DNA of 43,204 bases from Dehalococcoidia bacterium. GTDB lineage: Bacteria > Chloroflexota > Dehalococcoidia > GIF9 > UBA5629. A program made the translations under genes and the position numbers. Below, piece after piece: positions 1-43,204 of this stretch. The stretch is from positions 1 through 43,204 of the forward strand of contig JAQUQM010000006.1 of assembly GCA_028716085.1 (NCBI GenBank), in the 5' to 3' direction. Numbering within the stretch: position 1 is the stretch's first letter; each line of letters opens with the position of its first letter. A model generated the notes under the pieces. The model made no database searches and had not been told where the DNA came from. It saw only the letters and a program-made list of their open reading frames with translations.

Positions 1-453
1 GAAAGCTGAACAGGATGTTATATTCAGGATCCTCCCTTCTCCGCCCTTAATCATATCGGGAAGTACCAGCCTGGTAAGCTTGAAAACCGCCATAACGTTC
101 GTTTTAACCATGAGTTCCTGTTGCGCATAGTCGATTTCGCTGAAACTGCCATAATGAAAAGTGCCGGCATCGTTTATCAGAGCATCTATCTTTCCCGCAG
201 CTTCTCTGGCGGTATCGTATAGCTTTTCAGGCCCTTTCTCATCGGTCAGGTCGATATGAAAAGGCCAGACATTGATATTGAATTTTTTACTCAGATCAGA
301 AGCCATGCTGTCAAGTACAGCTCTGTTATAGGGACGGGAGTTAATAACCAGATTGGCGCCGTCCCTTGCAAATAAAAAAGCCAGCTCCTTACCTATGCCG
401 GAAGAGGCACCGGTTAGAAGAACATTTTTACCCCGGACTTCGAACCTGCTCAT
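1..453 (-). CDS. SDR family NAD(P)-dependent oxidoreductase (partial, C-terminus outside window)
   Basis: Minus-strand reading from ATG at 453 gives MSRFEVRGKNVLLTGASSGIGKELAFLFARDGANLVIN..., with the Rossmann TGASSGIGK motif; runs off the left edge. Confidence 0.85.
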   Translation of the reverse strand, partial: MSRFEVRGKNVLLTGASSGIGKELAFLFARDGANLVINSRPYNRAVLDSMASDLSKKFNINVWPFHIDLTDEKGPEKLYDTAREAAGKIDALINDAGTFHYGSFSEIDYAQQELMVKTNVMAVFKLTRLVLPDMIKGGEGRILNITSCSAF

Positions 454-593
454 TTTCGAAGGGACTTTTCACTGTTGGAGGAGTTGTACAGCAGCATGAT
501 AGGGAATTATACAACATCTCAAACAAATGACGCTGACATTTATTACGCCGGCAGGTATATAATTATCTCCAAATCCAAGCTGGAGAAAGAAAT

Positions 594-2381
594 ATGGCAA
601 GAATGATCCCGCCGCGTATTGCGGATGACATTAGAAGCAGCGGCGAGCGGCTTATCTTTGATAAATTGAAGCAGGCGGATAATTCACGGGATTGGGTGGT
701 GCTCCACTCACTTTCGCTGGAGAGGCACACCCGGCAGCTTTATGGAGAGATAGATTTTCTGGTGCTGGCCCCGGGATTGGGCATTTTCTGCCTGGAAGTT
801 AAAGCGGGAGGCATTAAAAGGGAGGAAGGTTTCTGGAAGTTTACCAACCGTTACGGGGAGTCAATAGTGACGACAAAAAGCCCGTTCGGTCAAGCCAGGG
901 ATGCCATGTACAGCCTCATGGTAACAATACGGGAACATTTCGGTGACGGGCACAGGCTCACCAGGGTAGTGTATGACTACGGCGTGATTTTCACAGATAT
1001 AAAATGTGATTTTGAAGGCATAGAAATTGACGAGAAGCAGGTATACGACAGGGAAGATATGGAATTCATCCCAATTCAGGAATATATAAAAAGACTTTCA
1101 CGGCATATTATTGAAAAGACGAAAGGCTGTAACTGGTTTGATCCCGTTGAATCACTACCCAATGAGAAAGATATCTCTGATCTGGTTGCATTTCTGCGAG
1201 GGAATTTTGAGAAACCGGTTACACTGGAAGCGGAAATCAATGACATTGAGTCCCGATTAAACCAGTTTACAGCCGAGCAATATGTATGCCTCGATGCCAT
1301 GCAGGATAATCCCCGCTGTCTTTTTGAGGGCGCGGCAGGTACCGGCAAAACAATGATCGCACTTGAATCGGCCAGGAGAGCAGTATTTGACGGCAAACGG
1401 ACACTCTTCGTTTGCTATAACGTGATACTGGGACGCTGGCTGGCCTCGCAGTTTAATTCAAATGTATCTGATCCTAGAGGCAATTTATATGTGGGGCACT
1501 TTCTGCACTTCCTTACTACAATACCGTCTGTGCCCAAGGTTGATCATGGCACGCTTGCCGACCGCAACGACTACTTTAAGAAAACACTGCCCAGGCAGGC
1601 CCTGAATGTATTACACAATCACGTGCTTAAACCGTTTGATAAATTGATCATCGATGAGGGGCAGGATCTGATCAGCCGGGAGTATTTGGAGGTGTTCGAT
1701 GCGCTACTAAAGAACGGGATGGCGGGCGGCAACTGGGAGATCTATTGCGATTTCAAGCGGCAAGCTATATTCTCCGGTGGGCTGACACCTGACCAGATGA
1801 TGCAATTGCTGAAAAGGCGCGCCGGTTTTTCCACGTACCATCTGACTGTTAATTGCCGGAACACTGTTTCCATTGGGGAGAGTGTTTCTATGTTATCGGG
1901 ATTCGAAAAGCCTCCATTTCTGCCGGGAAAAGTATATGGAAATCCGGTCAAGTATTATTACTATGCCAGTACTGAAGAGGGATGCCGGATACTGGAAAAC
2001 CTGCTGTCAGAACTTGGCCAACAGGGCATACCTCCCAACCGTATCACGATCCTATCTCCGCTAAGGCACAAGAACTCCAGTATCAAGCAGGTGGACGAAG
2101 ATTATCCCCTGCTGCATAAAATAAGCGCGCCTTCTTCGGAAGATTCGCCGCTGCCTGTTGAATGTAACGATATCCAGTATCACACAATACAGAGCTTCAA
2201 AGGCATGGAGAACTCCTACGTGATACTGATTGACATCGACTCTATTCACGGGGAGTGGATAAAGCACCTTCTCTATGTGGGCATGTCGCGTGCCAAGGCA
2301 GGGCTTGCGCTTCTGGTCAGTGGAGACCTAAAACAGGAACTGGAAGAGATACTGCATAAATCGACAGCCTTCGGCAATTAG
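594..2381 (+). CDS. NERD-domain nuclease / superfamily I (UvrD-like) helicase
   Basis: N-terminal NERD-like segment (YGEIDFLVLAPGLGIFCLEVKAG), Walker A FEGAAGTGKT, DEGQD Walker B-like motif, C-terminal VGMSRAK helicase motif. Confidence 0.85.
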   Translation: MARMIPPRIADDIRSSGERLIFDKLKQADNSRDWVVLHSLSLERHTRQLYGEIDFLVLAPGLGIFCLEVKAGGIKREEGFWKFTNRYGESIVTTKSPFGQARDAMYSLMVTIREHFGDGHRLTRVVYDYGVIFTDIKCDFEGIEIDEKQVYDREDMEFIPIQEYIKRLSRHIIEKTKGCNWFDPVESLPNEKDISDLVAFLRGNFEKPVTLEAEINDIESRLNQFTAEQYVCLDAMQDNPRCLFEGAAGTGKTMIALESARRAVFDGKRTLFVCYNVILGRWLASQFNSNVSDPRGNLYVGHFLHFLTTIPSVPKVDHGTLADRNDYFKKTLPRQALNVLHNHVLKPFDKLIIDEGQDLISREYLEVFDALLKNGMAGGNWEIYCDFKRQAIFSGGLTPDQMMQLLKRRAGFSTYHLTVNCRNTVSIGESVSMLSGFEKPPFLPGKVYGNPVKYYYYASTEEGCRILENLLSELGQQGIPPNRITILSPLRHKNSSIKQVDEDYPLLHKISAPSSEDSPLPVECNDIQYHTIQSFKGMENSYVILIDIDSIHGEWIKHLLYVGMSRAKAGLALLVSGDLKQELEEILHKSTAFGN

Positions 2382-2489
2382 CCACAGGGTAAATTGGATT
2401 ACATCATTTTCCCTTTGTTTTCAGTTGATTATCTGGAATCTGTCATAAATCGAAAACCATATATGAACAATTTAAACCGGGGATTTGTT

Positions 2490-2510
2490 ATTAAGATGCC
2501 ATATCTTAAT
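2490..2510. terminator. Short perfect hairpin between convergent genes (possible terminator)
   Basis: ATTAAGAT-gccat-ATCTTAAT, 8-bp perfect arms, 8 nt past the stop of the PAC2 gene; no clear U-tract. Confidence 0.35.
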
Positions 2511-2518
2511 AGGGGGAA

Positions 2519-3406
2519 TCACTCGTCACGGCGCTGGCTTTTAAGAAAATCCTCAATATCCTTGATGATTTTATCAGCCCCTTCGAGAGAGCCTCCCAGA
2601 TTACTGCCTTCAATATCGTATTGCTCTTCAAGGGTTTTGAGGAATGTGCGCATCTGTTCATTTTCGCCGAGTAATGTATTAAGCATTGCGTATAAATTAT
2701 CGGCTGCCTTATTAAGCTCATCCAGATTGACTGCAATATCCAGAACGGCGCTGACTTTTTTAACCATTTCAAGGCAGACTATGGGATTAGTATCGGCGCG
2801 AATATAGAACGGCACATGCCCCCAGATGCTGACGGCAGGTATCCTGCGCATGGCACAGATAGTCAGTAGAAGACCGTGAACGCTGCTGGGTCCCTGGTAG
2901 TTTATCGGTTCAATAGTAAACTTTTTAAACATTTCCAGGAGACCTGTTTCGTTCACCAGACCGCTGATTCGCGTCTTTCTGGTGTGGGGTATCCTATCGA
3001 AAAGGCCGCCAATGGCATAGACGCGGTTGACATTATATAATCCGGCCAGATCGGCTACGGCCTCAACGTACGTCTGCCATTTCATCTGGGGTTCAATTCC
3101 GGTGAGTATGATGAGGTCATGCTCGCCGTTTTGATTGTGCCAGTAATAAAAACTATTGACAGGCAAGCGCAGTGGGGTCATCAATCCTTTTTCGATGCTG
3201 ACCGTAGGTCTAACAGTGGCAAAATCATAAAATTCGTCGGACTTGATTTCGGCGAATTTCTTGGCAGCCAATGTACTAATCAGGTAAGACAGCGTGCCGG
3301 TTGATACCTGTGCTGCATCAGGCCATCCTATAAAGGCCGCTATCAAGTCAGGCCGGCGTAAAGGTGGTTGCTGAAAAAAGATGATTTTTCCGAGTTCCAT
3401 CCTCAA
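2519..3406 (-). CDS. PAC2 family protein (proteasome-assembly-chaperone-like)
   Basis: RPDLIAAFIGWPDAAQVSTGTLSYLI... N-terminus and overall length typical of the PAC2 family. Confidence 0.75.
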   Translation of the reverse strand: MRMELGKIIFFQQPPLRRPDLIAAFIGWPDAAQVSTGTLSYLISTLAAKKFAEIKSDEFYDFATVRPTVSIEKGLMTPLRLPVNSFYYWHNQNGEHDLIILTGIEPQMKWQTYVEAVADLAGLYNVNRVYAIGGLFDRIPHTRKTRISGLVNETGLLEMFKKFTIEPINYQGPSSVHGLLLTICAMRRIPAVSIWGHVPFYIRADTNPIVCLEMVKKVSAVLDIAVNLDELNKAADNLYAMLNTLLGENEQMRTFLKTLEEQYDIEGSNLGGSLEGADKIIKDIEDFLKSQRRDE

Positions 3407-4134
3407 TTACCACAGCAGAATACTTCAAAGTTTGCTGTGCCTCTCGCCTCGTTGCCTTTGTCATCGGTTACCACGACATCTACTGTATAATCGCCTGCTA
3501 CACCAGGAGCAATCCAGTCCACCTTACTGGCAGTTCCTTCGTTCACACCCTTACCCTGTAATCTGCCGTTAGACGCAGTCCAGGTGTATTTCAGGTTACC
3601 GCTATTTTCACCTTCGACGATGCACTGAATAGGAGAAGACATCCAGATTCGAATTCTCTTAGAACCGGTAACCGTTTCTTTTGAAGGCAGGGTCATTCTG
3701 AGCATTACAGGTGGTTCTGTAACAGTCCCGTCCAAATTGTAAGCTACTTTCAGATCTTTTGTGAATTGGGTTTCCCCTCCCTTTCCATCTGATACGATAA
3801 CTGTAAGGTGAAACGTCCCCATTTTATCCGGAGACAGCCACGTAACTTTATTTCCATCAATCATTAATGTGCCGTTATCCACAAGCCATGAATAACTAAG
3901 CGTATCTCCATCGGGATCTCTGGCAATACACTGGAACTCACCATAAGACTCGGGCGGCCATTCACCAGTACCATAAAACGATTCGATTACCGGCGGCCTG
4001 TTGGCCTGGGGTGCCACTGGCTCTGCAGTCCGTGCCGGGGCACCGCAAGCGGATGCTATTATCAAGCCAAAAAAGACTGTAGTAAATGCAATTCTCGATG
4101 TTCTATTAAACAGCATAACAACTCCTCTGTACAA
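3403..4134 (-). CDS. Ig/PKD-like repeat lipoprotein, copy 2 of a tandem pair
   Basis: Signal peptide with lipobox-like IIASAC; PKD-like motifs (RDPDGDTLSYSWLVDNGT, YTVDVVVTDDKGNEARG); ends FEVFCCGN; 4-bp overlap with the PAC2 gene. Confidence 0.75.
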   Translation of the reverse strand: MYRGVVMLFNRTSRIAFTTVFFGLIIASACGAPARTAEPVAPQANRPPVIESFYGTGEWPPESYGEFQCIARDPDGDTLSYSWLVDNGTLMIDGNKVTWLSPDKMGTFHLTVIVSDGKGGETQFTKDLKVAYNLDGTVTEPPVMLRMTLPSKETVTGSKRIRIWMSSPIQCIVEGENSGNLKYTWTASNGRLQGKGVNEGTASKVDWIAPGVAGDYTVDVVVTDDKGNEARGTANFEVFCCGN

Positions 4135-4160
4135 CTTGTTAATTGTGATGACTGGTATGG

Positions 4161-4880
4161 CTATTCACTGCCGCAGCAAAATACGTCGAATTCTACCTGT
4201 CCACTTGCCTCGTTACCAGTTTTGTCGGTGACAAATACAGAAACAGTATAATTACCTTTTACACCGGGGGCGATCCAGCCAACACTGTCAGCCGTTCCCG
4301 CATTCAGGTTATTGGCGGCCAACCTGCCCTCATGTGCGGTCCATTTGAAGGTAAGCTGCTCCAGGTCACTGTTTTGCGGAACGCATTGTATTATGGAAGT
4401 AGTCCATATCCTGACCCTGCGTGATTCTTTAACCACTTCCTTTGAAGGCAGGTTGATTTTCAAGTAGATTGTCTTATCCGGCTCAATGTTTCCATAGGGA
4501 TTATTGGTCACTTTGAACTTTCTAGTAGCAGTAGCTTCCGCGCCTTTGCTATTGGAGACTTTAACCGTAACAGCATATTCCCCCTCGGTATCCGGGGCAA
4601 TCCAGGTGACCTCCTCCCCATCCCCCTTTATGGTGCCGTTTTCTGCAGACCAGACGAATGTAAGAACGTCTTTATCCGGATTTGAGACGGGGCAGCGCAG
4701 GACACCTTCTTGACCGGGTTTCCATTCAAGTGCACCGGCAATCGTGGAAATAACCGGAGTATGATCAGCCGGATTTGAATCGGAAGGCTGCCCCGAAGGA
4801 ACTGTATTACATGACATGATAGAAAAAAGTATCGATGCGCCAGCAAGAAATATAATTAATAACTTATGTTTATGTTTCAC
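4161..4880 (-). CDS. Ig/PKD-like repeat lipoprotein, copy 1 of a tandem pair
   Basis: Lipobox-like FSIMSC; clearly paralogous to the 3403-4134 product (LPSKEVVKESRRVRIW / LPSKETVTGSKRIRIW; FDVFCCGSE / FEVFCCGN). Confidence 0.75.
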   Translation of the reverse strand: MKHKHKLLIIFLAGASILFSIMSCNTVPSGQPSDSNPADHTPVISTIAGALEWKPGQEGVLRCPVSNPDKDVLTFVWSAENGTIKGDGEEVTWIAPDTEGEYAVTVKVSNSKGAEATATRKFKVTNNPYGNIEPDKTIYLKINLPSKEVVKESRRVRIWTTSIIQCVPQNSDLEQLTFKWTAHEGRLAANNLNAGTADSVGWIAPGVKGNYTVSVFVTDKTGNEASGQVEFDVFCCGSE

Positions 4881-5067
4881 CGCAGCTTTCTCCTGAATTT
4901 ACAGTAGCTTAACCAAAGAATATATAAGTAAAGCAGTCATCTTGAATATAATCCATTAGATCAAACTTATTATTGCAGTTTAAATATTATATAATTTTAA
5001 TTCGACAACATTAAATTTATGTCATTGTGCTATACGGGCCTGTACTCTGGCTGAATGCAAATTTAAT

Positions 5068-5793
5068 ATGCAGTGGATTCCGTTTACGTCCAGCCTTCTC
5101 AGTTTGTTTTTCACTGTTTTTTTAATTTACCTGTATATTGCAACCAAGGAAAAAAGTTTTTTGATCTTGAGTGCCGGGCTGTTATTTTACTGTATATCAA
5201 CAGCCACCGAGTTCATTATTGAAGCAGGTGGCCTGAACATTTTTGTTTACAGGCTCTGGTATCTTACAGGCGCAATCTATGTGGCGGCTTATATTGCCGC
5301 GGGAGCAGTATATTCCATTTTACCTAAGAATGTACGGAATCCATCATTAATACTGTTGGTCCTGGCGTCTTTATATGCGGCAATAACAATTTTTACCTTT
5401 CCCATTGATATAACAGGAATGAACGACCTGACAACCGGTTTATTACCCATGCGTGTGCGGATTATATCGCCATTTTTTAACATTGCGGCAGTGGCTGCAA
5501 TATTGATTGCCTGTTTCTATGAGCTTTACCTGTTGTTGAAAAAGAGCGGGAAAGTGAAAACAATGATATCTTTTTTCCTCATTACAGCGGGCATGCTTTT
5601 ACCGGGTATAGGTGGAGTAGCATTACGCGCAGGCATGTCAACCTCAATTTATTTTTATGTTCTTGAGTTGCTGGGACTTATCATACTTTATGTTGGAATA
5701 CTTGTAGGTCATGTTCTTAAGGCAAACTATTGGAGCATGGGCCGAAATACGCATGATGAAACTGAACGCTACGCAAATGAAGAGACTACATAG
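5068..5793 (+). CDS. Multi-spanning membrane protein of unknown function
   Basis: 241-aa ORF with about seven hydrophobic segments; its stop codon (5791-5793) directly abuts the next ATG. Confidence 0.65.
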   Translation: MQWIPFTSSLLSLFFTVFLIYLYIATKEKSFLILSAGLLFYCISTATEFIIEAGGLNIFVYRLWYLTGAIYVAAYIAAGAVYSILPKNVRNPSLILLVLASLYAAITIFTFPIDITGMNDLTTGLLPMRVRIISPFFNIAAVAAILIACFYELYLLLKKSGKVKTMISFFLITAGMLLPGIGGVALRAGMSTSIYFYVLELLGLIILYVGILVGHVLKANYWSMGRNTHDETERYANEETT

Positions 5794-7251
5794 ATGGATA
5801 GAGCAAAATACCTGGAATTAGACAAGATTTTTCATCCGCATAATGTGGCTGTCATAGGTGCTTCCCAGTTTGGAGATATAGCCTCGCTGGCTCTGCTGTC
5901 AACCAAAATCAAGGACCGTGTATATTTTGTTAATCCCAAGTATAGTGAGATATACGGCAGGAAATGTTATGCGAGCATCCTGGATATTCCCGATCCGGTT
6001 GATTATGCGATATTTGGCATTAATGCGAAATTTGTCCCCGATGTGCTGGCCGATTGCATTAAGAAAGGCGTCAGGGCTGCCCACATTTATACATCGGGTT
6101 TTAGTGAAACGGGTTTACCCGAAGCAATCGAGCTTGAAAGGAAAGTTAAACGGATTGCTGAAGGAAAAATCAGATTAATCGGGCCGAACTGCTTCGGTAT
6201 TTACTGTCCGGAATCGGGGCTGGCAATCGTACCGGAGTCCTTAGAGCAGGAAGGAAATGTAGGCGTGATCACACAGAGCGGTAGCGTGGCAGAGTCTTTC
6301 TCCTATTTTGGGAAAACAAAGAATCTGAAATTCAGTAAGGTAATCAGCTATGGTAATGCTATAGACCTGGACTGCACGGATTTTTTAGAGTATTTAGCTG
6401 ATGATCCGCAGACAAAAGTAATAGCACTATATATCGAAGGATCGAGAGATGGGGAGCGATTGAAAAGGGCACTCAAGTATGCTTCGGCAAAAAAGCCGAT
6501 AGTGGCAATTAAAGGAGGTCTGACCGAGAATGGCAGCCGTGTTGCTACTTCGCACACAGCCGCCATGACGGGCACTCCCGAGCTATGGAAATCGCTTTTT
6601 AAACAATGTGGTGTGATTCAGGTAAATAGTTACGATGAAATGGTCAATGCCGTGATGGCCTTCAGTTATTTGAATCTTCCTGCAGGCAACAGGGTATCCA
6701 TTTTAAGTAATTCCGGAGGCTTCAGCGTGATACAGACCGATTTATGCCATGCTGAGGGAATTGAAGTTCCAAAGTTTACCGACGGGACCATTAAGCAATT
6801 GAGGCAACTGGTACCACTTGCCGGCACTATAATCGGCAATCCTCTGGATGCCTGGCCTGTTTACTATAAAATCTATGAGAAAGAAGGCAATCTCGCCGAT
6901 ATTATCGGAATCCTCGGAGCAGATAAAAATATTGACATGCTGGTAGTGCAGTTCGACCAGTTCCGTTATATCAGGCGGATGCGGCAGAGCGAAGCGGGAG
7001 AGCACACCCGCACCCTGACTGAGGTGATGCTGACAGGAATGCAGCATGTCCGGGATGTGATAGGCAAGCCCGTGATAGCTTGCGTGGTTATTGATCCCTT
7101 TCTGGAAGATGACGAGGATAGGGAATGTAACTTGATGATGAAAAATGTATTTGAGCAAAACAACTTCCCTGTCTATCCATCGCTGGATGCGGGAATCAAA
7201 GCTGTATCAAAATTATTCAAATACGCTTCAATGCACGTTGCGGATAAATAA
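5794..7251 (+). CDS. CoA-binding protein, ADP-forming acetate/acyl-CoA synthetase alpha-subunit-like
   Basis: N-terminal CoA-binding domain (NVAVIGASQFGDIASLALLS), GPNCFGIYCP, TQSGSVAESF, phospho-His region ATSHTAAMTG, SNSGGFSVIQTD. Confidence 0.85.
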   Translation: MDRAKYLELDKIFHPHNVAVIGASQFGDIASLALLSTKIKDRVYFVNPKYSEIYGRKCYASILDIPDPVDYAIFGINAKFVPDVLADCIKKGVRAAHIYTSGFSETGLPEAIELERKVKRIAEGKIRLIGPNCFGIYCPESGLAIVPESLEQEGNVGVITQSGSVAESFSYFGKTKNLKFSKVISYGNAIDLDCTDFLEYLADDPQTKVIALYIEGSRDGERLKRALKYASAKKPIVAIKGGLTENGSRVATSHTAAMTGTPELWKSLFKQCGVIQVNSYDEMVNAVMAFSYLNLPAGNRVSILSNSGGFSVIQTDLCHAEGIEVPKFTDGTIKQLRQLVPLAGTIIGNPLDAWPVYYKIYEKEGNLADIIGILGADKNIDMLVVQFDQFRYIRRMRQSEAGEHTRTLTEVMLTGMQHVRDVIGKPVIACVVIDPFLEDDEDRECNLMMKNVFEQNNFPVYPSLDAGIKAVSKLFKYASMHVADK

Positions 7252-7278
7252 ATATTCGTAGCAAGTATATTAGGAACA

Positions 7279-9414
7279 CTAAACCGATAGCTTCTTATAT
7301 AACATAGGCAGGTGTTGGGGCAAAGCTTCAATATCGTCCAGCACCTCGTATCCGATATCCTGGCACATCGTTCTAAGGTAATCATTGCCCGATGAGTCCA
7401 CAGTTAAACAAAAAGGTGTGATATTCTTTTTCGAGGCTTCAAGCAGTGCCATCTTGGTGTCATTGATTGCATATTCTTTATCGTCATCGTCCCATCCGTA
7501 CATGGAATCCTGGGGGTAGCCGTCACTAACCAGGAACAGCAGCTTTAGTGAACTGCTAAAAGCATCGAGCTTGGAGACAGCGTGCCGCACAGCAGGTCCC
7601 ATCCTGGTACCGTGGATTGGTGCAATCTGGTCTACCCTTCGCTTAATCTTTTCCGTGAAGGCTTCATTAAGATCCTTAATAACGAGAAATTGAACTTTGG
7701 AGCGGCCATGCCCGGAAAAACCGTATATTCCGTATGTATCTCCCAGAGTTTCGATAGCGTTCATCAGGAGAACGATGCTTTCCTTCTCAACATCAATGAT
7801 GCGCCGGCGCGGCTGCATGCAAAATTTAATAAAATCGTACTTGATAGACTCGTCGTACTGCATCGGTGTTTTGTTCTTGCTAATCAGATCAGCCGTCGAG
7901 CCGCTCATATCCAGGAGAAATACCACGGCGACATCCCGCTGGATTTTCTTCTTTTTCCAGTAGACCTTACCCGACGGAGTATGTCCCGCTCTTTTGTCCA
8001 ACAGTTCACTGATAACAAGATCAAGATCATATTCGTCGCCATCATCCAGATTCTTGGCTTTATACAATAGTTCGGCGGGCAGCTTTTCAAACTGCCTTTT
8101 CAGTTCTGATGCCAGGATTTTCTGGCTTTCAAGTGTTTTTTCATAGAAATAGCTGCTGCCCTCACCCAGTACCTTCTCCCTGATACAACACCACTCAGGG
8201 AGATAGCGCTTGGCGCGGAAATCCCACTCTTCGTAATTAAAGAGTTTTTCTCCCTCTTCAGGTGTGATGGGAAGTCCGGTGTCCCTTGGCTGATATCGGT
8301 CAACCTGCTGATATTTCGCCTGTGAGAACTGATAAATGTGGACTCCGCGGGGCAGGTCAGCTACCGATAATCCGGTCGATGAAAGGAATTGCGCTTCGGC
8401 AATATCGCTGATACCAACTTGCTGATCTCCCAGTTTTTGCAGATCTTCTGCAGTCATCGGCATCGTTGATGACTGACCCGATTTGCCCCTCATTTCCATG
8501 TTTAATTTTAACTGGTCGGTCTCGAAGTTGCCTATATATTCCTGAGCTTCGAGATCAATTAAGTCGGGCTCCCGTGTTTCGGCATCATACAGTCCTAACG
8601 AGGAAACAATCATGTTTTTAGGTATCTTCCGGGCAATATTGTATATCCTTATCGTGGCTTCTGCTGTATCCTCCACAGTTGCCGCCGTGGAATAAAGTTT
8701 TCCAACGATTTCGCCTGCCAGATGCAAGGGTTCCTCCAGGGCATCAATACGAAGGGTAGCTGTCTCATCGAATTCAAGAGTCTCCAGCATTTCGCAGAAA
8801 GCACGCCTCAGAGTCATAGCAGGCAGCTGTTGCAGTGCGCAAACGATAGCCTGCTGCATTTTGGAGTAGCTGTGTTTGATTCCAGGATAAAAGTGTTTAA
8901 CAAGATAACTAATGCGTATATTTTCAGCTGCAACAAATATCTGAGCTGCTAGGAGGTGGTCATCAAAGAGACCAAGGAACCTGTTTAGGGGAGAAGCATC
9001 TGACTGAGCCGCTGATTCCATATCGAAACGGAGGTCCTTAAAAAGTGTAGATTTTTTATCAAATAAAAAATCGAACGATCCGAACTCTATATGGCCGGCT
9101 TGTTGAGTGACAGCGGACTTATACCAGGAGAAATTCTCCGCATATGTGGGGTAATTCAAGAAAGAGGCGGGTAAAGAAACTCGAACCGGATCTTTATTCG
9201 CCAAACCAGACTTCAGTTGACTCCACCAGACGTTTCGATAGGCAAGAATAGAATCAGACTCGCCATGGCAGAAGTCGATTTCCTTACCGATAAGGGCTCT
9301 ACAATAAAACTGGAGGATCGATTCAATGGACGCCAGTTCGATGCCGAAATACCTGTCCTGATTCGCCTCTTCTCTGATATGTGGTCTTTTCGATGGCTTG
9401 CTCATGCTTAACAA
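7279..9414 (-). CDS. VWA-domain protein, NorD/CbbO-like
   Basis: C-terminal VWA with MIDAS-like VVFLLDMSGSTAD and a later FLVSDGYPQDSMYG; partner AAA+ gene directly upstream. Confidence 0.8.
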   Translation of the reverse strand: MLSMSKPSKRPHIREEANQDRYFGIELASIESILQFYCRALIGKEIDFCHGESDSILAYRNVWWSQLKSGLANKDPVRVSLPASFLNYPTYAENFSWYKSAVTQQAGHIEFGSFDFLFDKKSTLFKDLRFDMESAAQSDASPLNRFLGLFDDHLLAAQIFVAAENIRISYLVKHFYPGIKHSYSKMQQAIVCALQQLPAMTLRRAFCEMLETLEFDETATLRIDALEEPLHLAGEIVGKLYSTAATVEDTAEATIRIYNIARKIPKNMIVSSLGLYDAETREPDLIDLEAQEYIGNFETDQLKLNMEMRGKSGQSSTMPMTAEDLQKLGDQQVGISDIAEAQFLSSTGLSVADLPRGVHIYQFSQAKYQQVDRYQPRDTGLPITPEEGEKLFNYEEWDFRAKRYLPEWCCIREKVLGEGSSYFYEKTLESQKILASELKRQFEKLPAELLYKAKNLDDGDEYDLDLVISELLDKRAGHTPSGKVYWKKKKIQRDVAVVFLLDMSGSTADLISKNKTPMQYDESIKYDFIKFCMQPRRRIIDVEKESIVLLMNAIETLGDTYGIYGFSGHGRSKVQFLVIKDLNEAFTEKIKRRVDQIAPIHGTRMGPAVRHAVSKLDAFSSSLKLLFLVSDGYPQDSMYGWDDDDKEYAINDTKMALLEASKKNITPFCLTVDSSGNDYLRTMCQDIGYEVLDDIEALPQHLPMLYKKLSV

Positions 9415-9429
9415 TCATTTCGCTTTTAT

Positions 9430-10320
9430 TTACTCAAATATGGCGGTCACGACTTCTTTAAGGGATTTTTGCACTTCCTGATCATCCGTTATAGACCAGA
9501 CCGCAGCAACTTCGCAGGCGCGCCGGGGAGATATTCCCTCTTTAATCAGCCTGGCAGCATAAATGAGGAGACGTGTACTGATGACTTCCGAGAGGTCCTG
9601 TTCCTTCAGATTGCGAATTTTTTCACCCAGCCTGGCTAGTTTCTCCGCCACTTCATGACCTATTCCGGCCTCATGTTCAATTATTTTGCTCTCGATATTC
9701 TTAGGTGGATGAGTGAACTCGATCGCTATAAAACGTTGGCGCGTGCTGTGTTTTAGATTCTTCAGTATGCTTTGATAACCCGGATTGTAAGAGATCACCA
9801 GCATGAAACTGTCACTGGCCTCGATCATTTCGCCTTTCTTTTCTATATAAAGCGACCTCCTATGATCGGCTAGAGGATGTATTAACACGATTGTATCCTT
9901 GCGCGCCTCTACTACCTCATCGAGGTAACATATGCCGCCGCTTTTGACCGCACGGGTCAGCGGTCCGTCCACCCATCTTGTTACATCGCCTTCCAGCAGA
10001 TATTTACCCACTAGGTCGCTGGCAGTGAGATCCTCATGGCAGGCAATTGTAATGAGAGGTATTCCATCGTGGCTGGCAGCGGTTTCGCCATGCGCTGTAC
10101 TACGATGCTGTTTCTTACTCATGTGATATGTCATATATTCCAGGAAACGTGTTTTGCCACAGCCGGTGGGCCCTTTGAGGAGCACCGGTATTCTCTCGGC
10201 ATATGCCGCTTCAAAAAGCTGTATTTCATCTTTTAGCGGGAGATAAAAAGGTTCCTCGGTGATATAGTATTCCTCAATTATGTGGGATTTAAAATCATGT
10301 CTTCTGGCTTTGTGTGGCAT
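9430..10320 (-). CDS. MoxR-type AAA+ ATPase, CbbQ/NirQ/NorQ-like
   Basis: Walker A LLKGPTGCGKTRFLEYM, CYLDEVVEARKD Walker B region, SYNPGYQSILKNLKHSTRQRF sensor region typical of CbbQ/NorQ. Confidence 0.85.
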   Translation of the reverse strand: MPHKARRHDFKSHIIEEYYITEEPFYLPLKDEIQLFEAAYAERIPVLLKGPTGCGKTRFLEYMTYHMSKKQHRSTAHGETAASHDGIPLITIACHEDLTASDLVGKYLLEGDVTRWVDGPLTRAVKSGGICYLDEVVEARKDTIVLIHPLADHRRSLYIEKKGEMIEASDSFMLVISYNPGYQSILKNLKHSTRQRFIAIEFTHPPKNIESKIIEHEAGIGHEVAEKLARLGEKIRNLKEQDLSEVISTRLLIYAARLIKEGISPRRACEVAAVWSITDDQEVQKSLKEVVTAIFE

Positions 10321-10451
10321 TAAGATTCTCCGGAATTAAATTTGAGCTCCAGTTCATAATTTTATGACTTGCAGCCTTAATTGGCAATAAATGCGGGACA
10401 TATCCCAAAGGCAAGGCTTAATACGGTGGCAGATTATAGGTATGAATAAAA

Positions 10452-11231
10452 TTAGCGGCGCCTGCTATTGGGTTCGTTGTTCCTGCCGGGAGCACTGTTC
10501 TTGCGGATTGGAGGTGGTATAAGCGGGCCTTTGCCTGGTAAAGTGGGATTGGTATTAAGTGTGTGATGCTCAATAATACGAACCGGCCTTTCGATTCTGA
10601 CGGGATTGCCGATTTGAGCGCCGGGCGCGCTTTGTAAGGTGTGATGAATGATCCCGGATTGTGCAGGTTGGATTTTTCTGGACTGAGATCTGATATAACC
10701 CGGGCTGTTTTCAATTGTGTGATGTACCTTAATATCCGGTTCAGCCTTTTTAAACACAGGGACGGTTTGGGGTAAAGGCCTCAGTTCATGATGGATCGTT
10801 TCACCGGGAATAAACCGTGGTGCTGTGTCAGAGGGCACATGCGGTGGTTTGATTATTGTGTGGTGTACCTTAACATCGGGGGGTAATTTGTGGGTGGTCT
10901 GCTCCACACTTTTTTCGGCCAGTTTGCGGCTAAAAATATACTCATCCCTGGGTTTGATCTTGATCGCAGGACGGTTCAGTTCAGGCAGGGGCAGCTGACC
11001 CGGTCGAATGGTCCTGGCTTCGTAAGTGATAGTTCTGCCACGAATATTTTCAACCTTGTAAACGTATTCAGGGTAGTTATATAGCCGCTTCACTGGTGCG
11101 GACGCTTGGCTGCCCCTCTTGCGGCAAAGGAGGCTTATACCTATTGGTGTAGTAAACGGTTCCGGAGCCAGTATGAGTGCAACACCTACGATATCTAATG
11201 CAACATCTTTAGGGGTATAGGCTACAGTCAC
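10452..11231 (-). CDS. Hypothetical protein with five degenerate His-His repeats; start uncertain
   Basis: Open frame 10452-11396, but its 5' 134 nt overlap a convincing DUF5752 gene, so a downstream start (e.g. GTG at 11231) is likely. Hydrophobic N-terminal segment then repeats KVHHTI, TIHHEL, KVHHTI, IIHHTL, IEHHTL. Confidence 0.55.
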   Translation of the reverse strand: MTVAYTPKDVALDIVGVALILAPEPFTTPIGISLLCRKRGSQASAPVKRLYNYPEYVYKVENIRGRTITYEARTIRPGQLPLPELNRPAIKIKPRDEYIFSRKLAEKSVEQTTHKLPPDVKVHHTIIKPPHVPSDTAPRFIPGETIHHELRPLPQTVPVFKKAEPDIKVHHTIENSPGYIRSQSRKIQPAQSGIIHHTLQSAPGAQIGNPVRIERPVRIIEHHTLNTNPTLPGKGPLIPPPIRKNSAPGRNNEPNSRRR

Positions 11232-11262
11232 GTGTGTTGTTTGCTCTTTTAATTTTATTTCA

Positions 11263-11565
11263 TCAAGCTCTGGCCTGCAGCCAGGAAACCCGTTCGGTGA
11301 CGATTTTAACAGCTTCTTTCTGGCTGGGGCTTTTTGCCAGGTCATGCGAAAGCTTGTCATCTCCCAGGACCTCGCGGACCCAGCGTGAAAAATCATTCTT
11401 CTCGTTTGTGACGTGATGATTATAGGTATGGTGGCTCATTTTCGCCAGGGCAATCTTAAGCTCGTAAATATTATTTAAAATTTCGCCGTCATGGCAATAA
11501 AAACGCTTTTCATCCGGTACATGTCTTAAAACTCTTTGAGCATCCTCTTTGGTTCTTACAGTCAT
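11263..11565 (-). CDS. DUF5752-like small protein
   Basis: 100-aa ORF with SD-like ggag upstream of ATG; HHTYNHHVTNEKNDFSRWVREVLGDDKL matches my recollection of the DUF5752 core. Confidence 0.65.
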   Translation of the reverse strand: MTVRTKEDAQRVLRHVPDEKRFYCHDGEILNNIYELKIALAKMSHHTYNHHVTNEKNDFSRWVREVLGDDKLSHDLAKSPSQKEAVKIVTERVSWLQARA

Positions 11566-11672
11566 GGCTATCTCCTTTCACCTCACATTTCCGCTGCTAT
11601 TTCTATGATACAATCATATAATCTTATAAAGCAAGATTTTTCCACTAAGGTTTTCGTAATTATACAGGTAGT

Positions 11673-12839
11673 CTACGGTACTACATCCGTATAGCGTGTT
11701 ATGAACGCTGAGCTGTCATAAATCTTTTGATGGCTGATGCGGTATTTTTGCAGCATTTTCATTATATAACCGATGTGATCTTTTACAGTATTAACATGAA
11801 TGTGCATTAACTTGCAGATCTGCAGAGTCCTTTCGGGTGACCCGGCCAGTACCTGCACCGGGCATCTGCCGCCGCAATACCAGTGAACCGAACAATTATT
11901 ACATCCGAGCTTCTTTTTATATTCAATGAGAGACTGTAGTTTGGAGGCAGGTATCTCCGTATCATCGGCAAGGGCAAACACGCCAAAAGAATCGGGAAGG
12001 TCGGCACAGGCGTGTACTTTGCCTCCCCGTATATCGTAGTTTCTAGCCAGTTCAACGGCGCAGGCTGTATGGCCCCGCTGTCTCTTTTCGAGGAAATACA
12101 GGATAAGCTCATTTATATGAGCAATAGGAAGAATTTCGCCGTCGGAAAGCCATGATACATACTGTCTCATAATTTGCTCAAGTTCAGCTTCATATTCTGC
12201 GGAATATTTCTTAAAGTTACTGAAAGGCTGCCTGGTATCAGCCCAGTGCCAGAAAAAATGATCTGACAATCCATGACGGTGCAAGGCTATAAATTGATTA
12301 TAACAATCGAGGAGGGATTGTTCTTCCCTCAGCGTGCTCCACATTAAAATGTTGCCTTTGTACACCTGCCTCAGTTGTTCAAGGCCGGAAATGATTTTGC
12401 TGAGGCTGGTACCCGGCCTGACGCGCTGGTGTTGCGCGGAACTGCCATCAACAGAAATTGAATAAAGCCATATGCTCTGGATAAGCTCGGGGTATTTCTC
12501 GATAGTATCTGCCATGAGTTCACCATTTGTGTAGACCATGTAGCGAATACGTCTGCCTGCAGATGATTTATTGATGATTGTACAGATTGAATGCATCCGT
12601 TCAGGATTAAGAAACGGTTCCCCGCCATAAAAACAAAGAGTGATATCCTGTTCCGGATATTTCTCGGCTATTGCCAGAACTATCACCGCGTCTCGCTGTG
12701 GATCACATTCCAGATTGGTTAAAGCACCGTCATCGAGTTTAGCAAAGGTGAGAGAACCGTTAATACAGCCTTTACATTGCGCATAGCAGTGTGAAGTTAT
12801 CGTCAGATTGATAACAATATCGTCGTTTTCTTTATACAA
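11673..12839 (-). CDS. Radical SAM protein with C-terminal SPASM domain
   Basis: CYAQCKGC (CxxxCxxC), CFYGGEPFLNP, and SPASM-type cysteines CNNCSVHWYCGGRCPVQ...QIC. Confidence 0.85.
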   Translation of the reverse strand: MYKENDDIVINLTITSHCYAQCKGCINGSLTFAKLDDGALTNLECDPQRDAVIVLAIAEKYPEQDITLCFYGGEPFLNPERMHSICTIINKSSAGRRIRYMVYTNGELMADTIEKYPELIQSIWLYSISVDGSSAQHQRVRPGTSLSKIISGLEQLRQVYKGNILMWSTLREEQSLLDCYNQFIALHRHGLSDHFFWHWADTRQPFSNFKKYSAEYEAELEQIMRQYVSWLSDGEILPIAHINELILYFLEKRQRGHTACAVELARNYDIRGGKVHACADLPDSFGVFALADDTEIPASKLQSLIEYKKKLGCNNCSVHWYCGGRCPVQVLAGSPERTLQICKLMHIHVNTVKDHIGYIMKMLQKYRISHQKIYDSSAFITRYTDVVP

Positions 12840-12861
12840 ATGGATTTATTCAAGACATAAA

Positions 12862-14691
12862 TTATTTCGTTGAAGGCTCAATCACAAATACCCTGTCCTC
12901 GGTGATATTTTTCAGGTTTTTCTGCAGCCTGAAGTAATCGATTACCGCATCTACATCCCTGATACCGGTGTTTTGCAGCTTGATATAGTCTCTAATCATA
13001 CCTTCGAAAGAACCGGTGAGACTACCCATCCAGCTTACCTTATTGACTACCGACGCTATGCTTTTATCTACAAGATAGTCGGTAGTAGCGATTGTATACT
13101 CGCTGTCCATATTAATTGGCTCGTAATTGCCTTCATCATTTAGTATATCCATTGCAATTACGCGATTATTTTCATTACATGGGCACGACATATCAACCGT
13201 CATTTTAAAGCGGGCAATCTCAAAACATGGTGGGGGCACGTTCATCTTAAGATATGGATCCATTGCATTTTCAATAAATGTTTTTAAAAGGCTCCCTTTC
13301 AAAGTGATTATTACTAAGTTTTGTTGGAAGGGCAGCAATGTGTTAATGTGATCAACTGTTATAGGTCCTTTGTAGATATCCGAACGCATATCATAGCTAT
13401 CATACAAGGCCATCTGCACATTCGGATTAACCCCGCGTGCACTCCATAAGAAGGCATCCGCAACGATTGGACCGGGGCCTTTATTGCGCCCGCGATAGAG
13501 ATTTTCATCGGCAACTGCGACTATTGCGCCCACTTCCGGGGATATCTCATTTACATATGGCTGTAAGACTTTGACCATCTCTGGATTTTCAAAGGAGATT
13601 TTTATGCCGGGATTGTTATTTATTTGTTGCGTGATTGAAGCAAATTCAGGCCGGCATGGGCAGAGATGATACCAGCCAGTAGTATCTTCCACCTGAAACT
13701 GTGGTGTCATATAGATAATCGGCTGGCCGCTGTAGTTTTTAATTATCCCCTTTTCATCAAAATCCAGTTTAATTACGCCCAGTAAGCGGTTATGTTCCCA
13801 GGCTTGTACGATCAATACTTTATCACCTGTAGGACCTTGAAGTTCAGCAGGATAGGGCATCTCCGGCTTAAGTCCGAGCTGTTCAAATTGCTGCCCACCC
13901 ATCAATGTGTGGGAATGCCCGCCCACTATAATATCAATTCCGCTTACGGAGTTGGCCATCTTGAGGTCGGCTTCATAACCCAGGTGTGATAGGACAACGA
14001 TCTTATTGATACCCTGTTCATTAAGCTCCGCAATATATTTCTTTACTATTGCCTCCGGATCCAGGAAGACGATATTTTTCGCCGGGTAAGAAAGGAAAGC
14101 CGTGTCCGGAGTAATTAGCCCGATAATGCCGATTTTCTGACCTTCGAATTCGGTTACAATAAAAGGCTTGACTTTGCCTGCTAATAAAGGCTCGTTGGAA
14201 ACATCCAGATTTGCTGCCAGCACAGGAAATTTTGCCCTGTTGATAAAATTCGCTATCTGCTGGGTTCCGTGGTTAAAATCGTGGTTTCCCAGTGTCAGGG
14301 CGTCGAAACGCATGGTGTTCATGGCATCGCAGTCAGCTATGCCCGCGAATTTTGGCGTCCAAAACGTGCCGTCCATAACGTCTCCGGCATGCAGTAAGAG
14401 AACGTTACGCTCTTTGCTCCGAATGTCTTCAACCGCGGATGAAAGCAATCCATAGCCGCCTACGGACGTAAGAGCATTAATAACGTTATATTTCAGCAGG
14501 TAATTGTATGCCAGTACATACGAGTGAGTATCGTTTACATGGGCGATTGTTATGGAAAGAGGCTCCGTAATGATTTCCTTGAGCGGTTTTTCTGGAGAGA
14601 TGGACGCCGAACAACCGATACTGATTACCAGTTGAATGATTGCCAAAATAAGTAATAAACGCCGTAGATTAGCAGAATGTAGTAATTTCAC
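12862..14691 (-). CDS. Bifunctional UDP-sugar hydrolase/5'-nucleotidase family lipoprotein
   Basis: Lipobox-like VISIGC; metallophosphoesterase motifs AHVNDTHSY, HAGDVMDGT, LGNHDFNHG, SHLGYEAD, GGHSHT. Confidence 0.9.
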   Translation of the reverse strand: MKLLHSANLRRLLLILAIIQLVISIGCSASISPEKPLKEIITEPLSITIAHVNDTHSYVLAYNYLLKYNVINALTSVGGYGLLSSAVEDIRSKERNVLLLHAGDVMDGTFWTPKFAGIADCDAMNTMRFDALTLGNHDFNHGTQQIANFINRAKFPVLAANLDVSNEPLLAGKVKPFIVTEFEGQKIGIIGLITPDTAFLSYPAKNIVFLDPEAIVKKYIAELNEQGINKIVVLSHLGYEADLKMANSVSGIDIIVGGHSHTLMGGQQFEQLGLKPEMPYPAELQGPTGDKVLIVQAWEHNRLLGVIKLDFDEKGIIKNYSGQPIIYMTPQFQVEDTTGWYHLCPCRPEFASITQQINNNPGIKISFENPEMVKVLQPYVNEISPEVGAIVAVADENLYRGRNKGPGPIVADAFLWSARGVNPNVQMALYDSYDMRSDIYKGPITVDHINTLLPFQQNLVIITLKGSLLKTFIENAMDPYLKMNVPPPCFEIARFKMTVDMSCPCNENNRVIAMDILNDEGNYEPINMDSEYTIATTDYLVDKSIASVVNKVSWMGSLTGSFEGMIRDYIKLQNTGIRDVDAVIDYFRLQKNLKNITEDRVFVIEPSTK

Positions 14692-14732
14692 TTCATTTCT
14701 CCTGAAGTTTAACTGGAACTATTATAGATGTT

Positions 14733-15209
14733 TTACAATATTTTTCTAAAAGTTATTTTATCGTCACCGGGTGAGTAGAACTCCGGAATAGTGCTGATCG
14801 CATCGTAACCCAGCGAACTATAAAGGTTCCTGGCTGCCGTGTAATGCGGATTGGAAGATGTTTCTATAAGGATCATATGGCCGCCGGCTTCCCTGATTTT
14901 TTGCTCAGCCAGTTTGATTAGTGTGCTGCCAATCCCTTTACCCCTGTGTCGGGATGCGGTGGCCACCCAGTAGAAATCCCAGGTGCCCTGGGTCATGGGC
15001 GTAGGTCCATAGCAGATGTATCCCAGAATTTGGTCTTCGGATTCTGCGATATAGATATGGTATCCCGATCCGGCAATATCGGTCAGGTAAGCGTCAATGA
15101 CTTCTTCGGCTACATTTACTTCTTCCGGTGTAAATGCCTCCGTATTTTTCATAATTTCCATGATTCCCGACTTATCCGGGGATTTCATGGCTCTGATTCT
15201 TATCGGCAT
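14733..15209 (-). CDS. GNAT family N-acetyltransferase
   Basis: GNAT motif A RHRGKGIGSTLIKLAEQKI; ARNLYSSLGYDAI near the C-terminus. Confidence 0.85.
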   Translation of the reverse strand: MPIRIRAMKSPDKSGIMEIMKNTEAFTPEEVNVAEEVIDAYLTDIAGSGYHIYIAESEDQILGYICYGPTPMTQGTWDFYWVATASRHRGKGIGSTLIKLAEQKIREAGGHMILIETSSNPHYTAARNLYSSLGYDAISTIPEFYSPGDDKITFRKIL

Positions 15210-15212
15210 GGT

Positions 15213-16205
15213 TTATTCCAGCGCAAGATTTACAATTTTTTCAATGAGCTGCGTGTATGTCAGGCCAATGGCTTCTGCCTGGCGTGCGATTCCGAGTTCA
15301 GGGGATATATCGGGATTTGCATTTATTTCGAGCACTTTGATATCGCCTGCAGGGTCCTGCCGCATATCCACACGGGCGTAACCTCTACAGCCCACAGATG
15401 TGCATCCTTTAAGCACTATGTCGCTGATGGTTTTCTTCAAACCGCTGTCAATTGGAGCTGGACAGGTAACCCCGGTTCCCGCATAATACTCGGTTTCTTC
15501 AAACCACTTGGATTCAAAGGTAAGTAGCCTGGGTAATCCCGGAGGAAGTGAATAGGTGATCTCGGAAATTTCGACCAGCGATAGTGTTTCGTTGCCCAGT
15601 ACGGAGGCATTGAACTCCCTGCCGTCAACAAATTCTTCCACCAGAGCAATACCGCCGAAACTGTTACTCACGCGTTCAACCTGGTTTGCCAGTTGCTCCA
15701 CGTTGGATACCACACTTTCCGGCAATAGCCCGTGACTGGCGTCTTCACTTTGGGGCTTAACAATACAGGGGAATTCCAGGTTAAAGCGCGTTAATGTAGC
15801 AGAATTCAACAGCTGATATAGCGGTGTTTTAATGCCGACTTTATTGAGAACCAGCTTTGTGCGGACCTTGTCCAGAGTCAACTCCAGTACATGGGAAGGA
15901 TTACCCGTAAAACGGATTTCCCTGTCTTCCATCCAGCGGGCGATAACAGGTTCCGATGAGGGATCATCGTCAAATCCCTCAAAGATATTGAAAATCAAAT
16001 CAGCACGAACTGATGCAAGTGTGTTGATTGCATTGTCCAGGGGCCTGTGCAGCGGGACCTGTTGAACTGTATGCCCGAGTTCAAGAAGGGCTTTTTTGAC
16101 GGCGACAACCTCTTCCAGTACGCCAACAATCGCCTCGGATTCACCGATCTGGTTGGGTATATCGGTGAAAGGATCGTTATATATTATGGCTACTGATAAA
16201 GGCAT
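15213..16205 (-). CDS. ATP-grasp ligase, D-alanine-D-alanine ligase-like (second of two)
   Basis: ARVDMRQDPAGDIKVLEINANPDISP; FIVNIFEGFDD-like LIFNIFEGFDD and FTGNPSHVLELTLDKVRTK. The ORF extends to 16253, but the second Met at 16205 (MPLSVAIIYND) fits the fold start better. Confidence 0.8.
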   Translation of the reverse strand: MPLSVAIIYNDPFTDIPNQIGESEAIVGVLEEVVAVKKALLELGHTVQQVPLHRPLDNAINTLASVRADLIFNIFEGFDDDPSSEPVIARWMEDREIRFTGNPSHVLELTLDKVRTKLVLNKVGIKTPLYQLLNSATLTRFNLEFPCIVKPQSEDASHGLLPESVVSNVEQLANQVERVSNSFGGIALVEEFVDGREFNASVLGNETLSLVEISEITYSLPPGLPRLLTFESKWFEETEYYAGTGVTCPAPIDSGLKKTISDIVLKGCTSVGCRGYARVDMRQDPAGDIKVLEINANPDISPELGIARQAEAIGLTYTQLIEKIVNLALE

Positions 16206-17196
16206 CACCGTATCTCGCCAAGCCGACTTCAAGGATTGATCTGATAAGGGCATTATAACTCCAGCCCATCTTGTATGACATGATGGGCAGATCTCCCGAT
16301 ACAGGATTAAGACCTGGAAGCGGATTTACTTCAAGGAGATAGGGAATACCATCTTCACTGAGGCGGAAATCCATCCTGGAAAAGTCCCGGCAGCCAAGTG
16401 CCTTGTAAGCTAGAAGGCTCGCCTCTTTTATTCGCTTGATTATACTTTTACTGAATTTCGAGGGACATTCATATTCGACCAGATTGCGCCAGTCCCGCTT
16501 CACCTCCAGTGAATATATAAAAGTCTTAAATTTTTTTCTGGGTATAATGTGCATGATTCCGACTATTGCAGGCGGTGCATTTCCCACTATGCCAACGGTT
16601 ACTTCCTCTCCGGCGATATATTTTTCTACCAGCACCGGCTGGCCGTATTTTTTAAGCAATTCCCTGGCAGTTGAACGAATTCTGGATGCGACGTCGGCAC
16701 GCGATGTCAGGCGTATGCCTTTACTGGAACCTTCGAACGCGGGTTTAATAAAAGCTGGCATAGGTAGATCCCTGTCCGGCAGGTTTGTTAATTCACGCAG
16801 TGAGTTTATTACGATCCAGGGAGGAGTGGTAACTCCTGCATCCTGAATAAGCTGTTTGGCTAAAGGCTTATCCAGCGTGATGGCAAGCGTTTCAGGATCC
16901 GAACCGGAGTACGGTATTTGAAGCATCTCCAGTACCGAAGGGACCTGTGCTTCACGACTGCGATAATTGCCTCTTCCTTCCGCAATATTGAATACGAAAT
17001 CGGGCTGAGTACGCAGAATCCTGGAAAGAAACTTACGGCCACCACCAAGCTTAACTACATCGTGACCGAATGAGGTCAAAGCTCCGGCAATAGCATTGAC
17101 AACTTCTCGGGAGTCGTATTCTTCGAGGGCGTCATCCTGCAAATACCGGCCTGCTTCTATATCTTCTTTGAGATCATAAGTCAGGCCGATCTTCAT
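16177..17196 (-). CDS. ATP-grasp ligase, D-alanine-D-alanine ligase-like (first of two)
   Basis: FVFNIAEGRGNYRSREAQVPSVLEMLQIPYSGSDPETLAITLDKPLAK and SRMDFRLSEDGIPYLLEVNPLPGLNP. Confidence 0.85.
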   Translation of the reverse strand: MKIGLTYDLKEDIEAGRYLQDDALEEYDSREVVNAIAGALTSFGHDVVKLGGGRKFLSRILRTQPDFVFNIAEGRGNYRSREAQVPSVLEMLQIPYSGSDPETLAITLDKPLAKQLIQDAGVTTPPWIVINSLRELTNLPDRDLPMPAFIKPAFEGSSKGIRLTSRADVASRIRSTARELLKKYGQPVLVEKYIAGEEVTVGIVGNAPPAIVGIMHIIPRKKFKTFIYSLEVKRDWRNLVEYECPSKFSKSIIKRIKEASLLAYKALGCRDFSRMDFRLSEDGIPYLLEVNPLPGLNPVSGDLPIMSYKMGWSYNALIRSILEVGLARYGDAFISSHNI

Positions 17197-17219
17197 GAGG
17201 TGGCTTCTTTACAGCAGTA

Positions 17220-18518
17220 TCATACTGCTACCAGATCGGGCAAAGGCATCTGCAGTTTGCTGTTTGTATGCCTGCCATTCCTGCCGGAGTCGCCGTTAAC
17301 CATTTTGGGATTATGATAGCGGTATATCTCGCCTCTATAGTTGCGGAATGTGATCTGCCCGTTGGATCTCGAAAGCAGATAACTTGCCTGCAAGGGTACT
17401 TTGCCGCCGCCGCCGGGTAGATCAACTACGTAGGTTGGTATAGCAAGCCCCGAGGTATGCCCCCGCATTCCCTCGATGATGCGCAGCCCCTTCTCTCTTG
17501 TGGTCCGGAGATGTTCTGTCCCCTCAACCTCATCAGCCTGGAAGAGGTAGTAAGGACGCACCTTTGCTTTAAGAAGGCCGTGGCACAATTTCATCTGGGC
17601 TTCTATGGAATCATTAATACCGGCGAGCAGCACCGACTGATTGTTAACCGGAATACCATGTTTCAATATCATATCACAGGCAGCTTTCGCCTCATCCGTA
17701 AGTTCGTGAACATGATTGAAATGGGTATTCATCCATATAGGGCTGTACTTGGCAAGCATGTCGCAAAGCTCATTATCTATACGCTGGGGAAGGACCACCG
17801 GCACGCGGCTGCCTATGCGTATAATCTCAACATGATCGATAGCTCTAATCTTGCTAATAATAGTTTCCAGATGGCGGGTGGAGAGCGTTAGCGGATCACC
17901 ACCTGAAATAATGACGTCCCTGATACCTGTGTGCTCACGAATGTATGACAGCATTCGCTCAATCTCCTGCGGAGTACGAACCCACCTTCCGCGACGCCAT
18001 TCCCGTTTACGCGTGCAATGGCGGCAGAACATCGGGCATATATCTGTCACGACCATGAGAATACGATCCGGATATCTATGCACAAGCCCAGGTATGACAG
18101 AATCCCTTTCTTCCTCAAGCGGATCTTCCGAGAGGATACCGGACAGGGCAATCTCATCATACGCAGGCAGGGCCTGTTTCCTGATGGGATCACATGGATC
18201 ATCCTGTTTGATTAGACAGAAATAGTAGGGTGTGATGGAGATAGGGTATTTACTGGTGACCAGCATCATTGTGACCTGGTCGCGAATTGAAAGCGGAGTA
18301 AGTTTAGAAAGGTCTTCTACGCTGGTGACACGGTTACGGAATTGCCATTTCCAGTCATTCCAATTTACATCTGATACGCTGCCGAAAAACCTTTGCCTGT
18401 TTTTTAACAGGCGTAAGCCTGGAGGTTCCTCTACTTCAGTTGAAGCGTGGCCTGGAGGTTCCTCCTCTGCAGCGAGATCGAAAAGGTCCTTTTGTTTAGT
18501 AGACGTTGTTGGCGCCAA
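17220..18518 (-). CDS. kamA: KamA family radical SAM protein, lysine 2,3-aminomutase-like
   Basis: CPMFCRHCTRKREW, DVIISGGDPLTLS, YYLFQADEVEGTEHLRT, RGHTSGLAIPTYVVDLPGGGGKVPL, all characteristic of KamA. Confidence 0.85.
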   Translation of the reverse strand: MAPTTSTKQKDLFDLAAEEEPPGHASTEVEEPPGLRLLKNRQRFFGSVSDVNWNDWKWQFRNRVTSVEDLSKLTPLSIRDQVTMMLVTSKYPISITPYYFCLIKQDDPCDPIRKQALPAYDEIALSGILSEDPLEEERDSVIPGLVHRYPDRILMVVTDICPMFCRHCTRKREWRRGRWVRTPQEIERMLSYIREHTGIRDVIISGGDPLTLSTRHLETIISKIRAIDHVEIIRIGSRVPVVLPQRIDNELCDMLAKYSPIWMNTHFNHVHELTDEAKAACDMILKHGIPVNNQSVLLAGINDSIEAQMKLCHGLLKAKVRPYYLFQADEVEGTEHLRTTREKGLRIIEGMRGHTSGLAIPTYVVDLPGGGGKVPLQASYLLSRSNGQITFRNYRGEIYRYHNPKMVNGDSGRNGRHTNSKLQMPLPDLVAV

Positions 18519-18591
18519 GTTAGGTTATGCCTCCTTAAAAACTATAAAATTTTCCTATTTGTTGCAATCGTAATATTTTTTCCTTGGGTTT

Positions 18592-18620
18592 TTTATAGCA
18601 TTAATGAAAAATCATGTCAA
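18592..18620 (-). promoter_or_regulatory. Candidate sigma70-type promoter for the kamA operon
   Basis: Minus strand TTGACA - 17 nt - TATAAA (plus strand tttata 18592-18597, tgtcaa 18615-18620), about 75 bp upstream of the kamA start. Confidence 0.6.
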
Positions 18621-18790
18621 GTATTTTGGGCCAAAATTTTGATAAATTTTTCAAATTGAAGCTACGATGGATTTTTGATGGGGCTTTTTTACTGAGATAT
18701 TACTAATAAATCTTATGCGATACAGCATCCAAAAAATTGTTTTTCGCAGCAGCAGTTTTAAGCCAACTTATGGTATATGTTTTGTTGCCG

Positions 18791-19519
18791 TTATTTAGGA
18801 GTTTTTTTAATGGACAAATAATGTTGTCGCTTACTCTCGGGGAATTTTTCAATAGCGTAGCGGAGCATGGTTCGCGGCATATAGCGTATGTTTTCGTCAA
18901 GAAATTGTTCCAGCGCTTTTTGATTTCCTCTTTTACCAACCTCACGCAACATCCAACCGCTGGCCTTATGTATCAAATCGTGATCATCATCGAGTAGAAG
19001 CCTGGCAATATTGAGTGTATCCGCAACTTCGCCGTTCTTAATGAAGGCAAATGTGCTCATAATGGCTATGCGTCTTTCCCATAATGACGGCGATTTAGCC
19101 AGTGTGTATAAAATGCCTCTATCTTTCCCAAGCAGATAATCGCCGATGATATAAGGAGCGGAGATATCAACTAGATCCCAATTATTAATATACCCGGTAT
19201 TTCCAAGATACAGGTCGAAATATTTCTTTTTAGTGGCTTCCGGGGCTCGTTTATATTGCGCTGCCATGATAACCAGAGCAACACTCCTCATCTCATGGAC
19301 CTCGTCTTGAAGAGCCCGTTCGATATCCGCGGTACTGAGCCCCCGGTATTTAGTAGCTATTTTTCTTATGTCCGATGTGGAAAGTCCTGCAAAAATATCC
19401 CCCTCACCGTATTGCCCGGCGCCGGTTTTAAAATATTTTTGCACGAAGTCGGCGCGCTGTTTATTGGAAAGTGACAGTACTTCTCTTTTTAAATCTTGAA
19501 CATGAATATTATCAGGCAT
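18791..19519 (-). CDS. DNA alkylation repair protein, AlkD family
   Basis: Helical-repeat protein with GYINNWDLVDISAPYIIGDYLL and ERRIAIMSTFAFIKNGE, typical of AlkD. Confidence 0.85.
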   Translation of the reverse strand: MPDNIHVQDLKREVLSLSNKQRADFVQKYFKTGAGQYGEGDIFAGLSTSDIRKIATKYRGLSTADIERALQDEVHEMRSVALVIMAAQYKRAPEATKKKYFDLYLGNTGYINNWDLVDISAPYIIGDYLLGKDRGILYTLAKSPSLWERRIAIMSTFAFIKNGEVADTLNIARLLLDDDHDLIHKASGWMLREVGKRGNQKALEQFLDENIRYMPRTMLRYAIEKFPESKRQHYLSIKKTPK

Positions 19520-19643
19520 ATTTCATTCTGTGGTAGCTCTCTGCATTATCCAGGCTCTATAATATACTACAAAACAGGCTAGTTAAGACGGGTTGACCTT
19601 CGCTTCCCTCTCTGATTTGAATATTCTCAGGAGTAAAAATGCC

Positions 19644-20429
19644 ATGATGTTTAAGATGATTTCAAACATAATATTGTTTAGTATGTCAATATGCATCCCT
19701 TTTCTTATCGCCTGCAATGATTCCGCGGCAGATCACATGAAGCTTGGCGATATTGCCCTGGACAAGGGAAACTATGATTTAGCGATCTCGGAATATAAAA
19801 GGGCAGCAGAGCTTGATTCTTCCATAAATGTGGAGATGAAAATCAATCAGATTAATGAAAAGAAGATAGTACAATTGCTCGATGCGGGCGATTATGATAA
19901 GTCTATAGAAGCAGGCTTGAAAGCTCTTGAGGTTTCCTCTTCCGATAGTTTGAGGGAAAAGCTGGCGGATGCCTATATAAGCCGTGCCTGGTACTACAAA
20001 AGTAAAAGGCTTAATCCCTATACTCTTGTGGACCTCAACAACGCCGTTAATACAGCGCCGGAGTATTATCGGACATACTACGAAAGAGGGCGGTTTTATA
20101 ATAACCAGTGGCAGTATAACCTGGCCATACCCGAGCTCAGCAAATCAATGACCCTGAAATCGGATTTCGCGCCCGCCTATAATGAACGGGCCTTTTCTTA
20201 CTACAAGAATGAGAAGTGGGAATCAGCTCTTGCGGATGTCAATAGGGCAATCGACCTTGATGCAGCAGACGCGCGTTTTTACTATACACGCAGCCTTATC
20301 TACAGGGCCACTAAAAAATATGCCCCGGCAATTGACGACCTTGAAACAACGATAAAATTGACCGAAGACAATGGCCTGCTTGAAGCAGCCGGGAAAGAAC
20401 TCACAGCCATCCAGGCTTTACAGCCGTAG
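19644..20429 (+). CDS. TPR-repeat lipoprotein
   Basis: Lipobox-like FLIAC after a hydrophobic N-terminus; TPR motifs (GNYDLAISEYKRAAELD, EKWESALADVNRAIDLD). SD-like aggag upstream of 19644 (ORF opens at 19593). Confidence 0.75.
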   Translation: MMFKMISNIILFSMSICIPFLIACNDSAADHMKLGDIALDKGNYDLAISEYKRAAELDSSINVEMKINQINEKKIVQLLDAGDYDKSIEAGLKALEVSSSDSLREKLADAYISRAWYYKSKRLNPYTLVDLNNAVNTAPEYYRTYYERGRFYNNQWQYNLAIPELSKSMTLKSDFAPAYNERAFSYYKNEKWESALADVNRAIDLDAADARFYYTRSLIYRATKKYAPAIDDLETTIKLTEDNGLLEAAGKELTAIQALQP

Positions 20430-20534
20430 ATAAACATAGCTATGCGTCTATATTAAAGAGTCTCATATTGTTACGATTCTTGCCCGGGAATTGATACCCA
20501 GGAGTTTAACTCACGGCTTTAATTATCCGGACCT

Positions 20535-21773
20535 TTATTCCAGAGGTGTTAGCGTAAGCAATTTCCTGGTAATATCGGGGTATTTAGCAATGAAAATGAG
20601 TTCGTCTTCAACCAACGGTGTCTGGGCTTCCACGTTGGCATATCTCACGAGTTCGAGTATTTTTCGGGCCTCGCTGGCATTGGCGAATGAAACCTCCATT
20701 TTACCCATGATATGACTGAAACCCGAGATGCCGCTATATTCACCCGAGCAGATCATTCTGCCGGTCTCAACAAGCTCAGGCTCACCCCTGCCCAGCTCCT
20801 CGAAATTGTAAAGCTCGTAATTATCAGGATCCTTGAGGACTCCGTCTGCGTGTATACCCGAGGCATGAGCAAAAGCATTATCACCAACGCCAGGTTGATT
20901 GATGGGTATGGGAACACCAAAGGCAAAGCTGGCGTACTTGGCCAGTTTATAGGACTTGTTCAACATCACCGGTCTGCCCAGCTGATATTTTTTGGAAAAT
21001 CCCTTGGATTTCATCAGGGCAAGCGCGCATGAAAGCAGGTCAGCATTGCCAGCCCGCTCTCCTATACCGTTGATTGTTGTATTTATGAAGGCATCCTGGC
21101 CTCCATCCACGGCTCCTTTGGCCCCGCTGATTGAAGTAGCTACGGCCAAGCCCAGGTCTCCATGGCAGTGAATTTCGACAGGTAATGCAGCGGCTTCTGC
21201 GATCTTTCTGATTGAATCATAAATGGTGAATGGATCGTCGTATCCCAGTGTGTCGCAGTAGCGGAATCTGGCAGCGCCGTTATCTTTGGCAGCTCTGGCA
21301 AACTGGATGAGAAAGTCAATATCGGTTCTGGAGGCGTCCTCGGCATTAACGCCAACTGCTTTGGCTCCCAGCTTACGGGCTGCTTCCAGTGCTTCCACCA
21401 TCTGCTCAAGGATATCAACCCTGGATTTCCTGCCGCCGAATTTACCCTGAATCATTTGTTCGGATGTTGAGATAGAAATGTTGAGATATTCGATCTCCGG
21501 TACCAGCTCGAATGCCGTTTCAACATCCTCCACGGTTGCCCTGATCCATCCGCTTAGCCGAATTGGCTGCAATACTCCCATTTTTGCCAGCTCAAGATTA
21601 GCCTGCAGGTAGTTTGTTTCGTGCCTGGTGGTAGGGAAGCCGAATTCGGATTGAAATACTCCAAACTCATTAAGATAGATGTTGATCATCGTTTTCTGGA
21701 GCTTGGACAGGCTGAGCCTGGCGGTCTGTACGCCATCCCTGTTGGTTACGTCTATAAAATATATCTTGCCCAT
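20535..21773 (-). CDS. Homocitrate synthase / isopropylmalate synthase family; candidate Re-citrate synthase
   Basis: FIDVTNRDGVQTARLSLSKLQKTMINIYLNEFGVFQSEFGFPTT, VEIHCHGDLGLAVATSISGAKGAVDGGQDAFINTTINGIGERAGNADL, SGIHADGVLKDPDNYE. The ORF extends to 21938, but ATG at 21773 fits the family N-terminus. Confidence 0.8.
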   Translation of the reverse strand: MGKIYFIDVTNRDGVQTARLSLSKLQKTMINIYLNEFGVFQSEFGFPTTRHETNYLQANLELAKMGVLQPIRLSGWIRATVEDVETAFELVPEIEYLNISISTSEQMIQGKFGGRKSRVDILEQMVEALEAARKLGAKAVGVNAEDASRTDIDFLIQFARAAKDNGAARFRYCDTLGYDDPFTIYDSIRKIAEAAALPVEIHCHGDLGLAVATSISGAKGAVDGGQDAFINTTINGIGERAGNADLLSCALALMKSKGFSKKYQLGRPVMLNKSYKLAKYASFAFGVPIPINQPGVGDNAFAHASGIHADGVLKDPDNYELYNFEELGRGEPELVETGRMICSGEYSGISGFSHIMGKMEVSFANASEARKILELVRYANVEAQTPLVEDELIFIAKYPDITRKLLTLTPLE

Positions 21774-21953
21774 TTTCTTTAATAATTCTCGGTTCTCAGT
21801 TCGCAGTGGAGGGATGCGGAAACGATATGCAATATTATAACACCGGCCCCGGTTTATATCTAAATTGTTTGCCGTATTCCAGTTGAATATGCTGGAGGGA
21901 GCCCCGGGAAGTGCGTACAAGTTACGCCGGGGCTCCAATATTGGTGTTGTTAT

Positions 21954-23981
21954 TTATCTTCTCGTGATAATTAATATGATCAGAATAATTATGATAATTA
22001 CAAATCCGGCACCCATTAGCCAGATAAACGCCGGTATTTCCCCGGAAGGAGGTGTGGGGGTGGGTGATCCTGTTGTCACGAATGACGTGATATCGCCGTG
22101 TACCGAGCGACCTCCGGCGGTCGGATTTAGTGCCACGGCACGGCAATAATAGGTGAGGCCGGATTTGAGGCCGGTAACAGTTCCGCTGAATGAACCTGCG
22201 GACGACATAGTTTGCATTGATGTGGAATTGCCGAATTCAGTTGTGGGTCCATACTCGAACCATACCTGTGCAAAAGTTGTGCCTCCTGTCTCACTGAGGA
22301 ATCCGTTCAGCACCGCTGTTGACGAAGTAATACTGGAAGCAGGATACGTGGTGACGGCCAGCTTGGAAGCGCCCACTGTAGTAAAGGTGTCCTGATTACC
22401 GTAAGCTTTTGCACCGTCGGGAGTCTGTCCCACGGCTTGAAAGTAATAGGTCGTTCCCGGGACCAGGCCGGATATCGTTGATGAAAAGGATCCCGGTACG
22501 GCAAAAGTCTGTGTCTGCGAAGTCATCCCATAATCCGATGTTGTGCCGTAATCGAACCATATCTGCACTGACCTGGCAGTCCCCATGCTGTTGATATTAC
22601 CGTTTAATGTGGCTGTGGTCGTATTGATACTGCTGGCTGTGTTGGTGGATATCGTTACTGGAGAGGCGGAAGTCGTGCGAAAATAGCTTTGTTGGCCGTG
22701 TGTGGTCAAACCGTTGGAAAAAGCTGCTGCGCGGAAATAGTACGTTAGGCCGGGTAGCAGCCCGGTCAAACTGGTGGTGAAATTGCCTGGTGCGCGCATT
22801 GGCTGCTGTGCAGTGGTATTGCCGAATGTAGTATCCGTTCCATATTCGAACCAGACATATACGGTATCAGAGGAGCCCATACTATTAAGATAGCCGCTCA
22901 CCGTTGCCGAGCTGGCCGTTGGTTGTGAGGCAGGACCAGTGCTTACTGAAACCGAGGGCGCGACTGAAGTACTGAAAACGCTGTCAAAACCGTTAACGGT
23001 TACGCCGCCACCCGTAGTAGGAACTGCCAGGGCACGGAAATGGTATGTTTTTCCGGGAGTCAGACCCTGCAAGTTAGCATTGAACATGCCCGGTGAATAC
23101 ATTGTCTGCATGGAGGTAATCTGTCCATAGGAGGTAGTGGGCCCCCACTGGAACCAGACATTGGCGCTTTGATAGCCGCCCATGGTATTAAGATAGCCGA
23201 TAATAGTGGCAGATGTGGTAGTAACATCAGCCTCAGCGCCGGTACTGACACTCAAGCTGCCACCGCCGCCCGACGTGGTGAAGGTGCCCGGAGAGCCATG
23301 TACCGCAGATACTCCGACAACCGTTGGCATAGCTACCGCGCGGAAATAGTAGGTGGTGTTTTGATTGAGTCCCGATATGGGGATGCTGAAGGCGCCGGCC
23401 GAACTCATGATCTGCTCGCCGGAGTTCGCGCCATAACCGGTGGAAGTCCCATACTCAAACCATACCCTGACAGAAGAGTATGACCCGAAGGATGAGAGGT
23501 AACCATGAAGTAGCGCTGAGTTATGCGTGACACTGGATGCTGCGCTTGTTTCAACCTGGATCGGCGCCTCTGGTATCGAGTGCTGTGTTGTAAAGGAGAT
23601 GTAAGTGCCTTCGGCCTTCTGTCCTCCAGGTATGGGGGCGAGCGCTACGGCACGGAAGCTGTAGGAAGTACCCATGCTCAGGCCGCTTATATAGTGGCTG
23701 AATGGCCCGGGTGTACTCATAGTCTGCTCAGTCGTGCTTCCGTTACTCCATTCGAAATATACGACCACAGACTCGTAAGGGCCGAGGGAACTCAGGAAAC
23801 CGTTAAGCATAGCTGAGCTGGTTGTTACATTGCTTGCGTTGCTGGTAGACACTGAAATTGCGCCCTCAGCCTGAGCCAGAGACGCTTCCGGCACAGGAGA
23901 CGAATTTAGGGCCAGTGCAGGTGAAGCAAATACTAGAATGAGAATAAGTGCAATTATCGGACAAGAAAACCTTAGCAACAT
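21954..23981 (-). CDS. Secreted, membrane-anchored protein with six fibronectin-III-like repeats
   Basis: Signal peptide; six ~95-aa repeats each with an ATLNGYLxSMG start and GLxPGTTYYFRAVA end; C-terminal PTPTPPSGEIPAF linker and hydrophobic helix ending in RR. Confidence 0.8.
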   Translation of the reverse strand: MLLRFSCPIIALILILVFASPALALNSSPVPEASLAQAEGAISVSTSNASNVTTSSAMLNGFLSSLGPYESVVVYFEWSNGSTTEQTMSTPGPFSHYISGLSMGTSYSFRAVALAPIPGGQKAEGTYISFTTQHSIPEAPIQVETSAASSVTHNSALLHGYLSSFGSYSSVRVWFEYGTSTGYGANSGEQIMSSAGAFSIPISGLNQNTTYYFRAVAMPTVVGVSAVHGSPGTFTTSGGGGSLSVSTGAEADVTTTSATIIGYLNTMGGYQSANVWFQWGPTTSYGQITSMQTMYSPGMFNANLQGLTPGKTYHFRALAVPTTGGGVTVNGFDSVFSTSVAPSVSVSTGPASQPTASSATVSGYLNSMGSSDTVYVWFEYGTDTTFGNTTAQQPMRAPGNFTTSLTGLLPGLTYYFRAAAFSNGLTTHGQQSYFRTTSASPVTISTNTASSINTTTATLNGNINSMGTARSVQIWFDYGTTSDYGMTSQTQTFAVPGSFSSTISGLVPGTTYYFQAVGQTPDGAKAYGNQDTFTTVGASKLAVTTYPASSITSSTAVLNGFLSETGGTTFAQVWFEYGPTTEFGNSTSMQTMSSAGSFSGTVTGLKSGLTYYCRAVALNPTAGGRSVHGDITSFVTTGSPTPTPPSGEIPAFIWLMGAGFVIIIIILIILIITRR

Positions 23982-24254
23982 TTTGACCTCCCTTTTATCT
24001 CCGTCGTTTTCAGAGGATAATCCTCACTATCCTTTAAAGTGCAGCCGTTAGCTCATATTGATGGACAACTACATATTACCTTATCGCAGTTCCGGGTTGT
24101 CAATAGATAATCTGTATTATATGTGGAGGAACAAGGATAAAATTGTATTAGAACTCTGGGCGGTGCTACAATTTGCTGATGTAAAATATTCCCGGTTCAG
24201 TACTCATGCTTTATTCATTGACAATTCATTTGATTGACAAAGAGGAATTTCAAG

Positions 24255-25103
24255 ATGAAAATTTGCATTATTCGACCCTTGGCTAAAATATTAATTAAAT
24301 ATGCGCCCCTGGTATTGGTAGCTTCCGCGTTTGTTCTGGGATACGCCTGTGCACCTGCCCCAACTGAATACCCCGGGAATCCGGAAGCGGTACAGTGGAA
24401 TGAGAAGGGCATTGCTATGTACCAGGCTGGGGAATACGAGAAAGCGCTGTTGAATTTCGATAAAGCTCTGGATGCAGATCCGTCGAATCCGGCAGTTTGG
24501 TACAACAAGGGGCAGACGCTGGATGCCCTGGTAAAGTATCAGGAGGCAATCGACTGCTACGACCAGGCAATTAAACTTGATCCTAACTTCGCCGGTGCCT
24601 GGAATAATAAGGGTATGTCATATAATGACATTGAGCAGTTTGACAAGGCACTGGAATGCCTGGATAAAGCAATCGCATTGAACGGCAATTATGCCTTATA
24701 CTGGGGCAACAAAGGCGTGATACTGCTTGGTCAGGATAAATTTAGCGAGGCCGTGCCGTGCTTTGATAAAGCCACGGCACTTGATTCTGGCAATTTTGAC
24801 CTGTGGGTGAAGAAGACTTATGCCCAGATGAAAGCCAAGCTTTTTGACGATGCTTTGAAGTCTGCCGATAAGGCAATTTCCCTCAACCAGATCAGCTCGC
24901 TTGCCTGGGGTTATAAAGCCAAAGCACTATATGAACTGCGCAGGCATGACGAAGCGCTGGTAGCATTTGATAAGGCACTGGGGCTGGAGCCTACAAATCC
25001 CGCACTATGGTACAGCAAAGGATTGACACTGGAAACGCTTAAGCGAAACGATGAAGCCAGCAAGTGCTATGACAAAGCCCGGGCACTGGGTTATCAGTTT
25101 TGA
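24255..25103 (+). CDS. TPR-repeat lipoprotein
   Basis: Lipobox-like LGYAC; about seven TPR units (AVWYNKGQTLDALVKYQEAIDCYDQAIKLDP...). SD-like gagga upstream of ATG 24255. Confidence 0.8.
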   Translation: MKICIIRPLAKILIKYAPLVLVASAFVLGYACAPAPTEYPGNPEAVQWNEKGIAMYQAGEYEKALLNFDKALDADPSNPAVWYNKGQTLDALVKYQEAIDCYDQAIKLDPNFAGAWNNKGMSYNDIEQFDKALECLDKAIALNGNYALYWGNKGVILLGQDKFSEAVPCFDKATALDSGNFDLWVKKTYAQMKAKLFDDALKSADKAISLNQISSLAWGYKAKALYELRRHDEALVAFDKALGLEPTNPALWYSKGLTLETLKRNDEASKCYDKARALGYQF

Positions 25104-25178
25104 GAGCCCTGTCCAGTCTTTACAGTAAGAGCATTATCATTTTCCCTTCCGGCATGATACGCTATTTATGGAGGTTTT

Positions 25179-25814
25179 ATGAGTACCGACAATGCTGCGG
25201 GAAGCCATAAGAAATCGGGCAAGCAGCTTCACACAGATAACACTGAAACGCCTCACTCGTCTCCCGAAAACGGAACGAGGAAAAAATCCGATATTGAGAT
25301 CAGGGAGATGGAAGTGGATGATATACCTGCCGTGTTCCATTTGGGCGAACAGGTTTTCACGGCGGAAAAAACTCCTACGCTATACCGCACCTGGGACGAA
25401 TTTGAAGTTATTTCCATGTTTAATGAAGACCATGAATATTGCCTGGTGGCGGAGCAGGAAGGTGAAATCATCGGATTCGCGCTGGGGAATATCGTCATCA
25501 AGAAAAAGTCCGCCTGGAAATACGGCTACCTGGTATGGATGGTGGTGTCGCCTGAGTTTCAACGGCAGGGCGTAGCCAGCAGGCTGTTTAACAAGTTCGC
25601 GGACAAAATGATTGAGGACGGCGTACGTATTTTCCTTGTAGATACCGAAGCTGACAACCTGCCGGCCCTGCATTTCTTCAGGGCGAAAGGATTCGGCAGC
25701 CCCGAGCAGCACATTTATCTGACCTATAACCCGAGCGCCACCGAACAGCAGAAAGAGAAAAAGCGAGGTTTGAGAGGGAAGAAGAATGGCAATAACCACA
25801 AGCACAACTCCTGA
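25179..25814 (+). CDS. GNAT family N-acetyltransferase (RimI-like)
   Basis: VVSPEFQRQGVASRLFNKFADKM acetyl-CoA motif; ALHFFRAKGFG; SD ggagg upstream of ATG. Confidence 0.85.
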   Translation: MSTDNAAGSHKKSGKQLHTDNTETPHSSPENGTRKKSDIEIREMEVDDIPAVFHLGEQVFTAEKTPTLYRTWDEFEVISMFNEDHEYCLVAEQEGEIIGFALGNIVIKKKSAWKYGYLVWMVVSPEFQRQGVASRLFNKFADKMIEDGVRIFLVDTEADNLPALHFFRAKGFGSPEQHIYLTYNPSATEQQKEKKRGLRGKKNGNNHKHNS

Positions 25815-26901
25815 AGTCAAGCCCGAAAGGCTCAAGGAGCTTCTGAAGAAGCTGGTGGATATCTACAGCCCGTCAGGCAAGGAGGAGGAGATTCTTCAGT
25901 TCACCGAGGATTACTTGAAGGAAACCGGGCTGAATGTTAAAAAACAGCCTGTGGATGAGAACCGCTACAATATCGTGGTACTTCCCCCCAAGACGGATGA
26001 AGTCGACCTGTGCTTTGTAGGCCATCTTGATACCGTTACTGCGCACGACCTGGATGATTTTGGTTTCTACGAGGAAGAGGACAAAGCCTGCGGGTTGGGC
26101 AGCTCGGACATGAAAGCCGGTTGTGCGGCTATGATTGAAGCCTTTAATGCCTTGGCTGAGCGAAGGGGCAGGTTCCCCTCGGTCGGCCTGGCGCTGGTGG
26201 TGGGTGAAGAGGAAGAAAGCGACGGCGCCAAGACGCTGGTGAGGGAGTACCGCTTTCCCTGGGCAGTAGTGGCCGAGCCCACCAATATGCTTCCCTGTTT
26301 GGGCCATTTCGGCTACCTGGAGGTGCTGTTGCGCACCCGCGGGAAAAAGGCGCACTCCTCCATGCCTGAGCTGGGGCAGAATGCCATTGAAAACATGCTC
26401 AAGCTCTTGCTCCGCGTGACGGAATATGCCACGTCTGTTTCCAGCGGCCTTGTCTACAATATCCGTCAGCTTTCAGGATTTCCGGGAGGATTCGTAGTAC
26501 CGGACACCTGCGAGGCCTGGCTGGACCTACACCTTCCGCCCGATTCACGTATGGATGTACTAAAGGCCGAACTGGAAGAGCTGGTTGAAAGTGCAAGCAG
26601 GGAAATCACCAGCCTGGACGCTTACATCAGGTTCGAAAATACGCAATCGGGTTACCGTATTTCCCAGGAAAGGCCGCTGGTGCGCAAGCTGAGGGAAGTA
26701 TGCAAAAACATGAAAATGTCCTGGGAGACACAGGACTTTCGCAGCCACTCAGACGGCAACGTGCTGTGGGGCGCGGGTGTCGACCCCATTATCCTCGGCC
26801 CCGGCCGGCTGGAAACGGCGCATACGCCCGAGGAGTCGGTGAATTTCAGCCAGGTTGTACAGGCTGCCCAGCTTTATCTCAGCTTCGCCCTGGCGATCTA
26901 A
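25786..26901 (+). CDS. M20 family metallopeptidase / deacylase (ArgE/DapE/LysK-like)
   Basis: VGHLDTVTA, GLGSSDMKAGCAAMIEA, VVGEEEESDGAK, RSHSDGNVLWGAGVDPIILGPGRLETAHTPEESV. Confidence 0.85.
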   Translation: MAITTSTTPEVKPERLKELLKKLVDIYSPSGKEEEILQFTEDYLKETGLNVKKQPVDENRYNIVVLPPKTDEVDLCFVGHLDTVTAHDLDDFGFYEEEDKACGLGSSDMKAGCAAMIEAFNALAERRGRFPSVGLALVVGEEEESDGAKTLVREYRFPWAVVAEPTNMLPCLGHFGYLEVLLRTRGKKAHSSMPELGQNAIENMLKLLLRVTEYATSVSSGLVYNIRQLSGFPGGFVVPDTCEAWLDLHLPPDSRMDVLKAELEELVESASREITSLDAYIRFENTQSGYRISQERPLVRKLREVCKNMKMSWETQDFRSHSDGNVLWGAGVDPIILGPGRLETAHTPEESVNFSQVVQAAQLYLSFALAI

Positions 26902-26923
26902 ATATCCTTCTGTGACAAAAGTC

Positions 26924-26951
26924 ATTAACAACATTTGCCTCGATTGTTAAT
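26924..26951. promoter_or_regulatory. Perfect inverted repeat upstream of rubrerythrin, possible operator
   Basis: ATTAACAA - 12 nt - TTGTTAAT, 8-bp perfect arms within the 89-bp intergenic region. Confidence 0.4.
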
Positions 26952-26990
26952 ATTTATTGGAAATCAGCGGATGTAAGGAGGATCAATATC

Positions 26991-27488
26991 ATGTCTAAAT
27001 CCGAAGAAGGATTAAAAGCAGCGTTCGCGGGCGAGTCCCAGGCTAACCGTACCTATCTGGCTTTTGCGGAAGCAGCCAATCGGGAAGGATATGCACAGGT
27101 TGCCAGGATGTTCAGGGCGGCTGCCGAAGCCGAAACAGTGCATGCCTTAAACCACCTCAAGGCTTTAAAAGGCATAAAAAGTACAGAGGAGAACCTGCAG
27201 GCGGCCATTAGCGGGGAGACCCATGAATTCAAGAGCATGTACCCGCAGATGATTGCCGATGCCAAAGCTGAGGGAAATAAAGAAGCCCAGCGCTCATTTG
27301 AGTTTGCCAATGCCGTTGAACAGATTCATGCCAGACTGTATCAGGGCCTGCTGGATAACCTGGGCAAAAGCAAAGAGGAGTATCCTTACTACGTTTGCCC
27401 CGTTTGCGGCTATACCTCTGAGCGGGAAGCCCCCGACACCTGCCCTGTGTGCGGTACAAAGGGGAAGATGTTTAAGAAAGTAGAATAA
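26991..27488 (+). CDS. Rubrerythrin
   Basis: Ferritin-like ESQANRTYLAFAEAANREGYAQVARMFRAAAEAETVHALNHL and rubredoxin-like CPVCGYTSEREAPDTCPVCG; SD aaggagg. Confidence 0.93.
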   Translation: MSKSEEGLKAAFAGESQANRTYLAFAEAANREGYAQVARMFRAAAEAETVHALNHLKALKGIKSTEENLQAAISGETHEFKSMYPQMIADAKAEGNKEAQRSFEFANAVEQIHARLYQGLLDNLGKSKEEYPYYVCPVCGYTSEREAPDTCPVCGTKGKMFKKVE

Positions 27489-27496
27489 CTATATAA

Positions 27497-27530
27497 GGCT
27501 GCATGGATTTACAGCTGTGCAGCCCTTTTC
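27497..27530 (+). terminator. Rho-independent-type terminator after rubrerythrin
   Basis: GGCTGCA...TGCAGCC hairpin followed by cttttctt. Confidence 0.65.
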
Positions 27531-27532
27531 TT

Positions 27533-27680
27533 AAATACCAAGTTCCAGGATCCAAATTCCAAACAATTGTTTTTTAAACTCTGAGTGCTATGTTCTAAAC
27601 CGTTTTTGAATTTTGAGTTTTGTAGTTGTTTGGAGTTTAGGATTTCGTGTTTAGAATTTTTATTGGATTATAATTGCTTT
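27533..27680. repeat. Degenerate heptamer-like inverted-repeat element (short copy)
   Basis: Left arm C/A-type units (ccaagttccaggatccaaattccaaacaa), right arm T/G-type units (ttttgagttttgtagttgtttggagtttaggatttcgtgtttagaat). Confidence 0.6.
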
Positions 27681-27693
27681 TTTCATAGAGCGA

Positions 27694-28590
27694 CTAGGTA
27701 GCTTTCTCGTCCGCCATAATATCCAGGTAGATATCTTCCAGGGCAGATTGTTTGATGGCGAGGTCCACCAGGGCCCAGTTGCGGTCTGATATTTTACGCA
27801 GCAGTTCCGCCATCTCCTCGATATGCGGTGTCTTCAGGAAATAATTATCATCTTTTCTTTCATAGTCCAGCGGCTCGTCCGACCTGAAAATGATCTCGAA
27901 TTCCCTTTTTCCCATGCTCTTCCTGATGGCTTCCATAGTATCGAAGACGATAAGCTTGCCCTGCTTGATGATGGCTACACGGTCGCAGATATATTCGACG
28001 TGGAATAAATTGTGTGCGCTGAGTATGATCGTCTTTCCTTTTTGACGCAGCTTTTTCAGGTAGTCGATGATGAAAAATGATGTCAGGGGATCCAGGCCTG
28101 AATTGGGCTCATCGAGTATTAAAAGTTCCGGTTCGTGTATAAGGGTACGGGCGATGGCTACCTTGCGCTTCATGCCCTTGGAAAGCTCACCGATCAGCTT
28201 GTTGCCCGCATCCAGCTTGAGTGAGTCCAGCAGTTCAGTGCTGCGCTCTTTGGTGACGTCGCGAGGCAGGCCGTAGATATCTGCGAAAAAGGATAGATAT
28301 TCGGCCGGTGTCATGTTCTCATACAGCGGATTTTCCTCGGGCAGGTAACCCAGCGATTTTTTCACCTTGAGCCCGTGTTTCTGCATGTCATACCCCATCA
28401 CGTCAACCGTACCTTCGCTGGGTGTTATCAGCCCGACAATCATTTTGAGGGTTGTGGTCTTGCCGGCGCCGTTGTGGCCGATAATACCTACGATCTCACC
28501 CTGATTTACGCTGAGATTTAGTTCCGCTACGGCGGCAAAATCCCCGTAACGCTTGGATAGCCCGGTCAGTTTTACGATTGATTCTCGCAT
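27694..28590 (-). CDS. ABC transporter ATP-binding protein (ABC-2/NatA-like)
   Basis: Walker A GHNGAGKTTTLK, signature LSKGMKRKVAIARTLIHEP, ELLILDEPNSGLDP. The ORF extends to 28833, but ATG at 28590 (MRESIVKLTGLSKRYGD) is the likely start. Confidence 0.9.
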   Translation of the reverse strand: MRESIVKLTGLSKRYGDFAAVAELNLSVNQGEIVGIIGHNGAGKTTTLKMIVGLITPSEGTVDVMGYDMQKHGLKVKKSLGYLPEENPLYENMTPAEYLSFFADIYGLPRDVTKERSTELLDSLKLDAGNKLIGELSKGMKRKVAIARTLIHEPELLILDEPNSGLDPLTSFFIIDYLKKLRQKGKTIILSAHNLFHVEYICDRVAIIKQGKLIVFDTMEAIRKSMGKREFEIIFRSDEPLDYERKDDNYFLKTPHIEEMAELLRKISDRNWALVDLAIKQSALEDIYLDIMADEKAT

Positions 28591-28623
28591 ATCCGGCTTA
28601 CCGAGTATAAAATATAATTCGCT

Positions 28624-30444
28624 ATGCGCAATACGCTGATTATAGCAGGTCGCGAAATAATGCGCCTGCGCGCACGGTTCGGCGGTAAAATGATCGCTGC
28701 CGTGCTGATCCTGCTGATATCGGCGGGGGTGGTCTCCTCCCTGGTTTTCATTCAGGGCATGGTGCTGGCCAAAGACTTCTATATCGTGGGAGTTTCTCCA
28801 GGCGCACCGCTGATCTTCGACCAGCGTTTTCACCTGGTGCAGGTAGATCCGTCACAGAGCGGCGTCGCGCTCAAATCGGGTCAGATCGATGTTTATGTGA
28901 CGGGCAAGGCAGCTTTTTATAGAGCGGACGACCGCTCGCAGCATGCGGCGGGGGCGATAAAGAAATACCTGGAGAAAAAAGAAATCGCCCGCATAGCCGA
29001 CCAGTACCCCCTCAACCAGGCCTTCCCGCTGAGGGTGGAAGTAAATTACCTGAAGGCGCCTACCGAAAATATGTCGGCAGCCGCCGTTACGCTTGCCGAT
29101 ATCGTGCGTGTGGGGCAGGAAGCTGATACCCCCGCAAATTCGCCAACCGTCAACGGGGGAAATCCGATGGAGGATGAAAATCCGCTGGCCGGCCAGCCGC
29201 CCGCAGCTTATGTGCCCAGCGAATCCGACGAACTGGTGAAGCAACAATTGGAGGTGTCGCTGAGTTCCAGGCTGGTGCCCGAGTTTAAAGCGGAGTTTGC
29301 CAGCAATAAACAGTTGATCGTGCCGTCTTTGATGAGCCCTCCCATACCGCTGGCGCAGGTGCTGCTGGCCTTCGCCTACATTTTGCCCATCTTCTTCATC
29401 AGTATATTTTTTACCAGCGGCTTCATTGAAGAAAAGCTGGGACGTAAACTCAATATACTGCTCTCGGCGCCGGTAACACCGCTTCAGATTATCCTGGGAA
29501 AGATGCTGCCCTATGTCGGTTATTCTCTGATCATCGTGGTGCTGATAACGCTGATATTTCACGGAGACCTGCTGCTGGCGCTGGCCATCTTCCTCCCCGT
29601 GATCCTCTTCATCTTTGCCATCTATCTGGGTGTAGCCCTGCAATATCGCACATATCGAGACCAGACTTTTTTCTCGCTGGTGGCGGTAACGGTCATAACG
29701 GGATACCTGGTTTTCCCCGCCATGTTTGTGGGAATAAATGACCTGAGTTACGTCTCGCCGCTCACGCTGGCGGTGCAGATGTTCCGCGGCGAAAGCTTTA
29801 CGGTTCTGCAGTACATGCTCGCGGCTGTACCCATGCTGCTCGTTTTCCTGCTGGCGATAACGGTGGGGACGCGTGTCTTCAACGAGGAATACCTGATGAA
29901 CTTCAAGCCCCTCCACGTAAAGATCCGTGAGGCCATTTACCTCGCTATGGACAAGCGGCACCTGGCTGCCTCAGCGGCTGTTTTCAGCCTGCTCTTCATC
30001 CCGGTAGTATTTATGTTTGAACTGGCAGCGATAACCCTCTCCCTCAATTTGCCCACTCCCATCGCCCTGGGTTTTCTCATATTCACATGTGTTGCAATCG
30101 AGGAAACCGCCAAATCTGTGACAGTCGCCGTGACCATCGAACGCGGCCTGGTTAAAACATGGGCCAGGGTCATTTTGCTGGCGGTAGTTTCCGCCGTCTT
30201 CTTTTTCCTGGGCGAAAAAGTGCTGTTGTTCATGTCGCTCAGTGTCATTTCCGAGTCGGTCTTTACCAATGCGGTATTTGCCGGCAACCTCCTCTGGATA
30301 CCGCTGTTGTTACATTGTGTCTGCACTACGATCGTGTGCCTGATCACATGGAGGTTTGGTATCAAAAGCTACCCCCTGGCGCTGCTGGCCGGTTCGATAG
30401 TTCACGGGTTGTATAACCTTTCTGTCATAGGGGTGTTGCGGTGA
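28624..30444 (+). CDS. ABC-2 permease with C-terminal PrsW/CPBP-like intramembrane protease domain
   Basis: N-terminal NatB-like permease (FFTSGFIEEKLGRKLNILLSAPVTPLQIILGKMLPYVGYS); C-terminal membrane domain with CVAIEETAKSV and SIVHGLYNLSVIG. Confidence 0.75.
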   Translation: MRNTLIIAGREIMRLRARFGGKMIAAVLILLISAGVVSSLVFIQGMVLAKDFYIVGVSPGAPLIFDQRFHLVQVDPSQSGVALKSGQIDVYVTGKAAFYRADDRSQHAAGAIKKYLEKKEIARIADQYPLNQAFPLRVEVNYLKAPTENMSAAAVTLADIVRVGQEADTPANSPTVNGGNPMEDENPLAGQPPAAYVPSESDELVKQQLEVSLSSRLVPEFKAEFASNKQLIVPSLMSPPIPLAQVLLAFAYILPIFFISIFFTSGFIEEKLGRKLNILLSAPVTPLQIILGKMLPYVGYSLIIVVLITLIFHGDLLLALAIFLPVILFIFAIYLGVALQYRTYRDQTFFSLVAVTVITGYLVFPAMFVGINDLSYVSPLTLAVQMFRGESFTVLQYMLAAVPMLLVFLLAITVGTRVFNEEYLMNFKPLHVKIREAIYLAMDKRHLAASAAVFSLLFIPVVFMFELAAITLSLNLPTPIALGFLIFTCVAIEETAKSVTVAVTIERGLVKTWARVILLAVVSAVFFFLGEKVLLFMSLSVISESVFTNAVFAGNLLWIPLLLHCVCTTIVCLITWRFGIKSYPLALLAGSIVHGLYNLSVIGVLR

Positions 30445-31475
30445 AAGGATTTTTCTCCATGGTGCTGCGCGAGCTCAAGGCGCTGCGCAAAGAAAAGACC
30501 ATCATGTTTGCTATCCTGATCCAGCTTTTTATCGCATCCTTTTCCTCGGTGATCCTGCTGGGAATTATGGTTTATTACGACCCCGATTCCATAGGCCAGA
30601 ATGCCCAGCTCAGGTTGGACGTGGGGGTGCTGGGAGATACGCAGAGCCAGTTCACCAACCTACTGGAGCAGCGCCACCACAGGGTGAGAGTGTTCAGCGA
30701 TGCCGCCAAAGCTGAAACTGCTTTTAAAGCGGGCAGGCTGGATGCCATAGTTTATATTCCGGAGGACAGCAAGGACGTGGTTGAGATGAAGCTGGTACTG
30801 CCGGAGATGGATGCGCAGGCGACGCTGGTGCTGATGTTGCTCAAAGAGCCTCTGGAAAAATACGAAAATTACCTGCGGGAGCAACAGGGACTTATTGTGA
30901 GATACCAGGATATCAAGGGCAAGCCCTTTTCCACCAATGAGTTTCTTTACACTATCATCATCCCCATTCTCATGTTCTTCCCTGCCTTCATTGCGGGCAG
31001 CATGGTGATCGACTCCATCTCCGAAGAAATGGAAAATAAAACACTGGAGACGCTGCTTTCGGCTCCGGTGTCCATCAATCAGATCACGGGCGCCAAGATT
31101 GCAGCTTCGGTAGTCGTAGGCGCACTGCAGTGCATAGCCTGGATCATCCTCCTCGGCCTTAATGGATTCTCCGTGCAGAACGCCTGGATAATTCTAATAC
31201 TTTCCATGCTGGTAATTGCCATCGTAGCGCTGCTGGCGCTGCTGGTTTCACTGGTCTTCCGGGACCGTGAGCGCTCGCAGTTCATCTACTCCCTTGTCAT
31301 ACTCGTGCTCTTCTCGCTCACTTATTTCGTCAATCCTTCTCCGTTCGCGCTGGTGGCGCGGCTGGCCACGGGCGATCCCTTTGTGGGAGCAGGGCAGCTG
31401 CTGGTATATGTGATCATGCTGGGAGCACTGGTGGCGGTGACGCCTTTCATTACGAAGAGATTAACGAGAGTGTAA
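30441..31475 (+). CDS. ABC-2 type permease
   Basis: IAGSMVIDSISEEMENKTLETLLSAPVSINQITGAKI and C-terminal TM helices; 4-bp overlap with upstream permease. Confidence 0.85.
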   Translation: MKGFFSMVLRELKALRKEKTIMFAILIQLFIASFSSVILLGIMVYYDPDSIGQNAQLRLDVGVLGDTQSQFTNLLEQRHHRVRVFSDAAKAETAFKAGRLDAIVYIPEDSKDVVEMKLVLPEMDAQATLVLMLLKEPLEKYENYLREQQGLIVRYQDIKGKPFSTNEFLYTIIIPILMFFPAFIAGSMVIDSISEEMENKTLETLLSAPVSINQITGAKIAASVVVGALQCIAWIILLGLNGFSVQNAWIILILSMLVIAIVALLALLVSLVFRDRERSQFIYSLVILVLFSLTYFVNPSPFALVARLATGDPFVGAGQLLVYVIMLGALVAVTPFITKRLTRV

Positions 31476-31477
31476 TT

Positions 31478-31757
31478 AATTACAAGCTCCAAAATCCAAG
31501 AACCAAATTCCAAACAATATTCCAAATTCTAAGCTCTAAACCCTAAACTCTAAACAAACCCGAATATTCAAACTCTAAACTCTAAATAAATCCAAAATAC
31601 AAATTACAAAAACCAAAACATTTTGAGCTTTGTGTTTTGAAATTGTTTAGGATTTAGGGTTTGGTATTTAGGATTTTATTAATTGGAATTTGTTTGGAGC
31701 TTGGAGCTTTAGTATTGGAGTTTGTTTAGCACTTAGGGTTTAGAGTTTGGGATTTTC
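31478..31757. repeat. Degenerate heptamer inverted-repeat element (long copy)
   Basis: Left arm (to ~31620) CYAAAYN-type 7-mers, e.g. ctctaaaccctaaactctaaac; right arm TTTRGRN-type 7-mers, e.g. tttaggatttagggtttggtatttagga. Strand bias flips at ~31620. Confidence 0.75.
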
Positions 31758-31761
31758 ACTA

Positions 31762-32673
31762 TTATAGATGATTATGTTTCCCGAAAAGCGCCTTCTCAAT
31801 CTCCCTGATTCTCTCCAATCCCTTGATCTCGCGGGGGAACAAGGGCAGCTCGGTGGTTTGCAAGCCGCAGTATTTCATCCGGATCAGCTCCAAATATTCC
31901 TTCTGCTGTGTGGCGCGCTCCTGCATAAAAGCCGAATCCGGCGACTTCACCACGTTATTAATGATGAGGCAGCTCACCTTGAATCCGAATTTGTGCATCT
32001 CTTCGAAAATACTATCGAGCTGATTAACAGCTAAGGCCTCGGGTATGGCTATGATATTGAAACCAACATTATTGCGCAGGAAAGAAACATCCAGTGCGGA
32101 AAGAGCTTCCCAGCGGCGGATGATATCCAGGATGGGCTCCCTGGTGCCCGACCCGGCCTTTAACCGGGTATAGATGCGCGGCGCTGCTTTGAGGTGTTTG
32201 CTGAGCATGGCGGGAGTGTGCAGCAGAGCCAGGGTCTGTCCCAGTGGAGCTGTATCCCACACGATGGCATCATAAGCATGGCTTTCTACAAGCTCGCGGA
32301 TATAGTCGACCATAAACTCCTCGGCGAGTCCCGGCAGCATGGACGACATGAAATCCACGAACTCGGGATAGCCGATGTCCACGAAGGACGAGAAAACCTG
32401 GAAAACATCCCTGCCGAATTTGCCGTCCCACATCTGCTGAACTTCCGCCGCTCCCAGCTCGCTGAAAAACAGGTTTTGTGTGACAGGGGTGGGTTTTACC
32501 CTGGGCTTGATCTCGAAAATGTGCTGCAGTGAAGGGGTCGCGTCGGTGGAGATTACCAGCGTCTTTTCCCCTTCCTGAGCGAAATGCAGGCCTGCCGCCG
32601 CAGCGCAGGTGGTCTTGCCCACACCGCCTTTGCCTGCAAAGACCGTGACCGCAGTTTCGGTTTTTCCCGGCAT
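31762..32673 (-). CDS. ArsA family ATPase (arsenite-pump/Get3-like)
   Basis: Deviant Walker A VFAGKGGVGKTTCAAA; YDAIVWDTAPLGQTLALL. ATG at 32673 preferred over the ORF start at 32826. Confidence 0.85.
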   Translation of the reverse strand: MPGKTETAVTVFAGKGGVGKTTCAAAAGLHFAQEGEKTLVISTDATPSLQHIFEIKPRVKPTPVTQNLFFSELGAAEVQQMWDGKFGRDVFQVFSSFVDIGYPEFVDFMSSMLPGLAEEFMVDYIRELVESHAYDAIVWDTAPLGQTLALLHTPAMLSKHLKAAPRIYTRLKAGSGTREPILDIIRRWEALSALDVSFLRNNVGFNIIAIPEALAVNQLDSIFEEMHKFGFKVSCLIINNVVKSPDSAFMQERATQQKEYLELIRMKYCGLQTTELPLFPREIKGLERIREIEKALFGKHNHL

Positions 32674-32797
32674 GCGGCTATTGTAAATAATACGGAAGGT
32701 ATTGTAAAAAGGCCGATTCTGAAGTATCATTGCCGCAGATTTTGTTATACGACATCCTTGCTTGATGCGGGATGGTTGCAGAAGGAGCTGTAATAGG

Positions 32798-34276
32798 ATG
32801 CCGCCGTCTGTACTTTCGAAAACCAATTTCCTCTACGGGCTACAGTGCCATAAATACTTCTGGAAACTGCTGTATGCGCGCGAAGAGATACCGCCTGTGG
32901 ATGAGGCCACGCAATTCATCTTCGACCAGGGTCACGAAGTCGGCAACCTCGCCAAGAAACTGTTCCCCGACGGTATTGACATACCCACCGATGACTTTCA
33001 GGCCAGTATCAGGATCACCAAAGAACAGCTATCCAGCGGCAGGCCCCTGTTTGAAGCCAATATGGTGGCAGGCGATATATGCTGCAGGGTGGATATTTTA
33101 AACCCGGCGGGTGATGGTGCGTGGGATATCATCGAGGTGAAAAGCGCCGCCAGCGTTAAAGAGGTGAATATGGCGGATGTCGCCTTTCAAAGGCTATGCT
33201 GCCGGAGAAGCGGGCTGAAGATCGGAAAATGCAAACTCGCTTATATCAACAATAAGTACGTTAAAAAGGGCGAAATCGATCCGGCACAGCTTTTTATCAT
33301 CGAGGATATCACCGACCGTGTGGACGCCGTATCCGACGGTTTACAGGAGCAGGTGGAAGCAGTGCTCGGTGTAATGTCGCAGGAACAATGCCCTGAAGTT
33401 GCCATCGGTCCGCACTGTACATCTCCTTATTCCTGCCCGCTGCAGGACAAGTGCTGGGAGTTTTTGCCGGAACATAATGTCCTCGCCCTATATTATGGGG
33501 GTAACAGGCGCTTCGAACTACTGGAGAACGGCATACAGGAGATCAAAGATATCCCCGACGATTTTTTCAGCAATGAGAAACAGCGCATTCAGCAGGACAG
33601 CGTGATTAAAGGTGAAGCCCATATCAACAGGGAGGCTATCAGGCTGTTTCTCAACCGGTTGCAGTACCCGGTGTACTATCTGGATTTCGAGACTTTCGCT
33701 ACAGCCATACCGTTGTACGACGGAACGCATCCCTATCAACAGATACCCTTCCAGTTTTCGCTTCATGTTGTGGAGAATACCGGAGCTGAACCACGGCACC
33801 ATATGTACCTGGCCGAAGGTATGGAAGATCCCCGTCCCGCCCTGGCCCGGGAGTTGAAGGGCCTGCTGGGGGACAGGGGAAGCATAGTGGCTTACTATTC
33901 GCCTTTCGAGGAGCAGGTATTAAGAGAGCTTGCCGGGGCCTTTCCTCAGTATCAGGGATGGGTCGATAGTTTGCAGCCGAGGATGCTCGACCTGTACCGC
34001 CCGTTCAAGAGCTTCCATTATTACCACCCGGAGCAAAAGGGCAGCGCGTCGCTGAAGAGCGTGCTTCCCGCTATGACAGGGGTGGATTATGACGGGCTGG
34101 GCATAAGCAATGGAAAGGTGGCCGGGGTGGCTTTTCTGGCGGCGGAACGCGGCAGCCTCAGCGAAGCGGAAAGAGAAGTTATACGGGAAAACCTGGGGGA
34201 ATATTGCGGGCAGGATACCTCGGGCATGGTTCTGATAGTGAATAAGCTTACCGAAGCCGCTGAACGCTTACTATAA
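32798..34276 (+). CDS. DUF2779-containing protein with Cas4/RecB-like nuclease region
   Basis: LSKTNFLYGLQCHKYFWKLLY, WDIIEVKSAASVKEVNMADVAFQRLCCR, CTSPYSCPLQDKCWEF, VYYLDFETFATAIPLYDGTHPYQQIPFQFSLH. SD gaaggag upstream of ATG 32798. Confidence 0.85.
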   Translation: MPPSVLSKTNFLYGLQCHKYFWKLLYAREEIPPVDEATQFIFDQGHEVGNLAKKLFPDGIDIPTDDFQASIRITKEQLSSGRPLFEANMVAGDICCRVDILNPAGDGAWDIIEVKSAASVKEVNMADVAFQRLCCRRSGLKIGKCKLAYINNKYVKKGEIDPAQLFIIEDITDRVDAVSDGLQEQVEAVLGVMSQEQCPEVAIGPHCTSPYSCPLQDKCWEFLPEHNVLALYYGGNRRFELLENGIQEIKDIPDDFFSNEKQRIQQDSVIKGEAHINREAIRLFLNRLQYPVYYLDFETFATAIPLYDGTHPYQQIPFQFSLHVVENTGAEPRHHMYLAEGMEDPRPALARELKGLLGDRGSIVAYYSPFEEQVLRELAGAFPQYQGWVDSLQPRMLDLYRPFKSFHYYHPEQKGSASLKSVLPAMTGVDYDGLGISNGKVAGVAFLAAERGSLSEAEREVIRENLGEYCGQDTSGMVLIVNKLTEAAERLL

Positions 34277-34825
34277 AGCGGTAATTTCCTCTACGGACAG
34301 ATCCGGGATATCATCGTTCAGAAGCAGGAAAAGCTCCAGAGTGTAGTCTATACCTTTCGCAGGATCGTGGATGGCAAAGCTGCCGAAATCCGGAGCCATG
34401 CGGGTTACCTGGCGGTAGGCGTTGACCACGATGGCTTTAGTCCCGGCATCGGCTGAATTCGAGAACTTCTTAAGGTTGTACAGGCCTATATAGTACCAGG
34501 CCGGGAAGATATCGGGATTCCGCGTTAAGACCTGGCCGAACAGCTTGAAGGACTCATCGATTTTACCCAGGTTATACAGGCTGACTGCCTTATTGGTAAG
34601 TGCCATAATATTCTCCGGCTCGATTTGCAGGGCGTGGTTGAAGCAAGCGACAGCCTCGTCATTCTGATCCAGCCTGAAGTGACATAAACCTTTGTTGATC
34701 AAATCACCGGCGGTCAATTCACCCTCATGCTCTTTAATCAGGGAGCAGCAGAAATCCAGCGATTTTTCGTATTCTTCGTTTTCGAAATGCTCGTTGATCA
34801 ACTGCCGCAGCTCTTCGATTTTCAC
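34271..34825 (-). CDS. TPR-repeat protein
   Basis: TPR units such as GLCHFRLDQNDEAVACFNHALQIEPENIMALTNKAVSLYNLGKIDESFKLFGQVLTRNP. Confidence 0.75.
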   Translation of the reverse strand: MKIEELRQLINEHFENEEYEKSLDFCCSLIKEHEGELTAGDLINKGLCHFRLDQNDEAVACFNHALQIEPENIMALTNKAVSLYNLGKIDESFKLFGQVLTRNPDIFPAWYYIGLYNLKKFSNSADAGTKAIVVNAYRQVTRMAPDFGSFAIHDPAKGIDYTLELFLLLNDDIPDLSVEEITAL

Positions 34826-34887
34826 AGGCCTCTCCTTAAATTCTCTGGGTTAACCTTAGCACAATCCGGTACTTCAGCCAAACAGAT

Positions 34888-35253
34888 TTAGGACCTGTTC
34901 TTTTTGGGTTTAGCAGGTAAAGATGCGGCGAAGGCATGGGCACGCTTAAGCCATTCATTGAATGCCGTTGTATCTTCATAAAGGTTTTTGGGTACTACGA
35001 TATATTCCTTCATAATGCGGCCTTTCAGGGGCTCGAAGGGTTTGGCATCCGGGAATTTCTTCATGATTTCAGTTCTATCGCTTTCCGATAAACGGATGAA
35101 AATATTGTCTTCATGCACTCCGGCGAACATATTGCGGTTAATCCAGAAAACGGGGGAGCCGAACATGGGCCTCTTGTCGCACGTAAAGCGCAATAGCGCA
35201 GAGTCGAGCAATTTACCCAGCTCGGGCGAGCTTTTCTTCCACTTCATTTCCAT
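34888..35253 (-). CDS. TfoX N-terminal domain-like protein
   Basis: KRPMFGSPVFWINRNMFAGVHEDNIFIRLSESDR ... PFEPLKGRIMKEYIVVP matches the TfoX_N pattern. Confidence 0.7.
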   Translation of the reverse strand: MEMKWKKSSPELGKLLDSALLRFTCDKRPMFGSPVFWINRNMFAGVHEDNIFIRLSESDRTEIMKKFPDAKPFEPLKGRIMKEYIVVPKNLYEDTTAFNEWLKRAHAFAASLPAKPKKNRS

Positions 35254-35333
35254 AGCCAGGACTCCTTAACAGTGCGGTTAATTTAACAGGTAATTCTGAA
35301 CTGACGGCCTGGCATTGGCTCAATATGCCGCAG

Positions 35334-36029
35334 CTACGCCCAGCCCTCTGCTTCCAGGTGGTCGTGCAGTTCATCGGGATGATGACGACAACGGTATTCG
35401 AGTCTGCTTGATTCTGCGTGTGCATGGGTATAGGTCCAGCCCTGCGCCATACGGTTGCGTTCATGCAATTCGTGCAGCAGCACATAGCCACGTTCCTCTT
35501 CCTCGAGATCATCATCGATCCATACCTCGTTGTGAGGCACAAACTCGTAGACGTGGTCGTGGCCACCCTCGGTGAAGTCGATGTCGAACACACTTCTCAC
35601 CATACGCCCGTTTACAATCCACACGCTGACACCGTTACTCAGTTTCTTCCACAGGCTGTCATGTACCTGGGCCGGGTCAGGTAAATCCTGATAATTATGC
35701 GTGGCATGTTGTAAGTCCCCGGCCTTGCGTCTTTCATTGCGTTCGGCCTGGTCGGCCCGCTCCAGCGCATCATCATATGACGCACCCTTTGCCATTAACC
35801 TGTGTTCCACAAGCAGGTGGTCGATGAAAAATTCCGTCTCATCTTCTTTAGCTTCGCGATCAATCCATAATTCATTGACGGGTATATAGGGAAACCTGTA
35901 ATGCTGGCCGAAGTTGGTGAACTCCTCATCGATGTGGGTGCGGACATATGTGCCGTCGACGATCCACACAACGAGATTTCCCCGCCGGTCGACTTCTTTG
36001 AGATAGGGTGGCTTCAATGCGCTGCTCAA
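35334..36029 (-). CDS. Hypothetical protein with two tandem homologous domains; start uncertain
   Basis: Paired motifs VVWIVDGTYVRTHIDEEFTNFGQHYRFPYIPVNELWID / SVWIVNGRMVRSVFDIDFTEGGHDHVYEFVPHNEVWID. The ORF opens to 36359, but its 5' part is antisense to the MBL gene; TTG 36029 is one possible start. Confidence 0.6.
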   Translation of the reverse strand: MSSALKPPYLKEVDRRGNLVVWIVDGTYVRTHIDEEFTNFGQHYRFPYIPVNELWIDREAKEDETEFFIDHLLVEHRLMAKGASYDDALERADQAERNERRKAGDLQHATHNYQDLPDPAQVHDSLWKKLSNGVSVWIVNGRMVRSVFDIDFTEGGHDHVYEFVPHNEVWIDDDLEEEERGYVLLHELHERNRMAQGWTYTHAHAESSRLEYRCRHHPDELHDHLEAEGWA

Positions 36030-36086
36030 CTTTATTCGAGTATATGGACTTCTAACCAGGCAGTCAAGCGGATATAATCTAACGTA

Positions 36087-36797
36087 ATGATGGAGGTTGT
36101 GCCCGGCGTTTACAAGCTGAGCGGTCCCTGGGACCAGGCGGACCTGGGCGCCAATGTTTACCTGGTGGCCGAGGGTGGTGAACTCACATTGATCGATAGC
36201 GGATACGCGGGGAAGGCCGTGCGAATATTGAAAAGGGTGCACAACCTCGGTTTCACGGCACATCGCATTACCCATATCATAGTCACGCATAACCATCCCG
36301 ACCATGTGGGCAGCCTGGCCGCGCTGAAGAAGATGACGGGGGCGAAGGTAATAGCGCATCAGGCAGATGCACCATATATTGAAGGCAGGTTACCGCAGCC
36401 GGGACCTTTCCGCCCCGCGCTGTATAAAGCCTTGTGGCATCCGTTATTAAAACTGCTGCAAGCCGAACCTGCAACTGTTGATATTGCGGTAAGCGATAAT
36501 GAGGAATTGCCTGTTGCCGGAGGCATCAGGGTCATTCATACGCCGGGGCACACGCCCGGCAGCATATGTATCTATCTCAAGCAGAAAAGATTGATGTTCA
36601 CCGGTGATTTGATTGCACGCCGGCTCGATATCAAGCTGCCGTCGCTGGCCTTTACTGCGGATATTCCCCAACTATTGAAGTCAATTCACAAGCTGGCCGG
36701 GATTGAGTTTGATGTAGCCTGCTTTGGGCATGGCTGGCCCCTGAAGCATGATGCAAGCCGGAAAGTGAAAGAGTTTGCGGGGAAACTGAGAAATTAA
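36087..36797 (+). CDS. MBL-fold metallo-hydrolase
   Basis: IIVTHNHPDHVGSLAAL, IHTPGHTPGSICIYL, LMFTGDL, CFGHGWPL. Confidence 0.9.
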   Translation: MMEVVPGVYKLSGPWDQADLGANVYLVAEGGELTLIDSGYAGKAVRILKRVHNLGFTAHRITHIIVTHNHPDHVGSLAALKKMTGAKVIAHQADAPYIEGRLPQPGPFRPALYKALWHPLLKLLQAEPATVDIAVSDNEELPVAGGIRVIHTPGHTPGSICIYLKQKRLMFTGDLIARRLDIKLPSLAFTADIPQLLKSIHKLAGIEFDVACFGHGWPLKHDASRKVKEFAGKLRN

Positions 36798-36835
36798 TCA
36801 AGCTAAGAGCTACGATAACTCAATATGTTTACTTT

Positions 36836-37597
36836 TTATGTTCGCACATTAATTATGTGCGATGCGACTTCTACGAAGCCTTCGCCGGCTTCGTGATCGC
36901 TGATATACATGGAGGATTTGCGGAGTATCCTGCTGTCGGCAGCGGGTATATTTGGGTTGGGAATCAGGATGCTGAGGGGAAATAGTTTGAACAATGGAAG
37001 GTCTGTCATGGAATCGCCTACCACCAGCACCTCATTTTTCCCCAGCTTTCCCAAATTCATCCGACCCAGCAGCTTCAACAGAGTTTTACCTTTGTCGATG
37101 CCCTTCGGCATGAGGTGCAGTATATAGGTGGAGTCAAGCAGTTGAACATCTTTTAATCCCTTTTTCAGTTCCCCGGCGGGTATGCCTTCGGCCCAAAAGA
37201 CAACATCGATCAGCCTCTCACTGTTGTCCTCGCGTTCCCGGATACGGTCCGGATACCTGGACTTCAACTGCTCCAGTGCCTTGAGCGCGGGCCGGCGTGA
37301 ATAACCCAGGTCAACCAATCCGCCGTCAGGTGTGAGCCTGGCAACGGCGCCATTCTCGGAGATAAGCGGACCGCCGATGCCCAGACCGACGGCCATCCTG
37401 ACCAGCATGGGATCGGTGCGGCCGGAAACCAGCCCCACCATAATGCCGCTCTGCTGCAGCCTGTTGATAACATTCTGCACAGCAGGGCTGAGATCATCCC
37501 CTCCGGTGTTCAGCGTGCCGTCCACGTCCGCCATGACGAGCCTGATGCGGCGTGCCGCTTGGGGAGTGATATTGCGGTAAGACTGTGCCATTGGCAT
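36836..37597 (-). CDS. HAD hydrolase, Cof/archaeal phosphoglycolate phosphatase-like
   Basis: RLVMADVDGTLNTGGDDL, GLVSGRTDPM, VLVVGDSMTDLPLFKL. Confidence 0.85.
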   Translation of the reverse strand: MPMAQSYRNITPQAARRIRLVMADVDGTLNTGGDDLSPAVQNVINRLQQSGIMVGLVSGRTDPMLVRMAVGLGIGGPLISENGAVARLTPDGGLVDLGYSRRPALKALEQLKSRYPDRIREREDNSERLIDVVFWAEGIPAGELKKGLKDVQLLDSTYILHLMPKGIDKGKTLLKLLGRMNLGKLGKNEVLVVGDSMTDLPLFKLFPLSILIPNPNIPAADSRILRKSSMYISDHEAGEGFVEVASHIINVRT

Positions 37598-37758
37598 AAC
37601 ATATTAACGCAGCTATGACAGGCGGTCAAAGCCGTGAGCGGCAGCCGGCGAACACCGGCAGCGTGCCGGTAATATTGTCAGGGCAGGTTATTATTGCTAC
37701 TATCAGTAGAACGGGAAACGGTCTATAATACGAAAAACGCCGTGTCCGGCAGGGATTT

Positions 37759-38487
37759 ATGTCGTCCCGGGAGCAAGCATTGATGCAACCGAGTGTAAAA
37801 TTAGATAAAGTCACCAAGATTTACCGCATGGACCATACAGAGGTCATAGCGCTCAGGGATATATCGCTGGAAGTCTTTCCCGGTGAGTTTATCGTGCTGC
37901 TCGGCCCCAGCGGCTCGGGGAAAACTACGCTGCTCAATTTGATCGGCGGGCTGGATGTACCGACCTCCGGGCTGGTGGAGGTCAACGGCATCAACATCTC
38001 CAAGATGAGCAGGTCGCAGCTTACGGAATACCGGCGGCGACAGATCGGTTTCATCTTTCAGTTCTTCAACTTGATCCCCACATTAAACGCCAGGGAAAAC
38101 GTGGAGTTTGCCGCCGAGCTTGCCAAAAATCCCATGACTCCTGAGACGCTGCTTAAAGAAGTGGGACTGGACCAGCGCATGGAACATTTCCCCGGCGAGC
38201 TGTCCGGCGGTGAAAACCAGCGCGTGGCCATTGCACGCGCCCTGGCAACCGATCCCCCTGTTATTCTCTGCGACGAACCCACCGGCAGCCTCGATTTCGA
38301 AACGGGCAAGCGTATCTTCAAGCTGCTGCGTACGCTCAACCAGTCCAGCCACAAGACGGTTATAGTGGTTACGCACAACGCCCCCGTAGGAGCCATAGCA
38401 GACCGGCTGATACGCATGAGGGACGGCCGGATAGTGGAAATGATGGCGAACGAGCATCCGCTCGACCCTGATTTACTGGAATGGTAA
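37759..38487 (+). CDS. ABC transporter ATP-binding protein (MacB/LolD-like)
   Basis: LLGPSGSGKTTLLNLIGGLD, ELSGGENQRVAIARALATDPPVILCDEPTGSLD. Confidence 0.93.
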   Translation: MSSREQALMQPSVKLDKVTKIYRMDHTEVIALRDISLEVFPGEFIVLLGPSGSGKTTLLNLIGGLDVPTSGLVEVNGINISKMSRSQLTEYRRRQIGFIFQFFNLIPTLNARENVEFAAELAKNPMTPETLLKEVGLDQRMEHFPGELSGGENQRVAIARALATDPPVILCDEPTGSLDFETGKRIFKLLRTLNQSSHKTVIVVTHNAPVGAIADRLIRMRDGRIVEMMANEHPLDPDLLEW

Positions 38488-40946
38488 AGGTTCCAAGGTT
38501 ATTCCTGAAATCGCTGCGCGACCTGTGGAAGGGCAGAATCCAGTACGGCGCGGTATCACTGATTATATTCATCGGCATTTTAATCTTCGTCTGCTGCTAT
38601 GAAGCTTACCTGAATCTGAATTTGTCCTATAACGTTTTCTACGACCGCCTTAATATGGCCGATTACTGGATCTCGGTTGACGGCGTGAGCCGCAATGCCG
38701 TCAAAGACATGAACGAGATAGCCGGCGTTGACGCTTACGGACGCATAGTAGAAGACCTCTTTATTGATATGGGAGGAGAGAGTGGTGAAAAGGTGGTGGG
38801 CAGGGTTATCTCGTTGCCCGAGAACGAGATGCCCGGTGTCAACAGGGTGGAGATCGAGGTCGGTAACTATTTCAGCAGGTCGTCCGGGCGTGAAATCCTG
38901 GTGGAAAGGCATTTTGCCACCTACTACGGCCTCGAACCAGGCGACTGGCTGACGCTGGAATACGACCAGGTCAAGATGCGCTTCCATATCAGGGGCATCG
39001 TAATGAGCCCGGAACATATCTGGATAGTGAAGAGCGCCCAGGAGCCTATGCCCACACCCCGCACATTCGGCGTGATTTTCATGCCGCTGAGGAACGCCGA
39101 GAGAATATTCAACATGGAAGGTATGGTCAACGAGATTACCATGTCCATTGCGCCCGACAAGGACCCAGATAAGATCATGGACCAGGTGAAAACGATCCTG
39201 GAACGCAATTATATAAAGCGGATGACTTCCAAGGACGACCCGGTTATTTTACAGAACCGGCGCATAGATATTGTGCAGGGATTACGCACCGCCTATATGA
39301 CGGCGAGAAAAGACCTGCCGGTGGTGCAGATACTCAGACAGGACATGGAGCAATTTGCCATGCTGGCCTTCCTCTTCCCCATGCTGTTCCTGGCAATGGC
39401 CTCGCTGACCATTTATGTGCTGCTTAACCGGCTGGTGGAATCACAGCGTATCCAGATCGGGCTGATGCGCGCCATGGGTTACGGGCAGAATATCATTGTG
39501 TTTCACTACCTGGGATTCGCCCTGGTTGTCGGGGTCGTGGGCTCGATGTTAGGGGTAATCGTGGGACATTTCCTGGCCAACAGCCTGACCGAGTTTTACA
39601 TTGCGCAGTTGAATATACCTATTATTGAGACCGAGGTGCACTGGGGTACCATACTGGCGGGGATACTAACCGGCCTGTCCATACCGCTGATTGCGGGTTT
39701 AGTACCCGCCCTGTCAGCCATCAGCATACAGCCAGCGGAGGCCATGCGGCCCCCGGCGCCGGGAGGCGGCAACAGGTTTGTAATGAAGGCACTGACGTTT
39801 ATACTCAAACCGTTTCCCTACTTCATTAAAATGCCTGTGCGTAATATTTTGCGTAATTTCAGGCGCAGCCTGTTCATGGCCTCGGGCATCGCCTCAGCCA
39901 TCATCATGGTGCTGGTGGCTATGTCTTTCGTGGACGCGGTGGACGAGGCATTTGCCCTGCAGTGGAATACCATTGAAAAATATGACGCCCTGATACACCT
40001 GCAGGGCGAGGGCGCTGCTTCCAATGTAAGCCTGATCAGCCACCTGGACGGGATCGCAGGTGCCGAGGCGGTGCTGGATATACCGTATCGCATACGCTTT
40101 CGGGATAAAAAAATCGATACCAGCATAGAGGGCATACCGGAAAACTCGACCATGCTTCACCTGATTGAGCAGGACAGGACACGCATAGATGTGACCGCCG
40201 ACGGCATCCTGCTGCCCTATTCCTATAAAGACAAGCTGGGGGCGGAAGTAGGCGATATTCTGAGGCTGGAGCCGCTCACCGGCACGCTGGGTGAAACAGA
40301 TAAAAGGCTGGCGGGATTTGTCTGGTCGTATATCGGCGGCAGGGCATATATGCCGCTGAGGGAGGTGCAGAAGCTGCAGCGCGACTTCGGCGCAGCGAGC
40401 GCCATCATGGTCAGGTTCGACGGTGAGCTGGAGCCGTATACTCTGAAAAGGATCTACAATATGCCGCAGGTTGCCTCCATCGAGATCGTAGCTGATACTA
40501 AAAAAATGATCGATGAACAGATGGGATTTTTCTGGGTCATGATCGGGATTATGCTGCTTATGGGCACGGCACTGGGGGCGGCGATCATTTTCAACGGCGT
40601 GATGGTCAATATAACGCAGCGCACCAGGGAGATGGCCGTTATGCGCGCGGTGGGCTTGGGAGACAGGATGCTGGCCTTCATGATCTCGTTGGAGAACATC
40701 ATGATCGCTGCCATCGGAGTGGTAATGGGCATACCTGCTGGCAAATATATAAGCAACATGTTTTTCCAGGCGATGTCCACCAGCGCCGAAGATGTGATCA
40801 GCATGGCGCCGCCGGAGGTGTCGATGCGTTCTTATATCATAGCGGTCGTTGCAGCGGTGGTGATCATGCTGATATCGCAGATACCCCCCATTATGCAGAT
40901 CATCCACCAGAACCTGGCCACCGTCACCAAGGAATGGAGCGAGTAG
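38481..40946 (+). CDS. FtsX-like ABC permease with two permease modules
   Basis: LVESQRIQIGLMRAMGYGQNIIVFHYLGFA and ITQRTREMAVMRAVGLGDRMLAFMISLEN FtsX motifs; 7-bp overlap with the ATPase gene. Confidence 0.9.
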   Translation: MVKVPRLFLKSLRDLWKGRIQYGAVSLIIFIGILIFVCCYEAYLNLNLSYNVFYDRLNMADYWISVDGVSRNAVKDMNEIAGVDAYGRIVEDLFIDMGGESGEKVVGRVISLPENEMPGVNRVEIEVGNYFSRSSGREILVERHFATYYGLEPGDWLTLEYDQVKMRFHIRGIVMSPEHIWIVKSAQEPMPTPRTFGVIFMPLRNAERIFNMEGMVNEITMSIAPDKDPDKIMDQVKTILERNYIKRMTSKDDPVILQNRRIDIVQGLRTAYMTARKDLPVVQILRQDMEQFAMLAFLFPMLFLAMASLTIYVLLNRLVESQRIQIGLMRAMGYGQNIIVFHYLGFALVVGVVGSMLGVIVGHFLANSLTEFYIAQLNIPIIETEVHWGTILAGILTGLSIPLIAGLVPALSAISIQPAEAMRPPAPGGGNRFVMKALTFILKPFPYFIKMPVRNILRNFRRSLFMASGIASAIIMVLVAMSFVDAVDEAFALQWNTIEKYDALIHLQGEGAASNVSLISHLDGIAGAEAVLDIPYRIRFRDKKIDTSIEGIPENSTMLHLIEQDRTRIDVTADGILLPYSYKDKLGAEVGDILRLEPLTGTLGETDKRLAGFVWSYIGGRAYMPLREVQKLQRDFGAASAIMVRFDGELEPYTLKRIYNMPQVASIEIVADTKKMIDEQMGFFWVMIGIMLLMGTALGAAIIFNGVMVNITQRTREMAVMRAVGLGDRMLAFMISLENIMIAAIGVVMGIPAGKYISNMFFQAMSTSAEDVISMAPPEVSMRSYIIAVVAAVVIMLISQIPPIMQIIHQNLATVTKEWSE

Positions 40947-40979
40947 GCCTGTTATATTGCGCCTTATATAGATTGTCTG

Positions 40980-41753
40980 TTATTGACGCGAGGAAACCGA
41001 ACGGGAAAGAATTTTATCCCTTATGGAGCGGGGCAGGATTCTTGCCAGTGCGATTCCCATCGTCAGGTTAAAGGGGAACAGGTATTCCCTGGTTTCCGAC
41101 TTCAAAGCTTTCAAGATGTGGTGGGCTGCTTCATCCAAACTCATGGTAAAAGCCTTAGGCATGCCATGGTGTTTATTCCTCTCCGTAATCACGAAGCCGG
41201 GGCAGATGGTGAGCACCCTGATATTGTAGGGCTTCAATGCGATCCTGGCGGCATCGAGGAAGGTGCGGCATGCCGCCTTAGCTGCTGAATATTGGCCCTG
41301 AGAGGGAAGCCCCAGGAAACCGGCCAGCGAATTGGTATGGGCAATGACCCCTCCTGAAGGTTGTGTTTTCATCTGCTGTACCAGCGGGCAGAAGAAATTA
41401 ACCATAGAATAGTAGTTTAGACGCATGTTTTTCTTAATATCCTCAGGCGTGGCCGTGGCGATACTGAGCGAAGGGCCGGCGCCAACGTTGAGCAACGCTA
41501 TGTCGATTCGTCCGAAGCGAAGAATTGCCTCCTGAACGATCTTAGCCGCCTGTTGCTCATCCAGGGCATCACCCACCAGGACTAGGGCTTCGCTACCGTT
41601 CTGGCTAATGGTTTCCGCGGCTTCTAGCAGCCGCTCCTCGCGCCGCGCGGTGATTACGATACGGTTATGTTTATGGCTCAGTGCCACCGCCACAGCTTTG
41701 CCGATGCCGGATGAAGCCCCGGTGATGAGGATTACTTTTTCTTCCAGATCCAT
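40980..41753 (-). CDS. SDR family NAD(P)-dependent oxidoreductase
   Basis: VILITGASSGIGKAVAVAL; QYSAAKAACRTFLDAARIAL (YxxxK). Confidence 0.9.
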   Translation of the reverse strand: MDLEEKVILITGASSGIGKAVAVALSHKHNRIVITARREERLLEAAETISQNGSEALVLVGDALDEQQAAKIVQEAILRFGRIDIALLNVGAGPSLSIATATPEDIKKNMRLNYYSMVNFFCPLVQQMKTQPSGGVIAHTNSLAGFLGLPSQGQYSAAKAACRTFLDAARIALKPYNIRVLTICPGFVITERNKHHGMPKAFTMSLDEAAHHILKALKSETREYLFPFNLTMGIALARILPRSIRDKILSRSVSSRQ

Positions 41754-41844
41754 GGCAGGTTCTCCTTTTCTGAAAATCTGCGTGCGTGCAAATAGAAGGC
41801 AAACGTATTATACCAGACAGGATTTGACGACCGGTCAAGGTCGG

Positions 41845-43155
41845 CTATTTTTGGATCGAATAGGTTATTTTGCTGTTGTAGGACTTGCTCAATGTCTCCG
41901 GTACGGGCTGGCCGGAATCCTCTTTCCACTCGCCGCCGAAAGCTTTGCTGATACCTTCCATCAGGGTTGCATAAAGCTCGACGACGCCCCTGCTACTGGC
42001 GGGCCCTGTAAACGACAACGTCACCGGTAATGGCTCATATTCATCATTTAATGAGAGAGTGGTCGAACTGAATTTGCCTGAGTATTTGAGATCCAGGGTG
42101 AATGATCTCCCCTGTCCCGCAGCAATCGCCTGTGCATTGACGTCAAATGTTCCCGTAAATATATTGTTGATATACAAACCCTGCATCGTCACCGCGGCAT
42201 TTCCACTGAGTTGCCCGCCACTGGCACTAACGTTCACCGGCACAGTCTGGTTTACGTTGATTTTATTATCGCTGTCTATTTCTACTGATATTTTGGGTAG
42301 AATCTCGGCCACGTACAAATTAATAAAGTTATCTATGTTTACATTGGAAGATCCGCTGCCGCTGATGAACTGTCCTTCTGTCAGTGTGAAAGGCGGGTCT
42401 ATAAGCTGAGATATCGTGGGAGTAGAGCTTGATGCTTTATCCCCCGCTCGGCTGAGCTGTGAAATGGTGTTGCCCAGCACCTGCTGCCAATTGTGACGAA
42501 CGTATTCAGCATCCTGCCTTATCTGGTTGAGCATCGATTGCCTGACCCTGTCTACGAACGCACTGTCGAAACCTCTGTTACCGGCTGCCCGGCGGATATC
42601 TCCTTCCAAGATCAGGTCCATAATAGCGTCCGGATTTTTACCCGGGCCTGCGGCCAGGAATGTAAGGAGGATACTGCCGTGATTCAAGTTTCTGATCTCG
42701 TTTCTCACTTCATTGAGCGCGACATTCTTGACGTTGCCCAGTGTCTGGTTGAGAACACTGTTAAGCGCGAACCTTGTTATATTCCTTGAAGTCAAATTGT
42801 TGGCTGCCCGGTTCAGGCCGTCATGCGCCTGCTGCAGCGCCGCCAGAAGCCTGTCCAGCTCATGCTTGCGGCCCATCCATTCGCTCGGCGTCATCCCCAG
42901 CTCAGTGGGACCGGTGCCGTATAACCTGTCACGCTCGGCGCTCAAGGCATCTATCTGTTCATTAAGCCGGTTTGCCTCGCTCCTTAATGCATCTCGGGCT
43001 TTCCTGGCGCTGTCATCCAGTTGTGCCAGGTCGTTCAGTCGGCTGGCTGTCCGCCAGGCACCAAAGTTACCCATCTGCAGCTCAAGATAGGCAGCGGCGA
43101 AGGGAGCCAGCTGGCGGGGAAGAAGAACCCCTGTAACCTTTTGTGGTAGATTCAC
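41845..43155 (-). CDS. Hypothetical protein, coiled-coil N-terminal region; 5' end may lie outside window
   Basis: Long ORF ending 41845. The frame stays open upstream of the GTG at 43155 to the window edge, so the true start may be beyond 43204. Confidence 0.55.
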   Translation of the reverse strand: MNLPQKVTGVLLPRQLAPFAAAYLELQMGNFGAWRTASRLNDLAQLDDSARKARDALRSEANRLNEQIDALSAERDRLYGTGPTELGMTPSEWMGRKHELDRLLAALQQAHDGLNRAANNLTSRNITRFALNSVLNQTLGNVKNVALNEVRNEIRNLNHGSILLTFLAAGPGKNPDAIMDLILEGDIRRAAGNRGFDSAFVDRVRQSMLNQIRQDAEYVRHNWQQVLGNTISQLSRAGDKASSSTPTISQLIDPPFTLTEGQFISGSGSSNVNIDNFINLYVAEILPKISVEIDSDNKINVNQTVPVNVSASGGQLSGNAAVTMQGLYINNIFTGTFDVNAQAIAAGQGRSFTLDLKYSGKFSSTTLSLNDEYEPLPVTLSFTGPASSRGVVELYATLMEGISKAFGGEWKEDSGQPVPETLSKSYNSKITYSIQK

Positions 43156-43204
43156 CAGAAACCGGGCGCCCTTTTTGATAGCGGACCAGAGACCGCGGGC
43201 TGAG

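What the first reader, a model, noticed from the sequence alone, without database searches (positions are those of the whole stretch)
31478..31757. 280-bp strand-asymmetric heptamer inverted-repeat element between convergent genes
Left half is nearly G-free with ~7-bp CYAAAYN units (CTCTAAACCCTAAACTCTAAAC). The right half is nearly C-free with TTTRGRN units (TTTAGGATTTAGGGTTTGGTATTTAGGA). The arms are imperfectly complementary, so either strand could form a long irregular hairpin. It fills the whole gap between stop codons of the ABC permease (+) and ArsA-like gene (-). It does not resemble a normal terminator, REP, CRISPR or IS. Possible roles: bidirectional terminator, RNA-stability element, nucleoid-protein site, or a non-autonomous repeat.
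Basis: seen in the sequence. Interest (0 to 1): 0.65.

Follow-up and report, generated by a model that had tools for sequence, protein, structure and literature searches.

The report
Miniature S23-element ends between convergent genes
The odd 7-letter inverted repeat is a dispersed, gene-less copy of a small mobile element whose full version carries a gene for a four-helix-bundle (S23/IVP) protein, and such genes in at least seven bacterial phyla tend to be bracketed by 7-letter repeats of their own, which suggests that several unexplained heptamer repeats belong to one class of element.

Summary
In detail: 31478-31765 has strong period-7 arrays of the unit C-Y-A-A-R-Y-N, C-strand left and G-strand right, and folds far better than shuffles. 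It is not unique. Over 50 matches lie in the host draft genome (a Dehalococcoidia relative), and 20 of 30 family genomes have some. Arms are mostly exactly five heptamers (35 bp), in '+ then -' order, in every gap type and independent of gene direction. Convergent gaps are only weakly favoured; 3' gene ends are clearly favoured. Base pairs do not covary, so each arm is kept for its own motif, not for pairing. In six to seven related genomes the same arms bracket a 120-codon four-helix-bundle gene (PF05635/TIGR02436, '23S rRNA-intervening-sequence protein'), making a ~450-470-bp element; these proteins form one clade. Some gene-less copies still carry the ORF's start. PF05635 genes on plasmids from seven phyla are also often bracketed by period-7 arrays with other units. 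The published Coxiella 23S rRNA IVS has heptamers upstream of its S23 ORF. Best reading: a nested pair of miniature, non-autonomous derivatives of an S23/IVP element. How it moves, and whether the protein reads the heptamers, is inferred only.

The parts
31482..31516 (+). outer heptamer module (CCAAR-type units) of the outer, interrupted copy
   Evidence: repeat and PWM scans; same module in other copies
31520..31554 (+). left C/A-rich heptamer arm (CTAAAC-type units) of the outer copy
   Evidence: PWM array 31482-31556
31555..31588 (+). left heptamer arm of the inner (core) miniature
   Evidence: PWM array 31561-31588; alignments A1 and A2
31589..31643 (.). stem continuation and loop of the core miniature (where related full-length elements carry the four-helix-bundle ORF)
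   Evidence: alignment with other copies; ORF-bearing relatives
31644..31678 (-). right T/G-rich heptamer arm of the core miniature
   Evidence: PWM array
31690..31720 (-). right outer-module units of the outer copy (TTGTTTGGAGCTTGGAGC)
   Evidence: inverted repeat I2 with 31482-31517
31723..31757 (-). right T/G-rich heptamer arm of the outer copy
   Evidence: PWM array
27531..27661 (.). second, more eroded copy of the element in the window
   Evidence: PWM arrays 27531-27565 (+) and 27627-27661 (-)

Best explanation
The feature is two nested, gene-less miniature copies of a small mobile element. The full element (about 450-470 bp) is: five C-strand heptamers, 5' leader, a 120-codon four-helix-bundle ORF (PF05635/TIGR02436, the S23 or 23S-rRNA-intervening-sequence protein), 3' trailer, five G-strand heptamers. 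Internal deletion of the ORF leaves about 117 bp of inverted heptamer arms, which stay mobilisable in trans and have spread through intergenic DNA, mostly just past gene 3' ends. SHOWN: copy number, anatomy, polarity, independence of gene direction, ORF-bearing relatives with the same arms, ORF-start remnants in some miniatures, an empty site. INFERRED: that miniatures derive by deletion in every lineage, that they are mobilised in trans, that the heptamers are recognition sites of the S23 protein, and that movement uses a route without an encoded transposase (for example through RNA). Any terminator effect would be a by-product.
For: 58 blastn matches in G000 and matches in 20 of 30 family genomes. 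71 array clusters against 8 in the reversed control over 711 kb. Arms in '+ then -' order in all gap types. Polar consensus inserted in both orientations (EM log-likelihood -1143 against -1164 +/- 5.6 for shuffled partners). Six PF05635 loci from six genomes bracketed by both arms; a seventh (L259) too by inspection, the scan scoring only one arm; six of these proteins tested form one 100/100 clade. Bracketed ORF in G019 with the site lacking it in G020, and a clean empty site for a miniature. ATGAC[CT][AG]AA, the ORF start, retained in 6 of 36 miniatures against 0.28 expected. More miniatures in genomes with the ORF element (p 0.002). Flanks of 41-42 PF05635 genes show period-7 excess against coding and intergenic controls (p 1e-14 to 4e-17) and inverted similarity (23 of 41 above the 95th percentile of cross-locus scores, p 4e-18). 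PMC4990558: the Coxiella IVS, a 428-nt element with an S23 ORF, has tandem heptamers just upstream of the start codon.
Against: The host genome has the most miniatures but no PF05635 hit (96% complete draft). No target-site duplication or mobilising enzyme was identified. ATG remnants are seen in other lineages of the family (G002, G003, G014, G018, G025), two of the six on the opposite strand to the assigned polarity, and not in the window's own copies. Many G019/G020 sites look like eroded copies rather than clean presence/absence. Bracketing arrays could also arise if an ORF lands inside an older array. Gene calls came from a home-made finder.
Confidence: 0.74

Rival explanations
1. A gene-3'-end element: the long irregular hairpin ends transcription from both sides or protects mRNA 3' ends, and is kept for that reason.
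For: 45% of element ends lie within 20 bp of a gene 3' end against 13% for 5' ends (p 7e-6); strong folding; retained after the permease in several genera.
Against: No intrinsic-terminator features; no compensatory pairing, covariation below 498 of 500 shuffles; no orientation bias (10 to 12) and only a weak convergent excess; also in divergent gaps; missing or eroded next to the same gene in relatives. Sitting next to 3' ends also fits insertion that avoids promoters and coding DNA.
Confidence: 0.1
2. A nucleoid- or regulator-binding array: the heptamers are binding sites for a host DNA-binding protein that organises the chromosome, unrelated to the four-helix-bundle gene.
For: Each arm keeps its own motif while pairing is not conserved; dispersed, strictly intergenic copies.
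Against: The same arms bracket a specific gene at fixed distances in six or seven genomes, the unit goes with the protein clade, and different units bracket homologous genes in other phyla. Copy number varies from 0 to 48 between family genomes.
Confidence: 0.07
3. REPIN- or MITE-type repeat moved by an ordinary transposase (RAYT or DDE) encoded elsewhere; the four-helix-bundle ORF is a passenger.
For: Short inverted ends, both orientations, nesting, gene-less copies; other small ORFs also lie between arms in G019 and G020; Y1_Tnp genes exist in G000.
Against: G019 (35 matches) has no Y1_Tnp, and no Y1_Tnp locus carries the arms; the association with PF05635 repeats across phyla with different units.
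Confidence: 0.2
4. Simple slippage-grown, low-complexity A/T-rich DNA with no common origin.
For: Degenerate units, variable loops.
Against: Fixed five-unit arms (82 of 124 arrays are 35 bp), shared ~117-bp core and polar consensus across genera, '+ then -' order, few hits in the reversed control.
Confidence: 0.02

Closest known systems
23S rRNA intervening sequence (IVS) elements encoding S23p/IVP (e.g. Coxiella burnetii, PMC4990558)
   Same: Size (428 nt against about 450-470), PF05635-family ORF, tandem heptamers directly upstream of the ORF, hairpin potential; described as selfish and horizontally acquired.
   Different: Ours lie in intergenic DNA, not inside rRNA; arms are about five degenerate units on both sides; the window's copies lack the ORF; the unit differs (CYAARYN against GACAGAT).
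Heptameric repeats of Xanthomonas (GGGANTN) and Nostoc (GGGGAYT), Rehm et al. 2015, PMC4692102
   Same: Degenerate heptamers, mostly four units, dispersed, intergenic, near ORF ends; 70-75 convergent (inverted) pairs per Xanthomonas genome; function unknown.
   Different: Different unit; interpreted as G-quadruplexes; no link to S23 genes made there. Whether they are S23-element ends was not tested here.
Cyanobacterial STRR heptanucleotide repeats (CCCCART-type; unit from memory)
   Same: Degenerate heptamer arrays; CCCCAAT units flank the Planktothrix PF05635 gene (L270).
   Different: Described as direct repeats without a known gene; identity of the two is a lead, not a test.
REPIN/RAYT and prokaryotic MITEs
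   Same: Short non-autonomous inverted repeats, intergenic, near gene ends, both orientations.
   Different: No RAYT or transposase association found; ends are heptamer arrays.

Membership tests
S23/IVP (IVS-type) element | PF05635/TIGR02436 ORF inside the element | tested here: not met
   The window's own copies have no ORF. Full-length relatives with the same arms do (L253, L257, L258, L259, L263, L264; L254 with a disrupted frame). So the window feature is called a derivative, not a full member.
S23/IVP (IVS-type) element | Heptamer arrays as ends, shared with ORF-bearing elements | tested here: met
S23/IVP (IVS-type) element | Insertion in 23S rRNA | tested here: not met
   Intergenic between two protein genes
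S23/IVP (IVS-type) element | Excision from the transcript by RNase III | not testable with these tools
   needs RNA
MITE | Terminal inverted repeats shared with a coding parent element | tested here: met
   Arms shared with ORF-bearing elements, though the parent encodes no recognised transposase
MITE | Target-site duplication | tested here: inconclusive
   G019/G020 empty sites compared; no clear duplication
REPIN/RAYT | Cognate Y1 transposase gene associated with the repeat | tested here: not met
   G019 has none; no Y1 locus carries arms
Intrinsic terminator | GC-rich stem followed by a T run | tested here: not met
   0 sites
Conserved structured RNA | Compensatory base changes or Rfam match at gathering score | tested here: not met

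The most novel reading that the evidence does not exclude
S23/IVP four-helix-bundle proteins are the trans factor of a widespread class of tiny mobile elements. Each protein clade recognises its own heptamer, possibly one unit per subunit of a toroidal homopentamer on five-unit arms, and the element spreads without an encoded transposase. Dispersed bacterial heptamer repeats (STRRs, Xanthomonas GGGANTN pairs, these Dehalococcoidia hairpins) and 23S rRNA IVSs would then be one phenomenon.
Probability: 0.35. Interest if true: 0.9.

Novelty: new variant of a known kind. Interest (0 to 1): 0.72.

Why it matters
S23/IVP four-helix-bundle proteins are common (91 of 301 Chloroflexota genomes have a match) and without known function, and dispersed heptamer repeats have been noted in bacteria without an explanation. 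Linking the two gives both a testable role: cis-acting ends and trans-acting protein of a miniature mobile element. It also explains a feature that looked like an odd terminator.

Tried and rejected
(1) Arms as sense-strand 3'-UTR or Rho-rut signals of each convergent gene: my first hypothesis, dropped because order and orientation are independent of gene direction. (2) Conserved RNA hairpin: RNAalifold -2.5 kcal/mol with no covariation; oriented alignment below shuffles; the anti-correlation of arms is explained by polarity. Strand asymmetry of folding was marginal (p 0.03-0.05). (3) RAYT partner. (4) Rfam: only a sub-threshold plant miRNA hit. (5) Plasmid and phage DNA searches with the element itself: nothing. 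(6) viral contigs with the ORF profile: none confirmed; two viral contigs carry the arm pattern, not followed. (7) Literature searches found no paper linking S23/four-helix-bundle genes to dispersed heptamer arrays, but only open-access papers were searched.

Full report
WHAT IS THERE. The DNA between the permease stop (31475) and the end of the ArsA-like ORF (31762) is period-7: left half nearly G-free, right half nearly C-free, autocorrelation peaks at 7 and 14, strong folding potential. A position matrix of the unit, C-Y-A-A-R-Y-N, finds the arrays here and one further copy at 27531-27661, against one hit in the reversed window. The layout reads best as a core hairpin (about 31555-31678) nested between the arms of another copy.

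FAMILY. The host genome (draft, 2.46 Mb, 165 contigs) holds 58 blastn matches; 20 of 30 family genomes have some. The nearest named syntenic record is a Dehalococcoidia MAG. In 711 kb there are 71 array clusters against 8 in a reversed control, and none was called inside a gene in the host stretches. Arms are most often exactly 35 bp, five units (82 of 124 arrays). A stem-junction pattern is abundant in G000 and G019, sparse in a few other Dehalococcoidia and at single-hit, chance-like level in the rest of 301 Chloroflexota genomes.

ANATOMY RULES. Arrays come in '+ then -' order in ++, --, +- and -+ gaps; one close reversed pair belongs to two adjacent elements. Two arm types exist and elements sit in both orientations, with no bias relative to co-directional genes (10 to 12). 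Element ends hug gene 3' ends (45% within 20 bp, against 13% for 5' ends, p 7e-6); convergent gaps are only weakly enriched (odds ratio 1.75, p 0.15) and divergent gaps depleted (0.47, p 0.03). With elements oriented, 77% of hairpin cells pair, but covariation is lower than in 498 of 500 shuffles: the arms keep their own motif, not their mutual complementarity.

RELATIVES AT THE SAME PLACE. After the permease, G019 has a full element (with a nested CATTGCGAG palindrome), G025/L034 a degenerate pair of ends, G020 a short remnant and G005 none. Across other G019/G020 gaps (about 86% identical DNA) copies are present, eroded or absent, with at least one clean empty site (L090 2774-2886 against L227 at 3550).

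THE PARENT. In G019 one pair of arms brackets a 120-aa ORF that is lacking at the corresponding G020 site. The protein is TIGR02436/PF05635 (E 1e-21 and 3e-15) and matches PDB 2RLD, which has five chains of that sequence. Among 23 PF05635 loci of the family, six from six genomes have both arms at near-fixed distances, and a seventh (L259) has them by inspection. The six intact proteins form one clade with 100/100 support. Some miniatures keep ATGAC[CT][AG]AA, the ORF's start, just inside an arm (6 of 36 against 0.28 expected; four on the assigned strand, two on the other). Genomes with the ORF-bearing element have more miniatures (p 0.002). The host itself has no PF05635 hit, so its copies would be relics or depend on a factor now lost or unassembled.

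GENERALITY. PF05635 genes on plasmids of Bacteroidota, Cyanobacteriota, Spirochaetota, Chloroflexota, Bacillota, Pseudomonadota and Gemmatimonadota were examined. Flanks of 41 loci (Dehalococcoidia and plasmids) show a period-7 excess (mean z 2.7 and 2.8 against -0.2; p 1e-14 and 4e-17), with minor period 6 and 8 signals and none at other periods on average; upstream and downstream arrays are inverted relatives of each other in 23 of 41. Not every locus shows it: L281 and L285, for example, do not clearly, and the Bacillota locus L275 was judged only by eye. The excess remains against intergenic controls. Units differ by lineage: CCCCAAT, AAAATTC, GGGAGTA, GGGAACA, GGGTGTA and others. Repeat similarity follows protein similarity weakly (Mantel r 0.18, p 0.0005; 0.10, p 0.02 without the clade).

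LITERATURE. The Coxiella 23S rRNA IVS, a 428-nt selfish element with an S23 ORF, has tandem heptamers (GACAGAT) of variable number just before the start codon, and the Xanthomonas S23 protein is described as a toroidal homopentamer (PMC4990558). Heptamer repeats with many convergent pairs near ORF ends were described in Xanthomonas and interpreted as G-quadruplexes (PMC4692102). No paper found here joins these.

CONCLUSION. The window's feature is most likely a nested pair of gene-less miniatures of an S23/IVP element. The tie of the arms to the ORF is well supported; trans-mobilisation, recognition of heptamers by the protein and any five-to-five match with a pentamer are hypotheses.

Noticed in passing
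L109 5828-5993; L114, L115, L117 and others: GTCATTGCGAG...CGCAATGACA and TCCCGAT...ATCGGGA palindromic repeats sit in the loops of, or next to, heptamer elements: nested insertions of another abundant repeat family.
   Followed up: partly
L137 1300-2150 (G003:C2 about 211 kb): A Y1_Tnp/RAYT-like gene bracketed by GTAGGGACAGACCTTCAGGTCTGTCC palindromes, a likely separate REP/RAYT pair.
   Followed up: no
L095 9558-10001; L098 6272-6619; L206 5980-6487: Other small ORFs (two similar ~70-76-aa membrane proteins and a ~100-aa protein) lie between heptamer arms in one of two sister genomes: possible passenger genes.
   Followed up: partly
L269, L292, L282, L283, L275, L277 (plasmids): Four-helix-bundle genes sit between functionally linked genes: cas2/cas1 (twice), cas10/cmr3, cas6/cas4, hsdS/hsdR, nrdB/nrdA.
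   Followed up: no
L250 and L260 flanks: Some PF05635 genes have arrays of period 9 (AACTCAACA) or 6 (TCTGAA) instead of 7.
   Followed up: no
window 27531-27661: A second, more eroded copy of the heptamer element downstream of the rubrerythrin-like gene.
   Followed up: partly
L243 4715-4737, L244 344-366: Two IMG/VR contigs from one sample carry the exact arm pattern; possibly host DNA or a prophage of a related bacterium.
   Followed up: no
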